Assembly: GCA_030038435.1 (NCBI GenBank)
Contig: JASHOY010000377.1
Span: forward strand, 1-64,000
DNA length: 64,000 nucleotides
Source: Acidobacteriaceae bacterium
Lineage (GTDB): Bacteria; Acidobacteriota; Terriglobia; Terriglobales; Acidobacteriaceae
Reading direction: 5' to 3'
Shown: in pieces, positions 1-64,000 of the stretch
Numbering within the stretch: position 1 is the first letter of the stretch
Layout: each line of letters begins with the position of its first letter
Position numbers and translations under genes: made by a program
The notes under the pieces: generated by a model
Seen by the model: only the letters and a program-made list of their open reading frames with translations
What the model was told of the DNA's origin: nothing
Databases searched by the model: none

Positions 1-513
1 CTTCTGCTTTGCGGTCAGTTGGGCGTATCCCGGAATCCACTTATCTATATTTCCCTCGACGCAGCGCTGGCATAGCTCCGAATGCAGCTTGGCGAGCCTG
101 CGCGTTCGCTTCGGGTGACGGATGGCGTAGAGCTTGAACTCCAGCGCCAGCAGCATGCGGTCCCGGTCGGCGAGAACAGATCGGAGGTGCTTGGCCAGAA
201 CCTCAATCCGCTCTTGCTGCGAGCGGGCTACTCGAAGCTGCTCGCCCATTTGCTCCTTCTCGCGGCGGAGCTTGTCCTCGAAAAATGCGAAGAACACATC
301 TTCCTTGTCGCGAAAGTTGGCGTAGAAAGCGCCGCGCGTCTTGCCGGCGGTGGCGGCGATGTCCTCCAGCCGGGCCATCTCGAAGCCGTCGCGGGCAAAG
401 ATACGACCCGCTGCGTCCATCAGATCGCGGCGTGTTGAAGCCGCTCTTTCCTGCTGTCTGCTCTCTGCGGCCTTCGAGCGGTCGCGCCGGCGCGTATCCC
501 TTTTCGTGATCAT
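1..513 (-). CDS. TetR/AcrR family transcriptional regulator (partial, runs off window start)
   Basis: Reverse-strand translation from the ATG at 513: MITKRDTRRRDRSKAAESRQQERAASTRRDLMDAAGRIFARDGFEMARLEDIAATAGKTRGAFYANFRDKEDVFFAFFEDKL, a classic TetR N-terminal HTH; divergent from the RND operon. Confidence 0.9.
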   Translation of the reverse strand, partial: MITKRDTRRRDRSKAAESRQQERAASTRRDLMDAAGRIFARDGFEMARLEDIAATAGKTRGAFYANFRDKEDVFFAFFEDKLRREKEQMGEQLRVARSQQERIEVLAKHLRSVLADRDRMLLALEFKLYAIRHPKRTRRLAKLHSELCQRCVEGNIDKWIPGYAQLTAKQK

Positions 514-577
514 TGCCAATTCAAATTCCTGCTCAGATTTTGCATCGCCAGGAGTCCCCCGCGAATCTGAAGCCAAT

Positions 578-591
578 ATACATTCGTGTAT
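578..591. promoter_or_regulatory. Candidate TetR/AcrR operator (ATACA-TTCG-TGTAT inverted repeat)
   Basis: Inverted repeat in the divergent tetR/RND intergenic region; resembles AcrR-type TACATACATTxGTGAATGTATGTA boxes. Confidence 0.6.
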
Positions 592-621
592 GTTTTTTTA
601 CAACCCATTCAGGAGATTCCA

Positions 622-1881
622 ATGACGGCGAAGCAGACCCCGGGATTGAGCCCGACGAATGAACGCCACTTGCGCGCCATCGCAGCCATCATCCTCTGCA
701 CCTTGTGCAGCGCAGTCTTCACCGGATGCCAAGTCGGCAGGGCATCCACCGCGCCACGGGCGATGGGCCCGATTCCTGTCTCTGTGGTTGCGGTTCGCCA
801 GGCCGACGTGCCCCTCACCGGGACCTGGGTCGGTACGCTCGACGGTTTTGTCGACGCTCAGATTCAGCCCCAGGTGAGTGGCTACCTCATCCGCCAGAGC
901 TACCGGGAGGGTTCTCCGGTGGCTAAGGATCAGGTCCTCTTTCAAATCGATCCGCGCCCCTTTCAAGCGGCAGTCGACCAGGCAGAAGCCGGGGTGATGC
1001 AAGCAAAGGGACAGCTCGCCCAGGCGGAGGCCCAGCAGGCCCTGGCGCGGATCAATCTGAAGCGCGATACACCCCTGGCCGCGGCACGGGCGGTTGCGCA
1101 AAGCCAGCTCGATAACGACACGCAGCAGGCCGCGCAGGCGGATGCGGCCGTGGCCACGGCTGAAGGCGCGATCAGCGCTGCACAAGCCGCACTGACCACG
1201 GCTAAGCTGAATCTTGGATTTACGCAGGTCCGGTCGCTGGTCGGCGGCGTAGCCGGTCAGGCAACGACGCAGGTGGGCAACCTGGTCACTCCCCAGTCGG
1301 TGCTCACGTCGGTTTCGCAACTGAACCCCATCAAGGTCTACTTTTCCATCAGCGACGCCCAATATCTTGCTCTTGTCGACACTTCGAAGCAGGCCGGCGG
1401 CGATCTGCTCAGCGGACATTCCGACCTTCCCCTGAACCTGACCCTCGCTGACGGCACAACCTGGCCTTATAAGGGACACATCGTGTGGGTCGATCGCGAG
1501 ATGAATCAGCAAACCGGCGCCATTCGCATTGCGGCGTCGTTTCCGAATCCTGACTATGTGCTGCGGCCGGGTCAGTTTGGCCGGGTAAGCGCCGAAACGC
1601 AGATTCGCCAGAACGCGCTTCTTGTCCCGCAATTGTCGGTTCAGGAGCTGCAGGGCATTCAGCAGGTCGATATTGCCGGACCGGACCACTGCGTGCACGT
1701 GGTCAACGTGACGCTTGGTCCTCAGGTTGGCGACGACTGGATCGTAACCGCCGGCCTGAAACCTGGCCAGCTGGTCATCACCAGTAATCTGCAGAAGCTT
1801 CGCGAAGGCGCGCCGGTCCTTCCCCACGAAGTCTCCGAGCAGGCGGCCATTCAAACGTCCAGCCCTATGGGCGAGAGGTAA
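622..1881 (+). CDS. RND efflux periplasmic adaptor subunit (MexA/AcrA-like lipoprotein)
   Basis: Signal/lipobox-like N-terminus (SAVFTGCQ), HlyD/biotinyl-lipoyl type sequence (VDAQIQPQVSGYLIRQSYREGSPVAKDQVLFQIDPRPF), aggag RBS before ATG at 622. Confidence 0.93.
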   Translation: MTAKQTPGLSPTNERHLRAIAAIILCTLCSAVFTGCQVGRASTAPRAMGPIPVSVVAVRQADVPLTGTWVGTLDGFVDAQIQPQVSGYLIRQSYREGSPVAKDQVLFQIDPRPFQAAVDQAEAGVMQAKGQLAQAEAQQALARINLKRDTPLAAARAVAQSQLDNDTQQAAQADAAVATAEGAISAAQAALTTAKLNLGFTQVRSLVGGVAGQATTQVGNLVTPQSVLTSVSQLNPIKVYFSISDAQYLALVDTSKQAGGDLLSGHSDLPLNLTLADGTTWPYKGHIVWVDREMNQQTGAIRIAASFPNPDYVLRPGQFGRVSAETQIRQNALLVPQLSVQELQGIQQVDIAGPDHCVHVVNVTLGPQVGDDWIVTAGLKPGQLVITSNLQKLREGAPVLPHEVSEQAAIQTSSPMGER

Positions 1882-1883
1882 CG

Positions 1884-4800
1884 ATGTCGAAATTTTTCAT
1901 TCGCCGGCCCATTGTAGCGATTGTCATCGCCATTCTCACCGTCATCATCGGAACCGTGTCGATGCTGACCTTACCCACCTCGCTCTATCCCGATATCGTG
2001 CCACCGGAAATCATGGTGCAGGCCACGTTTCCAGGCGCCGATGCAGAGACCCTGGCGCAGTCCGTGGCGACGCCGCTCGAAGAACAGATGAATGGTGTCG
2101 ACCACATGATTTACATGAACTCGGTGAGCGCCAACAACGGGCAGGCGACGGTCTATGTAGACTTCGACGTCAAGACCAATCCCGATACCGATCAGGTGCT
2201 CTCGCAGCTTCGCGTCTCGCAGGCACAGCCGCAGTTGCCCGCGGAGGTGAATACCGCGGGGATCGTAGTGCAGAAGTCTCTGACCTCGCCGCTGATGCTG
2301 ATCGGACTCTCGTCTCCAGGCGGAAGATATGACGCGCAGTTTCTAACCAATTATGCCATCATCCATCTCCAGGATGAGCTGACCCGCGTCTCCGGCGTGG
2401 CGCGAATTCAAGTTTTCGGTGGACAGTATGCGCTGCGTGTCTGGGTCAATCCGGAGAAACTGGCGCAACTCGGCGTCACCGCAACCGATGTTATCAATGC
2501 CATTGAGGTGCAGAACAACGTCAATCCCGCCGGCAAGATCGGCGGAGAGCCGGTTCCCAACGGCCAGCAGTTCACTTACACGGTGCGCACGCAGGGCCGC
2601 CTCGTTACACCCCAGCAATTCGGCAATATCGTCATTCGCGCCAACCCCGATGGTTCGGTCCTTCATCTCCGCGATGTCGCGCGCATCGAACTCGGCTCGC
2701 AGGTTTATGATCTGGCCGCCCGTTTCAACAATGCTCCCGCCGGCGTGATGGCGGTCTATCAGTTGCCGGGCTCCAACGCGGTGGAGACCGCCGCTGCCGT
2801 CACCCGGCGCATGCAGCAGCTTTCGGCGACCTTTCCGCCGGGCATGAGTTACGAAATTCCTCTGGACACCACCAAGGCGGTAACCGCGGGTATCCACGAA
2901 ATCGTCTTCACGCTTGGCCTCGCGCTGCTGCTCGTCATTCTGGTGGTGTACCTGTTTCTCCAGGGCTGGCGAGCCACGCTGATCCCGCTGATGGCGGTTC
3001 CGGTTTCGCTGATTGGAACCTTCATCGTATTTCCTCTGCTGGGCTTCTCCATCAACACGCTGTCACTCTTCGGGCTGGTGCTGGCCATCGGGCTCGTAGT
3101 GGATGACGCCATCATCGTAGTGGAGGCCGTTGAGCACCACATCGATGAAGGGCTCACTCCTCGCGATGCGGCGTTCAAGGCCATGGAAGAGGTTGGCGGA
3201 CCGGTGGTCGCCATCGCCCTGATTCTTGCCGCGGTCTTCATCCCCACCGCCGCTATTCCGGGAATCACGGGGCGGCTGTATCAGCAATTCGCTGTCACCA
3301 TCGCTATTTCCGTATTGATTTCGGCATTCAATGCCTTGACGCTCAGCCCTGCGCTCGCGGCGCTTTTGCTGAAGCCGAAAAGCTTAGACTATCGCCGCAG
3401 TCCGCTGCGGAGATTCTTCGCGTGGTTTAATCGGCTATTTGGCCGTACTACCGATAAGTACGTTTCAACCTCCGGCGTTCTCATTCACAAGTCCGGATTT
3501 GCCATGGCCGGGCTTGTCGTGATTGCCGTGCTGGCATTTCTAGTCGGCGGACGCCTGCCGACCGGCTTCCTTCCGCAGGAAGACCAGGGCTATATGTTTG
3601 TCGCCCTGCAATTGCCGGATGCGGCCTCCCTGCAGCGCACCGACGCCGCCGCGCAACACGTCACCGATGCTTTGCTGCAAACTCCCGGCATCCAGAGCGT
3701 GATTGGCGTCGACGGCTTCAACCTGCTGAGTCAGACGCAAAGCACAAATACCGGCTTCTTCTTTGTCACGCTCAAGCCGTGGGCTGCGCGCCGGTCGCGC
3801 GCCGAACAGATTCAGGCCATTCAGGCGATCGTGCAAAGAAAACTCGCGGCAGTAAGTGAGGGCATAGCCTTCTCGTTCCCACCGCCCGCCATTCCCGGCA
3901 TCGGGACCTCCGGCGGCGTCACCATGATCCTCGAGGACCGCTCGGGTAACGCGGATCCTGCCTTCCTCACCCGCAATGTTTACGCCTTCCTTGGCGCCAT
4001 CGCCAGGCGCCACGAGGTCGCTGCGGCCATTCCTTCGTACCTGCCCGCCGTTCCGCAGCTTTATGCAGGCGTGGATCGAGACAAGGCGGCACAACAGCAG
4101 GTGGACCTTAGTTCGATCTACACCACCATGCAAACCTTCATGGGTGGCTACCTGGTGAATTACTTCAACCGCTTCGGCCGGCAATGGCAGACCTATGTGG
4201 AAGCGGAAGGAGATTCCCGCACCCATATTCAGGACATCAATCAGTTCTATGTCCGCAGCGCGAATGGCAGCCAGGTGCCGCTCGGATCGCTGGTGCATGT
4301 AAAGCAAGTCACCGGACCGGAATTCATCACGCACTTCGACGAATACCCCAGCGCGCAGATCAACATCGTTGGAACTCCCGGATACAGCTCCGGGCAGGTT
4401 CGCGCCGCCCTCGAAGAGGTCTTCCGTGAAACCATGCCGCCGGGAATGGGCTATGCGTACTCGGGCATGAGCTTTCAGGAACAGCAGGCAGCGGAAGGCG
4501 TCCCCGCCTGGATGGTATTCGGTCTTTCGCTGATCGTCGTCTTTCTGATTCTGGCTGCGCTCTACGAGAGCTGGACACTGCCTTTCAGCGTATTGCTCAG
4601 CACGCCGGTGGCGATTCTTGGCGCCTATCTCGCACTCACCATGCGTTCCTATGAGAACGACGTGTTTACCACAGTCGGCCTGATCATGCTCATCGGCCTC
4701 TCGGCAAAGAATGCAATCCTGATCGTTGAATTCGCCGTTTCGAACTACAAGCAGGGCATGAGCATCTCGGAATCGGCCCTGCGCGCGGCGCGCCTGCGCT

Positions 4801-5102
4801 TCCGCCCCATCATCATGACAGCGTTTGCGTTCATTTTCGGCTGCCTGCCGTTGTGGACGGCAAGCGGGGCCGGCGCGGCGTCGCGGCGTATTCTCGGCAC
4901 GGTGGTGATCGGCGGAATGACCCTGGCTTCCGTGGCCGGAATCCTTATTGTGCCCGTTACATTTGCCGTGGTCGAATACCTGTCCCATCGCTTTCGTCAT
5001 GGAGCCACAGACCTGACGATGGATTCGCCACACCCGCCGGAGGGACCGTCCCACGGCTCTCCCGCCGTCGCGCCGGAAAACGCGCAGGAGGTGCAGGCAT
5101 GA
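1884..5102 (+). CDS. RND multidrug efflux permease (AcrB/MexB-like, HAE1)
   Basis: MSKFFIRRPIVAIVIAILTVIIGTVSMLTLPTSLYPDIVPPEIMVQATFPGADAETL; 1072 aa; GLVVDDAIIVVEAVEHH motif. Confidence 0.96.
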   Translation: MSKFFIRRPIVAIVIAILTVIIGTVSMLTLPTSLYPDIVPPEIMVQATFPGADAETLAQSVATPLEEQMNGVDHMIYMNSVSANNGQATVYVDFDVKTNPDTDQVLSQLRVSQAQPQLPAEVNTAGIVVQKSLTSPLMLIGLSSPGGRYDAQFLTNYAIIHLQDELTRVSGVARIQVFGGQYALRVWVNPEKLAQLGVTATDVINAIEVQNNVNPAGKIGGEPVPNGQQFTYTVRTQGRLVTPQQFGNIVIRANPDGSVLHLRDVARIELGSQVYDLAARFNNAPAGVMAVYQLPGSNAVETAAAVTRRMQQLSATFPPGMSYEIPLDTTKAVTAGIHEIVFTLGLALLLVILVVYLFLQGWRATLIPLMAVPVSLIGTFIVFPLLGFSINTLSLFGLVLAIGLVVDDAIIVVEAVEHHIDEGLTPRDAAFKAMEEVGGPVVAIALILAAVFIPTAAIPGITGRLYQQFAVTIAISVLISAFNALTLSPALAALLLKPKSLDYRRSPLRRFFAWFNRLFGRTTDKYVSTSGVLIHKSGFAMAGLVVIAVLAFLVGGRLPTGFLPQEDQGYMFVALQLPDAASLQRTDAAAQHVTDALLQTPGIQSVIGVDGFNLLSQTQSTNTGFFFVTLKPWAARRSRAEQIQAIQAIVQRKLAAVSEGIAFSFPPPAIPGIGTSGGVTMILEDRSGNADPAFLTRNVYAFLGAIARRHEVAAAIPSYLPAVPQLYAGVDRDKAAQQQVDLSSIYTTMQTFMGGYLVNYFNRFGRQWQTYVEAEGDSRTHIQDINQFYVRSANGSQVPLGSLVHVKQVTGPEFITHFDEYPSAQINIVGTPGYSSGQVRAALEEVFRETMPPGMGYAYSGMSFQEQQAAEGVPAWMVFGLSLIVVFLILAALYESWTLPFSVLLSTPVAILGAYLALTMRSYENDVFTTVGLIMLIGLSAKNAILIVEFAVSNYKQGMSISESALRAARLRFRPIIMTAFAFIFGCLPLWTASGAGAASRRILGTVVIGGMTLASVAGILIVPVTFAVVEYLSHRFRHGATDLTMDSPHPPEGPSHGSPAVAPENAQEVQA

Positions 5103-6556
5103 ATCACTCAACGTCTTTGCGGTTCCTACCAAGGGCTACCTTTGTTGGCTCCGGAATCCTGCTCCTCGAGTGCTTGCTTCTGCTCACCACGGGTTGCACC
5201 GTGGGGCCGAGGTGCGATCGCCCGCAGGTGCCGGCGCCCCCGGCTTTCCGCGGCGCCGACAATGCTGCCGTCTCCAGCCCCAACCAGGGTTCGCTCGGCG
5301 ACGAGGGCTGGGCGAAGGTCTTTAACGAACCGGAACTGCAGAACCTGATTCGCACGGCTCTCGTCAACAATTACGACGTGCGGATTGCTGCCCAACACGT
5401 CATCGAGGCGCAGGCGCAGTTCAGAATCACGCGTGCGCAGGAGTTTCCCACACTGTCTGTCGGCGGCACCGGCATCGGAGCGGATCTGGGCAGTTCTGCG
5501 CTGGGTTCTGTAGGCAGTGGTTTCCCCAGCGGCGCCTTCGCTGCCGGAAGCTTCAATCTCTCGGCTGTCTGGAATCCCGACTTCTGGGGGCTTTACCGCC
5601 GCCAGACAGAGGCAGAGCGAGCCCAGTTGCTTTCCCAGGTGTGGGCACAGCGCGCCGTCCGCATGACTCTGGTCCAGCAGGTGGCCACCGGCTACTTTCA
5701 GTTGCGCGCCTATAAGGAACAACTGCAAATCGCCAGGGAGACGCTGAACGAGCGTGAGGAATCCGTGGCACTTACCCATAAGCTCGTGTACGGAGGCTCT
5801 AATCCTCTCTCCGATCTGCGTCAGGCTCAGGAAAATGAGTACACGGCGTCGGCACAGATTCCTCAGCTCCAGGAAGAGATTCAGCAGCAGGAAAACGCGC
5901 TGCGGCTTCTGCTCGGAGAGAATCCCGGTTCCGTCGCTGCCAACGACGCCAATGCGCTTGCTCCCGTTCCCCAAAACCTGCCGGTAGGCCTGCCTTCGCG
6001 CTTGCTGGAGCGGCGGCCCGACATTCTGGAAGCGGAAGCGCAACTGCGGGAAGCCAACGCCAACATCGGCGTGGCTCGCGCGCAGTTCTTCCCGCAGCTT
6101 TCCATCAGCGGATCGGGGGGCGTGGGCGGCAGCGACTTCTCGCAAATCTTCAACCCCGATAGTCAGCTCACTTACGGTATCGGCACGCTCACTCAGGCGA
6201 TCTTCGAGGGCGGCAAGCTGCGCGGACAGCTTCGGCTGTCAAAGGCAACCGAAGAGGAGATGGTGTTGAACTATCGGAAGACGATCGTCACCGCATTTCA
6301 GCAGGTTTCGAATGCACTGATCGCCGTGAACAAGCAGCGGGCGGCACGGGAGCAGCAGCAAAAGCTCGTTGCCGCCGCAACAGACGCCGCTCGCCTTGCA
6401 CGCATGAGATTCCGCGCTGGCGCAACCAGCTACCTGGAGGTGCTGACCACGGATTCGAATCTCTTCTCGGCACAGCTAAACCTGGTCGATGCGCGGGAAG
6501 AAGAGGCGCTTTCGCTGGTGCAGCTCTATCAGGCATTGGGTGGAGGATGGCAATAG
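5099..6556 (+). CDS. Efflux transporter outer membrane factor lipoprotein (NodT/OprM-like)
   Basis: ATGA overlap with the permease; LLLLTTGCTVGP lipobox; OMF repeats (LLERRPDILEAEAQLREANANIGVARAQFFPQLS). Confidence 0.93.
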   Translation: MNHSTSLRFLPRATFVGSGILLLECLLLLTTGCTVGPRCDRPQVPAPPAFRGADNAAVSSPNQGSLGDEGWAKVFNEPELQNLIRTALVNNYDVRIAAQHVIEAQAQFRITRAQEFPTLSVGGTGIGADLGSSALGSVGSGFPSGAFAAGSFNLSAVWNPDFWGLYRRQTEAERAQLLSQVWAQRAVRMTLVQQVATGYFQLRAYKEQLQIARETLNEREESVALTHKLVYGGSNPLSDLRQAQENEYTASAQIPQLQEEIQQQENALRLLLGENPGSVAANDANALAPVPQNLPVGLPSRLLERRPDILEAEAQLREANANIGVARAQFFPQLSISGSGGVGGSDFSQIFNPDSQLTYGIGTLTQAIFEGGKLRGQLRLSKATEEEMVLNYRKTIVTAFQQVSNALIAVNKQRAAREQQQKLVAAATDAARLARMRFRAGATSYLEVLTTDSNLFSAQLNLVDAREEEALSLVQLYQALGGGWQ

Positions 6557-6778
6557 ATCGCCAGCCTCTCAAGGCATCAACACGAAGCATTTCGTACGCT
6601 CCAGTTGTGTTACCGGCAAACCGGAAATTTCGATTCCGGGGAACCCATACCCACGATTTCGGCGATTAGACATTGCACAAAAACGGCGCAAGGGCTGGCT
6701 GGCGCTTGCAGGCGCCCTCTGCACGCGTCCCGGGTCATAAGGAACCGATCGAGGCTGAAGTGCGTACTTTCGGGGAGT

Positions 6779-8080
6779 ATGGCGCCGACCTATGATTGGC
6801 CGTGGGTGGGAACCCAGGTGTCCCGCATCTCTGAAGCCTGGCGGGAGTGCTCCGGCTTGCCGCTGCCTTGCGCGCCACAGATCAGCCTCCATGAACAGAG
6901 ACGTCGCGAATCCATATACGATCGCGCGGTCCTCGCCGTGGAGAGGGAGACGACGAAAAAGCTCGGCGCCGTCGATCGTGCCGGCTTGCAAAACCGGCTC
7001 ATCAAGGTCTTTGGCGAATTCGCCGCGACCGCCCTGGACTTGCCCGATGATGCCATCGAGCTGATCACCAGCGACTTTGTGGCCCTCGGCGCCGAGTTCG
7101 CCCGCCGGGCCCGCCGCTTCGACAGTCGCCTCAGCATGGAAGACATCTTTCAGGCCTGCCGCAATGCCTGGACCGCCGGCGGTCTGCAATCGCTGCTCGG
7201 CCGGCAGCCCGCCATCACGCCGTCCATCCTCGGTTACAGCCTCCTTTATCCCTATTCCGACAACTACCTCGACAGCAAAACCATCTCCGCCGACGAAAAA
7301 AACACCTTCAGTGCGCGCTTTCGCCGCCGCTTGCGCGGAGAAACGCTCGCCCCCCGGGACACCCGCGAGGCTGCCATTTGGGACTCCGTCGGGTTGATCG
7401 AGTCTCAATATCCCCGCGCCGGCTATCCCCAGGTCTACAACTGCCTCCTGGCCATCCACCGCGCCCAGGAGCAGAGCCTCAGCCAACTGCGGAAATCCAG
7501 CCGCGCCGTCGAGGAAGAACTGCTCGCAATCAGCTTCGCCAAAGGTGGCGCTTCGGTGCTGGCCGACGCCTGCCTGGTCACAGGCCGTCTGTGTGAATGC
7601 CATGCCGGACTCGCTTTTGACTGGGGCGCGGCCCTGCAGCTCGGCGACGACCTCCAGGACGTCCGGGAAGACCTGCGCCGCGGCGCACAAACGCTCTTTA
7701 CCCGGGCCATTCACCGGCACCAGCCCCTCGATTGTCTTGCTGCGCGATTGCTGAATTTCAGCGAGCAGACTGCGACCAGGATGAACGGCTTTCCCCACGG
7801 CACGGCAACGCTCAAAGATTTGCTCAGAAAAAGCTGGCGCTCCATCATCCTGGCCGCCATCGCCAACGCCACTGAGTTCTTCTCCACGGCATTTCTCGAG
7901 GAGGTGGAATCCAGTTCGCCCTTCCGTTTTCAGTTTCTCCAGTCCCGCAACAAGAAGCTGGCGCGCCGCAACGGCGTCTATGCAAAGCTGCTCACCGCCA
8001 TCTTCGAAGAACCGGAAGCAAGGTCAAACACCGGTCCGGTTCGCGCCTGCGCCCTCAATCCCTCAGTCCCCAGTCTCTGA
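6779..8080 (+). CDS. Class-1 isoprenoid biosynthesis enzyme-like protein (divergent polyprenyl synthase fold)
   Basis: Paired acidic motifs YPYSDNYLDS and LGDDLQDVREDLRRGAQTLFTRA like trans-isoprenyl synthase DDxxD motifs; start chosen at MAPTYDWPW within ORF 6605-8080. Confidence 0.6.
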   Translation: MAPTYDWPWVGTQVSRISEAWRECSGLPLPCAPQISLHEQRRRESIYDRAVLAVERETTKKLGAVDRAGLQNRLIKVFGEFAATALDLPDDAIELITSDFVALGAEFARRARRFDSRLSMEDIFQACRNAWTAGGLQSLLGRQPAITPSILGYSLLYPYSDNYLDSKTISADEKNTFSARFRRRLRGETLAPRDTREAAIWDSVGLIESQYPRAGYPQVYNCLLAIHRAQEQSLSQLRKSSRAVEEELLAISFAKGGASVLADACLVTGRLCECHAGLAFDWGAALQLGDDLQDVREDLRRGAQTLFTRAIHRHQPLDCLAARLLNFSEQTATRMNGFPHGTATLKDLLRKSWRSIILAAIANATEFFSTAFLEEVESSSPFRFQFLQSRNKKLARRNGVYAKLLTAIFEEPEARSNTGPVRACALNPSVPSL

Positions 8081-8249
8081 TCCCTGACCTTTGATCTTCG
8101 ATCCCGGACCTCGTGACCATTGCGCGTCTTTGGTGCGCCCGCAAGACCGTAAACACGCACAAAACTCCTGATTGGGCGCCGAGGCCTCACTGCGACGGCC
8201 TCTCAGGGCCACTTCGCTGGCCAAGCGGAGAGGAGGGCCGATCGCGCGC

Positions 8250-8984
8250 CTATATTCCTTCGCCCATTGAGACAAACTGCCGCATCTGGTCCAGCTCCGC
8301 GCGGTAGGCGGTGCGCTCGGCTTCTTCTTCGGCGAAGGGAGCTACCCAGTGTTCATGCGCGCCCAGCCGCGCTTCCAGCTCATCGACGCGACCCGAAAGC
8401 GCAATCAGGGCGTCGGAAAGCGGGTCTTTGATTTCGTGGGGATCGGTGATCAGCACCCGCTGCCCGTTGCGATAGACAATGTGCGCGGGCACGCCCACCA
8501 CGGTCGAGTTCGGGGGCACATCCGACAGTACCACCGACCCAGCGCCCACGCGCGAGTTTTCACCCACACATACATTGCCCAGCACGTTGGCATTGTTGCC
8601 GATGAACACGTTGTTGCAGATGGTCGGATGCCGCTTGCCGTGCTGCTTGCCCGTTCCCCCCAGCGTCACGCCCTGGTACATGGTCACGTCGTTGCCGACG
8701 ATGGCCGTCTCACCGATGACCACCCCAGTAGCGTGATCGATAAACAGCCGCCGCCCCAACTTTGCTCCGGGATGAATATCCACCCCTGTCAGGAAGCGGC
8801 CCATCTGCGACAGCATGCGCGCCGGCAGCCGCAACCGCGCGCCCCACAGACCGTGGCTTATGCGGTGTATCCAAACGGCCCAAAGCCCCGGATAGCAGAG
8901 CAGGATCTCCAGCCATGAACGCGCCGCCGGATCACGCTCCTTCACCGAAGCGATGTCTTCCCGAATTCGAGCCAAGAGCGACAT
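8250..8984 (-). CDS. cysE: Serine O-acetyltransferase
   Basis: Left-handed beta-helix hexapeptide sequence DIHPGAKLGRRLFIDHATGVVIGETAIVGNDVTMYQGVTLGGTGKQHGKRHPTI. Confidence 0.94.
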   Translation of the reverse strand: MSLLARIREDIASVKERDPAARSWLEILLCYPGLWAVWIHRISHGLWGARLRLPARMLSQMGRFLTGVDIHPGAKLGRRLFIDHATGVVIGETAIVGNDVTMYQGVTLGGTGKQHGKRHPTICNNVFIGNNANVLGNVCVGENSRVGAGSVVLSDVPPNSTVVGVPAHIVYRNGQRVLITDPHEIKDPLSDALIALSGRVDELEARLGAHEHWVAPFAEEEAERTAYRAELDQMRQFVSMGEGI

Positions 8985-8989
8985 AAAAG

Positions 8990-9140
8990 AAAAAAGAATA
9001 GCGGGACAGGGAACAGGGCATAGGGAATCAAGAACAGGGGCCGGAGACCGATCACCCAGAAGTCTGAAAGCACTGTTCCGCTTGCCCCTGACCCCTGATC
9101 TCGGACCCCTGATCCCTGATCCCTGATCCCCGACCTCTGT
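8990..9140. repeat. Low-complexity GGGAACA/GGGATCA-like (CCCTGATC on the opposite strand) intergenic repeats
   Basis: gggacagggaacagggcatagggaatc and ccctgacccctgatctcggacccctgatccctgatccctgatcccc between cysE and cysK. Confidence 0.7.
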
Positions 9141-9142
9141 CT

Positions 9143-10123
<981 letters not shown>

Positions 10124-10648
10124 ATTGATCTCCTTTTTTGGGGGTGGTCAGCCCCGCTCTCGGTTTTGGGGGGAAATTTGCGGTGCCAAGCGGAAAATCC
10201 CGTGCGGCAAAACAAGCGCACGTCAGCGTCGGAGCCTGCACCGCGACGGCACTAGCGACATCGACGCATGACAACAGCCTAGACCCATGCCGCCGCAACT
10301 GGCAAGCGCAAGCCAAAGAAAATTCACTGCGGCGAGCACAATAAAAGCTGGATGTATCGGCCGCGACCGCGCCTCAAACCAGCGCCCAACCCGCCTCAAA
10401 CACGGGCAGGCGCCCCGCATCTCGCGATGCAGAGTCTGCGAAAGAATATGGGTGCCCCGTGTCTCGCTTTTGAGGCCCGGGATGCCTCAGAATAAATCGC
10501 AACTGCCGGATGGCCCCGGTCTCTCGCAGTCGCAGAGCGGGTCTCTAATAGCGAAGTACACAGCCGGGGCGCCGCCGGCTCCGCTTCTGGGACCTGGGAT
10601 AATCCCACCCCCGAGCCCTGTCGTCTTTCGCGGAGCGAAAGATCTGCG

Positions 10649-10812
10649 CTGGCCCATCCTCTCCAAATCAATCGATTGCGTGCTCCATCCTTCCGGGGTC
10701 TCATCGCAGGAGGGTGGGAGAGCACATCGCCAGCATCCGCAATCCGTCCTCGCAAACGCGCGTCAAGCCAGAATTGGTTCTGGCTCGAAGCGTCATCGCC
10801 AGGCACCCACCG
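10649..10812. repeat. Dispersed intergenic repeat, copy A (GGGTGG/CCACCC family)
   Basis: Aligns by eye with 12824-12992: ctggcccatcctctccaaatcaatcgattgcgtgctccatccttccggggtctcatcgcaggagggtgggagagcacatcgc. Confidence 0.65.
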
Positions 10813-11408
10813 GGACCAGTTTCCCCGCTGAAGCCGGCCGTGCTTCAGTTTTCCGGCTCGGGAGGGCCTCCGTTTGTCGTGATCATGTCCCGCTTTTGCC
10901 GAAGAAACAGTTCCGGATTTACATGTGTTGACAATTCAAACCCCGCAAAATCTCCGGTCTCCAACCAACTCACCAGAACTCTTTAGTCTTCGATCCGTCT
11001 CCTTCCCTTCGGCAGCGCCGTCATGTGCCGGTGAGGAGGATGGGGCTGAAGATCAGCTCTCGCTGGTTCAGTTGTCTAACTTTGCCCTCCTTTTTCGTAT
11101 TAAGTGATAGTGGGCACTTCGCGCGGATTTCGCCGATTCACAAAGAGGCGAAGGTAGCTATCCGCTTCGCTCACCAGGAACTACGAATCAGGGCTATCCC
11201 GTCGGCCGACAACAACCAAAGATGCTGCGGTGAGTCATGCGCATAGTCATACGGAGGAATTGTTCGCCTGTGCCTCATCTTTTGCCTGTGCTCACCCATT
11301 CAGCATGCGGAGGTTCCAACGTTTTTCTTCACAAAGCATCCTTCGTTCTTGCCCAAGCTGTACTTTATGTCGATGTATAATTCCCGCCATTGCCCCGGAG
11401 GTTAGGAA

Positions 11409-12794
11409 ATGTTCAGAAGTCGTGTCCTACTCTTGATCGTCATCGCCTGGTCTGCCTTGGCGATCGCGCAACAGCCAGCCGACCAGGACTGGAGCGCACC
11501 GTATGAGGCTGCGCTCAAGTCGGAGTTCACGTTGACACAACTGACCCCCGATGGTCTCTCAGTTGCCACCCCTGGTACGTCGGTCATCCTGGAACAGGAC
11601 GGTTTTGTGCTTTGGGCGCAAGTCCGAAAGCGCTGGTTTATTCAAACCAACACATACTCCCGCGGCGCCATTAATCCGGGACAGTCTCCGGAAGTGCTGA
11701 CCCGCTGGGAGCAAATGGGACAGGCGCGAAGTTTCAGGGCGGGGGAAACGCTTTGGCTGACCGACATCACCTTCGACCGTAACGGCAAAGGGGTGACGCT
11801 TCAATTCCTCAGCGAGCCGTACCACGGCGTACGCTATGTTGGAAAGCTTAAGTTCCCATTTGCGAAAGAGAGCAAACCTACTCCCAGCCAACTCTTGTCC
11901 ACGATAGTTGAGGTCCTTCAACCCCGCGAGACGCCAGTCAAAGCAGAGGGCTCAGCATCCGTTGCAAACAATGGCGGGGATGCGCCGCAAGGCGAATTCA
12001 GGTTGCTTGATCGCCCCGCCATGGATCTGCTCGAGAGCAGTAGTGTCGGGGCCCATCTCGAACTCCTGTGGATGCGTCAGGATCCCTCTCTCTTCGAGAA
12101 AGATAAGACGGCTTTGCAAAAATTCATTGAAATCAATAACTGCGGGTATGCGCCTAACGAGCCAGACCTGAGAACAGCTGTGCGGCGGGCGCTAAGTGAC
12201 GAGTTTCAATCCGCTTCAATCCTCGATCTCTACAAATCGAAGGCGCCGGTGGTTCTTAATCTTGTTTCTGACAAGCTTATTGTCAGGATGAGAGGGTACC
12301 CCACGGGAGGTGGAAGAGGAAACAACTTCCTCCTGGGGCGGTACGATATGACGGCAAAGGCCTTTCCCTTCGTGGACGGTAACGGCACGACGGTACCGTC
12401 TGTCAGCCTATCCTATGCGTTCCTCAATCCGTTCGGAAACTGCGGAAATCTGTTCAACGTTCATTATAAAATCGTGTTTCCTCCGGTCGTCTTTAACCAG
12501 CTCCGCATGGATGAGGATGCCGCCAGGGCGTATGTTGAGGGCCTGGCAGGAGGTGCGCAACGTGATGTGATCGTGACTCTGGAAGTCCAAATCCTCCCGG
12601 GGGCTCCGAAGGTGGAGACACCGCTCCGCCCACAGGAATCCATCGAGCAAATGGGCATGAGCGAGGGAACCCCAACGTTCGATCCGCGTCCAACAGTAAC
12701 TTTCTCTGCAAAAGTAACCAAAGCAACGGCCACCTCAGCGCCGACTCCTCCCTATGAGACACAGGGGCGGTTTCTTAGCGTTCTTTATCCCTGA
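11409..12794 (+). CDS. Secreted hypothetical protein
   Basis: 461 aa ORF with signal peptide MFRSRVLLLIVIAWSALAIAQQ; no family recognised. Confidence 0.7.
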   Translation: MFRSRVLLLIVIAWSALAIAQQPADQDWSAPYEAALKSEFTLTQLTPDGLSVATPGTSVILEQDGFVLWAQVRKRWFIQTNTYSRGAINPGQSPEVLTRWEQMGQARSFRAGETLWLTDITFDRNGKGVTLQFLSEPYHGVRYVGKLKFPFAKESKPTPSQLLSTIVEVLQPRETPVKAEGSASVANNGGDAPQGEFRLLDRPAMDLLESSSVGAHLELLWMRQDPSLFEKDKTALQKFIEINNCGYAPNEPDLRTAVRRALSDEFQSASILDLYKSKAPVVLNLVSDKLIVRMRGYPTGGGRGNNFLLGRYDMTAKAFPFVDGNGTTVPSVSLSYAFLNPFGNCGNLFNVHYKIVFPPVVFNQLRMDEDAARAYVEGLAGGAQRDVIVTLEVQILPGAPKVETPLRPQESIEQMGMSEGTPTFDPRPTVTFSAKVTKATATSAPTPPYETQGRFLSVLYP

Positions 12795-12823
12795 AGTCAT
12801 ACATTTCCGTCAATTAGCTGGAC

Positions 12824-12992
12824 GGGTGGCCCACCCTTTCCAAAGCAATCGACTGGTTGCACCATCCTTCCGCAGTCGCATCGCGGAAGGGTGGGAGAAC
12901 ACATCGCTGCAATCGGGATCCGTCCTTCCCAACGCAAATCGATCCAGAAATGATTCTCGCTTGATGCCTGATCGCCGGGTGGCCCACCCTTG
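12824..12992. repeat. Dispersed intergenic repeat, copy B, bounded by GGGTGGCCCACCCTT at both ends
   Basis: Near-palindromic GGGTGGCCCACCC at 12824 and again at 12978; internal homology to copy A. Confidence 0.7.
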
Positions 12993-13202
12993 AATTATGC
13001 CTGTCTCGGTTACTTCTGACTGGCGCCGGCAAACGCGCTGTCAACCCCTTCCGGGCCAAAAAATTTGTAAGCGCCTGAAAACAAGACCAAAATCCCATCG
13101 GCACTTTTGCCGATTCATTCGTGGGTTTCACTATCCTTAAACCGTGCTCCTCGAAACGCCTCCCACGGTATCTTCCAAGTCCCGAAGTGCGGAGTATAAA
13201 TA

Positions 13203-13330
13203 TCATGTTTTCAAACACTTGTAGAACTATGCGCTATAAGGCACTTAGTTTCATGCACTTGCAAAATGACGTCTTTGCAAGTTGCCTTTTTTCATACACT
13301 TGTGATTTTCCCTGGAGGAGGGGGCATGTC
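13203..13330 (+). repeat. Iterated TTTTCATACACTTG motif array, locus 1 (3 units)
   Basis: ttttcaaacacttgtag / tttcatgcacttgcaaaat / ttttcatacacttgtgattttcc between the secreted CDS and the ppc 3' end. Confidence 0.65.
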
Positions 13331-13400
13331 ACTCGCGCCTTCAATGTTCGCGCAAATTTGTCGCCTGAATGCTGCAGCGCAGCAAAGACTCGGCCGGCGT

Positions 13401-16328
13401 TTACCCCGTGTTCCTCAACCCCGCCGCAATGCCGCTGATCGTGGCCGCAATTGCCCGGTTCACTTCGGGCGTGTTCTCGCCCGCGCGCTTGCGCCGCAGC
13501 ATATCCACCTGGATCAAATGCATCGGGTCCACATACGGATTCCTGAGCCGGATCGAGTGCGCCAGCACCTGGTTGTTCTCCAGCAGCTCCTTTTGCCGCG
13601 TAATCTCCAGCACCGCCCTCACGCTGCGGTGAAATTCCCCTTCAAACATGTCGTAAACCCGTTCACGCAGCTTCTCGTCTTCCACCAGTGTCGAGTAGAG
13701 GCGCGCCGTGGCCAGGTCCGCCTTGCCCAGCGCCATCTCCACGTTGCGCAGCAAATCGATGAACAGCGGAAACTCCTGGGCCATGGACTGCAGCAATTCC
13801 AACGCGTGCGGTTTGGACAAAAATTGGTCGATGGCGTAGCCCACGCCAAACCACGCCGGCACCAGCAGCCGCGACTGCGTCCAGCCGAAGACCCATGGAA
13901 TCGCCCGCAGATCGCTCAGCTTCGGAGATGCATTTCGCCGCGCCGGCCGCGAACCAATCTTGGCGTTCTCCAGTTCGCCCACCGGCGTGGATTGTTCGAA
14001 ATACGTCACTACGCCGGGGTCGTCGAGAATATGCTTGCGGTAATAGCCGAACGCGATTTGGGAAAGCTCATCGAGCGCCGTTTCCCACTTCGGCTTCAGC
14101 ACGCCGGTAAAATGGCCCTCCGGATCGCGCGCATTGGGCCGCGCCAGCGCGTCGAGCGAGGCCGCTATCATCAACTCCAGGTTGCGCTCCGCCAGCACTT
14201 CGTCGGCATATTTGAAATTCAGCACCTCACCCTGCTCGGTGATGCGCAAATGGCCCTCGAAGGAGTCCACCGGCTGTGCGTATATGGCGCGATGCGTGGG
14301 GCCTCCGCCGCGGCCGACCGTGCCGCCGCGCCCGTGGAACAGCCTCAGCTTCACTCCCATTTCGCGCGCCACCTCGTGCAGCGCCCGATGGGCGCGGAAG
14401 ATCTCCCACGTCGAGGTCAACATGCCGCCGTCTTTATTGGAATCGGAATAACCGAGCATGACTTCCTGCCAGTTATCCCAGCTTGCCAGCAGTTTGCGAT
14501 AATCGGCGCGGCCCCATAGTTCACGGCAAACTCCGGGCGCGTTGCGCAAATCCTCGATCAACTCGAAGAGTGGCACCGGCATTAGTCCCGGATCACGATG
14601 TTGACCACCGGCCCGTCCTCCCGCTGCCGCTCGCGACCCCTCCACGCGCACACCGCTCAGGCGGGCCAGGCGTACGACGGATAGCACGTCGTCTATCGAA
14701 GACGCCCCGCTGATTACGTACTGACGAATCGCCTCAGGCGAGCAGCCGCCCTTCACTTCCGCCACCACCCGGAGCGTTTCCAGCACGGACGCGGTCTGTG
14801 CCGACAATTCCCGCGGCAGCTCCGGCGCAATGGTGTCGCTGATCGCTTCCTTCAGTGCGCTGGCCAACACCCGCCCGTGTTGTCTTATGTCCAGCGTATG
14901 CAGATTCAGCCGGAAAGTTCGCACCTGCAGAATCAGCGGATCCACCAGCGTTCGGGCAATGCGCAGACCGCGGTTGCAGGCAAGCGACGTCCGCAGCGTT
15001 TCCAGGTCATCGAGAAACTCATCCGCCGAGCAGTAAGCGGGCAGGACCTGCGCCAGCTCCTCCTGCCCCTGCGCCAGCGTATAGGGCATCACGGGCAGCT
15101 CGGATCCGTGGCGTCCCGGGTGGCGCATGGTCCGCTGGATACGCGCCTTCAAACAGATCACGAACCGCCGGTAATACTCGAACTCATATTGCTCGCCGAA
15201 AACCTGCGCTTCCGGAGTGTGCACCTGGGCCACATATGCCTTCAGTCGTTTCAGCAACTCCTCGCTGACCGGCCGCTGTTGCGCGCTCGTAGTCAGCAGA
15301 TCGATGACTTCCTGAAGTCGCCCGAGGTAGTAGATCAGCAGATGGCCGCGCGCCAATTCGATTGCGTCGTGGGTCACCTGCGGGGTTACGAAGGGATTGC
15401 CGTCGCGATCGCCGCCGATCCACGAGCCGAAGCGCAGCACCAGCGGCAACTCGTGGGGCTCGATTTCCAGGCCGTAGGTGGCACCAAGCGCCTGGGAGAT
15501 TTCGCGGTAAAGAACCGGCAGCGTCTCGAAAATCGAAACGTCATAGTAGTCGAGCCCCATCTTGATTTCGTCATAGACCGTGGGCCGGCGCGAACGCACC
15601 TCGTCGGTCTGCCACAGGCTGGTGATCTCGGCGAGCACCAGTTCTTCGAGCCGCGCAATCTCCTGCTCCGGAACCGGAATCAGGTCCAGCATGGCCAGGA
15701 ACTCGCCGATGCGCCGCCGCTTGAACATCACGCTGCGCCGCGCGGCTTCTGTCGGATGCGCGGTAAACACGGGCACAATGAGCACCCGGCGCAGATAATC
15801 GAGCGCCTCTTCCGCAGCGATGCCCACCCGGCGCATCTCGGCCAGGGTGCCTTGAAGCGAGCCGCGCTGACGGCCCGCGCCACCGCTCAAGCGCAACGCC
15901 ATGCGCCGCCGCTTGCGGTGATTGGTTTCCGCCAGATTGATCAGTTCAAAATAGAACGCAAAGGCTCGCGTCAGCAGCGTAGCGCGGTCGGGAGCGAGCC
16001 CCCGCACCAGTTCCAAGGCTACCTCGCCAAAACCGGCAGCCACCTCGTCTTTTCCGCGCGCTTCTGCATCACGCCGCCGGATCGTGCCCTGGCGCAGGGC
16101 CTCCACCTGCTCGAAGAGTTCCTCGCCCGCCTGCTCGCGCAGCACTTCGCCCAGCAGCATGCCCAGGGAGCGCACATCGCGCCGCAGCGGCGCTTCCTTC
16201 AACTCGCCGGATTGCGCCTCGAGTTCTGCCAGCCGTTGCGTCCAGGTTTCAGGATTCCAAAGGGGAGCCATCCTGTCTTGATTATGCACGACAGATCTCC
16301 CGTCGCCGCCTGGGGAAGCGGAAGACAC
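13401..16328 (-). CDS. ppc: Phosphoenolpyruvate carboxylase
   Basis: TAHPTEAARRSVMFKRR, LMIGYSDSNKDGG-like VMLGYSDSNKDGGMLTSTWEI, LFHGRGGTVGRGGGP; the true start may be MAPLWNPETW at about 16271. Confidence 0.95.
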   Translation of the reverse strand: MSSASPGGDGRSVVHNQDRMAPLWNPETWTQRLAELEAQSGELKEAPLRRDVRSLGMLLGEVLREQAGEELFEQVEALRQGTIRRRDAEARGKDEVAAGFGEVALELVRGLAPDRATLLTRAFAFYFELINLAETNHRKRRRMALRLSGGAGRQRGSLQGTLAEMRRVGIAAEEALDYLRRVLIVPVFTAHPTEAARRSVMFKRRRIGEFLAMLDLIPVPEQEIARLEELVLAEITSLWQTDEVRSRRPTVYDEIKMGLDYYDVSIFETLPVLYREISQALGATYGLEIEPHELPLVLRFGSWIGGDRDGNPFVTPQVTHDAIELARGHLLIYYLGRLQEVIDLLTTSAQQRPVSEELLKRLKAYVAQVHTPEAQVFGEQYEFEYYRRFVICLKARIQRTMRHPGRHGSELPVMPYTLAQGQEELAQVLPAYCSADEFLDDLETLRTSLACNRGLRIARTLVDPLILQVRTFRLNLHTLDIRQHGRVLASALKEAISDTIAPELPRELSAQTASVLETLRVVAEVKGGCSPEAIRQYVISGASSIDDVLSVVRLARLSGVRVEGSRAAAGGRAGGQHRDPGLMPVPLFELIEDLRNAPGVCRELWGRADYRKLLASWDNWQEVMLGYSDSNKDGGMLTSTWEIFRAHRALHEVAREMGVKLRLFHGRGGTVGRGGGPTHRAIYAQPVDSFEGHLRITEQGEVLNFKYADEVLAERNLELMIAASLDALARPNARDPEGHFTGVLKPKWETALDELSQIAFGYYRKHILDDPGVVTYFEQSTPVGELENAKIGSRPARRNASPKLSDLRAIPWVFGWTQSRLLVPAWFGVGYAIDQFLSKPHALELLQSMAQEFPLFIDLLRNVEMALGKADLATARLYSTLVEDEKLRERVYDMFEGEFHRSVRAVLEITRQKELLENNQVLAHSIRLRNPYVDPMHLIQVDMLRRKRAGENTPEVNRAIAATISGIAAGLRNTG

Positions 16329-16634
16329 GAATGTGGATCACGGCGCGCATTGCCGCTTCCATAGCCGCGCGGCTGGTTTCAGCCCAAAGACACAGGCCGA
16401 TTTGCATCGCGGCACGCCCGTCGCGACGGCGGGTAGTGCAATAAGTTTGGCGGACGCGTTGCTTTTGGCTTCGAGCCTCTGCGGCGAGCTAAGAACCCGC
16501 CGCTGAGCAATGCAGCGAAGGGGCTGCGGTCGCTTTGGTTACAGGCGCGGTCTTACGGCAAAACGAGTCAATGTATCCCGCAGTCACTACCCTCACGTCG
16601 ACGCGACCGTCAGCAAGCGGCGACTTGGCCGGCT

Positions 16635-18128
16635 CTAGACAGGACGGAGTAACTCCGGTTCTGCTCCTGCTGCGGCCAAAGCCAGCGACCGGGCTGCCTG
16701 ACGGCCCAGGCGGATACAGTCAGGAATGCCGATTCCGTCGTAGGCATTGCCCACAAGGTGCAGGCCGGGCAAGGTCGAAACCCGCGCTGCGATATGTTCC
16801 ATGCGCCGCTTATGGCCAACCGAGTATTGCGCCATAGCGCGGGGCCATCGCGAGACCTGGGTGCAATCCGGCTCGCCCGCCTGGCCAAAGATTCTGTCGC
16901 CGAGAATTTCCCGTAACTCACGCCGAACTATGGCAATGAGCGCTGAATCAGGTTCTCCTAACAAGGCTTCATTCTTCATGCCGCCCAGGAAAGCGCGAAA
17001 GACGGCCTTACCGGGTGGAGTACGGCCCAGAAACTTACGATGAACGAATGTGCAGGCCAGCATACTGCGGCCTTCGCTGGGGGGAACGAGGAATCCAAAG
17101 CCGTCAGGCAGCGGGCCTAAACGGGCCTCGTCGTAGATAAGATTTACCGTGATGGATGAGGAATAGGGAATGGCAGCCAGTTCGGCGCCGAGTTCCGAGT
17201 CGACCGAATTCAGCAGCGCCGCGGCGACCCAGGCCGGCGAAGCTACTACCAGCGCATCGTAAATGCGGACGAAGCCGCCAGCATCCACGCGCCAGCCGCC
17301 GGGGTCCTTTTCGATGGCGGTGACGGGCGCCGAGAGATGGATGGAGCCGGCGTCGAGGCGCGCGCTGAGAGCGTCGACCAATTGCTGCATGCCTCCGCGG
17401 AGCGCCGTAAACAGCGCCCGCGGCGCTTGTGTCGCATCGCGGCGCGAGCGGTCGGCGGGGCCCGTCGACTCAGGCGACCGTGCACGCATCTGCCGGTGCG
17501 CTGCCAGCATGCCGCGGGTCAGTGATCCATAACGGCTTTCCATCTCCACAAGACGCGGAAGCACGCTGCGGGCGCTCAGTTGTGAGGCATCGCCGCCATA
17601 AATGCCGGACAGCAGGGGATCGGCGAGGTGATCGACCGCTTCGGCGCCGTAATGTCGCTCGACCAGCGCAGCCACCGACTCATCTTCATTGGAACCCTGT
17701 CCGGCCCGGCGCGGCGGGTGAAGCAACTCCAACCCCATACGCACCTTGGTCGAGAGGCTGAAAAGCGGACTGAGTGCCGTCGGCACTAGTTTGGTTGGGA
17801 CAAGGAACATGAGGCCGTCGGGAAGCGAGACCAAACGGTTGTGGACGACGATATACGTCTTGCGCTGGGCGTCATTGGAAGGAAGCAGTTCGCTGCCCAG
17901 GCCAAGCTCACGACAAAGCTCCGCGGCAGCCGGCTTTTCTGTCAGAAAGGAATCGGGGCCGAACTCGAGCACAGCTCCATCAACGATCTGTGAAGCCAAA
18001 GACCCACCCAGACGATCGCGCGCTTCGAAGAGTGCGTATTCGAGATCGGCTCCGCCGGCGCGGGCTTTTTCCAGTTCAAAGGCGGCTGCCAGGCCCGCGA
18101 TGCCGCCTCCGATGATTGCAATACGCAT
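16635..18128 (-). CDS. hemY: Protoporphyrinogen/coproporphyrinogen oxidase (HemG/HemY type)
   Basis: MRIAIIGGGIAGLAAAFELEKA FAD motif; GADSFLTEKP-like FGPDSFLTEKPAAAELCRELGL; C-terminal GNAYDGIGIPDCIRLG. Confidence 0.9.
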   Translation of the reverse strand: MRIAIIGGGIAGLAAAFELEKARAGGADLEYALFEARDRLGGSLASQIVDGAVLEFGPDSFLTEKPAAAELCRELGLGSELLPSNDAQRKTYIVVHNRLVSLPDGLMFLVPTKLVPTALSPLFSLSTKVRMGLELLHPPRRAGQGSNEDESVAALVERHYGAEAVDHLADPLLSGIYGGDASQLSARSVLPRLVEMESRYGSLTRGMLAAHRQMRARSPESTGPADRSRRDATQAPRALFTALRGGMQQLVDALSARLDAGSIHLSAPVTAIEKDPGGWRVDAGGFVRIYDALVVASPAWVAAALLNSVDSELGAELAAIPYSSSITVNLIYDEARLGPLPDGFGFLVPPSEGRSMLACTFVHRKFLGRTPPGKAVFRAFLGGMKNEALLGEPDSALIAIVRRELREILGDRIFGQAGEPDCTQVSRWPRAMAQYSVGHKRRMEHIAARVSTLPGLHLVGNAYDGIGIPDCIRLGRQAARSLALAAAGAEPELLRPV

Positions 18129-18260
18129 TTCTTCCGATCATCCTATCCTATGAGAATTCACTCTCTGAGTACGTTGGACGTCTGGGAATTCACGCAGCCA
18201 TGGAACAGTCTGGGGGAACGCTCTTGAGAATTAGAATCGAAGCAATGGTGTTCTGTTGCA

Positions 18261-18276
18261 TGTGATCCAGGTCACC
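18261..18276. promoter_or_regulatory. CRP/FNR-type site TGTGATCCAGGTCACC upstream of cydA
   Basis: TGTGA-N6-TCACC; one mismatch to TGTGA-N6-TCACA. Confidence 0.45.
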
Positions 18277-18482
18277 AAAAGTTGTAGATCGGTGCCGATA
18301 GAGTTGAGGCCGGTGGCTTCTGGGGCGCACATCCGGGGTCACAGGACGGCTTCGCATCATCACCGGCAGGCCATAGCAGGGCACCTGTCGTTTCCGCCAG
18401 AGTGCAAGGACTCCTTTATTGGCATTGATCTTCTGGCGCGCCTATGTGCGTTCCGGCGCCCAGGCAGTCACGGGAGAGTTCG

Positions 18483-19829
18483 ATGAGCAGTGAACTTATT
18501 CACCGCCTGCAATTTGCCTTCACCGTCACCTACCATTATCTCTTTCCCCAGCTCACCATGGGGCTGGCGCTGCTGATTGTGGTGCTCAAGACGGTGGCGC
18601 TGAAAACCAACCACCAATCCTGGGACCGGGCGGCTCGCTTCTGGGGGCGCATCTTCGCCATCAATTTTGTCTTCGGCGTAGTTACAGGCATCCCCATGGA
18701 GTTTGAATTCGGGACCAACTGGGCGCGATTCTCGCAGGTTTCAGGCGGGGTCATCGGGCAGCCTCTGGCCATGGAAGGGGTATTCAGCTTCTTTCTGGAA
18801 TCGGCATTTCTCGGGCTCTTTTTATACGGCGAAAAGCGCCTTTCCCGGCTGGGGCATTGGTTCTCGTCGGTGATGGTCTTCCTGGGATCGTGGATTTCCG
18901 GGTTCTTCATCATCATGACCGACGCCTGGATGCAGCATCCGGTAGCCTATTCCATTGGACCGCGAGGGCAGTACCAGGTGACCAGCTTCTGGGGACTGCT
19001 GACGAATCCGTGGGGACTGCTGCAATATGCGCACAACATGACTGGGGCCGTGATTACGGGCGCTTTCGTGATGTCAGCGGTAGGGGCATATTATCTGCTC
19101 GAGGGCCGCCAGCGCGAGTACGGGTGCATCTTCCTGAAGGTGGGCGTGATCGCCGGTTTGATTTCCACCATAGCCATCATCTTTCCTACCGGTGACGCGG
19201 CGGGCAAATACGTGGCTCGCAATCAGCCGGTGGCGATCGCGGCGATGGAGGGCCTGTACAAGTCGGCGGCGGGTGCGCCCATTGTGATTCTGGGCCAGCC
19301 CAATGAAGAGACAGGCCAGATTGACAATCCACTGGCGGTGAACGACGTCCTCAGCTACCTCATTTATGGAACCACCAAAGCCGAGGTGAAAGGCCTCGAC
19401 CAGTTTCCGCGCGATCAGTGGCCGCAGGCGCTGGCGCTGCTTTTTTACTCCTACCACATCATGGCGGGGCTGGGGACGTGGTTCGTGCTGATCATGGCAA
19501 TCGGGGCATTTCTGCTATGGCGCAGGCAGCTCTTTCAGACGAACTGGGTTCTTTGGGCACTGCTGCTAAGCTTTCCGCTTCCCTATATCGCCAACACCGC
19601 CGGGTGGCTCACCGCTGAGCTGGGACGGCAACCTTGGCTCATCTATGGCCTGATGCGCACCAGCGCGGGATACTCGAACCTTGTCTCGGCCGGCAATGGA
19701 CTGTTTACGTTGTTGGGCTTCATGGGACTTTACGCGCTGCTCAGCATCCTCTTCACGGTACTGATGTACCGCGAGATCAATCACGGACCTGAGGCGGCCG
19801 GTCATGGCGCCGCGGCGCACGCGGTTTAA
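18483..19829 (+). CDS. cydA: Cytochrome bd ubiquinol oxidase subunit I
   Basis: LIHRLQFAFTVTYHYLFPQLTMGLALLIVVLKT; GRQPWLIYGLMRT. Confidence 0.96.
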   Translation: MSSELIHRLQFAFTVTYHYLFPQLTMGLALLIVVLKTVALKTNHQSWDRAARFWGRIFAINFVFGVVTGIPMEFEFGTNWARFSQVSGGVIGQPLAMEGVFSFFLESAFLGLFLYGEKRLSRLGHWFSSVMVFLGSWISGFFIIMTDAWMQHPVAYSIGPRGQYQVTSFWGLLTNPWGLLQYAHNMTGAVITGAFVMSAVGAYYLLEGRQREYGCIFLKVGVIAGLISTIAIIFPTGDAAGKYVARNQPVAIAAMEGLYKSAAGAPIVILGQPNEETGQIDNPLAVNDVLSYLIYGTTKAEVKGLDQFPRDQWPQALALLFYSYHIMAGLGTWFVLIMAIGAFLLWRRQLFQTNWVLWALLLSFPLPYIANTAGWLTAELGRQPWLIYGLMRTSAGYSNLVSAGNGLFTLLGFMGLYALLSILFTVLMYREINHGPEAAGHGAAAHAV

Positions 19830-19861
19830 TCGGCATTGCGCCGCGAGAAAGGAGTTGCCCG

Positions 19862-20926
19862 GTGTTGGGGTTTATCTGGTTTTGGCTGGTTGCGGTGATG
19901 ATCGTGGCCTATGTGGTGCTCGACGGCTTCGATCTGGGCGTGGGCGTACTGCATCTGTTTCTGCCCCACAATGAAGCCGAGCGGCAAAGCATGCTGGGCA
20001 GCATCGGCCCGGTATGGGACGGCAACGAAGTGTGGCTCCTGGCCGGCGGCGGCACGCTTTATTTCGCTTTTCCGCTGCTCTATGCCTCGGCTTTCTCAGG
20101 ATTCTATCTGCCGCTCATGATGGTTCTGTGGCTGCTGGTGCTGCGCGGCGTCAGTCTGGAACTGCGCAATCATCTGGATCTGGGCGTGTGGCGGACGCTG
20201 CTGGATGGGGCATTCGGACTGGCGAGCGCCCTGCTGGCGGTCTTTTATGGTGCCGCGCTGGGGAATGTACTGCGCGGCGTGCCTATGAATGCGGATGGCT
20301 ATTTTTTTCTTCCCCTTTGGACCAACTGGCAGCCGGGCGCCAATCCCGGCATCCTGGACTGGTACACGATCATCGGGGGGCTGGTAGCCCTGGTGGCGCT
20401 CACTTTACATGGCGCTCTCTGGCTCACCGTGAAGACGTCGGGTGAACTGGAGCAGCGCGCCCGCAAGGCGGTGACACCGCTGCTGGGATTGCTCGTGGCG
20501 CTCACCGCCGTCAGCCTTTTCGCCACCATCGCGGTGCGGCCGGCCAGCCTGGACAACTATTTTCGGTATCCAGCCACATTCATTGTCCCGGTGGGCGTGG
20601 CGGCAGCCCTGGCCGGCATCTGGTTCTGGAACCGCGGCGGGCAGCCGGGGAAGGCGTTCCTCGCTTCTGCGGCATATCTTTTCCTGATGCTGGCCGGCGG
20701 CGTCTGGGGACTTTATCCCGACTTGCTGCCCGCCACCAACGGCGCAGCCAACAGCATCACCATTGACCGCGCACTCTCAGGGCCGTACACCATGGAGGTC
20801 GGCCTGGCGTGGTGGAGTGTGGGCATGGCCCTGGCGGTCGGTTACATCGTTTTTGTTTACAGCCGTTTCCGCGGCAAGTCTGATGAAAACAAAGACCCTC
20901 ATCCCGGCGTGATCGCGCCGGATTAG
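19862..20926 (+). CDS. cydB: Cytochrome bd ubiquinol oxidase subunit II
   Basis: YVVLDGFDLGVGVLH; GPVWDGNEVWLL; GTG start. Confidence 0.95.
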   Translation: MLGFIWFWLVAVMIVAYVVLDGFDLGVGVLHLFLPHNEAERQSMLGSIGPVWDGNEVWLLAGGGTLYFAFPLLYASAFSGFYLPLMMVLWLLVLRGVSLELRNHLDLGVWRTLLDGAFGLASALLAVFYGAALGNVLRGVPMNADGYFFLPLWTNWQPGANPGILDWYTIIGGLVALVALTLHGALWLTVKTSGELEQRARKAVTPLLGLLVALTAVSLFATIAVRPASLDNYFRYPATFIVPVGVAAALAGIWFWNRGGQPGKAFLASAAYLFLMLAGGVWGLYPDLLPATNGAANSITIDRALSGPYTMEVGLAWWSVGMALAVGYIVFVYSRFRGKSDENKDPHPGVIAPD

Positions 20927-20986
20927 CTGCAGGCTGGCGTCCGGCGTCCGGCTTGCGCCAACCCTGTGCGATATAGTCAAGAAGGA

Positions 20987-21397
20987 ATGGTAACTTCGCC
21001 GAACAAGCCCGGCTCCGTGGGCAAACAAACGCAACAAGGCTCGGTCTATCTCCCCCTGATCGCCGGCTGGCTGGTGCCGGGAGCAGGTCATTTTCTGCTG
21101 CGCAAGTGGTGGCGTGGAGCGCTGCTGTTTGCCTCCATCGTATGCATGTTTGCTTTGGGCATGACGATGGGCGGCAAGCTTTACACCGGCGCGCAGGACA
21201 TTCTCGATATGCTGGGCATGGTCGGCGATCTGGGCAACGGCCTGATGTTTTTTGTCTGCCACTTCCTGGGCATCGGCGCCCAGCATGTGCGCGTGACCAC
21301 CGCCGACTACGGCACCAAATTCATCGTAGTGGCCGGGCTGCTCAACGTCATCGCCGCCGTGGATGCCCATAATCTCCGCACCGGGAGGAAGTCGTGA
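20987..21397 (+). CDS. Conserved hypothetical membrane protein (DUF6677-like)
   Basis: YLPLIAGWLVPGAGHFLLRKWWRGALLF; directly downstream of cydB. Confidence 0.65.
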   Translation: MVTSPNKPGSVGKQTQQGSVYLPLIAGWLVPGAGHFLLRKWWRGALLFASIVCMFALGMTMGGKLYTGAQDILDMLGMVGDLGNGLMFFVCHFLGIGAQHVRVTTADYGTKFIVVAGLLNVIAAVDAHNLRTGRKS

Positions 21398-21576
21398 TGT
21401 TTCATCCCTCCCATTTCACTGCTGTGCTGCTGTTTGCATTGTTTGCTTCGACCGTATTCGGCATCACCATGCGCGACACCCCGCGACGGATGCTCCGCTA
21501 CGGCGCTTACTGCTTCGCGCTGTTTGTAGGTTCGGTCATCGTCTTCAGCTGGGTGATGTACTTCATCTCGCCCTAG
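21397..21576 (+). CDS. Small membrane protein, unknown function
   Basis: 59 aa, two predicted TM segments, start overlaps the upstream stop (translationally coupled). Confidence 0.6.
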   Translation: MFHPSHFTAVLLFALFASTVFGITMRDTPRRMLRYGAYCFALFVGSVIVFSWVMYFISP

Positions 21577-21588
21577 TTGCGGAGAGTC

Positions 21589-22614
21589 TCAAGCACTCTC
21601 TCCGCCCGCCTTGCTGCGCACCCAGACGGCCGCGTCAAAGACATGCGCGCAATCGTAGCCCTCTTGCTTGTATAAATTGATCGCCTGGGTGTTGGCTTCG
21701 GTGACGGTAAGCGAGATCTCCTTGACCCCTTGGCGCATGAAGCAGTGAGCGGCGGCAGAGAGCAGGGTCCGCGCCAGTCCGATCCGCCGGTATTTCGGGT
21801 GCACGCACACCTGGGTGATATGGCCGCTTTCAGGGCTGACGCGAGAGCCAAGAATGAGCGCGATCAGTTCTCGGCTCGGCCGGTGCACGACCACGTGCGA
21901 GGCCGGGGGAGAAAACTGGCCACAACCGGAGTAGCGGACGATGTTATGGAGAAAGCGAAGCGAGCCGTGGACCGAGCAGTACTGGTCGTTAATCAGGCTG
22001 TCGGGATGTTCGCGGTAGGCCTCGGCGATGAGACGCGCGGCGGAATTCAAATCCTCCTCACGCCAGACGCGCATTTCCAGTTCGTCGGGGAAGGTGATAT
22101 GCGGCGGAGACTCAAGCCGGACGGGCTGAACCATGAAAAGGCGTCGGAAAATGCGGAAGCTGTTGGCTCGAAAGGTTGCCGCATGCGCGCCGGAAGGATG
22201 AAGCAGCAGTTGTGACTCGACGCGGTTGACCTGGGGGGAATTGAGGAGCGTTTCGAACAGGTGCTTCAATAGAGTGTTTTCGATTTCCGCTGCGGTGTCC
22301 CGGGCGTCGTACTTCGATTTCTGGCCGCCTAAAGCAAACACATCGCCCACGATGGCTTTGGTTTCCTCGTAAACGCAGAAGGCGTACCCGGCCACCTTTT
22401 CGGCTTCAAGGGCCGCATATCCGGGAAGCGAATGGCTGTCAAGGTACTGCATGAGGAGCTTGGCTGAGGCACGATAATCCCAGTGCAGACGCTGACGCCA
22501 CAATTCCCCTTCGGCTTCGATCAGAGGACGTATGAGCGCCCCTCCGAAGTGGCGGAGGTCGAGAATCTCGATGGAAGCGGTCTGGACCACGCTACTCCCC
22601 TGCAGAACGGACAT
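21589..22614 (-). CDS. GNAT family N-acetyltransferase
   Basis: VCVHPKYRRIGLARTLLSAAAHCFMRQGVKEISLTVTEANTQAINLYKQEGY. Confidence 0.85.
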   Translation of the reverse strand: MSVLQGSSVVQTASIEILDLRHFGGALIRPLIEAEGELWRQRLHWDYRASAKLLMQYLDSHSLPGYAALEAEKVAGYAFCVYEETKAIVGDVFALGGQKSKYDARDTAAEIENTLLKHLFETLLNSPQVNRVESQLLLHPSGAHAATFRANSFRIFRRLFMVQPVRLESPPHITFPDELEMRVWREEDLNSAARLIAEAYREHPDSLINDQYCSVHGSLRFLHNIVRYSGCGQFSPPASHVVVHRPSRELIALILGSRVSPESGHITQVCVHPKYRRIGLARTLLSAAAHCFMRQGVKEISLTVTEANTQAINLYKQEGYDCAHVFDAAVWVRSKAGGESA

Positions 22615-22624
22615 CCGGTAAGTT

Positions 22625-22835
22625 AGGGCCTGTCAGCATTACCCGGGCGAACCGCGTTGCGGACGAAAATCCCGTCAGCCGCCGGATTTTCGCCGCCACC
22701 GGAAGGGGCAGGGCCGATTTCCCCGATTTCCTCCTCGCCTGCCATTTCAGTGCCTCGGTATAGCGCATTCCTCGCTCCTCGGGTGCGGCGAAATCGGCTC
22801 CCGTTGCCGCCGTCCAGGCAGTGTTAACAGGCCCC
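22625..22835. mobile_element. MITE-like element with imperfect ~19 bp TIRs and internal inverted repeats
   Basis: Ends AGGGCCTGTCAGCATTACC / (rc) GGGGCCTGTTAACACTGCC (15/19); internal GAAAATCC...GGATTTTC and GGGCCGATTTC...GAAATCGGCTCC. Confidence 0.5.
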
Positions 22836-22939
22836 ATCCCGGTTGCGGCATCTGCGCCGCAATCGCTCTTGTTGAATACCTTCTCGCCCACTTTGCCACG
22901 AGATTCCCTCGAGCGCAATTTGCGGCGCGGCAGATCCGG

Positions 22940-24865
22940 TCAAAGCGCTCCCACCAGATAAACGACCAACCCCTGTTCCGGCCACGTGAAGAGCTGCTCG
23001 TAGTGGCGTCCGGCAAGATATTCCTGGAGGGCGGCCTGTGTATGCAGGTCAATGCCGCCGCGGCCGGTTACCCGCGCCACCAGCAAATGCTGCTCGGCTG
23101 GAACTCCGCTCTCTTCATAGTCCACCACTTCACGCTTGCGATAGAACGAAAGGCCATATTCGGTCTCGCGCTTCACGCGGAAGACCGCTACAGTCTCGTT
23201 GTGAGGGGCCACTGTGTCCAGCTTCTCCGCAATTGGCCGCGCCGAGTAGGTATCGTCGATGAGCTGGATGACGTGCTTGGTCTGCGCCACCCCGGGAATC
23301 CCGAAGACCGGCCCCACCCCGTATATAAACAGCATGAGCACTGCCAGCACAGAACAAGTAGCCACGCGCAAGTGCTTTACCCCGAAGACAGTCACGACGA
23401 TGATGACAAGCAGTCCCGCACCGGCCGCTGCCAGCAGCGCGGCTGCCAAGACATTTGGCGGCGGCATCTGACCGCCATGAGCAATCAGCCACGGAATGAG
23501 CAAAACCACGCAGGTCATGCCGCCGGCGGTTGCGGCGTGTCCTCCAAGGATCCATCGGCTCAATCCCACCCGTCGTCGGCGGAAGAGAAAATCGCCAGTG
23601 AGGATAGCGATGGGAGGAATCGACGGCAGAATGTATCCGGGAAGTTTGGATTGCGAGAACGAGAAGAAGAAGATGGGGATAAGCGCCCACAGCACCAGGA
23701 ATTCGGGAAAGGCATCGCCTACAGCGCTTGGAGCCGGTTGTTCGGGCTTGGAGTGGCGAAGCCGCCACTCCGCGATGGATGTCCGGGCGCCATCAATCAG
23801 CGCACGCACGGCTACTACCGTCCAGGGCATGGTGGAAAGCAAAATCACGACCAGGTAATACCAGAAAGGCTGTTCGTGCTCGTAACGGTTGGTGGCAAAA
23901 CGCTGCAGGTTTTGTTGTAGAAAGAATTCTCGAAAGAAAGTGGGGTTCTGGTGCTGCACGGCGATGAACCAGGGAAGGACGATGGCGAAGTAGAGGGCAA
24001 CTCCGGGCCACCAGAGAGATTTGGGAATGATGGACCACTCGCGGCGCAGAAAGGCGAAAGCAAAGACAATCACCAGCGCCAGGAGGGGCGCCACCGGGCC
24101 TTTGGCGAGGGTGGCGAGAGCGGTGAAGAAGTAGATGTCGTAAAGCCAGAATTTGGAGCCGGTCTCGTACCAGGCGTACCAGCCCAGAAGGCCGATAGAT
24201 AAGGGCGCCGCCATCTGCATATCGGTAGAGGCGCCTCGGGAAAAGCCGATGATGGCGGCGCAGGTTACGGTGATGAGCGCCGCGTCGAGGTGGCCACCGG
24301 GCCGAAAGCGGCGCATATGCAAATAGATCAGCCCCACCATGATGAAAGCGAAGGTGGTGGAGGGTAGGCGGGCGCTCCAGTCATGCACGCCAAAATCCTG
24401 AAAGAGAAACATGGCGCGCCAGTAATACAGAGCTGGTTTTTCCAGCCAGGCATGACCATAGAGATAGGGTGTGACGCAGGCGCTCAGCTTGGCCAGGAAA
24501 GAATGGGCGGCATCGAAGCGCGCCAGCATTTCGCGAGCAATTTCGGCGTAGCGCGGCTCGTCGGCGCCGACCAACCCCAGGCCATCGCCGCCAAGCAAGG
24601 GGGTAAGGCCGTAGGCGAGAAAGAAGATCGAAAACAGGAGAAAGTCCAGGACCTCGCCAAGGGTGGCGCCGTATGGCAGTAACTTACGCCATCTTGAAGA
24701 TGAACCGGGAAGGGTTGGTCCCTGGGTCATTTCCACTTCCGGCATGTCTCCAAATGCGGGCTGCTGGGTATTTGGCACGGAATCTCGATCGCAGGTTAGA
24801 GACCACGGGTGGCGCAGTCCAGGTCTCGTGAATCTATTCGCCACAAGCGGGCGCGAAGCCGGCAC
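22940..24865 (-). CDS. Membrane glycosyltransferase, GT39/ArnT-like
   Basis: GADEPRYAEIAREML, multiple TM segments, Dol-P-Man/ArnT-like N-terminus; true start probably downstream of the ORF start. Confidence 0.85.
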   Translation of the reverse strand: MPASRPLVANRFTRPGLRHPWSLTCDRDSVPNTQQPAFGDMPEVEMTQGPTLPGSSSRWRKLLPYGATLGEVLDFLLFSIFFLAYGLTPLLGGDGLGLVGADEPRYAEIAREMLARFDAAHSFLAKLSACVTPYLYGHAWLEKPALYYWRAMFLFQDFGVHDWSARLPSTTFAFIMVGLIYLHMRRFRPGGHLDAALITVTCAAIIGFSRGASTDMQMAAPLSIGLLGWYAWYETGSKFWLYDIYFFTALATLAKGPVAPLLALVIVFAFAFLRREWSIIPKSLWWPGVALYFAIVLPWFIAVQHQNPTFFREFFLQQNLQRFATNRYEHEQPFWYYLVVILLSTMPWTVVAVRALIDGARTSIAEWRLRHSKPEQPAPSAVGDAFPEFLVLWALIPIFFFSFSQSKLPGYILPSIPPIAILTGDFLFRRRRVGLSRWILGGHAATAGGMTCVVLLIPWLIAHGGQMPPPNVLAAALLAAAGAGLLVIIVVTVFGVKHLRVATCSVLAVLMLFIYGVGPVFGIPGVAQTKHVIQLIDDTYSARPIAEKLDTVAPHNETVAVFRVKRETEYGLSFYRKREVVDYEESGVPAEQHLLVARVTGRGGIDLHTQAALQEYLAGRHYEQLFTWPEQGLVVYLVGAL

Positions 24866-25022
24866 TTCTTGCGCCGAGCGGCTTTACCGGAACTCTGGCG
24901 AGCGATGCTTTCTTGATGGAAATGCCCCCGGCAAGTGCGCCCGCTCTGCACTCCGCAAGAGGAGTGAATTGGGCCCGGCTTCAAGTACGACACGGACAAG
25001 GCTAACAGATTTGAGCGGGGCC

Positions 25023-26096
25023 TCATGCCGAGCGGACCACTTCAGGCGCAAAGTGAGCCACGCCGTCGCGCAGGTGGGCCAGGATTTGTTCGAGTGCGCT
25101 CGATAAGGGGCCTTCCAGCGTACAACCGGCGGCGGTTTCATGGCCGCCGCCGCCGAGTTGCTCAGCGATTGCGGCCACATTCACCTTACCTTTGCTCCGT
25201 AAACTGAGGCGGAAGCGCCGGTCGGGCAGCTCGCGCAGGAAGGCGGCAGCCTCTACGCCGGAGATGCAGAGCGCGAAGTTCACAATTCCCTCGCAATCCT
25301 CTTCGACTGCGCAGGTGCGGACCATATCCTGATGGGTGACCCACAGCCAAGCAAGGCGGCCCTCGCGTTTGATGTTGGCAAGTGCGGCGCCCAGCAGCAG
25401 GATCTTGGAGGTGGCGGTGGAAAAACAGACCTCCTGGGCGATGGCGATGGGATCGGCGCCGGCCTCAACCAGTCGGCGCGCCAACTCGAATGTGGAAGCT
25501 TTCGTGGCTCCGTAGCAGAAACCGCCGGTATCGGTTAATACGGTGGTGTAAAGACAAGTTGCCATTGCCGGAGTCAGTGTTGCTGCCGCGGCAAGGATGA
25601 GCCGATGGACGAGTTCGCCAACACTGGCGGCGGAGCAATCGATCCAGTTGAGGCTGCCGTACATGCGGCCGCTTACGTGGTGGTCGATGTTGATGAGGAA
25701 AAAAGCCTCCAGGCCGCGCAGCCTGGCGCGCTCGAGGCCATCGCATTCGAGCAGAATGACGGCATCATAGGGTCCATGTACGCGCATCGCGGTGCGAATG
25801 GCGGCAGCGCCGGGCAGCCCGCGATAGATGGTGGGTATACGATCGGCGGAAACCAGATCAGCGCGTTTCCCCATTTGTTCCAGCAGCATGCCCATGGCCA
25901 ACATGCTGCCCACGGCATCGCCGTCGGGCCGTGAATGCGAGCAGACCAAGAAGCGCTCTCCGCTGCGTAGCTTCTCGAGGATTGCGGCAACGGGGTTGTC
26001 GGCATGGGCAGCGCAGCTTCCCGCGCCCTGGTTGATTTCGCCAGCGGGCGCCGCGACCGACGACCGGAATTCCGGATTCAAAATGGGTAGGTTCAT
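25023..26096 (-). CDS. nrnA: DHH-family phosphoesterase (NrnA-like oligoribonuclease/pAp phosphatase)
   Basis: VCSHSRPDGDAVGSMLAMGMLLE, LINIDHHVSG, LYTTVLTDTGGFCYGAT, GGGHETAAGCTLEG. Confidence 0.88.
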   Translation of the reverse strand: MNLPILNPEFRSSVAAPAGEINQGAGSCAAHADNPVAAILEKLRSGERFLVCSHSRPDGDAVGSMLAMGMLLEQMGKRADLVSADRIPTIYRGLPGAAAIRTAMRVHGPYDAVILLECDGLERARLRGLEAFFLINIDHHVSGRMYGSLNWIDCSAASVGELVHRLILAAAATLTPAMATCLYTTVLTDTGGFCYGATKASTFELARRLVEAGADPIAIAQEVCFSTATSKILLLGAALANIKREGRLAWLWVTHQDMVRTCAVEEDCEGIVNFALCISGVEAAAFLRELPDRRFRLSLRSKGKVNVAAIAEQLGGGGHETAAGCTLEGPLSSALEQILAHLRDGVAHFAPEVVRSA

Positions 26097-26100
26097 GCCG

Positions 26101-26523
26101 CTATTCGGGCCGGGCCTCCTTTTCCGGGGGATGGCTTTCAACAATTGCTTTCTTTCGCCTTCGCGATCGATCCATCAGTTCCTCGATGCGGGCCTGAAAA
26201 CGTCCCGAGCGGTCGACCAGAAAGCTGAGATCCGGGACTTGGCGCACGCCCATGCGTTCCTTCAACTCATGCCGGATGTAGCCCTTAGCGGCCTCGAGTC
26301 CGGCGACAGTGTCGGCCTCTGTCTGCGCGATGTTTTTCGAAGCGCTGTCTACCGCCACGTAAACGCGCGCCGATCTTCCGCCCGGATTCAGCGCGACTTC
26401 GCTCACGTGACAGAGGCCGATGCGCGGGTCAGAAAGTTCGCCCTCGATCATGGTCCCAATCTCCACGCGCAGGATTTCGGCGACACGCTCTTCGTGATGT
26501 TTTCTTCCGCGATGCTCGGGCAT
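26101..26523 (-). CDS. rbfA: 30S ribosome-binding factor A
   Basis: HHEERVAEILRVEIGTMIEGELSDPRIGLCHVSEVALNPGGRSARVYVAV...YIRHELKERMGVRQVPDLSFLVD. Confidence 0.93.
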   Translation of the reverse strand: MPEHRGRKHHEERVAEILRVEIGTMIEGELSDPRIGLCHVSEVALNPGGRSARVYVAVDSASKNIAQTEADTVAGLEAAKGYIRHELKERMGVRQVPDLSFLVDRSGRFQARIEELMDRSRRRKKAIVESHPPEKEARPE

Positions 26524-26668
26524 GGCGCCCTCCCGTGCTGAGGTAAACCAATCAGGATAACAGAGGGAACGGACGGCCGACGCCGGCGGTTGGCCCAGCT
26601 TTGGAGAGCGCAGGCAGGAACGGCATCGCAGGGCCGGCGACTGGATGTCGACGGGAAGGGTTGGCGGT
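26292..26668. repeat. Segmental duplication copy A (rbfA 5' half plus upstream)
   Basis: 377 bp collinear with 34952-35328, 11 mismatches by eye, no gaps, same orientation. Confidence 0.95.
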
Positions 26669-26701
26669 CATCTGCCCGCTTAAGTCCAGGGATATTCGAT
26701 T

Positions 26702-26743
26702 TGTACATACATAGTTGATATTTGTATGTACAGGCACTACAAT
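26702..26743 (+). promoter_or_regulatory. TA operon operator/promoter: TGTACATACA-N11-TGTATGTACA with -35 TTGATA, 17 bp, -10 TACAAT
   Basis: Perfect 10 bp inverted repeat 26702-26711/26723-26732 overlapping a sigma70-like promoter (26715-26720, 26738-26743). Confidence 0.75.
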
Positions 26744-26764
26744 AATGCGTGGGAGAACTTTACT

Positions 26765-26995
26765 ATGGCTGAAGCAAGGCAGCGAACTGTTCACAAGAAT
26801 TTCCGTCTCGATCCGGTGCAGATCGCCCGCGCACAGAAGGCGCTCGGTGCTTCCACTGAAACGGAGACCATCGTTCGCGCTCTTGATCATGTCATTTCTG
26901 AGGCTGAACGCAATCGTCAGGCGATTCAAGCCAATCAGCGATTCTTAAAGAGCGGGGTGGTCATCCAGGATGTGTTTGGGAGTTTAGCGCAATAG
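26765..26995 (+). CDS. Antitoxin of a type II TA module (VapB-like)
   Basis: MAEARQRTVHKNFRLDPVQIARAQKALGASTETETIVRALDHVI; immediately upstream of a PIN-domain ORF. Confidence 0.7.
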   Translation: MAEARQRTVHKNFRLDPVQIARAQKALGASTETETIVRALDHVISEAERNRQAIQANQRFLKSGVVIQDVFGSLAQ

Positions 26996-27423
26996 AGATC
27001 CCGGTTCTATTCGATTCTTCCGTTTATATTGCCGCATTGCGCCCCGGCGGTGATCCTGATCTTCTTGCTCAGCGCTGGACCATGGAGTCTCCGCTGTGGT
27101 TGAGTTCCGTAGTACTCGAGGAGCTCTACGCCGGGTCCAAACCCGGGGACCGCCGCGTCCTCGAAAAGCTGGAACGCGATTTCGAGAAAGCCGGGCGACT
27201 GCTGGTCCCGAACCTCGGCGATTGGTCATCGGCCGGCAAGACTCTCGCCGCCGTCGCCCAGAAATATGGATACGAAAAAATCGGCAGAGCGCGGCTCACG
27301 AATGACACTTTGATAGCGACCAGCGCCGCCCGCAGAGGGATCAGGGTGCTGACAATCAACGCGCGCGATTACGAGTTGCTGGCGCACTTCTGTCCTCTGC
27401 AATGGGAAGCGCGCTCTTTTTGA
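26992..27423 (+). CDS. PIN-domain ribonuclease toxin (VapC-like); start codon uncertain
   Basis: (I/M)EIPVLFDSSVYIAALRPG...LSSVVLEELYAG...RLTNDTLIATSAARRGIRVLTINARDYELL; frame open from the antitoxin stop, but the only ORF-caller start (27037) removes the first catalytic Asp. Confidence 0.75.
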   Translation: MEIPVLFDSSVYIAALRPGGDPDLLAQRWTMESPLWLSSVVLEELYAGSKPGDRRVLEKLERDFEKAGRLLVPNLGDWSSAGKTLAAVAQKYGYEKIGRARLTNDTLIATSAARRGIRVLTINARDYELLAHFCPLQWEARSF

Positions 27424-27665
27424 GACTGGCGTGCTGGCCTGCCGACCTGCAAGAAATGGCATGAGCTGGATCACATAGGTTTCCATTGACCGGTCAACAT
27501 GGACCTTGCCCGAATTCAGAACTTCGGGCTCGCCTGTTGGGCCATCGACTGGCTAGATTTCTCTTCACCAGAAGCTTTCCTGGGATCTCTCCCTAACGGT
27601 TTCAGCCTAGGCTAATTGTCCCTGAATTCCGGATTGAGCTGCTTATAACACGCCCTTGCGTTCAC

Positions 27666-27688
27666 CTCTCCTTGACAAACTAGGAGTG
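27666..27688. promoter_or_regulatory. Candidate PadR operator, locus 1 (CTCTCCTTGACAAACTAGGAGTG)
   Basis: 17/23 identical to the site upstream of the second PadR gene; contains a TTGACA -35-like hexamer. Confidence 0.6.
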
Positions 27689-27729
27689 TAGCGCATACTC
27701 TCTTCCCTAGATTGCCGAGGAGAAGAAGA

Positions 27730-28086
27730 ATGGCACCGGGAAAACCAGAAAAGCCGATCGACTTGTTGCAAGGTACGCTGGATCTGCTGATCTTGAAGGC
27801 GGTCTCGCTGGGGCCACTGCATGGCTATGGAGTCCTATTGCGCATCCAGCAACTTTCTGGAGATGAGTTGGTCATCCAGCAGGGATCGCTATATCCCGCG
27901 CTTTACCGGCTGGAGCACCAGGGCGCCATCGCCAGCGAATGGGGTGAGAGTGAAAACAACCGAAGGGCGAAGTACTACAAACTTACGCGCGCAGGCAGAG
28001 AAAAGCTGAACGAAGAAACCAGGAAGTGGAATAAGATGGCCGGCATTATTGGAGACATTCTGCGAGCGGTGCCGGAGGGAGCATGA
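27730..28086 (+). CDS. PadR family transcriptional regulator (acidobacterial ADOP-associated type)
   Basis: IDLLQGTLDLLILKAVSLGPLHGYGVLLRIQQLSGDELVIQQGSLYPALYRLEHQGAIASEWGESENNRRAKYYKLTRAGREKL. Confidence 0.93.
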   Translation: MAPGKPEKPIDLLQGTLDLLILKAVSLGPLHGYGVLLRIQQLSGDELVIQQGSLYPALYRLEHQGAIASEWGESENNRRAKYYKLTRAGREKLNEETRKWNKMAGIIGDILRAVPEGA

Positions 28087-30860
28087 GTCTAAAGTCATTG
28101 ATCGCTCGCCTGGTTTCGCAAATATGTTCATGGTTTCGCGCCGCATTTCACCGCCGCGAGTTAGAAGAGCGAATGGAATCCGAGCTGGCCTGCCATGTCG
28201 AGATTCTAGCCGACGATCTGGCTCGCTCGGGTCTGGGCCCGGAAGAAGCTGCGAGGCGGGCCCGCATTGCCGTGGGCCCGCTATTGAAGCACAAGGAAGA
28301 GATGCGTGCGTCGCTCGGCCTGCGGTGGTGGGATCAGCTTTGGGCCGACGTGCGCTACGCGTTGAGAATCCTGCGCAAGACTCCGGGGTTCACGGCGGTT
28401 GCAGTCATTTCTCTGGCGCTTGGAATCGGAGCTAACACGGCAATCTTCACGGCTGCACAACACATGTTGCTCGATCGCCTTCAGGCTTCGGATCCCGAGC
28501 AGTTGCGAATGTTCTATTGGAGCGAACCGCGGCAGGGCGTTGTCGACGATATGTGGGGCTTTTGGGATGATCTTCCCGGCGGCGGCCAGCTATCTTCGTC
28601 CTTTTCTTATCCGGTGTATGAACAGTTGCGTCGTCAGAACTCGTCCCTCGCCGATGTGATGGCGTTCAAGCCCTATGGAGAGATGACCGTAACTATCGGC
28701 GGAGATGCTCATGCATTGGAAGCCGAGATGGTGTCGGGCAACTTTTACTCCGTATTGGGAGTAAGCCCAAAACTGGGGCGAGCCATTCAGGAATCGGATG
28801 ACGGTCCGATAGGCAGCGGCCCGGTAGTGACAATCAGCGACCGTCTCTGGACAGAACGTTTCGGACGATCTCCGAATGTGATCGGGAAGGTCATTCGGGT
28901 GAACTCCATTCCGATGACCATCATTGGAGTGAACCCGCCCGGTTTCACGGGAGCATACTCGGCACAGAATTCACCGGACATTTTTTTGCCGTTCAGCATG
29001 CAGCCCATCGTCGCACCCCAGGGCTCCAACCGGCCCTGGACGCCATCACTGTTGACCAATCAGAAATTGTGGTGGGTCCTGATCATGGGCCGCGTCAAGC
29101 CCGACGTTCCAACCTCCACGGCCGAGGCATCGCTGAACGTGATTCTGAACGCGGCGGTGCGCGCGACGATGCCCGTCGGCAAAGGCGCCCAGGTTCCCCA
29201 TTTACTGTTGCGCGACGGAAGCCGCGGACAGTATCCCTACGTCGAAGGATTCCAAAAACCGATTCTGGTGCTCATGACACTCAGCGGCCTGGTGCTGCTG
29301 CTGGCGTGTACCAATCTCGCCAACCTGCTGTTGGCGCGGGCAGGCGCGCGGAAGCGGGAGACCAGCACGCGGCTTGCGCTTGGGGCAAGCCGCGTGCGCA
29401 TCCTTGGCCAGATGTTGACTGAGAGCCTCATGCTTTCCCTGACCGGTGGGGCAGGAGGTCTTTTGCTTGCATGGGGAATGCGAAATGCCGTGCCGCGATT
29501 GATGTCGACGGCGTGGGCGCCGCCGGCCTTTTCAGCAAGATTCAGCTGGCCGATCTTCGTGTTTGCGATAGCCATTTCCATCTTGACAGGCATCATCTTC
29601 GGACTTGCTCCGGCATGGCAGGCATCGCGCGTCCAGGTGGGATCGAGTCTGAAGGACAGTGGACAGACAATTATGCACCGCAGCCGTGGGCTGGCAGGAA
29701 GAGCAATTGTCATTCTTCAAGTGGCGCTCTCGTTGTTGTTGGTATTCGGAGCCGGGTTGTTTGTGCGGTCACTGGTGCACCTCGAGCGGACGCCGCTGGG
29801 CTTCCGCTCACACAACCTGCTACTGTTCGAGGTTGAACTCCCGGAGAAGCTTTATCCCAAGACCGCCAGTACGGTCATTCTGCACCGTCTTCAGGAACGG
29901 CTTTCTGCCGTCCCCGGGGCAAAGAGTCTGACGCTGACCCGCGTGCCGCTGATCTCGGGCAATGCCAGCAACTCCACGTTTGTTCCCGAAGGGCAGCAGC
30001 GGAAGCCCAAGGGAAACCCGAGCGTACTGATGAACGACGTTGGAGAACACTTCTTTTCAACCTTCGGCATTCCCATCGTCGCGGGCCGCGGCTTCGACAC
30101 GCGGGATACACCAGCTTCGCAAAAAGTTGCTGTGGTCAATGAAACCCTGGCAAAGAACTACTATCCCAATGTGGACCCTATTGGCAGGACATTCCAAGCG
30201 GGTTTGAACCATCCGGTCACGATGCAGATTGTGGGTGTTTGCGGAGACGCCCGATATTACCGCGTCGAAAGAAAGGTAGAGCCCACCTTCTATGCGCCGT
30301 ACTGGCAAACGGATGGCATTCGCGGCGCCACATTCGCCATTGCGACACGACTCGAAGGCCAGACTCTGCTACCGTCACTGCGGGACGCGGTCCGTGAGAT
30401 CGATCCGAATCTGCCCATGTTGAACGTGCGCACGCAAGACGAGCAGATCGCAGCTAATCTGCAACCGGAACGCATCTTCGCAGTGCTCACCAGCGCCTTT
30501 GGCGTGTTGGCACTGATACTGGCCTGCATAGGAATTTACGGGATTATGGCGTACACCGTCGTGCAGCGGACGAACGAGATTGGTGTCCGCCTGGCTTTGG
30601 GCGCTGTACCGCGGCAGATCCTGGAAATGATCCTGAGAGATGCGTCGCAGATGTCGATCGCGGGAATCATGATCGGAGTTACGTTCTCGCTCTTGTTCGC
30701 ACGCTTCATCCGATCGATACTCTTTGGCATCACAGCGACCGACCCGGTCACTCTCTCTGCTGCCGCCCTGGTTTTGCTTTTGGTAGCGCTTGGAGCAAGT
30801 TTGGTTCCTGCTCAAAGGGCCGCCGGCGTCCAGCCCACGGAGGCGCTGCGACACGAATAG
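28083..30860 (+). CDS. ABC transporter permease, ADOP (MacB/FtsX-like) family
   Basis: ADOP N-terminal domain (ERMESELACHVEILADDLARSG), YALRILRKTPGFTAVAVISLALGIGANTAIF, C-terminal PAQRAAGVQPTEALRHE; ATGA overlap with padR. Confidence 0.93.
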   Translation: MSLKSLIARLVSQICSWFRAAFHRRELEERMESELACHVEILADDLARSGLGPEEAARRARIAVGPLLKHKEEMRASLGLRWWDQLWADVRYALRILRKTPGFTAVAVISLALGIGANTAIFTAAQHMLLDRLQASDPEQLRMFYWSEPRQGVVDDMWGFWDDLPGGGQLSSSFSYPVYEQLRRQNSSLADVMAFKPYGEMTVTIGGDAHALEAEMVSGNFYSVLGVSPKLGRAIQESDDGPIGSGPVVTISDRLWTERFGRSPNVIGKVIRVNSIPMTIIGVNPPGFTGAYSAQNSPDIFLPFSMQPIVAPQGSNRPWTPSLLTNQKLWWVLIMGRVKPDVPTSTAEASLNVILNAAVRATMPVGKGAQVPHLLLRDGSRGQYPYVEGFQKPILVLMTLSGLVLLLACTNLANLLLARAGARKRETSTRLALGASRVRILGQMLTESLMLSLTGGAGGLLLAWGMRNAVPRLMSTAWAPPAFSARFSWPIFVFAIAISILTGIIFGLAPAWQASRVQVGSSLKDSGQTIMHRSRGLAGRAIVILQVALSLLLVFGAGLFVRSLVHLERTPLGFRSHNLLLFEVELPEKLYPKTASTVILHRLQERLSAVPGAKSLTLTRVPLISGNASNSTFVPEGQQRKPKGNPSVLMNDVGEHFFSTFGIPIVAGRGFDTRDTPASQKVAVVNETLAKNYYPNVDPIGRTFQAGLNHPVTMQIVGVCGDARYYRVERKVEPTFYAPYWQTDGIRGATFAIATRLEGQTLLPSLRDAVREIDPNLPMLNVRTQDEQIAANLQPERIFAVLTSAFGVLALILACIGIYGIMAYTVVQRTNEIGVRLALGAVPRQILEMILRDASQMSIAGIMIGVTFSLLFARFIRSILFGITATDPVTLSAAALVLLLVALGASLVPAQRAAGVQPTEALRHE

Positions 30861-31140
30861 GCTCGTCTAAACCCTGACGTCCTCGTGCCCAACTTCGGAA
30901 TGTCTGTAAAGAGCCGGCAGCGAGTTTTCGAGGAGACGTTCGATGAGGAAGCGCACCCAGCGTCCCGCAATGCCGGCAACCGCTCAGGTATCTTTACTGC
31001 GGATGTTGCGTACTTTCTAACGCGACGATGGGCGGTTAACCGCTCAAAACTCGGGGTCTCGGGCCATCAAGCCATGCTTGAATAAGCTTTGTGCCCAGTT
31101 CGGACCAGTCTGGCGATGCGATATTCTTGCCAGTAAAACT

Positions 31141-31509
31141 GCTCTGGATGGAGAGAATCGCATGCGAGTTGCTGATCTGACGATAGTGTTTGGCTGCCTA
31201 TTAATGATTGCTGCGGGTCAGCAGGCCCAGGCGCCGCCGGCTAAGCTCAAGATCATGACTCAGACTGTGGCTAGCCTTGTCGGCGGACGCGTGCGGTACG
31301 GCCTCTTGCCAGAATCTGGACGCCGGGCTGGGCGCTGGACCGCCATCTGGCGAGAAGCCCGTCCAGGCGAGCCATCCTGCTTCGAGTCAGTACAGCGCGG
31401 TCCCGGAGTGATTTGCCCTGTTAACCGGCATTTGACGTTCAGCGATAGGGGCTTTGGTCAACAACCGCCGGCTTTCGGTGCAGATTTGTCCCCCGGAAGG
31501 TGGGCATGA
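31141..31509 (+). pseudogene. Possible degraded secreted protein gene
   Basis: Signal-peptide-like start MRVADLTIVFGCLLMIAAGQQAQAPPAKLKIMTQ followed by low-quality sequence with no recognisable domain. Confidence 0.25.
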
Positions 31510-31580
31510 CTTTCAAGCCGACGGCCATCCCTCAGAGCCCGGCCACGAGCTTCAATCCGGCAGATTTATCGTTTGACCTG

Positions 31581-32306
31581 TTATCCGGTGCGCTGGCCGG
31601 TTACCACATACCAAGGCTCGGTCGAAGGCGGATGATCTGCCACGGCATGGACGTCAGCCAAATCGGCCGTCCTCACTTCTGTGAATCCGGCTGCGCGCAT
31701 CAGTTCTGCAGCCTGCTCTACTCGATTCCACTTCATGGCGGGAAGCAACTCGCGGGTCTGCTCGGTGTAGTGACTCTCGAAGAAATCGACGCGCTCCTCC
31801 GGCATCGGCTGCACGAACCAGAATCCATCTATGGCTATAACGCAACCGTTTGGCCGCAGCAGGCGAAGCCAGTTAGCGAGGGCGACCTCTGGCCGGCGCA
31901 GCGTCCACAGCAAGTGTCGGCAGACAATCGCGTCCTGACTCGCTTCGGCGAATGGCGGCGCCACAGCGTCGGCTAATTGGAAACTGGCCTTCAGACCGCG
32001 TCGATCCGCCTCTTTGCGCGCCTCGTCGAGCATTCCTGACGACAGATCAATGCCGATGACCCGGTGGCCTATCTGGCTTGCCGTGAGAGCGACGAAGCCC
32101 GTACCTGTTCCTATATCAAGCACGTCGGCTGGTGGTGGCGGCAGAAGTCTTCCGATCGCTCGAATCCATGCATGGTGTTCAGCGCTGCCGAGGCTCGGTA
32201 CGTTGCTTGGATCGGCATTATAGAAAGGTGCGACGGTGCTCCAAAAGGTTGTGATCCTTTCCTGCGCATGGCTATCGTTTGTCGGATTCACAGTCATACC
32301 ACTCAT
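31581..32306 (-). CDS. Class I SAM-dependent methyltransferase
   Basis: VLDIGTGTGFVALTASQIGHRVIGIDLSSGMLDEARKEA. Confidence 0.88.
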   Translation of the reverse strand: MSGMTVNPTNDSHAQERITTFWSTVAPFYNADPSNVPSLGSAEHHAWIRAIGRLLPPPPADVLDIGTGTGFVALTASQIGHRVIGIDLSSGMLDEARKEADRRGLKASFQLADAVAPPFAEASQDAIVCRHLLWTLRRPEVALANWLRLLRPNGCVIAIDGFWFVQPMPEERVDFFESHYTEQTRELLPAMKWNRVEQAAELMRAAGFTEVRTADLADVHAVADHPPSTEPWYVVTGQRTG

Positions 32307-33138
32307 TGTCGCTACCCCCAAGCTCGTAGTCTTGTAAAAATGGGAGATCGCGAGTCACCCATGCTCTCGGGGAACATCCGGCAAGGGCAAACCATTCGCG
32401 CGTCAAATGCGCCTGATCGTAGTAACCGCACCGCATGGCGACGTGAGCCAGACTCAGCCGATGGTCCGCGATCAGACGGCACGCGCGCTCGAAGCGGAAC
32501 ACTCGGGCAGCCAATTTTGGCGCGACACCGATCACGTCTCGAAATCGCTCACTAAAATGCCGCCGGCTATAACCGATTTCATCCGCCAGCTGCTGCACCC
32601 GGACAGACCCATGGCTTTTCGCCAACTGTTCCCACGCCCACGAGATCTCTGGCTGCGCATTGGATGAATCGATCCTTGATGCAAACGCCCGGTCAAGGAT
32701 AGCGAAGCGCTGATGCCAGCTGTCCGCGCGAAGAAGCATCTCGAGGAGTTCCTCGGCCCGGTTCCCCCAGACGTCGGAGAGATTGAGAACGAGGGCTGCT
32801 ATTTCGGCGCTTGCCACACCCAGGATTGCTCGAACTCCGAGCGGTTTGATAAAAACATGCAATCCAAATGCATTATCCTCCTGCCGCACCATCGCAGGGC
32901 GAACTTGCAGACCGCTCACCAATGCCGCTAAGACCGAGGGCTGTTGCGTCAAGTTTGGCATTTTCATTACTTCGATCGGACCGCCCAGGCTGATAATCAA
33001 ATCGATGCCACTTGAGGGCAGCCCGAAGTGGACGCCCGAAGGCAATCCGGACACCCGATAGCCCGCGTATTGAGTGATAAAAGGACGTAGGGCTGGAGAT
33101 GGATGGACTACCGCCGTATCCCCGATGAGGTCGCTCAT
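32272..33138 (-). CDS. AraC family transcriptional regulator
   Basis: VQQLADEIGYSRRHFSERFRDVIGVAPKLAARVFRFERACRLI...LAHVAMRCGYYDQAHLTREWFALAGCSPRAW. Confidence 0.9.
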   Translation of the reverse strand: MSDLIGDTAVVHPSPALRPFITQYAGYRVSGLPSGVHFGLPSSGIDLIISLGGPIEVMKMPNLTQQPSVLAALVSGLQVRPAMVRQEDNAFGLHVFIKPLGVRAILGVASAEIAALVLNLSDVWGNRAEELLEMLLRADSWHQRFAILDRAFASRIDSSNAQPEISWAWEQLAKSHGSVRVQQLADEIGYSRRHFSERFRDVIGVAPKLAARVFRFERACRLIADHRLSLAHVAMRCGYYDQAHLTREWFALAGCSPRAWVTRDLPFLQDYELGGSDNEWYDCESDKR

Positions 33139-33446
33139 GAGATGGCTTTGCTCCTCTAAGATCCATTCTCTCCAATCTCACCGGCTGGACAAGAGAGGCG
33201 GTCTTGCATACCTCGACGAGTCCGGCCCTCGCAAAATGCCTAGCGCTTAAATCTATCTTCTCCTTCTGTTGGCTCCGATCTTCGAAGAGGGCATCATCGC
33301 CAATTCGGGTTTCCAGCCCGCCGCGAGCTGGAAACGTGCCTTGGCCTGAAGGCGTCAACCGACACCCGAGAGTCAGAATTGGTCGCCACTAGCCGCTCCG
33401 AGGCCGCCACGACATTTTGGTCATCCACAACCACTCGTCGCTCGCC

Positions 33447-34595
33447 CTACCACATCGTCAGAGTCACGTTATCGACCCACTCGTGGAGTGGAGTAGCGGT
33501 GGGATCCTGGTCCAGCTGGTATTGGATGCCGATCATATCCGGCCAAGTGGTGGCATTGTAGTTCCAAACCTGATTAAATCCGTAGGCTTTGCCATCGAAG
33601 ACCAGCGTGTCGTAGCGATACTGCGTGGAACTGATGCGCTCGTAATACCACTGAACGTGGTGCCAGCCCGGCGTCCAGTGCGGACAAGAGATTCCATTGA
33701 GAATCCAACGATCGCCCTGGCTATCCCACGTGGACCAGTAGCCGTCTCCAAAGTCGCACTGGCTGCCGAGCATAAATTCCTTGCCCCCGAGAACCTGCCA
33801 CAGATCGAACTCCGAGGCCCAGAAGTGGGCTTCGGCAGCGGGGTCGTGATAGACCCAGAAGTCCCACAAAAAATGGGAATCGGAACTGGTGCCCAACATC
33901 GTATCCATAAACAGCACGTTGGTCCAGGACGGCCCGTCGGCATACATCTCGAGGCTGCTGCCACTCAGCGAGGGCTGGCTTTGGAAGGGCGCCATCCAGT
34001 AGTTGCCGGTGGTGTTCGTGCCAGCCGCGCACAGGCTGCAGATGCTCCAGTCGTCGGTGTCGTTCTGCATCTCGGTTAGCACCTGTGCGTTTGCCGGTGG
34101 AGTCGGCAGCACGGTACTGCTCGGCGGCGGGGGGCCAACTTGGATCAGCCTAATTTCAGATCTGTTGGAATCGCCCGCGGCGTCGGACACGCTTGCCCAA
34201 AGAAGATGCTGGCCAGTGGGAATACTAATCTCTTGGGAGATGGAACTCGCAGCAGTATCTGTCTGATACACGGCTTGACCGTCGAGGCAAACTGTCCACT
34301 GGTTAATGGTCGCGGTGGTATATGCGGTTGCATTCACCTGGACATTGCTTGGATTCTCACCCGGTGAGGGACTTTGCAGCCAAATGCCGGTTACCGTGCC
34401 ATTTTGGTTGTTATATCCAGATCCAGTTCCGCCGCATGCCGAACTGCTGCCGCTCCCCGATCCGCCGCCACTTCCGGATCCCCCGCCAGAGACCGGGCTA
34501 CCGCTAGCCGTAGTTGTCGTCGAACCGCCGCACCCGACGATCACCAGGACTTGGAGTGCTAATGTGAAGGAGCAAAGAAAGGATACCCGGAACAT
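33447..34595 (-). CDS. Secreted lipoprotein with Gly/Ser-rich linker, unknown function
   Basis: MFRVSFLCSFTLALQVLVIVGCGGS lipobox, SGGGSGSGGGSGSGSSS linker, Trp/Tyr-rich beta-type domain. Confidence 0.75.
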   Translation of the reverse strand: MFRVSFLCSFTLALQVLVIVGCGGSTTTTASGSPVSGGGSGSGGGSGSGSSSACGGTGSGYNNQNGTVTGIWLQSPSPGENPSNVQVNATAYTTATINQWTVCLDGQAVYQTDTAASSISQEISIPTGQHLLWASVSDAAGDSNRSEIRLIQVGPPPPSSTVLPTPPANAQVLTEMQNDTDDWSICSLCAAGTNTTGNYWMAPFQSQPSLSGSSLEMYADGPSWTNVLFMDTMLGTSSDSHFLWDFWVYHDPAAEAHFWASEFDLWQVLGGKEFMLGSQCDFGDGYWSTWDSQGDRWILNGISCPHWTPGWHHVQWYYERISSTQYRYDTLVFDGKAYGFNQVWNYNATTWPDMIGIQYQLDQDPTATPLHEWVDNVTLTMW

Positions 34596-34916
34596 GGGGA
34601 ACTCCCGATCTGCACATGTGAGATGCGGCGCGCCCGGTTTGTTCTGTCTCAAGGTGACAGCGATATTCGGCTACCCCGGGTTCGTGCCGGTTCTTCATTC
34701 TGTCCGAATAGACGGCGACCACGCGCAAAGAATGCTCGCTAAGGCGAAGACAAGCTTCTCGGGATTGGTGCGGTTTATTGGCGTATTATCGCCGAGTATC
34801 AAATCGAGCGCCGATTTGAGCGTCTGTCGCTCGATGAGGCCAGGCCCTGAGGTCAGCAGCTGATTCCAATGCCAGCGGGCTCCCCTCTGCCGATGGCTGT
34901 CTCGGTATGCGCCGGA

Positions 34917-35183
34917 TCACGAACGCAGACCGGCCAGGATCGTCTTGCAGTCCTCGAGTCCGGCGACAGTGTCGGCCTCTGTCTGCGCGATGTTTTTCGA
35001 AGCGCTGTCTGCCGCGACGTAAACACGCGCCGATTTTCCGCCCGGATTCAGCGCGACTTCGCTCACGTGACAGAGGCCGATGCGCGGGTCAGAAAGTTCG
35101 CCCTCGATCATGGTCCCAATCTCCACGCGCAGGGTTTCGGCTACACGCTCCTCGTGATGTTTTCTTCCGCGATGCTCGGGCAT
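34917..35183 (-). pseudogene. Truncated second copy of rbfA (N-terminal ~77 aa plus 11 unrelated residues)
   Basis: MPEHRGRKHHEERVAETLRVEIGTMIEGELSDPRIGLCHVSEVALNPGGKSARVYVAADSASKNIAQTEADTVAGLE-DCKTILAGLRS. Confidence 0.93.
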
Positions 35184-35328
35184 GGCGCCCTCCCGTGCTG
35201 AGGTGAACCAATCAGGATAACAGTGGGAACGGACGGCCGACGCCGGCGTTTGGCCCAGTTTTGGAGAGCGCAGGCAGGAACGGCATCGCAGGGCCGGCGA
35301 CTGGATGTCGACGGGAAGGGTTGGCGGT
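34952..35328. repeat. Segmental duplication copy B
   Basis: Collinear with 26292-26668. Confidence 0.95.
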
Positions 35329-35395
35329 TAACCGCTCAGAACGGGAAGCTTTCCCAGAAAAGTCAAACATCGAACAACGCGATTGCATCGTTGCG

Positions 35396-35866
35396 CTAAT
35401 TCTCCAAGTTTTCGTCAAGCCACTGCTGACCATCGCGTTGTTGGTGAAACCTGACTACACATGTGTCTCTCAACGAATCAGGCTGATTTGCATCCATCGC
35501 CGACACAATCACGCGGAACCGGTTTCGGGGGCCACCATCATGCAGTCGCTTAGCCAACAGGAACGCAAAGTCGCATCCCAAACGAGCCAATTCGAAGAAG
35601 GGGATTTCTACGTCAAGGCAATCTTCGAGATGCAATTCGTTGATCGCGGTTTCAATTCCGGTTTCGTCGTATCGGCTCATCAAATCTGCGAGAAGAGAGG
35701 ATCTTGATACTGCGAGCAAGCGAAGTAGAGTCGCGCCGTTTCTTTCCTCGAATCCTGCGTCCAATAACTGATTCAGCGCGTCAGGAATCGGCATCGAACT
35801 TGGCTCGGTGAAGCTGGGGTCCCCGCCCAGAAGATGCAACATGGCATCGTTGTAATTGGACTTCAT
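35396..35866 (-). CDS. Hypothetical protein
   Basis: MKSNYNDAMLHLLGGDPSFTEPSSMPIPDALNQLLDAGFEERNGATLLRLLAVSRSSLLADLMSRYDETG; no family recognised. Confidence 0.45.
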   Translation of the reverse strand: MKSNYNDAMLHLLGGDPSFTEPSSMPIPDALNQLLDAGFEERNGATLLRLLAVSRSSLLADLMSRYDETGIETAINELHLEDCLDVEIPFFELARLGCDFAFLLAKRLHDGGPRNRFRVIVSAMDANQPDSLRDTCVVRFHQQRDGQQWLDENLEN

Positions 35867-35932
35867 GGAGTGCGATAACCCAGTTCCGAACGGTTGGTCG
35901 GCGATCATTACCTCAGCGGCACGAGGGTCCCT

Positions 35933-36232
35933 TCACCTCGATCGCTTCTTGCGGTTAGAGGCGGACTTATCAAGCTTCTCCGGACCTGGGAGCTCATCGC
36001 CCTTCATCGGAGGATTTCCCCTTCCCATCCGACTTAGAATTTCGATTGCTTCCGGCATGTTGGCGCGACGCGCACGCTCGCGGAAAAACGTCTCAGCACG
36101 AATCGCGGAGACTTTTTCCGCCACCGCCACATTGATAAGTTGATTGAGGGCGACACCCTCCTCTTCAGCAGTTCTGCGGGCGTCGTCCAGCAGCGAGGGC
36201 TGCAGCCTAAGGGCAAAATTGCTCTTCCTCAT
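35933..36232 (-). CDS. Antitoxin-like protein (RHH/HicB-like) paired with PIN toxin
   Basis: MRKSNFALRLQPSLLDDARRTAEEEGVALNQLINVAVAEKVSAIRAETFF; overlaps the upstream PIN gene by 4 nt. Confidence 0.75.
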   Translation of the reverse strand: MRKSNFALRLQPSLLDDARRTAEEEGVALNQLINVAVAEKVSAIRAETFFRERARRANMPEAIEILSRMGRGNPPMKGDELPGPEKLDKSASNRKKRSR

Positions 36233-36657
36233 CTCTCCTCCTTGATCCGCTTCAAAGCTTCTCGCGGCGTTGCCAGTGCGATCCCGAGATTGGACGCGCC
36301 AGGCTGGAAATCTCTCTTGTTGAAAGTCACCAGCAGGTCTGTGTTTCCGCTCAGAGCAGTTTCCAAAACCATTTCGTCATTCGCATCGCGCAGGAGTGGG
36401 CGCCAGAAGAACGCTCGATGCACGGGGCTGGATACCGCGATTAGCGCATCCAGCAATTTATCAATGTCCTGAGCCGTTGCACGCGATACGGCAATCTGCT
36501 CAGGTCTCTTCAACACGGCCTCGTATTCAAGCACCAGGGGCACGGAAAGAATCAGTTCAAATCGCCTTTCCAAGGCCGCCACTAGGAGGTGGCGAGACGC
36601 ACCAGCGTCACTTCGTGTTGCGGCCACTATCACCGAAGTATCGAGTACAAGGCGCAC
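36229..36657 (-). CDS. PIN-family toxin of a putative TA system
   Basis: MRLVLDTSVIVAATRSDAGASRHLLVAAL...LILSVPLVLEYEAVLKRPEQ...LLRDANDEMVLETALSGNTDLLVTFNKRDF. Confidence 0.88.
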   Translation of the reverse strand: MRLVLDTSVIVAATRSDAGASRHLLVAALERRFELILSVPLVLEYEAVLKRPEQIAVSRATAQDIDKLLDALIAVSSPVHRAFFWRPLLRDANDEMVLETALSGNTDLLVTFNKRDFQPGASNLGIALATPREALKRIKEER

Positions 36658-36912
36658 TCCTTATGATATTGCTCGCAATATCCTTGCGCAAGGGCCAAAC
36701 CGGATCGTGCTTGCCGCAGTCCTGAGCGTCGTTGAAATCTGGGTGTGTATTGCGGGAGTGTCGTCGGCGGGTGTTCGGGAATCCTCAACGCAAGGAAAAC
36801 TAAGGGGTTATATGCCAATCAGCGGTGGCGCGACCGTGTGGTCGGCGAATGGGAAGTTTGCCATGTTTGGTTCCCGGTCGCGGGCGGATTCGGCAATACT
36901 GACGTCATCAAC

Positions 36913-36946
36913 CAATCCATAACCGCGTGCAATCCATAACCGCGTG
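36913..36946. repeat. 17 bp tandem duplication (CAATCCATAACCGCGTG x2)
   Basis: Exact adjacent copies. Confidence 0.9.
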
Positions 36947-37041
36947 GCTGGCAAGCTTTGGCATTCTCCGAGTCGCCAATGTAATTTGCCCGCCAACCCA
37001 AGCCGGCGGAATCCGGACCAGCCCATCACCACGCCTCGCGT

Positions 37042-37338
37042 TCAGCTTTCCAGATACTCCCAGAAGGAGTCAGCCAGATCTGCTCCGGCGTCTGCGGCCA
37101 TGCGCCGGGCTGCGCGCTCGACTTCTTCAACCAGGCCGTGCAGATAATCGCGCGAGCGCGATACGGCGACGACGCCGAGGGTGGCCGACTGCCAGGTTAC
37201 GGCTTCGTCCATCTCCGCCACGGAGACGTTGAAGCCTTGCCGCAACTGGTCTTTCAGCGAGCGCACCACCTGGCGGCGATCCTTGAGCGAGTGGGCGTGC
37301 TCCATGCGCAGTTCCAGCGTGAGTTGGGCAACGGGCAT
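37042..37338 (-). CDS. DUF503 family protein (YlxP-like)
   Basis: MPVAQLTLELRMEHAHSLKDRRQVVRSLKDQLRQGFNVSVAEMDEAVTWQSATLGVVAVSRSRDYL. Confidence 0.9.
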   Translation of the reverse strand: MPVAQLTLELRMEHAHSLKDRRQVVRSLKDQLRQGFNVSVAEMDEAVTWQSATLGVVAVSRSRDYLHGLVEEVERAARRMAADAGADLADSFWEYLES

Positions 37339-37409
37339 AGCAACTCTCTGATTTCCACGTCAGTGTAAGACCATTTGCAGGTTGCGGATGGGTTTTTCTT
37401 CGATCCTGT

Positions 37410-38888
37410 TCAATCTGCAAATTGCGCCAGTTGCGCGGACGCCGGTTTAGGCGTGAGAGCGCTGACGACGATCATGGCACCCAGCGACGCGAAGAGCGCG
37501 GGAAAGATGGCGTCGCGTTGGGCGAGAAAGGGTGGAAGATGCATCATCGCCTTGATATGAGCCGAGTCCCAGGCCAGGGTGACCACCGTGCCTGCGGAGA
37601 TGGCGGCGACCGCACCCCAGGCGGTTACGCGCTTTGAATAGAACGCCGCCAGGACCACCGGGGTGAGCGCGGCCGAATAGATGGTGTAAGCGTAGAGCAT
37701 CTTGGCAAGGATGCTTTGCGCATAGATGGCCTGATAGAGCGCCCAGCAGCCCAGGAGCACTACAGCCAGACGCGAAACGATGAGGACGCGCTGGTTGGAG
37801 GCTTCGGGCGCGAGATAACGCACGAAGATGTCGTTGACCAGGTTGGTGGCTGGAGAGAACAGGTAATTGGAGGCCGTGGAAATGACCTTGGCGAAGACGG
37901 CGCCGAGCAGCAGCGCGCCCATCAGCGCCGGCAACGCGTGGCGCGCGGTGTAAGGGATGATCTCGCGGGGCGCGCGGGCGACTTCACCGGCGGGATAGAG
38001 CGCGCGGCCGAAGACGGCGATGGCGACGATCAGGGTTTCCAGCACCAGCGTGCCCAGCGTCCAGCCGACCACGGAAATGCGGGCGTCTTTCTCGCTGCGC
38101 GCGGAGAAGAATTTCTGGTACATGACCTGGTTGCCGAGCATGAGCAGCAGCGTGGGCACGAAGAATTCCATGGCGCGGACGAAGCCCATGGAAGCGGGCT
38201 CGACGGCGTGGTGAGGGCCGAGCCGGTAATTGCCGAAGACCTCGAAGTACTGCGGAGGCAGGGCCGCGTGCAGGCCCGTCCAGCCGCCGGCTTTGGCGTA
38301 GAGCATGGGTACGGCGATGATGCAGATGACGGTGACCAGGGTGCCGATGGCGACATCCATGTAAGCCACGGACGACATGCCGGCCATGGCGGTGGTGACG
38401 ATGACGAAGGCGGCAATGATGTAAGTGCCGAGGTTGGAGGAGACGGTCTGGGGAAAGATCAGATGCAGGACATCGCCGCCGCCACGGAACTGGTAGCTGG
38501 TGATGGCGGTGAAGGCGAAGAGGATGGCGATGGTTCCCAGCACCCGGGCCGCCTGGTTGTAACGCGCCTCGAGCAGATCAGGCAGGGTGAACTGGGCGAA
38601 TTTGCGCGCGCGTGGAGCGATGAAGTAGATCAGCAGCAGCCCCAGCCATCCGCCCGCCGGCTGCCAGAGAGCGGCAAAGCCGTTGAGGTAAGCGTTCTCG
38701 GCTCCGGCGAAGAGCGAGCCGGCGCCGATCCATGAGGTGAGCAGCGTGAGCACCAGGACCAGGGCGGGCAGCGACCGGCCGGCGACCAGGTAGTCGACTT
38801 TGGTTTTCACCAGGTAAGTGCGATGGATGGCTACCGCCAGAAGCGCGATCACGATCGCGACCAGAACGGCGACGTAGAGATGGGCCAT
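37410..38888 (-). CDS. Sodium:solute symporter family protein
   Basis: YLVAGRSLPALVLVLTLLTSWIGAGSLFAGAENAYLNG; start set at MAHLYVAVLVAI rather than at the 704 aa over-extended ORF start. Confidence 0.9.
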   Translation of the reverse strand: MAHLYVAVLVAIVIALLAVAIHRTYLVKTKVDYLVAGRSLPALVLVLTLLTSWIGAGSLFAGAENAYLNGFAALWQPAGGWLGLLLIYFIAPRARKFAQFTLPDLLEARYNQAARVLGTIAILFAFTAITSYQFRGGGDVLHLIFPQTVSSNLGTYIIAAFVIVTTAMAGMSSVAYMDVAIGTLVTVICIIAVPMLYAKAGGWTGLHAALPPQYFEVFGNYRLGPHHAVEPASMGFVRAMEFFVPTLLLMLGNQVMYQKFFSARSEKDARISVVGWTLGTLVLETLIVAIAVFGRALYPAGEVARAPREIIPYTARHALPALMGALLLGAVFAKVISTASNYLFSPATNLVNDIFVRYLAPEASNQRVLIVSRLAVVLLGCWALYQAIYAQSILAKMLYAYTIYSAALTPVVLAAFYSKRVTAWGAVAAISAGTVVTLAWDSAHIKAMMHLPPFLAQRDAIFPALFASLGAMIVVSALTPKPASAQLAQFAD

Positions 38889-39044
38889 TGGCTTGAAGTT
38901 CCTCGCACGGCGTGGACTGCGGGTATGAGCAGTGTATCGGAGCGGACTGACAACGCCGTGAACGACGTGCTGGCTGCTGGTGGAGCTGATGCAATTGCGC
39001 CTCGCAGGCGGGCGAGAAGCAGACGGCTCCCCCTGGGGGGGAGG

Positions 39045-39182
39045 AAAACACAAGTGTATGAAAATAAAGGGTTCGCAGAGGAGCCTATTTTGCAAGTGTA
39101 TGGAAATAAACGAGTTATTTTTTAAGTGTATGAAAATAAATGAGTTATGAGAGATACATTCTGCAACTGTATGAAAATAAGT
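39045..39182 (-). repeat. Iterated TTTATTTTCATACACTTG motif array, locus 2 (4 units)
   Basis: aagtgtatgaaaataaa-type motifs starting at 39052, 39094, 39124 and 39165 on the + strand. Confidence 0.75.
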
Positions 39183-39596
39183 AGCTTGTTTTCTGGCGGC
39201 GTTTTTTGGGGGATGGGAGGTATGCAGACGGTGGAGAGACGTCCCAGGGTGCGCCGTTTTTCTTCTGTGTGCATGATGCAAGCGTAGCGAAAGGCAAGAA
39301 TTAATCGGCAAAGGAGGGGCGGGAAATTGCCTTGATTTTTCAGAGGCTTGCAGAATTTCCGGCGGCGAGGGGGTTGACAGCGAGAATCGCTGGTGCGCGC
39401 GGAGGCACGGGGGAAACGGGAACCGCCAGGTTGAGAGGAGCCGGGTGCGGATCGATCCGATCCCTGAATGCTGGTTACAATCTAATGCCCTCACTGAATG
39501 CAGACTTATGCCCCCACCTGCCATTCCTCGGTGGTGCCGCTGGCCAGGCCCAGGCTACAGTGGAAATCCGCCAGGCGAGTGATATCCGGGAGTTGT

Positions 39597-39636
39597 GCGG
39601 GAGACGCTTACCAATTGCGGGAGGCGTTTACCAATG
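39597..39636. repeat. Imperfect 20 bp tandem repeat (GCGGGAGRCGYTTACCAATK x2)
   Basis: 17/20 identity between adjacent copies. Confidence 0.75.
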
Positions 39637-39819
39637 AGGAAAATTCTGCTCTTCAAAATCTACTCTTGCGCCACGATTGAGGAGTGGGAGGGATCAGGAA
39701 ATGCCCAGGGTCAGTGCAAAAGTGCGAAATTGAGGCCCAAAAAATCCAAAGGTCAGCATAGCCGACCACCCGCCCGCAACACACGGAGCAACTACCGAGA
39801 AGCCGACTTACCGGTAGCC

Positions 39820-39920
39820 GTCGCCGCAAAAGCCCCGGAGGGGTGACCGACAATAGCCCTAGGACAACCCCGAAGCCGTCCGCCAAGGGGGCAGTCCTGG
39901 GAAAGCCATCCATAAAAATA
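39820..39920. repeat. Dispersed-repeat-like segment (gccccggaggggtgaccgacaatagcccta...cctgggaaagcc)
   Basis: Resembles gcCCCGGAGGGG...AATAGCCC...CTGGGAAAGC repeats remembered from Acidobacteria/Planctomycetes genomes; not searched. Confidence 0.4.
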
Positions 39921-40032
39921 AGAATGATGCTCGCGACCCGCAGAGTCGCGACCCATCTCGGTACGGCCATGTGACGCCGGAAACCAGTTGTTACCTGCAA
40001 GCTCTGTTGCGTCGCTTTTCGCGCAATGGCAA

Positions 40033-42729
40033 CTATTCGTACCGTAGCGAGACCGTGGGGTCGACTTTTGTCGCTCGGCGCGCGGGAATATAACATGCCA
40101 GAAGTGCGACCCCCATCAGAAGAAATGGGATTGCGAAGAAGGTCAACGGGTCGGTGGGTTTGACTCCGTAGAGCAAGTTAGACAAGAAGCGGGTTACTCC
40201 CAGCGCGACCACAACTCCGATGACCACTCCCAAGAGGCTCAGCGTCATTCCCTGCCTCATTATGAGCCGCAGCACATCCCGTGTCTGCGCACCCAGTGCC
40301 ATGCGGATTCCCATCTCATGAGTCCGCTGAGAAACCGAGTAGCTGATGACGCCATACAGACCAACTGCGCCCAGCAGCAACGCCATCCCGGAGGCCAAGG
40401 CGAGCATGATCAGGCCAAAAGAGGTCGAGGCCATCGATTGCCTGTAGAAATATTCCATGGTGTCCACCTCTTCGAGCGGAAGGTTGGGATCCACCGAGTG
40501 AACGGCTCGACGAATCTCACGCGCGAAGCTCTCAGATCCGGCGCGCGCGCTGTTAATCACAAGGGCGGCATTGGGCACATCCACGACGCGCTTGCCCTCC
40601 ATATTTGCGGCCATGATAGGCCAATAAACCTCTCTGGGCGCATGCTCATTCATTCCGTTCACGTGAACGTCGCCAACCACCCCTACGATTTCATGCCACT
40701 CGTCGTTAGCCCCTATGCGGAGCTGTTTGTCGATCGCATTCCGGGAGTTGCCCCAATATTCGCGTGCCAGGTTCCTTGAAACCAGAACGACCGGGCGCTT
40801 GCCATAAATGTCATCCCAGGTGAAATCGCGGCCGGCAACGATGGGAACCCCGAGCGTGCGGAAGAAGCCGGGCCCGACAAATTCCTCCGTATACGATGGC
40901 GGCTCCTGTCCCAGGTCAGTATGATCGCGCACAAAAATCGGCTGCCGCCAGAATGGTCCCTGCAAGGGCACCGAGGAGCAGATGCTTGCGGAAGAGACGC
41001 CAGGGACGGTTTCGATCTGGTGCAGGATCGCCCGTTGCATCCGCGCCACCTGCTCGGGTTGAGGGGCATCCGTCGCGGGAATTGAAAGGCGGACCGACTC
41101 TATGTTGGCCGGAAGCGCTGTGAATCCGGGCTGGACGCGGATCAAGGCACGAAACGTGCGAACCATGAGGCCTGCACTGATCAGCAACACTAAGGCCAGC
41201 CCCATTTGAACAATTACGAGTACATTCTGGGCGCGCCGGTGCTCACGGCCGGCACTCTGGGAACGCCCGGAACTCTTTAGACCGCTGGCCGCGCCCCTTC
41301 CCGCAAACCTCAGGACTGCCATCGAGCCGAATAGAAGGCTCGCGGTCAGCGATATTGCAGCGGTAAACAGGAGCACCACGGTGTCAATTCTGATTTCGCT
41401 CAGACGCGGCAGAGTACTCGGCGCTATCGCGATCAGAGCCTTCAGCGCTGCATACGCGAAGGATAAACCGAGTGCTGCTCCACCGAACGAGAGAACGAAA
41501 CTCTCCAGCAACAGCTGGCGGGCAATGCGGCGTGGACTTGCACCCAGCGCCCGCCGGATCGCGAACTCCTGCCGACGGCTTTCCATCCTGGCCAGCAGAA
41601 GATTCGCGACGTTTGCGCAAGCAATGAGCAATACGAGACTGATGCCGCCCATGAGGAGCCACAAGACTCCCGCGATGTTCCCGATGACCTCATTTTTCAG
41701 GGGCTCCATGTGCGGCAGGAGAGGGACACTTTCATACATTTTGAGGCTGAACCTGGAGGGTGGGGGGAAAGATCGGGCCACAATGGGAAGCATTCGGGCG
41801 ACATCACCGTCAGCTTCTTGCACCGTAACGCCAGGCGATAGCCTGGCAATCCCTCCAAATTCGAAATCGCCCAGCTCAGTTTTTGCGCGATCCAATCTGA
41901 AGGGAAGGATCAGAGCAATACCCGGCCGGTCCAGAAAGCTGAAATTCTTCGGTAGTACTCCGATGATTTGCCGCATCTTGCCGTCTACATCGATGGTGTC
42001 GCCGATCACGCTGCGATTGTTACCGAACTTGCGTCTCCAATACCAGTAGCTGAGCATCACGGTGCGGGGACTATCGGGCTGATCATCCGCGAGAGTAAAT
42101 TCACGCCCCAGGACAGGGCGAACGCCGAGGGTCGGAAGCAACTCCTCAGTCGCGTCAAGTGTATCCAGGACCTCCGGCTCTCCTACTCCTGTCACGGTCG
42201 CCCTATGCAAGTCGTAAAGGCTGACATGGTGGAAAGTTCGACTCTCTTCGCGGAAGACGAAGTACATCGAGGGTGACAGCCCAAGGTGCATCATCTTGAT
42301 GCTGGGCGCGGCGAACGAGAACGACACCAGTTGATTAGGCTGCGGATAGGGCAAGGGCTGCAGCAAGACTCCATTTATGACGCAGAAGATGGCGGAAGTA
42401 GCGCCAATACCAATGGCGAGAGTGATAATTGCCAAGGCTGTGAATGCCGGATTACGGCGGAGTTGACGCAGGCCATAACCGAGATCTCCCGCAAATTCGT
42501 CATAAAGACGAAGCCCAATGGCATCCCGGTATTTCTCGTTCTGCGTGTCGGCCCTGCCAGCCGCTGCAAGCGTCCGGCGCCGCGCCTTGTCCTCCGGCAT
42601 GCCACGACTAATCAAGTCTTTGGTCTGGGTTTCTACATGAAAGGCAAGCTCCGACTCCACCTGGCGCCGCACGTCCTCAGGATGCACAATGGCGTTGCAC
42701 AAAATGCGGATTCGCGAGAAAACACTCAC
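40033..42729 (-). CDS. ABC transporter permease, ADOP (MacB/FtsX-like) family
   Basis: VESELAFHVETQTKDLISRGMPEDKARRRTLAAAGRADTQNEKYRDAIGLRLYDEFAGDLGYGLRQLRRNPAFTALAIITLAIGIGATSAIF; C-terminal PARRATKVDPTVSLRYE. Confidence 0.94.
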   Translation of the reverse strand: MSVFSRIRILCNAIVHPEDVRRQVESELAFHVETQTKDLISRGMPEDKARRRTLAAAGRADTQNEKYRDAIGLRLYDEFAGDLGYGLRQLRRNPAFTALAIITLAIGIGATSAIFCVINGVLLQPLPYPQPNQLVSFSFAAPSIKMMHLGLSPSMYFVFREESRTFHHVSLYDLHRATVTGVGEPEVLDTLDATEELLPTLGVRPVLGREFTLADDQPDSPRTVMLSYWYWRRKFGNNRSVIGDTIDVDGKMRQIIGVLPKNFSFLDRPGIALILPFRLDRAKTELGDFEFGGIARLSPGVTVQEADGDVARMLPIVARSFPPPSRFSLKMYESVPLLPHMEPLKNEVIGNIAGVLWLLMGGISLVLLIACANVANLLLARMESRRQEFAIRRALGASPRRIARQLLLESFVLSFGGAALGLSFAYAALKALIAIAPSTLPRLSEIRIDTVVLLFTAAISLTASLLFGSMAVLRFAGRGAASGLKSSGRSQSAGREHRRAQNVLVIVQMGLALVLLISAGLMVRTFRALIRVQPGFTALPANIESVRLSIPATDAPQPEQVARMQRAILHQIETVPGVSSASICSSVPLQGPFWRQPIFVRDHTDLGQEPPSYTEEFVGPGFFRTLGVPIVAGRDFTWDDIYGKRPVVLVSRNLAREYWGNSRNAIDKQLRIGANDEWHEIVGVVGDVHVNGMNEHAPREVYWPIMAANMEGKRVVDVPNAALVINSARAGSESFAREIRRAVHSVDPNLPLEEVDTMEYFYRQSMASTSFGLIMLALASGMALLLGAVGLYGVISYSVSQRTHEMGIRMALGAQTRDVLRLIMRQGMTLSLLGVVIGVVVALGVTRFLSNLLYGVKPTDPLTFFAIPFLLMGVALLACYIPARRATKVDPTVSLRYE

Positions 42730-43067
42730 ACTTCACCCGGCGCGACGTCCAGAATATTAACCACAAGGTTTGCCATATCGCGCCAGCGCTCGCTTTCCGC
42801 TTTGAGCTGACGTCTGCCAGCCGCTGTCAATCGATAGAATTTGGCGCGCCGTTTGTTTTCTGATTCCCCCCACTCTCCGCGTATCCAGCCGCGGCCCTCC
42901 AGGCGGTAGACCGCCGGATAGAAAGAACCTTGCAGAATCTCAAGACGGTCTGTGGACATTTGCTGAATGCGAAGCAGTATCCCGTATCCATGCAGTGGCC
43001 CGAGCGAGATAGCCTTAAGGATCAGCAACTCAAGCGCGCCCTGTGGAAGATCGATGGAGTCAGACAC
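42726..43067 (-). CDS. PadR family transcriptional regulator (ADOP-associated)
   Basis: IDLPQGALELLILKAISLGPLHGYGILLRIQQMSTDRLEILQGSFYPAVYRLEGRGWIRGEWGESENKRRAKFYRLTAAGRRQL. Confidence 0.94.
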   Translation of the reverse strand: MSDSIDLPQGALELLILKAISLGPLHGYGILLRIQQMSTDRLEILQGSFYPAVYRLEGRGWIRGEWGESENKRRAKFYRLTAAGRRQLKAESERWRDMANLVVNILDVAPGEV

Positions 43068-43070
43068 GTT

Positions 43071-43093
43071 CTCTCCTAGCTACAAAAGGAGAG
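43071..43093. promoter_or_regulatory. Candidate PadR operator, locus 2 (CTCTCCTAGCTACAAAAGGAGAG)
   Basis: Perfect CTCTCC/GGAGAG arms directly upstream of padR; homologous to 27666-27688. Confidence 0.65.
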
Positions 43094-43407
43094 TACGCTT
43101 TTCTCACCTTTCCGGTCAAGGAGAAGGGAGCCGGTGGCCCGGTCAAGAGCCGCAAAGCTCCCGCCCAGCGAGCATAAATCTGTGCTGCGTCCGCCGCAAA
43201 GAGGGACCGGGATTGAATGAGCGAAGTAACACCAGTTCAGGATCAGCCCCGATAAACCGGCTTCTCGTCATTGCTCGATTTCGAGCGAATCACCGCCAAT
43301 GCTGACGTTTAAAAATTGTAAACAACTTTGCATGCGTGCCCGAAGTCGTCTCGGGGCGACTCTGGCGCGGGCGGAGCGAATTTGGCCGGGGAAAAGAAAA
43401 GCCGGAA

Positions 43408-43818
43408 TCAGCTTGCGCCCGTTCCTTCAGACTCTGCGATAAAAGACCGGAACCACTCCGCCAGTCGGGCTTCGGGCATTACCCCTGATGCAACCGCCAG
43501 CATCGTGTTGACAACTTCCTCGTCTGAGGCCGCCATTCTGCGCCTGTTTAGATCAAGAAATGTTTCGGCAACCACGTAAGCTGTGCGTTTGTTGCCGTCG
43601 AGAAATCCATGGCTGTTGCATAGCCCGAATGCATAAGCGGCCGCTAAGGCGGCGGCATCGGGTTTCCCGTACGCGAAGAGGTTGCGAGGCTTGGCGAGCG
43701 CAGAATCAATTCCACCAAGGTCGCGAACACCGCGGATACCGCCGTGTTCCGCGATCTGTTCGTCATGGATGGCAAGAACCGCATTCAGCGGAACCCATAC
43801 CCATCGATGGGGCTTCAC
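43408..43818 (-). CDS. doc: Death-on-curing (Doc/Fic) family toxin
   Basis: Fic motif HGFLDGNKRTAYVV; IDSALAKPRNLFAYGKPDAAALAAAYAFGL. Confidence 0.9.
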   Translation of the reverse strand: MKPHRWVWVPLNAVLAIHDEQIAEHGGIRGVRDLGGIDSALAKPRNLFAYGKPDAAALAAAYAFGLCNSHGFLDGNKRTAYVVAETFLDLNRRRMAASDEEVVNTMLAVASGVMPEARLAEWFRSFIAESEGTGAS

Positions 43819-44039
43819 TTTGCCAACTCATGCAGTGCATTCCGGCGCCGTTTCATCACCTTGCGGGCAGACTCCATGGCCTTTTCGAATTCCGGGTCGA
43901 ATGGAGTAATCCTGAAACCATCTTTGTCTTCGGTAAGAAAGACTGAATCGCCCTTCTCAACCTTCAGGCGCGACAAGGCCTCTTTGGGAAGGATCACTCC
44001 CACGGAGCTTCCAATCGTCGTCAGTTTCAGTTTCAGCAT
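43815..44039 (-). CDS. AbrB/MazE-type antitoxin
   Basis: MLKLKLTTIGSSVGVILPKEALSRLKVEKGDSVFLTED; 4 nt overlap with doc. Confidence 0.9.
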   Translation of the reverse strand: MLKLKLTTIGSSVGVILPKEALSRLKVEKGDSVFLTEDKDGFRITPFDPEFEKAMESARKVMKRRRNALHELAK

Positions 44040-44059
44040 TGTGGTACCTCGCAACCGAT

Positions 44060-44080
44060 ATTATAACATAGATTATAACA
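44060..44080. promoter_or_regulatory. Direct repeat ATTATAACA-TAG-ATTATAACA upstream of the AbrB antitoxin (tandem TGTTATAAT on the minus strand)
   Basis: Two 9 bp copies at 12 bp spacing, each containing TATAAT. Confidence 0.5.
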
Positions 44081-44193
44081 CGCGCTCGGTAGATCTCTGG
44101 TTGACTGGCCGTCGTGAGTCTATGACCGGCGACTCTTCAGTAACACTTCAATAAACAAGTTCGCGTCTTCGGCGCCGGATGACGAAGAGCGGA

Positions 44194-44240
44194 CATGCCT
44201 TCGGCATGGATGATGCAAAGACTTACACGCCTTCGGCGTG
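44194..44240. repeat. Two hairpin repeats CAYGCCTTCGGCRTGGATGAT at 32 bp period
   Basis: CATGCC-TTC-GGCATG (44194-44208) and CACGCC-TTC-GGCGTG (44226-44240) with a compensatory stem change. Confidence 0.75.
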
Positions 44241-44396
44241 GATGATACTGAATACACCGCCGGTCCGTGGTTGGGGCATAGCGTTGCAGCAAGTGGGGGA
44301 TTGATTGCAATCGGCACCCGAATGGGGTTGGGCACGCGGGGATGGATCAAAACAGATGTGAAGCGCTGCGGGGGTGAAGCGTCTTGCTGTTCAGGC

Positions 44397-45671
44397 TTAC
44401 AACGTGACCAGCGTTCCGGATTGCTCGGGCTGGCAGATGGCGGCCGGCTCTCCCTCCTGGCGCGGGGTCCAGTTGCGCGGCTGGTAGATGCAGCAGGGCT
44501 CCTCAGCGAGAGGATCGCCGGTGAGCGCGTAGGCGCGGGCGCGGGAACCGCCGCAGATCTCCTTGTACTCGCAGGCGCCACACTTGCCTTCCAGGCGGCT
44601 GGTGTCGCGCAAGGCCTTGAAGATGGGGGCGTCGCGATAGATCTCGGCCAGTGACTTCTCGCGGACGTTACCCGCATAGATGGGCAGGAAACCGCTGGGG
44701 TAGACGTTGCCGACGTGGGAGATGAAAACAAAGCCCTTGCCGTCATTGACGCGGCGCGTGGCCCAGCCCATGTTGCGGGCGTTGGCGTCGGAACTGGGAG
44801 CGCCAGCCTCAAACACAGGAGCTGAATCCCCAACCTTTTCAACGTGGAGATTTCCGGCGCGATTGGAGTCCTGCCCAATCAAGTCAGTCGCCCGGCCGCC
44901 CCGAGCGTGGCCCATTCTCCGCTCCTGAAGATTGTGCTGGAGGAGGTAGCGGCGGTAGTGCATGGCTTCGGTGGTCTTGATCTGGAAGCTGACCCGCTGG
45001 GAGAGCTCGTAGATCTTGGCGAAGACCTGCTCGAAGTCTTCACCGCTCAGCAGGTCGGCGAGCTGGCCGCGGCCCACTGGGACCAGAAAAAAGACGTTCC
45101 ACATGACGATGTCCAGGCGTTCAAAGAGATTGCAGAGGTTGTCAAGGTCGTGGGCGTTGTGGCGGCTGATGGTGGAGTGAACCTGGATGGGGATGCCGGC
45201 TTCGTTGGCCCATTCGATGGCCTGGATGGTACGCGCCCAGGCGCCGGGCAGGCCGCGAAAGGCGTCGTGAATTTCCGGTGTCGAGCCGTCAAGGGAGATG
45301 CCGAGGCGCACCAGGCCGGCCTCTTTCATCTTGAAGATGGCGTCGCGGGTGAGTAAAGGCGTGGCGCTGGGCGTGACGGCCACGTGAACTCCTTTGCCGG
45401 CCGCATAACGGATCAGTTCGAAGACATCTTTGCGCTTGAGGGGGTCGCCGCCGGTAAAGACAAAAATGGGGATGTGCATGGCGGCAATCTCGTCAATGAG
45501 GGCCTTGGCTTCGGCGTTGGTCAGCTCGTCAGGGTGGGCGAGAGGCTGGGCGGCGGCGCGGCAGTGCTTGCAGGCAAGATCACAGGATTGTGTGACTTCC
45601 CAGATGGCAAGGAACGGGGTTTGGTCGTAGTTCAACGCGCCGCGGGCGGGAATAGAATGCATGGGCTGCAT
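44397..45671 (-). CDS. Radical SAM/SPASM protein (TIGR04053-like)
   Basis: WEVTQSCDLACKHCRAAA (CxxxCxxC) and C-terminal SPASM GKCGACEYKEICGGSRARAYALTGDPLAEEPCCIYQP. Confidence 0.9.
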   Translation of the reverse strand: MQPMHSIPARGALNYDQTPFLAIWEVTQSCDLACKHCRAAAQPLAHPDELTNAEAKALIDEIAAMHIPIFVFTGGDPLKRKDVFELIRYAAGKGVHVAVTPSATPLLTRDAIFKMKEAGLVRLGISLDGSTPEIHDAFRGLPGAWARTIQAIEWANEAGIPIQVHSTISRHNAHDLDNLCNLFERLDIVMWNVFFLVPVGRGQLADLLSGEDFEQVFAKIYELSQRVSFQIKTTEAMHYRRYLLQHNLQERRMGHARGGRATDLIGQDSNRAGNLHVEKVGDSAPVFEAGAPSSDANARNMGWATRRVNDGKGFVFISHVGNVYPSGFLPIYAGNVREKSLAEIYRDAPIFKALRDTSRLEGKCGACEYKEICGGSRARAYALTGDPLAEEPCCIYQPRNWTPRQEGEPAAICQPEQSGTLVTL

Positions 45672-46101
45672 GACGCCTCCTGAGGAATCCTGGCCGGCCG
45701 GAGCAGGGAAGAGTTCCTGCGCCGGGGGTGAAGCAGTTGCGAAAGCTTAAGAAATCGGAGACACTGCCCATAACACCAGTTCCTTTCCGTAAAGTCGGAG
45801 AGGTCTGCGGCAGAGGCCGATGGAATCGAAAGCTGCTTGCGCGAGCCATGATTCCGTATCAGAAGAGCAGGTGCGGGGGGCCTCAGGCTGTGATTGAAAT
45901 CACCCTATTTGCCCGTGAGACGCGTCGTTGAAGACCAACGAGGCAGAGGGGTAACTATTTCGGGACCCGAATATACGGATTTCAGATCTGTAGCTGCAGG
46001 AATTGGATCAGGCGAAGAGACAATTAAGACCGAGCACCGAATTCCCCAGGCGGATGGCTTTGAGCGGCCTGGATACCAGAGTTAGAGACGATTCTAAGAA
46101 G

Positions 46102-46121
46102 AATGTGAGTTAACTCACATT
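46102..46121. promoter_or_regulatory. Perfect CRP/FNR-family palindrome AATGTGAGTTAACTCACATT
   Basis: 20 bp perfect palindrome TGTGA-N6-TCACA centred 83 bp upstream of the USP start. Confidence 0.8.
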
Positions 46122-46194
46122 TAATTGTGCCACCGGGCACCGCAACCTGGTGACCACGCTGCCATAGTTTTGATGCACGCTAAGGAGGGTTGCC

Positions 46195-47160
46195 ATGGCC
46201 GCCACCATGAAGCCCGGCTGGATCAAACCAGCCACCATACTGTTTGCCTCTGAGATTCCCGCCAATGAAAGGGCCTTTGCGTTTGCCGTGGCGCAGGCCG
46301 TGGAGTTCGGCGCGGACCTGATCCTGTTCCATGCTTATGACACGCTGGTAGTTGCGGCGTCAGAGCAATCTGGAATCCGCTACTACGACTACGCGGCAGC
46401 GGCGCGCACCGAGAAGGGGCAACTGGAGCCGCTGGCAGCTCGCGTACGCGAGGCCGGCGTGCGTTGCGAAGTGGTGGTGCGGCCTGGACTGCCCGCGGAC
46501 CAGATTCTGGCCTTTTCGCGGGAACGCGCTATCGACCGGATCGTAATGGGCACACATTCGCCCGGCCCCATCGGGAAGTTGCTGGTGGGATCGGTGGCCG
46601 AAGCCGTGCTGCGCAGCGCCGCGGTGCCCGTACACATAGTAGGTCCGGATGTGGTGGACGGAAAGTATCGCAATTTCGCCACGCGCACGGTGCTGGCGGC
46701 GGTGAGCCTGCATGAGGCCAGCCCGGTGGTTACCATGTTTGCCGCGGGAGTGGCGCGCCAACATGGCGCGCGCCTCATACTTCAGCACGTGGTCCGTCCG
46801 CAGGAGCGGGCGGAGGTCATGTGCGGCCGGTCCATCGACCAGATTGAGACAGAAATGCTGTCGATGATTCCCGTGCAGGTGGCCGAGAAAATTGCCGCCC
46901 AGGCGATTGTGGTTCCCGGCGATCCTACCGAGGAGCTGCTTTATCAATCGCGCGCGCAGCAGGCGGATTTGATCGTGCTGGGCGCGCAGGGAGCTTCGGC
47001 ATTCGCCGCGGTTACGCGTCAGGGCGTGGTCTACAAGGTGCTGGCCCATTCGCAATGCCCGGTGATGACACTCTCGCCGGTTTTGCTATCGGAGTGTGGA
47101 TCGAAGGTGGAGGCAGAGAAAGCCCGCTCATCGGAAGCGTACATGGCGGGTGTTTTTTAG
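46195..47160 (+). CDS. Universal stress protein (tandem UspA domains)
   Basis: Two Usp domains: IDRIVMGTHSPGPIGKLLVGSVAEAVLRSAAVPVHIV and ADLIVLGAQGASAFAAVTRQGVVYKVLAHSQCPVMTL. Confidence 0.9.
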   Translation: MAATMKPGWIKPATILFASEIPANERAFAFAVAQAVEFGADLILFHAYDTLVVAASEQSGIRYYDYAAAARTEKGQLEPLAARVREAGVRCEVVVRPGLPADQILAFSRERAIDRIVMGTHSPGPIGKLLVGSVAEAVLRSAAVPVHIVGPDVVDGKYRNFATRTVLAAVSLHEASPVVTMFAAGVARQHGARLILQHVVRPQERAEVMCGRSIDQIETEMLSMIPVQVAEKIAAQAIVVPGDPTEELLYQSRAQQADLIVLGAQGASAFAAVTRQGVVYKVLAHSQCPVMTLSPVLLSECGSKVEAEKARSSEAYMAGVF

Positions 47161-47528
47161 CCACGCGGTCAAGCAGTTGCTGTGCGAAACCTGCCCGAGT
47201 GCAGGATTGCTACTACTCCCTGCGCGGAGTGATGGTTTGCCGGCAGTCTGCGCGGGAAAGATGCGTTTCGCGTGAGCGCTCACCGCTCGTTGAATCCTAG
47301 AACCTGTAAGATCGGTTTCTCCTGACACGACAGCTCTCGACACGAGTTTGAAGCTTGGCACCGGCCGGTAGCTGCTCGAATAACTCCTGTGGCCTCGCCG
47401 CGAGCTGTCAACTGATCCTCTTCGCTCCCGTGGAGAGCATCGAAGCCGACATTTTGCGCGATGCGAATGAAGCCGGAGCGGTTGCGCGCGTATTAATGAA
47501 ATTGGCCGCAAGATTCAGTGTTCCCGTA

Positions 47529-47547
47529 GCTTGTGAGTATCACAAGC
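47529..47547. promoter_or_regulatory. Perfect 8-3-8 inverted repeat GCTTGTGA-GTA-TCACAAGC
   Basis: Upstream of the small lmo0937-like gene. Confidence 0.4.
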
Positions 47548-47618
47548 AAACAACTTCGTGGCGGGATTGGGCGTCCAATGCGTTTGTTGCCCTGGAGGGG
47601 GAGAAACGAGATGAAGCG

Positions 47619-47771
47619 ATGCTTTGGACAATTTTCGCGATCCTGGTGATTCTTTGGCTAGTGGGGATGTTGAGCTCTTATACGTTGGGAGGGCTCATTT
47701 ACCTGTTGCTGGTGGCAGCGCTGATTGTGCTCATCATCCAACTGGTGACAGGGCGCAGAAACGTGGTCTGA
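47619..47771 (+). CDS. lmo0937-like small membrane protein
   Basis: MLWTIFAILVILWLVGMLSSYTLGGLIYLLLVAALIVLIIQLVTGRRNVV with gaggggga RBS. Confidence 0.8.
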   Translation: MLWTIFAILVILWLVGMLSSYTLGGLIYLLLVAALIVLIIQLVTGRRNVV

Positions 47772-47918
47772 CGGTTCGGGGAGAAAAAGCCCGGAAAGGC
47801 GGTGATCGTTACTTAGGGCCTGCTAACATGCCCTAGTTCGCATCTAAGTAGATGTTAATTCTGAGATGCAACTTCTAATAGACCTCGGCGAGGGGCTAGA
47901 AGGGATGGAGATTAACTT

Positions 47919-48143
47919 ATGGATAAAGACAGAGTGAAAGGTAAGGTTGACGAAGTCGAAGGACGAGCAAAGCGCCAGGCCGGCGAATGGACCGGCGATA
48001 CAAGGGCGCAAATCGAAGGCGGGGCTCAGGAGATAAAGGGTCGAGTCCAGAATGCCTGGGGCAAGGTGAAAGATGCCGCGCGCGAGGCTGACAAGGACGA
48101 AACCGCTCCACCTCCTGAGGACGCACACTACCGGCGTCCCTGA
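47919..48143 (+). CDS. CsbD family stress protein
   Basis: MDKDRVKGKVDEVEGRAKRQAGEWTGDTRAQIEGGAQEIKGRVQNAWGKVKD. Confidence 0.9.
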   Translation: MDKDRVKGKVDEVEGRAKRQAGEWTGDTRAQIEGGAQEIKGRVQNAWGKVKDAAREADKDETAPPPEDAHYRRP

Positions 48144-48238
48144 ACAAAAGCAGTAACCCGCATTGAAGCCGCCCGGTTGTCGGGTGCGAAAAAACGCAGC
48201 CCGCGGCCGGGCGCTCGTGTTTCACGTCGTATTTTTGG

Positions 48239-49234
48239 ATGGTTTCAGAATGCGCGGGTATACTGAAAGCCAAGGGGCGGCGCGCTCCAGGGCCGCTGCC
48301 TGAGAGGTGCGTCTTCAGCAGCAATTGCGGTGCTCTCGCGTCTGACCTGCCGTCATCGCAAACTTCGCGGTGGCGGGCCGTGGTCCGCGTTTTGCGAAGT
48401 CCCCTGGATGCATTGACCTGCGCACTGCTTCCCGCCTCCTGTGTTCTCTGCGGCTCGCCTCTGCCGCGGCTTTCTCTCGCGCCAATTTGCGATACTTGCT
48501 GGACGGAAATTCCCGTTGCAGGCGAAGCTGCGTGCCAGCGCTGCGGGGACTCGCTGGCTGCGGCGGGCGGGTTGCCGGTAGGGGGATTGTGCCGGGCCTG
48601 CCGTCTGGTGCCGCCGCCGTTTGAGCGCGCGGTTGCTTACGGGGTTTATCAGGGACGGATGAGGGATGCGATTCACGCCCTGAAATACGGGCGGCTGCAT
48701 CCGGTAGCCCGCGGTCTGGGCCGCAGGCTGGCGGAAGCCATGGCCGGACTGGCCGATGAAGCCCCTGCCAAAATGCTTGTGGTTCCCGTGCCCCTGCACC
48801 GGTTAAAGCACCGGCAGCGCGGGTTTAACCAGGCTCGTCTGCTGGCCGGCGAAGCGCTGCGTTTTCTGGCAAAGAGTCATCCCGCTTGGCGGCTGAAGCT
48901 GGCTCCGGGCACGCTCATGCGGCTGCGCATGACGGAAAGCCAGGCGGGTCTGTCCACTCGCCGGCGGCGCATCAATGTGCGCGGTGCATTTTCGGTTTCC
49001 GATGCCACCTTAGTGGCCGGCAATGATGTGTTGCTGATCGACGACATTATGACCACAGGCGCTACGGTACGGGCCGCCGCCCAGGCCCTCAAGCGCGCTG
49101 GGGCACAGTCGGTATGGGTGGCGACCCTGGCTCGCGCGCGGCGGATTTACACGGAAAACCAACAACACGCTTTTGAAGATGCTGTAGATATGGATTCACA
49201 GGCCGGTGAGCCGGCGGGGCAAAGGCAAGGGTGA
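48239..49234 (+). CDS. comF: ComF family protein (phosphoribosyltransferase-like)
   Basis: CVLCGSPLP...ICDTCW zinc finger, VLLIDDIMTTGATVRAAAQALKRAGA PRPP motif; start uncertain. Confidence 0.88.
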   Translation: MVSECAGILKAKGRRAPGPLPERCVFSSNCGALASDLPSSQTSRWRAVVRVLRSPLDALTCALLPASCVLCGSPLPRLSLAPICDTCWTEIPVAGEAACQRCGDSLAAAGGLPVGGLCRACRLVPPPFERAVAYGVYQGRMRDAIHALKYGRLHPVARGLGRRLAEAMAGLADEAPAKMLVVPVPLHRLKHRQRGFNQARLLAGEALRFLAKSHPAWRLKLAPGTLMRLRMTESQAGLSTRRRRINVRGAFSVSDATLVAGNDVLLIDDIMTTGATVRAAAQALKRAGAQSVWVATLARARRIYTENQQHAFEDAVDMDSQAGEPAGQRQG

Positions 49235-49294
49235 GGTTCTAATCCACGGAGTTCGTGTGCAGGCCAACGATGGTTTTGACGCGGGAGAGATGCC

Positions 49295-49924
49295 ATGTCG
49301 CTGGGAAAGGCCATGATTCATGCGCGCAAACAGAAATCGGCTGTGAAAGCAGCCGCATTGGCGGCAGCGGAGCACGCGGCGGGGCAGCCGGGGGTTCACA
49401 CCATGCACATCCTGCAGATGCCGGTGCTGGTGCTGAACGCGTCGTATGAGCCCATCAACATCTGCGGGGCGCGGCGCGCGCTGGTGCTGGTGCTGAAGGG
49501 GATTGCGCGCACGGAAGAGGAGCATGGTCTGACGCTGCATGCGCAGCGGGCCCGTGTCCCGATGCCTTCGGTGATCCGGCTGCTGGAGTACCGGCGTATT
49601 CCCCACCAGACGCGCGCCCTCTCTCGCAAGAACATTCTGCTGCGCGACCGCAACACCTGCCAGTATTGCGGCGAAGCCAAGGTGCCCGGCGAACTGACCC
49701 TCGATCACGTCGTACCGCGCTCGCGGGGCGGCAACTCGACCTGGGAAAACCTGGTTGCCTGCTGTCACGCCTGCAACCGGCGCAAAGGCAACCGGCTGCT
49801 CAGCGAGATTGACGACATGATCCTGTTGCGTGAACCTCGCGCCTTTTCGCTGCACACCAGCCGCCAGATCATGCGCATGCTGGGCCGCGGCGATGACCGG
49901 TGGCGGAAGTACCTGTTTTATTAG
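49295..49924 (+). CDS. HNH endonuclease
   Basis: [71 protein letters not shown]. Confidence 0.93.
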
Positions 49925-50012
49925 CGGCCCGGGATCAGGCATCAGGCGCAAGGGCGTTTGGCCGCCTGAAAATACAGACAACATGGGCTTCTCATAGTAC
50001 CCCGCGGGGAAA

Positions 50013-51347
50013 ATGCAGAGATCACTGAACGGGTCAGGCAGTTGGGGCGTCTTTTTTCGCATGGGTTTCGCGATAGGGAAAGCTGTGTTTTTTGGGCTCC
50101 TGATTTGCCCGGCGCTGGCGGCTCAGTGGTATGCGCCGCCGCCCGTTCCTACCGGACTTCCCAGCCAGCCGTTTTCTATTCGCAACATCTGGTACATCGG
50201 CGGGACGGGGCCCTGGGACACGATGACCCTCGATGCGACGACGGAACGGCTATTTATCGCGCATGGCACGATGGTGCAGGTGCTAAGCGTTCAAACCGGA
50301 ACGCTGGTGGGCGAAATCAAAGGCCTGGTCGGAGCCCGCGCCATTGCGCTGGACAGCAATGGCGGGAATGGCTACATCAGTGACGGCCCCGGCAATCGCG
50401 TAGTGGTTTTCGACCAGCATAGCCTGCAGACGGTGGCCACCATCGCTACGGAGCCGGACCCGCAATCGCTGGTCTACGAGCCGGCTTCGGGGCTAGTCTT
50501 CGTCGTACAGGCTGCGCCAGCGTCTCAGGCGCCTCCGCCGCAGCAGAACCAGGGCGAGCGGAAGCGGGCGGTGCCAGGTGCATACGGAGAATCGAACATC
50601 ACTGTCATCGATCCGCAGACCAACTCCATTCTGGGCAAGATCGTGCTTTCCGGCCATTTGGGCTACGCGCAGGTTGACGGCGCGGGGAATGTCTATGTGG
50701 GCTATACCGACCGTGACGCCATACTCCGCTTCAACGGCGAGGCCGTGGCTGCAGATTTCGAGAGCCGGCAGGGCCAGCCCGGTCAAGCGTCAGCGCCGGA
50801 GGCGGCGAAGGGACATAAGCAGAAGGCCAGCGCCGTAAAGCCGCCTCTGATTGACTGGACGAGCGGCCAGGAGGCGAGCGCAACCGAGGGCGGAGGTTTT
50901 CAGGTGATCCGGCTGGGGCAGGCCTGCGGTTTGCCGCGCAGCTTTGCGCTCGACGGCCCGGATGCCCGCCTCTTTGCGGCGTGCAACACCTCGACGCTGG
51001 AAGTGCTCAACACGGCTACCGGTGCGACGATTACCAACATGCCCATTGGAGTGGGCGTTGATGAGATTGGTTTCGACTCCGCACATGATTACATCTTTGC
51101 GGCCAGCGGAGCGCAGGACGGAATGCTCACCGTGGTGCGGCGTGATTCAGCTACCGACACCTACGCGATTGTTCAGAATCTGCCGACGCGCGAGCGCGCT
51201 TATGTGATGGCGGTAGATGCGGAAAATGGCGAGGTCTATCTGGTCACCGATATTGTGGGCGTGAAGCTGAACCAGCCGGGAGGTCTCGGCGCGTTGCGCA
51301 CGACGCCCGTCAACGGCAGCTTTCAGGTGATCGAAGTGGGAAACTGA
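50013..51347 (+). CDS. Secreted YncE-like beta-propeller protein
   Basis: Repeated blades (GLVGARAIALDSNGGNGYISDGPGNRVVVFD...); signal peptide after MGFAIGKAVFFGLLICPALA. Confidence 0.75.
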   Translation: MQRSLNGSGSWGVFFRMGFAIGKAVFFGLLICPALAAQWYAPPPVPTGLPSQPFSIRNIWYIGGTGPWDTMTLDATTERLFIAHGTMVQVLSVQTGTLVGEIKGLVGARAIALDSNGGNGYISDGPGNRVVVFDQHSLQTVATIATEPDPQSLVYEPASGLVFVVQAAPASQAPPPQQNQGERKRAVPGAYGESNITVIDPQTNSILGKIVLSGHLGYAQVDGAGNVYVGYTDRDAILRFNGEAVAADFESRQGQPGQASAPEAAKGHKQKASAVKPPLIDWTSGQEASATEGGGFQVIRLGQACGLPRSFALDGPDARLFAACNTSTLEVLNTATGATITNMPIGVGVDEIGFDSAHDYIFAASGAQDGMLTVVRRDSATDTYAIVQNLPTRERAYVMAVDAENGEVYLVTDIVGVKLNQPGGLGALRTTPVNGSFQVIEVGN

Positions 51348-51381
51348 ATCGGGCGGAAAGCAAGACGGATACTCGGGGAAT

Positions 51382-52164
51382 CTATTGGGCGCCGTCGGAC
51401 TGCTGCTGCGCTTGCGGACGGCGGTGGTCGATGATGCGGTAACCGGACGGGATCTGGAAGACGCCGGGATCGGGTGCGGAGAGGTTGAGGTCGGTGAGCC
51501 AGAGCGTTTGATCGCCGTCGCGCGGGTCGTGCCGCTCCTCTCTTACATTGATTCCGAGTTGAGGCGAATACCAGTAGTCCACAGTGCGAAGGATGTTCTT
51601 GGTATTGCCGATGGTGGCCGAGAAGATGGTCAGCGTTTCGCGCGTGTGCAGAACTTCCTGACCATCCATCAAATCGGTTCCCAGGTTTTCGCGAGTCAGG
51701 TAGGTTTTGCCGCCAGGCTGCAAACCGGCGTGCGGGTCCCCTGCCGGTGCGGGAGGCGAGTAGTAAAACAGGTTGCACACCTTCGCATAGGGATTGCAGT
51801 TGTACATGGTGTGGGCGACGGGATCGGTGTATTCGTTGATTCTGACTTGCGACTGCCGGTTTTCCGGATTGGGGACGGGCGTGAATGTTCTGCGCTCCTG
51901 AAAGATGCGCCCATCCATATCGCGGGCAACCACGCGCTGGTTTTGCGAGGTGACGGTGGAACCGTCAGGCATGGTACGCACCACAAGCGTTTTGGCGATG
52001 GCCATGAACGGCGCACCCGTTGAGGGCGGAAAGTAAAGCGGCGCAATCAGAAAAGGCGCGCGGAAATCGGGCGCATGGGTGGGCGCGGTTGCCTGGGCGA
52101 AAAGCAAAGCCGGCAAAGCGGCGAGGGGAACGACTCGAGCAAAGGCACAAGGAAAGAGCTTCAT
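51382..52164 (-). CDS. Secreted hypothetical protein
   Basis: MKLFPCAFARVVPLAALPALLFAQ signal peptide; no family recognised. Confidence 0.65.
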   Translation of the reverse strand: MKLFPCAFARVVPLAALPALLFAQATAPTHAPDFRAPFLIAPLYFPPSTGAPFMAIAKTLVVRTMPDGSTVTSQNQRVVARDMDGRIFQERRTFTPVPNPENRQSQVRINEYTDPVAHTMYNCNPYAKVCNLFYYSPPAPAGDPHAGLQPGGKTYLTRENLGTDLMDGQEVLHTRETLTIFSATIGNTKNILRTVDYWYSPQLGINVREERHDPRDGDQTLWLTDLNLSAPDPGVFQIPSGYRIIDHRRPQAQQQSDGAQ

Positions 52165-52249
52165 GCAAGCAGGCCCCGAATTTCGGCTCCATCATAGCAG
52201 AAGGCTGAAGCGACGGCTGCAATCCAGGTGGCTCGAACAGGCAGCGAGT

Positions 52250-53134
52250 TCAGGGCTTGGGCGGCTGGCCTGTGTTGGGCTGCTGGCCGTTCTTGGTAAT
52301 ATCCTGGCCGTTGTAGATGATCGTCGTCGAGGTGCCGAAACGCTTGTAATTGGAATACGTGACTACCTCGCGAATGTGCACGTCCTCGGCCATGTAGCCA
52401 TTGCCGCCGGTGAAATGGAGCATGCCCTCGCCTTTTGAATAGACAGGAAACCAGTAATGGCCGTCGATCTGCTGGCGCCAGGTGATAAAGGGCGGGTGCA
52501 GGTCCTGGTGGCCGGGCTTGGTGTCGTCAGGCACCATCCAGCCGTCGGTAACCACGATCTCCAACTCCTGCGTGTCGACCCAGACGCGGCCCTTGAAGTA
52601 GCGCTTGTTCTTCTCTATCTGCTTGGGGGTTACGTCGAAGACGTAGCAGTCGACCTGGTCGATGCGCTGCTTGCCCACGTATTTCACGTCGTACTCGCTC
52701 ATGTTGTCGGGGGTGAGAACGAACTGGTAGTTGTGCTGGATGTCCTGGAAGTCCGATTCCGACATCATGATGCCGCCGTTATCCAGGGTGCTGGGCGGGG
52801 CGTAGACGACTTTTTCCCAGCGGCCGCCGCTGGGGCGGAAGGTCACGTCGTCGACCTCGTAGTATTCTCCGGTGACCTTGTGCGTATCGTCATCGATGGT
52901 GTCGACGCGCGCGGTGCGGCGGTAGGTGTAGTGTTGCAGCGCCTCGCGGTATTCAGCCTCACGGGAGGTGAAGTCGGAGATGATTTTCGATACGGGGATG
53001 GGAGGCTGGGTGAACTGCAAAGGTCCGAATCCCGAATCCAGCGGCATGGGAGTGAAGCTGTCTTGTGCACGCGCAACCACGGCTGCGCTCATGGCCAGCG
53101 TCAGCAGGATCGATATCCAACGGAATCGCAACAT
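52250..53134 (-). CDS. Secreted hypothetical protein (outer-membrane lipoprotein-sorting-like)
   Basis: MLRFRWISILLTLAMSAAVVARAQDSF signal peptide; VDQVDCYVFDVTPKQ-like QRIDQVDCYVFDVTPKQIEKNKRYFKGRVWVDTQELEIV. Confidence 0.7.
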   Translation of the reverse strand: MLRFRWISILLTLAMSAAVVARAQDSFTPMPLDSGFGPLQFTQPPIPVSKIISDFTSREAEYREALQHYTYRRTARVDTIDDDTHKVTGEYYEVDDVTFRPSGGRWEKVVYAPPSTLDNGGIMMSESDFQDIQHNYQFVLTPDNMSEYDVKYVGKQRIDQVDCYVFDVTPKQIEKNKRYFKGRVWVDTQELEIVVTDGWMVPDDTKPGHQDLHPPFITWRQQIDGHYWFPVYSKGEGMLHFTGGNGYMAEDVHIREVVTYSNYKRFGTSTTIIYNGQDITKNGQQPNTGQPPKP

Positions 53135-53266
53135 GGATTCCTCCTTTTCGCGCCTTACACAGTAAGCCGGGCCGGGAGCCGGCCTGCGCATTTCCAAGTT
53201 TCTCATGCGCCCGGGTATTTAGACGCACCGCGCACAACGAGGGAGTGTCGGAAAAGGCGGACACGC

Positions 53267-53896
53267 TTAATCCGCGGGGGGCTGAGCTGGCTGCGGTGCG
53301 CCGGCATTGGGGTTGCCGAGAATCCTGAAAGAGTTCATGAACTGCTCGGTCATGCCGGCAGGGTGATTTTTGCTGTTGACCACGATCAACTGGTAAAAGC
53401 GGCTGCCGTCGAGGAATTGATGGACAGCGTACTGCCATCCGTCCTTATCGACGGCGGTGAAGGCGCGACCGGGCACGCCAAACAATTCGATGGGCACATC
53501 GCTGGTGAGGGTTTTGCCTCTCGTCACGCCGTCGCGCATGGTCTCGAGCAGCGCCTGCGGCGAGGCGCTGGCGTAGTCGGGCGGGTAGTCGTTATAGATG
53601 ACCATGTAAGTGGTGTCGTCGTTATCGAGGTCGACCCAGTATTGATACATCGTCGCGTTGCCGCCGCCCTGGAGGTTGAGCGGCCGTGACAACTGTTTCG
53701 GCGCGCCGGGAAACTCCACCTTGAAAAGGCCGTTAGTAGAGGTGAAAGACCGCATGGCCGCGGAGGACTCCGCGGCTGAAGCAGAAGCCGCCTGGGGTGG
53801 TTTGGCATTCTTTGCGGGCGTTTTCGTCTGCGCGGCTGCCAAGGTTCCGGCGGGAATTAGCAGCAATAATGCAGTCACACTCCCAACTTTGCGCAT
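53267..53896 (-). CDS. Secreted hypothetical protein
   Basis: MRKVGSVTALLLLIPAGTLAAAQ signal peptide; FTSTNGLFKVEFPGAPKQLSRPL. Confidence 0.7.
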   Translation of the reverse strand: MRKVGSVTALLLLIPAGTLAAAQTKTPAKNAKPPQAASASAAESSAAMRSFTSTNGLFKVEFPGAPKQLSRPLNLQGGGNATMYQYWVDLDNDDTTYMVIYNDYPPDYASASPQALLETMRDGVTRGKTLTSDVPIELFGVPGRAFTAVDKDGWQYAVHQFLDGSRFYQLIVVNSKNHPAGMTEQFMNSFRILGNPNAGAPQPAQPPAD

Positions 53897-54055
53897 CTTC
53901 CTCCCGGTAACGCCTTTTGCGGGCTGGCACAGCCGGCGGCTCAGTGCCTGCAGGGCTGTCTTGCTCATTATGGCGCAGTGCGGTGATCTGCGGGCAGGCG
54001 CGGCCTGCGGCCTGCGGCGCCAAACAGAGATGGAAATCCGTACAATAAAGACTGA

Positions 54056-56101
54056 ATGGCTTTTACCGAACAATACGACGTGGTGGTGGTGGGGGCGGGC
54101 CACGCTGGGTGCGAGGCGGCAATGGCGGCTGCGCGCATGGGTCTGAAGACCGCGCTCATCACCATGAATCTCGATCTCATCGCGCAGATGAGCTGCAACC
54201 CGGCGGTGGGCGGCGTGGCCAAGGGCCACCTGGTGCGCGAAGTGGATGCGCTGGGCGGGATCATGGGCGAAGTGGCCGACGCGGTCGGCATTCAGTTCCG
54301 CTTGCTGAATACTTCGCGAGGCCCGGCGGTATGGAGCCCGCGCGCGCAGTGCGACAAGCAGCTTTACCGGGTGAAGATGCGCGAAGTGCTGGAAGCGCAG
54401 GCCGGGCTGCATATCCGGCAGGCGGAAGTTGTTGACCTGGTGGTGGAAGAGGGTTCAGGGACCAGGGACCAGGGATCTGAAAGCAACGGCGGCGGGGCTG
54501 AGGACGTGGATGCGATCGCCGAGCTGCCGCGGCCCACGCGGGTGCGCCGCCGGGTTTTGGGATTGAAGCTGCGCGATGGCCGCCGGTTGATGGCTGGGGC
54601 GACCATTATCACCACGGGGACGTTTCTCAATGGGCTCATCCATTGCGGCGAAGAGCGCTATCCGGCAGGGCGCAGCGGCGAGCCGGCGAGCGTTCTGCTG
54701 GGCGAAGCGCTGCGGGCTCTTGGGCTGCGGACATGCAGGCTTAAGACCGGGACGCCGCCGCGGCTGGACGGGCGCACCATCCGCTGGGATGCGTTTGAAG
54801 AGCAGCCCGGGGATGCCGACCCTACGCCGTTCAGCTTTCGCACCAGGCGAATTGTGCAGCCGCAGGTGAGCTGCCACATCGCGTTCACCACGCCGGAGAC
54901 GCTGCGGCTGATCCGCGAAAACGTGCACCGCTCGGCGATGTACTCGGGGCGTATCGAGGGCGTCGGGCCGCGCTACTGCCCGTCGATCGAGGACAAAATC
55001 GTCAAGTTTCCGGATAAGACGCAGCATCAGTTCTTTCTGGAGCCGGAGGGGCTGAACACGCACGAGGTCTATATCAACGGCATGTCGACCTCGCTGCCCA
55101 TGGAAGTGCAATGGCAGATGGTGCATTCGATTCCCGGGCTGGACGAAGCGGAGATGCTGCGGCCGGGTTACGCGATTGAGTACGACAGCGTGGACGCGAC
55201 GGAGCTGGACCGGACGCTGCGCGTGAAGTGCATGGAGGGCCTGTATCTGGCCGGGCAGATCAATGGAACCAGCGGCTACGAAGAGGCGGCGTGCCAGGGA
55301 ATCATGGCGGGAATCAACGCCGCGCTGTGGCTCAAGGGCGAAGCGCCGTTCACCATGGATCGCACCGAGGGCTACACGGGGATTCTCATCGACGATCTGA
55401 TCTCGAAGGGCACCAATGAGCCGTATCGGATGTTCACGTCACGGGCGGAGTTCCGCCTGCATCTGCGCATTGACAACGCGGACCGACGGCTCACGCCGCA
55501 GGGGCGACGGCTGGGACTGATCGGCGATGAAGCCTGGGCCGAGTACGAGCAGAAACGGGCGCGGATGGCGGCGCTCGATCGGCTGCTGGCCACCGGCAAG
55601 GTGGATGGGGAAAAGCTGGCGCGCGTGGGACTGGGCGAGTTGCCTGCGGTTGCGGGGCTGACCTGGGCGCAACTGCTGAAGCGGCCTGAAGTGACCATGG
55701 AAGCGGTGCTGGGTGCGCTGCGCGGCGAGTTGGAGCACGACGCGGCGCTGCGCGCGTTCCTTCTGCCCGATAATCCGCGGGAACATTCGGTGACTGTAGC
55801 GACCATGCGCAATGAAGCGCGCGCGGTAGAGACGGAGATCAAGTTTGCCGGATATCTGGAGCAGCAGAAGAAGTCGATTGAAAAGCTGAAGGCCGCCGAA
55901 GCGGTGACCATTCCGGAGTGGATCGAGTATGGGACAATCAGCGGGCTCTCGCGGGAGATGCGCGAGAAGCTGGAGCGGGTACGCCCGGGAACGATCGGCC
56001 AGGCCAGCCGCATCCCTGGAGTGACGCCGGCGGCGCTGAGCCTGGTGCATGTGTCCATCCGGCTGCAGGGGGCGAAGCGGCTGCGTCCCATGGATGCCTG
56101 A
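54056..56101 (+). CDS. mnmG: tRNA uridine-5-carboxymethylaminomethyl modification enzyme MnmG
   Basis: [62 protein letters not shown]. Confidence 0.97.
54457..54485. repeat. GGGACCA/GGGATCT-type low-complexity repeat inside mnmG
   Basis: ggttcagggaccagggaccagggatctgaaag encoding [17 protein letters not shown] in a loop. Confidence 0.6.
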
Positions 56102-56167
56102 GTTATAACCGCTGAAAACCGGTGGCTGTTTTGCGACCAAGGACCGCTGCCGGCTGATCCGCGCCCT

Positions 56168-56953
56168 TCATGCCCGAACTACCTTGATCCCCGACCGCTC
56201 GAACGGCGCCAGAGCCTCATCCGGAGCACCGAGATTGGTGATCAGCACATGAATTTCGCTGGTCGGGCAGATGAAGGCCGGACTGATCTTCCCCACCTTG
56301 CTCGAATCCGCCACCACGATCACCTGCTTCGCCTGTTTCACCATCTTCCGGTAGACCAGCGCCTCATCGGTCTCCAGCGTCGTCGCCCCGCGCTCCGCGT
56401 CCAGTCCCGTCACGCTGAGAAATACCTTGTCCATATACACATCGTCGAGAAAGGTCAGCGCCGCATGCCCGGTGAGCGAAAACGACCACGCCCATGGAAC
56501 CACTCCGCCAGTGACGTAGGTGCGGATGCCCGGCTGATTGCACAGCTCCATGCCGATGTTGATGGCGTTGGTAATCACCTGGATCTTGTCGCGGTGGCGC
56601 AGGCTGCGTCCGATGTGGGTGGTGGTGGTGCCGGCGCTCAGGCCCACGGTTTCGCTGGCCTGAACCAGATCGGCCGCCGCCGCGCCGATGCGGCGCTTCT
56701 CCACGGCATAGCGCTGCTCGCGCGCCAGGAAGGAACTGTCGTAGCGGAAGGGCTCGTAAAGCAGCGGTTCCACCAGTGTTGCGCCCCCGTGTGTGCGCCG
56801 GATCAGACCCCGGTTCTCCATCCGCGCCAGATCCCGCCGGATACTGGGCGCCGAGGATCCGGCAGCCGCAACAATCTCTTCAATGCTCGCCGTTCCCACG
56901 CGGAGCAGGAATTTCATAATCTGTTCAGATCGCGGATTCAGCTTGTCTGCCAT
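56168..56953 (-). CDS. DeoR/GlpR family transcriptional regulator
   Basis: EIVAAAGSSAPSIRRDLARMENRGLIRRTHGGATLVEP; DeoR C-terminal sensor domain. Confidence 0.9.
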   Translation of the reverse strand: MADKLNPRSEQIMKFLLRVGTASIEEIVAAAGSSAPSIRRDLARMENRGLIRRTHGGATLVEPLLYEPFRYDSSFLAREQRYAVEKRRIGAAAADLVQASETVGLSAGTTTTHIGRSLRHRDKIQVITNAINIGMELCNQPGIRTYVTGGVVPWAWSFSLTGHAALTFLDDVYMDKVFLSVTGLDAERGATTLETDEALVYRKMVKQAKQVIVVADSSKVGKISPAFICPTSEIHVLITNLGAPDEALAPFERSGIKVVRA

Positions 56954-57209
56954 ACCGCACCCGATTCTAAATGCTTCCGGGCCGCGAAGGGATAATTTCG
57001 CCGTGATTTTTTATCAAATCGACAATATTCGCAGTACTTATCTTCAGAGGTTTGATCAGTTGGCACTGCTTTGATCGATTCCTTCTGTCCGTTTTTATCC
57101 AGCCTTTTCCCAAGTTCGACACCGCTGTGATAGCGTTGCATGGCAACCTGTTGCCGTAATTCCAAACCGGCGCTGATCTGAAAGAGCGTCGGACCCCGCC
57201 GTTGATTCC

Positions 57210-58529
57210 ATGGCTCCCGATCTGGAAACCCGGGTAGTGCGCAAGCTGCAAAGACGCATCCTGCCCTTTGCGATGCTGCTTTACTTTGTCAGCTTCCTCG
57301 ATCGGGTCAACGTGGGCTTTGCCGCCTTCAGCATGAACAAGGCCATTGGACTTTCGCCGGCAGAATTCGGTTTCGGCGGCGGCATCTTCTTTATTGGCTA
57401 CATCCTCTTCCAGGTTCCCTCAAACATGATCCTGTACCGGGTGGGCGCGCGAAAATGGATTGCCCGGGTGGTCGTGGTCTGGGGGCTGGTTTCCGCCGGT
57501 TCGGCGTTTGTCGTCGGCCCGTACAGCTTCTATGCCATGCGTTTTCTTCTGGGATTGGCCGAGTCCGGCTTCTTCCCGGGCATTTTGCTCTACCTCACGC
57601 TATGGTTCCCGTCGCGCCACCGCGCTGTCGCCATCGCCGCATTTATGGCTGCGGCCCCTCTTTCCACGGCGGTTGGCTCGCCCATCTCCGGGGCGCTGAT
57701 GGAACTGCCCCGGCTGGGCGGTTTGAGTGACTGGCAGTGGCTTTGCATCCTTGAGGCTCTGCCGGCCATCCTGCTTGGTTTCGCGGTATTCAAAGTTCTC
57801 GCCGATAGCCCCGAAGAAGCGGTCTGGCTCGAAGCCGGCGAGCGCGACTGGCTCACGGCGAAACTGAGGGAAGAACGCGCGCCCATCTCCCGGCCCGCCG
57901 GCGGTCTCAAGAGCGCCTGGGCTGCTCTCCGCGATCCCCGGGTGCTGGGGCTGGCGGTAATTTATTCGGGCACTTCCGCCGGATTGTACGCGGTCGGTCT
58001 CTGGTCGCCGCTGATCATCAAGCAATTTGGATTTTCGCCCATGGCTGTGGGTTGGATCAACGCCGTACCGAGCATCGTGGCGGCGCTGGGCATGTTGGTC
58101 TGGGCGCGCAACTCTGACCGCACCCTGGAACGAACCTGGCATGTGACCATTCCCTGCCTGATGGCCTGTGCGGGCCTGGTCTGGGCGGGAATGGCCACGG
58201 CTGCCATTCCTGCCGTCGCTGCCCTCACCATTGTGAGTTTCGGCAGCAACGCCTCCAAAGGGCCGCTCTGGGCGGTGCCGAGTCTGTTCCTCTCCGGCGC
58301 CGGCGCCGCCGCGGGCATCGCCTGGATTAATTCTCTAGGAAACATTGGCGGCTTCGTGGGACCAATTCTTATCGGCTGGCTAAAGAGCAGGACGGGCAGT
58401 TATCTCGGCGGCCTCGACGCCGTCGGCGCCATGCTGATGCTCTCCGCTGTACTGATGTTGAGCATGAGCCGGCAAATGCGCCGCGGGGGCTGGAGGACTG
58501 CCTCGCGTGAGAGTGAGCCAACAGATTGA
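57210..58529 (+). CDS. MFS transporter (anion:cation symporter/tartrate-like)
   Basis: RILPFAMLLYFVSFLDRVNVGFAAFSMNKAIGLSPAEFGFGGGIFFIGYILFQVPSNMILYRVGARKWIARV. Confidence 0.9.
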   Translation: MAPDLETRVVRKLQRRILPFAMLLYFVSFLDRVNVGFAAFSMNKAIGLSPAEFGFGGGIFFIGYILFQVPSNMILYRVGARKWIARVVVVWGLVSAGSAFVVGPYSFYAMRFLLGLAESGFFPGILLYLTLWFPSRHRAVAIAAFMAAAPLSTAVGSPISGALMELPRLGGLSDWQWLCILEALPAILLGFAVFKVLADSPEEAVWLEAGERDWLTAKLREERAPISRPAGGLKSAWAALRDPRVLGLAVIYSGTSAGLYAVGLWSPLIIKQFGFSPMAVGWINAVPSIVAALGMLVWARNSDRTLERTWHVTIPCLMACAGLVWAGMATAAIPAVAALTIVSFGSNASKGPLWAVPSLFLSGAGAAAGIAWINSLGNIGGFVGPILIGWLKSRTGSYLGGLDAVGAMLMLSAVLMLSMSRQMRRGGWRTASRESEPTD

Positions 58530-58583
58530 AGTTGCCTGCATCGAGGCGACGTTCGCCTGCCACTGCCTGCGCCCAGTCCGCGC

Positions 58584-59165
58584 TTAGTCATTGCCCGGGA
58601 GTTGCAGATGAGCGGCGATACACCTGACGGCTTCTGCCGAATTGGGGACCGCACGCAGCAACTCCCGGTTACAGGGCTTCACAAACCCGGCATTCACTGC
58701 GGTATCGAGAAACTCGATGAGGCCGTTCCAATAGCCGGCAGTGTTGACCAGCAGACAGGGCTTAGCGTGAATTCGCAACTGCGCCCAGGTCACCGCTTCG
58801 AGCATTTCGTCGAGCGTGCCGTAACCGCCGGGAAGAGCGATAAACGCATCAGCCAGCGCGGAAATCCGCGCCTTGCGTTCATGCATGGTCGGAACCATTT
58901 CCAGCGCAGTCAGTTTCTGGTGCGCAATCTCCGCCCCGGCAAGCACATGCGGTAATACTCCAACGACTTCTGCCCCCGCGGCGAGCGCCGCATCGGCGAC
59001 CGCACCCATAAGCCCCACGCTGGCGCCTCCGTAGACGACACCCAGGCCTGCGGCTGCGATTTGAGCGCCCAGCATTCGGGCCTCGTCCATAAAAGCGGGA
59101 TCATTTCCGGAAGAAGAACCGCAGTAGACCGCAACGCGGCGGTTTAGTGTGGTGGGCTTTGTCAT
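58584..59165 (-). CDS. LOG/TIGR00730 family Rossmann-fold protein
   Basis: VAVYCGSSSGNDPAFMDEARMLG...VVYGGASVGLMGAVADAAL...ALPGGYGTLDEMLEAVTWAQL. Confidence 0.93.
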   Translation of the reverse strand: MTKPTTLNRRVAVYCGSSSGNDPAFMDEARMLGAQIAAAGLGVVYGGASVGLMGAVADAALAAGAEVVGVLPHVLAGAEIAHQKLTALEMVPTMHERKARISALADAFIALPGGYGTLDEMLEAVTWAQLRIHAKPCLLVNTAGYWNGLIEFLDTAVNAGFVKPCNRELLRAVPNSAEAVRCIAAHLQLPGND

Positions 59166-59304
59166 CGTGCTTTCAGGATAGCGCCGTGGCTGGGCTTGAT
59201 GGCCGCATTTTGGAGGTCCGAATTCGCGCCGCGATCAGCATTGCCGGTGGCAATCTGGTCATTCCTCCTGCATCCAAGCATGCCGACGTCGTAATCTACT
59301 GAAC

Positions 59305-59610
59305 ATGAGCCCGACACCGCAACAGCCGCAACTGAATCTCACCCAGACAACCGACTATCGCGAATCCTATGCCAATAGTGTGCAGGTGCGCGTTAGCGTT
59401 TGGGATTTCCAGCTTGTCTTCGGATTGGCCTCGAGCGAGAGTCCCGAACAGGTCACGATCCGCAATCACCAGGCGATCTTTCTGAGCCCGCAGCAAGCCA
59501 AGGCGCTATGGAATGTGCTGGGTCAGAACATCGCCCAGTATGAACAGGCTTTTGGGACTCTGAATCTCGAGCCCAAGAACCAGAACTTTCCCTCCGGAGC
59601 AGTGAATTAA
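59305..59610 (+). CDS. DUF3467-like protein
   Basis: YRESYANSVQVRVSVWDFQLVFGLASSESPEQVTIRNHQAIFLSPQQAKALWNVLGQNIAQYE. Confidence 0.8.
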   Translation: MSPTPQQPQLNLTQTTDYRESYANSVQVRVSVWDFQLVFGLASSESPEQVTIRNHQAIFLSPQQAKALWNVLGQNIAQYEQAFGTLNLEPKNQNFPSGAVN

Positions 59611-59628
59611 AAGGTACCGACGCAATTG

Positions 59629-59649
59629 TGCTCCGGTCTGGCCGGAGCA
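59629..59649 (+). terminator. Terminator-like hairpin TGCTCCGG-tctgg-CCGGAGCA
   Basis: Perfect 8 bp stem after the DUF3467-like stop; no clear U-tract. Confidence 0.35.
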
Positions 59650-59683
59650 TGAGTGGTATTCTCAAGATGGTCCTCTATTCGCT

Positions 59684-60850
59684 GTGTTGACGCGATCCCA
59701 AAATATTCTCACTGCGCTTCGGCGTAACTGCAGAGCAATGCCTGCGGCATTTTTATTGCTTTTGCTGGGCATGGCGAGCGGGTGCGGACGTTTCCAACAA
59801 AAAGCTCCGCCCGACATGGTTTACGTGTCCGCGGAAGGCGCCTTGTATCTCCACGACCGGGTCGCGGTAGTGTCGAACCGGATAGCGGAGGTGAAGAACG
59901 GCGATGCGCTGAGAGTCGTCGAGCGTGCCGGCCGTTTCCTGAAAGTGAAAACCAGCCAGGGCCAGATAGGTTGGATCGAGCAGAGCGCGGTGGTCGACAG
60001 CGGGGTCTACGACCAATTCGCGAACCTTGCCGCAGCCAATAAGAACGATCCTGTAGTGGCCACCGGGACGCTTGACGACGAGCTCTACATGCACATTCTT
60101 CCCGGACGGACGACGCAGCACTTCTATCTTCTGCCGGCGAATACGAAGGTGGAATTGCTGGCCCGGGCCTCGGCTCCCCGGACGCCGATCCAGGCGGCGT
60201 CGCCCGAAGCCAGGCCGGCGCAGAGAGCGGGAGCCGAGGCGGTGCCCGGATTGCCGCAGTCGCAACCCGTGGTTATGGAGGATTGGTGGCTGGGGCGCGA
60301 CGCGCGCGGGCGAACCGGTTGGCTGCTTGGCAATCTCATCTACGTGAATGTGCCCGATGATATTGCGCAATATGCCGAGGGGCAGCAGATCGTGGGCGCG
60401 TATGTTTTGAGAACGGTTGAAGACCCGGAATCGGATTTTCCCAATCATGAGGCGCCTGAGTATCTGACTCTGGAGGCTCCGCTGGAGGCGGGGCGGCCGT
60501 TCGATTACAACGAGGTGAGAATTTTCACCTGGAGCGTGCGTCACCACCGCTACGAAACCGCGTTCCGGCTGCGGCCGATTGCCGGTTTTTTACCCGTGAA
60601 AACGGGGATGGAGAAAGGACCGGACGGAAGCGAGATACCCACCTTCAGCTTTGTAATTGCGGGCAACGACAATGTGGTGACCGATCCGGCGACGGGGATT
60701 ACCAGGCCGGCATCGCCGCGGACGCTTCACTACGAGATGATCGAAACCGTGGTGAAGCGGATGGGGCCGGATATGGGACCGATTCCCCTGCTGGATCGCG
60801 GGGAGAAGCAGCGGAAGGAAGAAGCGCGGAGGCGCGGCCGCCGCAGGTAA
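59684..60850 (+). CDS. SH3-domain lipoprotein
   Basis: LLGMASGCGRF lipobox; GDALRVVERAGRFLKVKTSQGQIGWIEQSAVV bacterial SH3. Confidence 0.75.
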   Translation: MLTRSQNILTALRRNCRAMPAAFLLLLLGMASGCGRFQQKAPPDMVYVSAEGALYLHDRVAVVSNRIAEVKNGDALRVVERAGRFLKVKTSQGQIGWIEQSAVVDSGVYDQFANLAAANKNDPVVATGTLDDELYMHILPGRTTQHFYLLPANTKVELLARASAPRTPIQAASPEARPAQRAGAEAVPGLPQSQPVVMEDWWLGRDARGRTGWLLGNLIYVNVPDDIAQYAEGQQIVGAYVLRTVEDPESDFPNHEAPEYLTLEAPLEAGRPFDYNEVRIFTWSVRHHRYETAFRLRPIAGFLPVKTGMEKGPDGSEIPTFSFVIAGNDNVVTDPATGITRPASPRTLHYEMIETVVKRMGPDMGPIPLLDRGEKQRKEEARRRGRRR

Positions 60851-60854
60851 GTGG

Positions 60855-61082
60855 TTAGCTTTTCAGCGCGCGGGCGAAGATGAAGCCGGTGAGAACGGCC
60901 AAGACAGCGGCGGCGCCGTAGAAGACGCCAGGGCGAGCGCGAATACATTCTTCGGCGATGCGGCGGAGGTCAAGGCTGTCCTCGAGCCCATTGCGCAATT
61001 CAACCACGCGGCGGCCAATGCGCTCACGCTGGTGCTCTGCCTTTTGCTCAAGCTCGTCCACGGTTTGCTGGTTCGTTGCCAT
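60855..61082 (-). CDS. Small membrane-anchored hypothetical protein
   Basis: MATNQQTVDELEQKAEHQRERIGRR...C-terminal TM FYGAAAVLAVLTGFIFARALKS. Confidence 0.65.
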   Translation of the reverse strand: MATNQQTVDELEQKAEHQRERIGRRVVELRNGLEDSLDLRRIAEECIRARPGVFYGAAAVLAVLTGFIFARALKS

Positions 61083-61488
61083 AGCGCTCCGCTCCCTTCC
61101 GGAATGTTTCTCCATCAAGTCTCAAGACACGAAGGGTGCGTTTGGGGGTCAGATTTCCTGCTTTGAGCCTGGCCTTGCCTGCGGCGCCCAGGATGGCGGC
61201 CAGCGCCAAGGCCGCGCTGCCGGTGATTAAGAGTCCCCAGATGAGACCCGCCTGGTGGCTGAAAGCGCCGAAAGCAAAGGCGATAGTCAGGGCAATGCAG
61301 AAGCCCAGCAAGGTGAGAGCGGGAACGGCGAACAGTGCGGCGGCGGCCAGAAGCAGGGCCGCACCGCGCATGCGGCCGAGGCTGGAGCTCAATTCGGCGC
61401 GGAGCATCTCATAGCAGGTTTCGATAAAGCCTTTCAGGTCGTGGCCGAGTGCTTCGAAGCCGGTTTGGAAAATAGGTTCCGCGCCCAT
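61048..61488 (-). CDS. Phage holin family/Holin-X-like membrane protein
   Basis: FIETCYEMLRAELSSSLGRMRGAALLLAAAALFAVPALTLLGFCIALTIAFAFG. Confidence 0.65.
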   Translation of the reverse strand: MGAEPIFQTGFEALGHDLKGFIETCYEMLRAELSSSLGRMRGAALLLAAAALFAVPALTLLGFCIALTIAFAFGAFSHQAGLIWGLLITGSAALALAAILGAAGKARLKAGNLTPKRTLRVLRLDGETFRKGAERYGNEPANRGRA

Positions 61489-61490
61489 AC

Positions 61491-61805
61491 TCAATGTCTC
61501 CCCAAGCCGATGAGGATGCCGAGAACGAAAGTTACCGCTGCCACTCCTCCCAAAACGCTGATGGGGCGCGTTTGGTGATAATACCTGGCGCGGCCGGCGA
61601 TGCAGGAAACCTCGTCCCGCAGCTCCTGTGTGGAAGCTGGCAGCCGCGAAATCTGGTTCGTGGCGCAATCGTTGATCTGTTCCCAGCGCGCGAAAAGACG
61701 GTCGCGCATACGCTCCACTGCGAGCACCATCAACCCTGCCTTTTCGCCGATGACGGCCGCAGTGCCCGGGCACGCGAGATTGTCGCGGGAAGCAGCTTCG
61801 GGCAT
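61491..61805 (-). CDS. Small membrane-anchored hypothetical protein (DUF883-like arrangement)
   Basis: MPEAASRDNLACPG...PISVLGGVAAVTFVLGILIGLGRH C-terminal TM. Confidence 0.55.
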   Translation of the reverse strand: MPEAASRDNLACPGTAAVIGEKAGLMVLAVERMRDRLFARWEQINDCATNQISRLPASTQELRDEVSCIAGRARYYHQTRPISVLGGVAAVTFVLGILIGLGRH

Positions 61806-61970
61806 CGCTCCCTCCTCTGTTTTGTGATGGCCTGGTTCGGGGAGCGGTTGGCCGCCGGGAAGGCCGTCGCTGGAGTGCATGGCAGGGGCGAGGAAAATGC
61901 AGCCCGATTAGAGACCGGCAGAACTGCCCGATTGCAGCGGCGCCACCTGTTGCTGTGCGAAAATCTAAGT

Positions 61971-63107
61971 TTGCATACACCTCCCAACTTCCGCCTGCTG
62001 GTGGTGCGATTGGGCGCCATGGGCGACATTTTGCACGCGCTTCCCGCGGTGACGGCGCTGCGGATGGCGCATCCCGAGTGGACGATTGGCTGGGTAGTGG
62101 ATCCGCGCTGGCGCGCGTTGTTGACGGCAGAGAATGGAAATCAGGGGACTGGGGAAAGAGAACAGAGAGCAGAAGGCAGAGAGCAGAAGACACAAAACAG
62201 GATGCAAGGGGCTGGCGGCGCGCGGGGACGAATGCAGCCGCTGGTGGATCGCATTTACTTTGCCGCGGCGAAAGAATGGGGGCGCAGGCCGCTGCGTGCG
62301 TCAACTTTGAGAGAGATCAGGGAACTGCGGCGAGGGCTGCGTGAGGAGAAGTACGATGCCGTGCTGGATCTTCAAGGCGCGGTGCGGTCGGCGGCGATTG
62401 CGCGGATGACGGGATGCAGGCGCGTGATTGGCGAAGCGGCGCCGCGCGAGTATGCGGCGAAGTGGCTCTTCCACGAGCGCGTGGCAACCGGCGGGGTTCA
62501 CGTGATCGACCAGGATGTCGAGCTTGCATCGGCGGTCGCCGGGGATGCGCTGGAGGCGGTGAAGCCGCTGCTGCCCGAGGACGAGGAAGCAGAGTTGTGG
62601 AGCGGCAAAGTGCTGGGGCCAAAGGCGGCGCCGACGGTGCTGATGAATCCGGGCGCGGGGTGGGGAGCGAAACGCTGGCCGCCGGAGCGGTATGCCGTAG
62701 TGGCACAGGGACTGCTGGACCGTGGTTTTGAGGTGCTGGTGAATACGGGGCCGGGCGAGGAACCGCTGGCGCAGGTGGTGGTGCGCGCGACCAGCGGTGC
62801 GGCTCGGCTGCTGATGCCTTCGCTGGGGCACCTGATTGCGCTGATGCGCCGGGTGACGCTGTGCATTGCCGGCGATAGCGGACCTTTGCACCTGGCCTGT
62901 GCGCTGGGCCGTCCGGTGGTGGGGATTTATGGGCCAACGGATCCGACGCGGAATGGACCCTTTGGCACGCGAGCGCGAGTGCTGCGGAGCCCCACCAGCG
63001 TGCGCGACCACAGCCGGCGGGCGCAGCCGGAGCCAGGGCTGCTGACGATTCAGCCGGAAGAGGTATTGCGCGCTGCCGATGAGCTGCTGGCCGGGGATGG
63101 GAGCTGA
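61971..63107 (+). CDS. Glycosyltransferase family 9 (heptosyltransferase-like)
   Basis: FRLLVVRLGAMGDILHALPAVTALRMAHPEWTIGWVVDPRW; LNPGAGWGAKRWPPERYAVVAQGL; GDSGPLHLACALGRPVVGIYGPTDPTRNGPFG; start (TTG) uncertain. Confidence 0.88.
   Translation: MHTPPNFRLLVVRLGAMGDILHALPAVTALRMAHPEWTIGWVVDPRWRALLTAENGNQGTGEREQRAEGREQKTQNRMQGAGGARGRMQPLVDRIYFAAAKEWGRRPLRASTLREIRELRRGLREEKYDAVLDLQGAVRSAAIARMTGCRRVIGEAAPREYAAKWLFHERVATGGVHVIDQDVELASAVAGDALEAVKPLLPEDEEAELWSGKVLGPKAAPTVLMNPGAGWGAKRWPPERYAVVAQGLLDRGFEVLVNTGPGEEPLAQVVVRATSGAARLLMPSLGHLIALMRRVTLCIAGDSGPLHLACALGRPVVGIYGPTDPTRNGPFGTRARVLRSPTSVRDHSRRAQPEPGLLTIQPEEVLRAADELLAGDGS
62136..62232. repeat. Purine-rich low-complexity insertion in the GT9 gene
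   Basis: aatcaggggactggggaaagagaacagagagcagaaggcagagagcagaagacacaaaacagg, encoding NQGTGEREQRAEGREQKTQNRMQG. Confidence 0.6.
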
Positions 63108-63757
63108 TGACTGGCCGCCGCACTTCTTCAAATCCCCGCCCCACGCCGAGGTGGCAGCGGGTGGCGCGGCGCATCCGCGTGCCCCTGGGATTTGTTACCG
63201 CGGCCCTTTATGTGTTTGAGATATGGCGGCATGAGCCAAGGCCGACGGCGATCGCCTGCAGTTTGGCGCTGGTTTTGCCGGGGCTGTGTCTGCGCGGCTA
63301 TGCATCCGGTTATGTAAAGAAAAACCGCGAGCTGACAATGACCGGGCCTTATGCACGCACACGCAATCCGCTTTATCTGGGCTCCATGCTGATTGCGGCG
63401 GGATTTGCGCTGGCGCTGTTGAGCTGGGCGGTGGCGGTGGTGCTGGCCGCGGGCTTTGCCATGATCTACATCCCTGTGATTGCTTCGGAGGAGCGATTCC
63501 TACGGGCGACGTTTCCCGGATTCGACGAATACTGCCGGCTGGTGCCGCGACTGATACCGCGATTGAGAGCGCATCGGTGCGTACCCCCGGCCGGATCAGG
63601 GGCAGCCGACGCAGCCAATGGAGGGACAGGCGGGTTTTCACTGGCACTTTACCTGAAACACCGCGAGTACAATGCTGCTATAGGTGCTGGATTGCTTTAT
63701 CTATGTCTGCTTTTCTTGCGGCCGCTGCTGCAAGTAATTGTTTCTGCGGTTCGATGA
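63107..63757 (+). CDS. Isoprenylcysteine carboxyl methyltransferase (ICMT)/phospholipid methyltransferase-like protein
   Basis: LTMTGPYARTRNPLYLGSMLIAAGFALAL; SEERFLRATFPGFDEYCRLVPRLIP. Confidence 0.85.
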   Translation: MTGRRTSSNPRPTPRWQRVARRIRVPLGFVTAALYVFEIWRHEPRPTAIACSLALVLPGLCLRGYASGYVKKNRELTMTGPYARTRNPLYLGSMLIAAGFALALLSWAVAVVLAAGFAMIYIPVIASEERFLRATFPGFDEYCRLVPRLIPRLRAHRCVPPAGSGAADAANGGTGGFSLALYLKHREYNAAIGAGLLYLCLLFLRPLLQVIVSAVR

Positions 63758-63772
63758 GCGTTTCCGCCGGAG

Positions 63773-64000
63773 ATGTCATTTTTCAAGGAGCTACGCCCGA
63801 CGTTGAAGACGCGTAAGCATCTCGCAGTTTTTCTGTGCTTTCTTTGCCTGGGCTCGATGGGTCTGGCGCAGCATGTGGCGCCCCTGCCCCCGCCGGACAC
63901 GGGATTCAGCTTTCCGCAAAAGCAGACCCTCACCTATTCCGTGGACTGGCGCGTCTTTCCGGCCGGAACCGCGGTGATCCACTTTGATGCGTCGGGCGGT
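63773..64000 (+). CDS. DUF3108-like secreted protein (partial, runs off window end)
   Basis: MSFFKELRPTLKTRKHLAVFLCFLCLGSMGLAQHVAPLPPPDTGFSFPQKQTLTYSVDWRVFPAGTAVIHFDASGG. Confidence 0.6.
   Translation, partial: MSFFKELRPTLKTRKHLAVFLCFLCLGSMGLAQHVAPLPPPDTGFSFPQKQTLTYSVDWRVFPAGTAVIHFDASGG

Follow-up and report, generated by a model that had tools for sequence, protein, structure and literature searches.

Our results suggest that the repeat array beside ppc belongs to an orphan 5′ leader copy, of the kind found in front of the genes of an uncharacterized acidobacterial family whose product carries a zinc motif, a reading to which we give a probability of roughly 60%. The copy, W13, lies in a stretch of 64,000 nt that was analyzed as a whole and is referred to here as the window. 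It is called an orphan because a protein HMM places the zinc-motif gene nowhere in the window. Membership in the leader family is indicated by positions 13039-13137, which carry the module TGTCAA...TTGCCG-N19-TAnnnT, and a profile comparison agrees. This reading joins two things that were unexplained, a Pfam-less gene family, found with a profile of 11 members in 178 of the 298 genomes of the order, and dispersed box arrays of the same clade, for which it names a probable protein partner.

Leader copies in the window and arrays in the source genome

The preliminary description of this DNA reported three plus-strand units next to ppc and treated the array as the full extent of the element. The units were confirmed at 13208, 13248 and 13289, with the box form TTTTCA-N2-CACTTG and spacings of 40 and 41 bp. 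The homologous unit proved larger than the array, running from TGTCAACCCC at 13039 to about 13328 and including an upstream module (Table 1). Between the ATG of W13 and the stop codon of the convergent ppc there are 72 bp; the open frame from this ATG runs antisense into ppc, and no member of the zinc-motif family was found there. Like W13, the copy at 39 kb (W39) is a leader without the zinc-motif gene, with an upstream module spanning 39379-39281, and it stands 162 bp from a downstream same-strand gene. As had been stated, W13 and the 39 kb array end in the same two unit types in the same order. The module is termed promoter-like on the basis of conservation among copies, its 19-bp spacer being long, and a sigma-70 scan of the W13 region, which permits only spacers of 16-18, did not call the TTGCCG/TAnnnT pair. 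A second repeat of the window (10650-10803 and 12827-12980, 77% identical) has its right copy just upstream of W13.

Table 1. Positions of the features of the two leader copies, W13 and W39, in the window
Feature	Position	Strand	Basis
W13, entire leader copy lacking the gene: module A, boxes, SD-like stretch and ATG	13039..13328	+	Comparison with gene leaders of relatives and the genome's 18 other arrays
W13, TGTCAACCCC, left limit of homologous region	13039..13048	+	Copy-to-copy similarity begins there
W13, TTGTAAGCGCCTGAAAACAAG, box-like in inverted orientation	13065..13085	+	By eye; alignment of its reverse complement, CTTGTTTTCAGGCGCTTACAA, to box CTTGTTTTCAAACACTTGCAA
W13, -35-like TTGCCG, spacer 19	13107..13112	+	Conserved among copies
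W13, -10-like TATCCT	13132..13137	+	Conserved among copies as TAnnnT
W13, box 1, TTTTCAAACACTTG	13208..13221	+	Box pattern match
W13, box 2, GTTTCATGCACTTG	13248..13261	+	Box pattern match
W13, box 3 (terminal), TTTTCATACACTTG	13289..13302	+	Box pattern match
W13, terminal signature TGATTTTCCC, right after box 3	13303-13312	+	
W13, SD-like GGAGGAGGGGG	13314..13324	+	Followed by ATG, 13326-13328
ppc (name from the preliminary description), convergent neighbor of W13	13401..16328	-	ORF; three relatives have homologous DNA (73-74% identity)
W39, leader copy upstream of same-strand gene	39027..39379	-	
W39, TTGCCGATTAATTC, including -35-like TTGCCG 39306-39311	39298..39311	-	
W39, -10-like TACGCT	39281-39286	-	
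W39, four boxes: 39164-39177, 39123-39136, 39093-39106, 39051-39064	39051..39177	-	Spacings 41, 30, 42
W39, C/G-run hairpin CCTCCCCCCCAGGGGGAG after terminal box	39027..39044	-	

The boxes are not a chance recurrence of a motif, in agreement with the earlier claim. Specifically, the window contains seven matches to TTTTCANNCACTTG with at most one mismatch (three in W13 and four on the minus strand at 39 kb), whereas shuffled windows gave a mean of 0.11 and a maximum of 1. Across the source genome (94.5% complete, 7.1% contamination; most of the genomes compared are drafts), the 14-base box was matched 77 times with up to two mismatches, compared with 14 matches for the reversed control, and the clustered matches make up 19 arrays, of which the window contains two. 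The arrays have the anatomy TGTCAACCCC, about 60 bp, TTTGCCGATTAATTC and TAnnnT, with the boxes downstream and C/G-rich sequence 3′ of them. In a search allowing up to four edits, the core of the module was placed upstream of 17 of the 19 arrays, one placement being doubtful (L036, 453 bp from its array); of the arrays without a placed module, L046 begins close to the end of its contig, and for L040 no module was found within the stretch examined. Neighboring boxes, counted up to 120 bp apart with no preset spacing, are separated by 30, 40, 41, 42 or 81 bp in the source genome and by 30, 39-42 or 78-82 bp in relatives. The terminal unit is conserved, as had been suspected: the signature [TC][GA]N0-2TTT follows 17 of the 19 terminal boxes, compared with 2 of the 41 internal ones. 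The element is thus defined at its fixed end, but the type and number of its units vary, with 30-bp and 41-bp units and, in the orthologous pair L059/L064, five units versus two. Two other loci can be noted here. In L048, a lone box (4661-4674) lies near a copy of ATGTGTGTCAAGCGTTTTATTGCCA, which also begins the upstream module of the array there; in L034, about 1.2 kb from the array, positions 4329-4374 resemble the Acido-Lenti-1 RNA below threshold (31.4 bits versus a gathering score of 37).

What lies next to the arrays bears on whether they are operators through which a host regulator controls the adjacent genes. Phased, conserved sites accompanied by a promoter-like module would suit such a role, as would the location of W39 upstream of a same-strand gene. 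Yet the orientation of neighbors is mixed (6 convergent, 10 co-directional, 2 divergent and 1 not determined), the genes flanking the source-genome and JOPF arrays have no consistent function or orthologue in common, and the side of ppc that W13 faces is its 3′ end. We therefore consider operators of this kind improbable. Since only 6 of the 19 arrays have convergent neighbors, the posture of W13 is not general in the source genome. A common neighboring gene was rejected because none is consistent. Control of ppc was likewise rejected, given that no array was found beside ppc in relatives (flank read in G060, model search for G061 and G062) and that W13 points at its 3′ end. Read as a gene-less solo leader, W13 probably does nothing for ppc.

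The zinc-motif gene family and its leaders

The product of the gene family is a small protein with the motif C-x6-G-x2-C-x10-C-x2-H. Its profile has 3 matches in the source genome (G000), 14 in G060, 12 in G150 and 1 in G208, and no match in G008 or G138. Pfam, NCBIfam and PHROGs gave no family at cut-off or with a convincing E-value, the best domain match being WRC (0.0017; 18.4 bits versus a cut-off of 28.6). In a literature search that covered subscription journals thinly, we found no description of the box arrays or of the gene family.

The tie between arrays and gene comes from the leaders. In G060, the module that precedes gene-less arrays is also found at the 5′ ends of copies of the zinc-motif gene, before the start codon. 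Gene-bearing leaders are arranged as a promoter-like pair, a terminator in several of them, boxes, a G- or C/G-rich stretch with a Shine-Dalgarno (SD) sequence, ATG and the gene. For example, L282 has two TGTTTTC motifs 41 bp apart, followed by CCCCCCGAATGAGGGGGG, SD, ATG and the zinc-motif gene, and similar leaders, with boxes between promoter and start codon, occur in L263, L269, L274, L283 and L285. In L232 and L250, the boxes of gene-bearing leaders are oppositely oriented, and box orientation relative to the gene varies among branches. Furthermore, a profile of the modules of gene-less JOPF arrays reached gene leaders at 1.6e-19, and one of source-genome modules reached several gene leaders at 1e-5 to 1e-2, while 180 random pieces of the window gave no match. 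Intrinsic terminators (e.g., GCCCAGCTCCGGCTGGGCTTTTTT) occur in some gene leaders (L230, L254 and L270), where they separate the promoter from the start codon, and upstream of the arrays in L061, L063 and L065; they could possibly serve as attenuators.

Not all arrays are in leaders. In G060 and its relatives, some arrays lie within the 3′ coding part of the zinc-motif gene, for which the leader model offers no explanation. Boxes in this position were observed in L040 (2956-3051), L191, L192, L193, L194, L204, L216 and L221, where they are read in three frames (FQTL, IKHL and FSNT). G060 also contains near-identical gene 5′ ends with unrelated flanks (L229, L235, L247, L249 and L251), several of them cut at contig ends, which we take as signs of recent gene multiplication in that genome. 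A further G060 repeat of about 140 bp is MITE-like, with inverted ends GGCGGTTCTCCAATT ... AATTGGAGAACCGC; it occurs in L089 (951-1110 and 1291-1413) and in L056, L065, L070 and L196, lying in the upstream region of the array in L065 and L070.

Leaders are often found without the gene. In the source genome, 19 arrays compare with 3 gene matches, so that extragenic solo repeats exceed the gene, and the protein HMM places the gene beside a single array (L040). G208 has 19 box matches versus 1 gene match. In G208 and G150, genomes of other genera, 16 solo copies could be aligned to the G208 gene leader at 45-74% identity; they contain the promoter region, the terminator, two boxes and the G-rich stretch. 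A neighboring gene was called for 14 of these copies; all 14 sit past its stop codon and point back at it, with the first box 26 to 122 bp from that stop. W13 has the same posture toward ppc. Because G150 is a single contig, the occurrence of leader and gene together in that genome is not an assembly artifact.

The distribution of arrays and gene is consistent with this tie. In a scan of species genomes, which may omit near relatives of the source genome, the exact two-unit pattern was confined to three MAGs of Acidobacteriaceae (JOPF013, JOPF174 and JOPF161). A two-unit sequence model gave 39 matches in G000, 79 in G060, 25 in G061 and 8 in G062, with matches in 7 of the 298 genomes of the order; G277 and G279, listed in the genus of the window, share coordinates with G060 and G061 and were taken as identical genomes. 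Among 120 genomes of the family, a looser single-box pattern matched 67 times in 32 genomes, with 19 of these matches in G208, compared with 3 for the reversed control. All seven array-bearing genomes have the zinc-motif gene, versus 178/298 overall (P = 0.026, relatedness ignored). Within the genus, the gene is present in five of five array-bearing genomes (P = 0.018, relatedness ignored), a comparison for which 22 genomes were taken as gene-less, 20 by name and two from an unlisted part of the results. In many gene-bearing genomes, no array of the source-genome sequence type was detected. Viral contigs did not contain the two-unit array, and a viral origin was rejected.

Constraint, turnover and candidate function of the boxes

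Comparison of orthologous arrays between G060 and G061 separates boxes from the DNA between them. In three pairs, box identity is 92.7, 93.8 and 95.8%, whereas that of the spacers is 75.8, 58.8 and 73.3%, respectively; a fourth pair, at about 98% in boxes and spacers alike, is uninformative. Since boxes are conserved while spacers drift, selection acts on the boxes in copies that stayed in place. Together, box constraint and quantized spacing point to sites in duplex DNA. We infer that the boxes are phased DNA-binding sites, probably autoregulatory. As candidate sites, they would be bound on a single face of the helix by a sequence-specific protein, most likely the zinc-motif protein itself, which would then regulate its own gene.

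A different function would be expected if the array were a structured or regulatory RNA, such as a riboswitch-like leader with a fold in every unit. Some features are compatible with folding: unit 2 of W13, scored as terminator-like, has a T-run after a perfect 9-bp inverted repeat, C/G-run hairpins are present in some copies, and the leaders of G208 and G150 have a C-run able to pair with the SD, with one pair changed on both sides, a weak sign of such pairing. Yet RNAalifold predicted no base pair across 89 two-unit rows, and true arms paired no better than swapped ones (5.73/9 versus 5.96/9), so the covariance raised in the preliminary description was negative by both approaches and a hairpin in each unit was rejected. 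Folding energies were ordinary (z-scores of -1.08 and -1.22). Nothing in Rfam 15 was at or above the gathering score, and a known RNA family was rejected as well. A folded RNA is disfavored for the array, and we regard the RNA explanation as very unlikely.

The boxes, read as DNA-binding sites, are carried by copies that come and go. G060 and G061 have sites and arrays in common (L059/L212, L066/L211, L201/L213 and L204/L216). ppc DNA is found in G060, G061 and G062 at 73-74% identity; its flank in G060 has no box, only other repeats, and among the matches of the two-unit model search, none is on a ppc contig of G061 or G062. Because G060 and G061, which are closer to each other, share sites while the ppc flanks of relatives do not show the array, copies are inherited in the short term and gained or lost in the long term. 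The proposal of a heritable dispersed element therefore holds in part. There are 19 arrays in the source genome and related arrays in the genus, and the order of units was kept in the orthologous pair L066/L068, but the array by itself represents no more than the boxes of a gene leader. Copy number and turnover suggest that the leaders may be mobile; by eye, no terminal inverted repeat or target duplication was seen at the ends compared, all of which were filled sites.

How the copies multiply allows more than one answer. They could be a selfish small interspersed repeat of the BOX or MITE kind, moved by an unrelated transposase for which the boxes are the sites, with the gene tie incidental. 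Modular copies with variable unit number, their intergenic location in both orientations to neighbors, and their absence beside ppc in G060 and from the matches on the G061 and G062 ppc contigs are all in keeping with such a repeat. However, several genera have this module with its boxes as the leader of a single gene family, the boxes are constrained in copies unmoved since G060 and G061 split, and no inverted ends or duplicated targets were seen at the ends compared; we consider this origin doubtful. Alternatively, and this we put forward tentatively, the leader itself may be the spreading unit, without the gene or a recognizable transposase, its boxes binding the gene product and its solo copies serving as dispersed sites or as decoys of the autoregulator. 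Such leaders would end up in intergenic DNA, in many cases facing a convergent gene at its 3′ end.

Relation to known repeats

Several known repeat systems share features with these leaders. CRISPR arrays have a leader, repeats of constant period and a distinct last repeat, and the arrays described here resemble them in their leader-like sequence, constant period and distinct last unit. In contrast to CRISPR spacers, the stretches between boxes are only about 15-27 bp long and drift between orthologues like ordinary DNA, and the box is degenerate. MITEs are short, gene-less copies of a longer gene-bearing form, and here, too, gene-less short copies exist beside a gene-bearing form, but no transposase was recognized, and terminal inverted repeats and target duplications were not seen by eye at the filled sites compared.

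The nearest precedents that we found are the pneumococcal BOX elements and the REP/RAYT system. To our knowledge, BOX is not the leader of a particular gene family, and stable RNA secondary structure of the modules is not supported for the arrays described here. The likeness lies in being dispersed, modular and clade-restricted: BOX elements are modular dispersed repeats that act through extensive RNA structure, restricted to a clade and thought to have proliferated in the past (PMC3049150). REPs and BIMEs are small, intergenic, species-specific repeats with many solo copies and a gene family, RAYT, that has cognate copies at its own locus, and REP abundance goes with the presence of the RAYT gene (PMC2817692; PMC3116915). 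Our repeats are similarly small, dispersed, intergenic and mostly solo, the gene carries cognate copies, abundance tracks gene presence, and the solo copies of G208 follow stop codons. By analogy, solo leaders may spread much as REPs do around RAYT genes. The differences are also clear. The zinc-motif protein has no Y1 (HUH) tyrosine transposase domain among its Pfam, NCBIfam and PHROGs matches. In L232, L250, L282 and L283, the leader stands solely 5′ of the gene rather than flanking it as an inverted pair, and in G060 boxes lie in the 3′ coding part. Finally, a REP is a palindrome of 20-40 bp on both sides of its gene, whereas the repeat described here is a promoter-bearing leader of 200-350 bp. 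If solo leaders do spread alone, they would represent a bacterial repeat derived from the control region of a gene rather than from the ends of a transposon.
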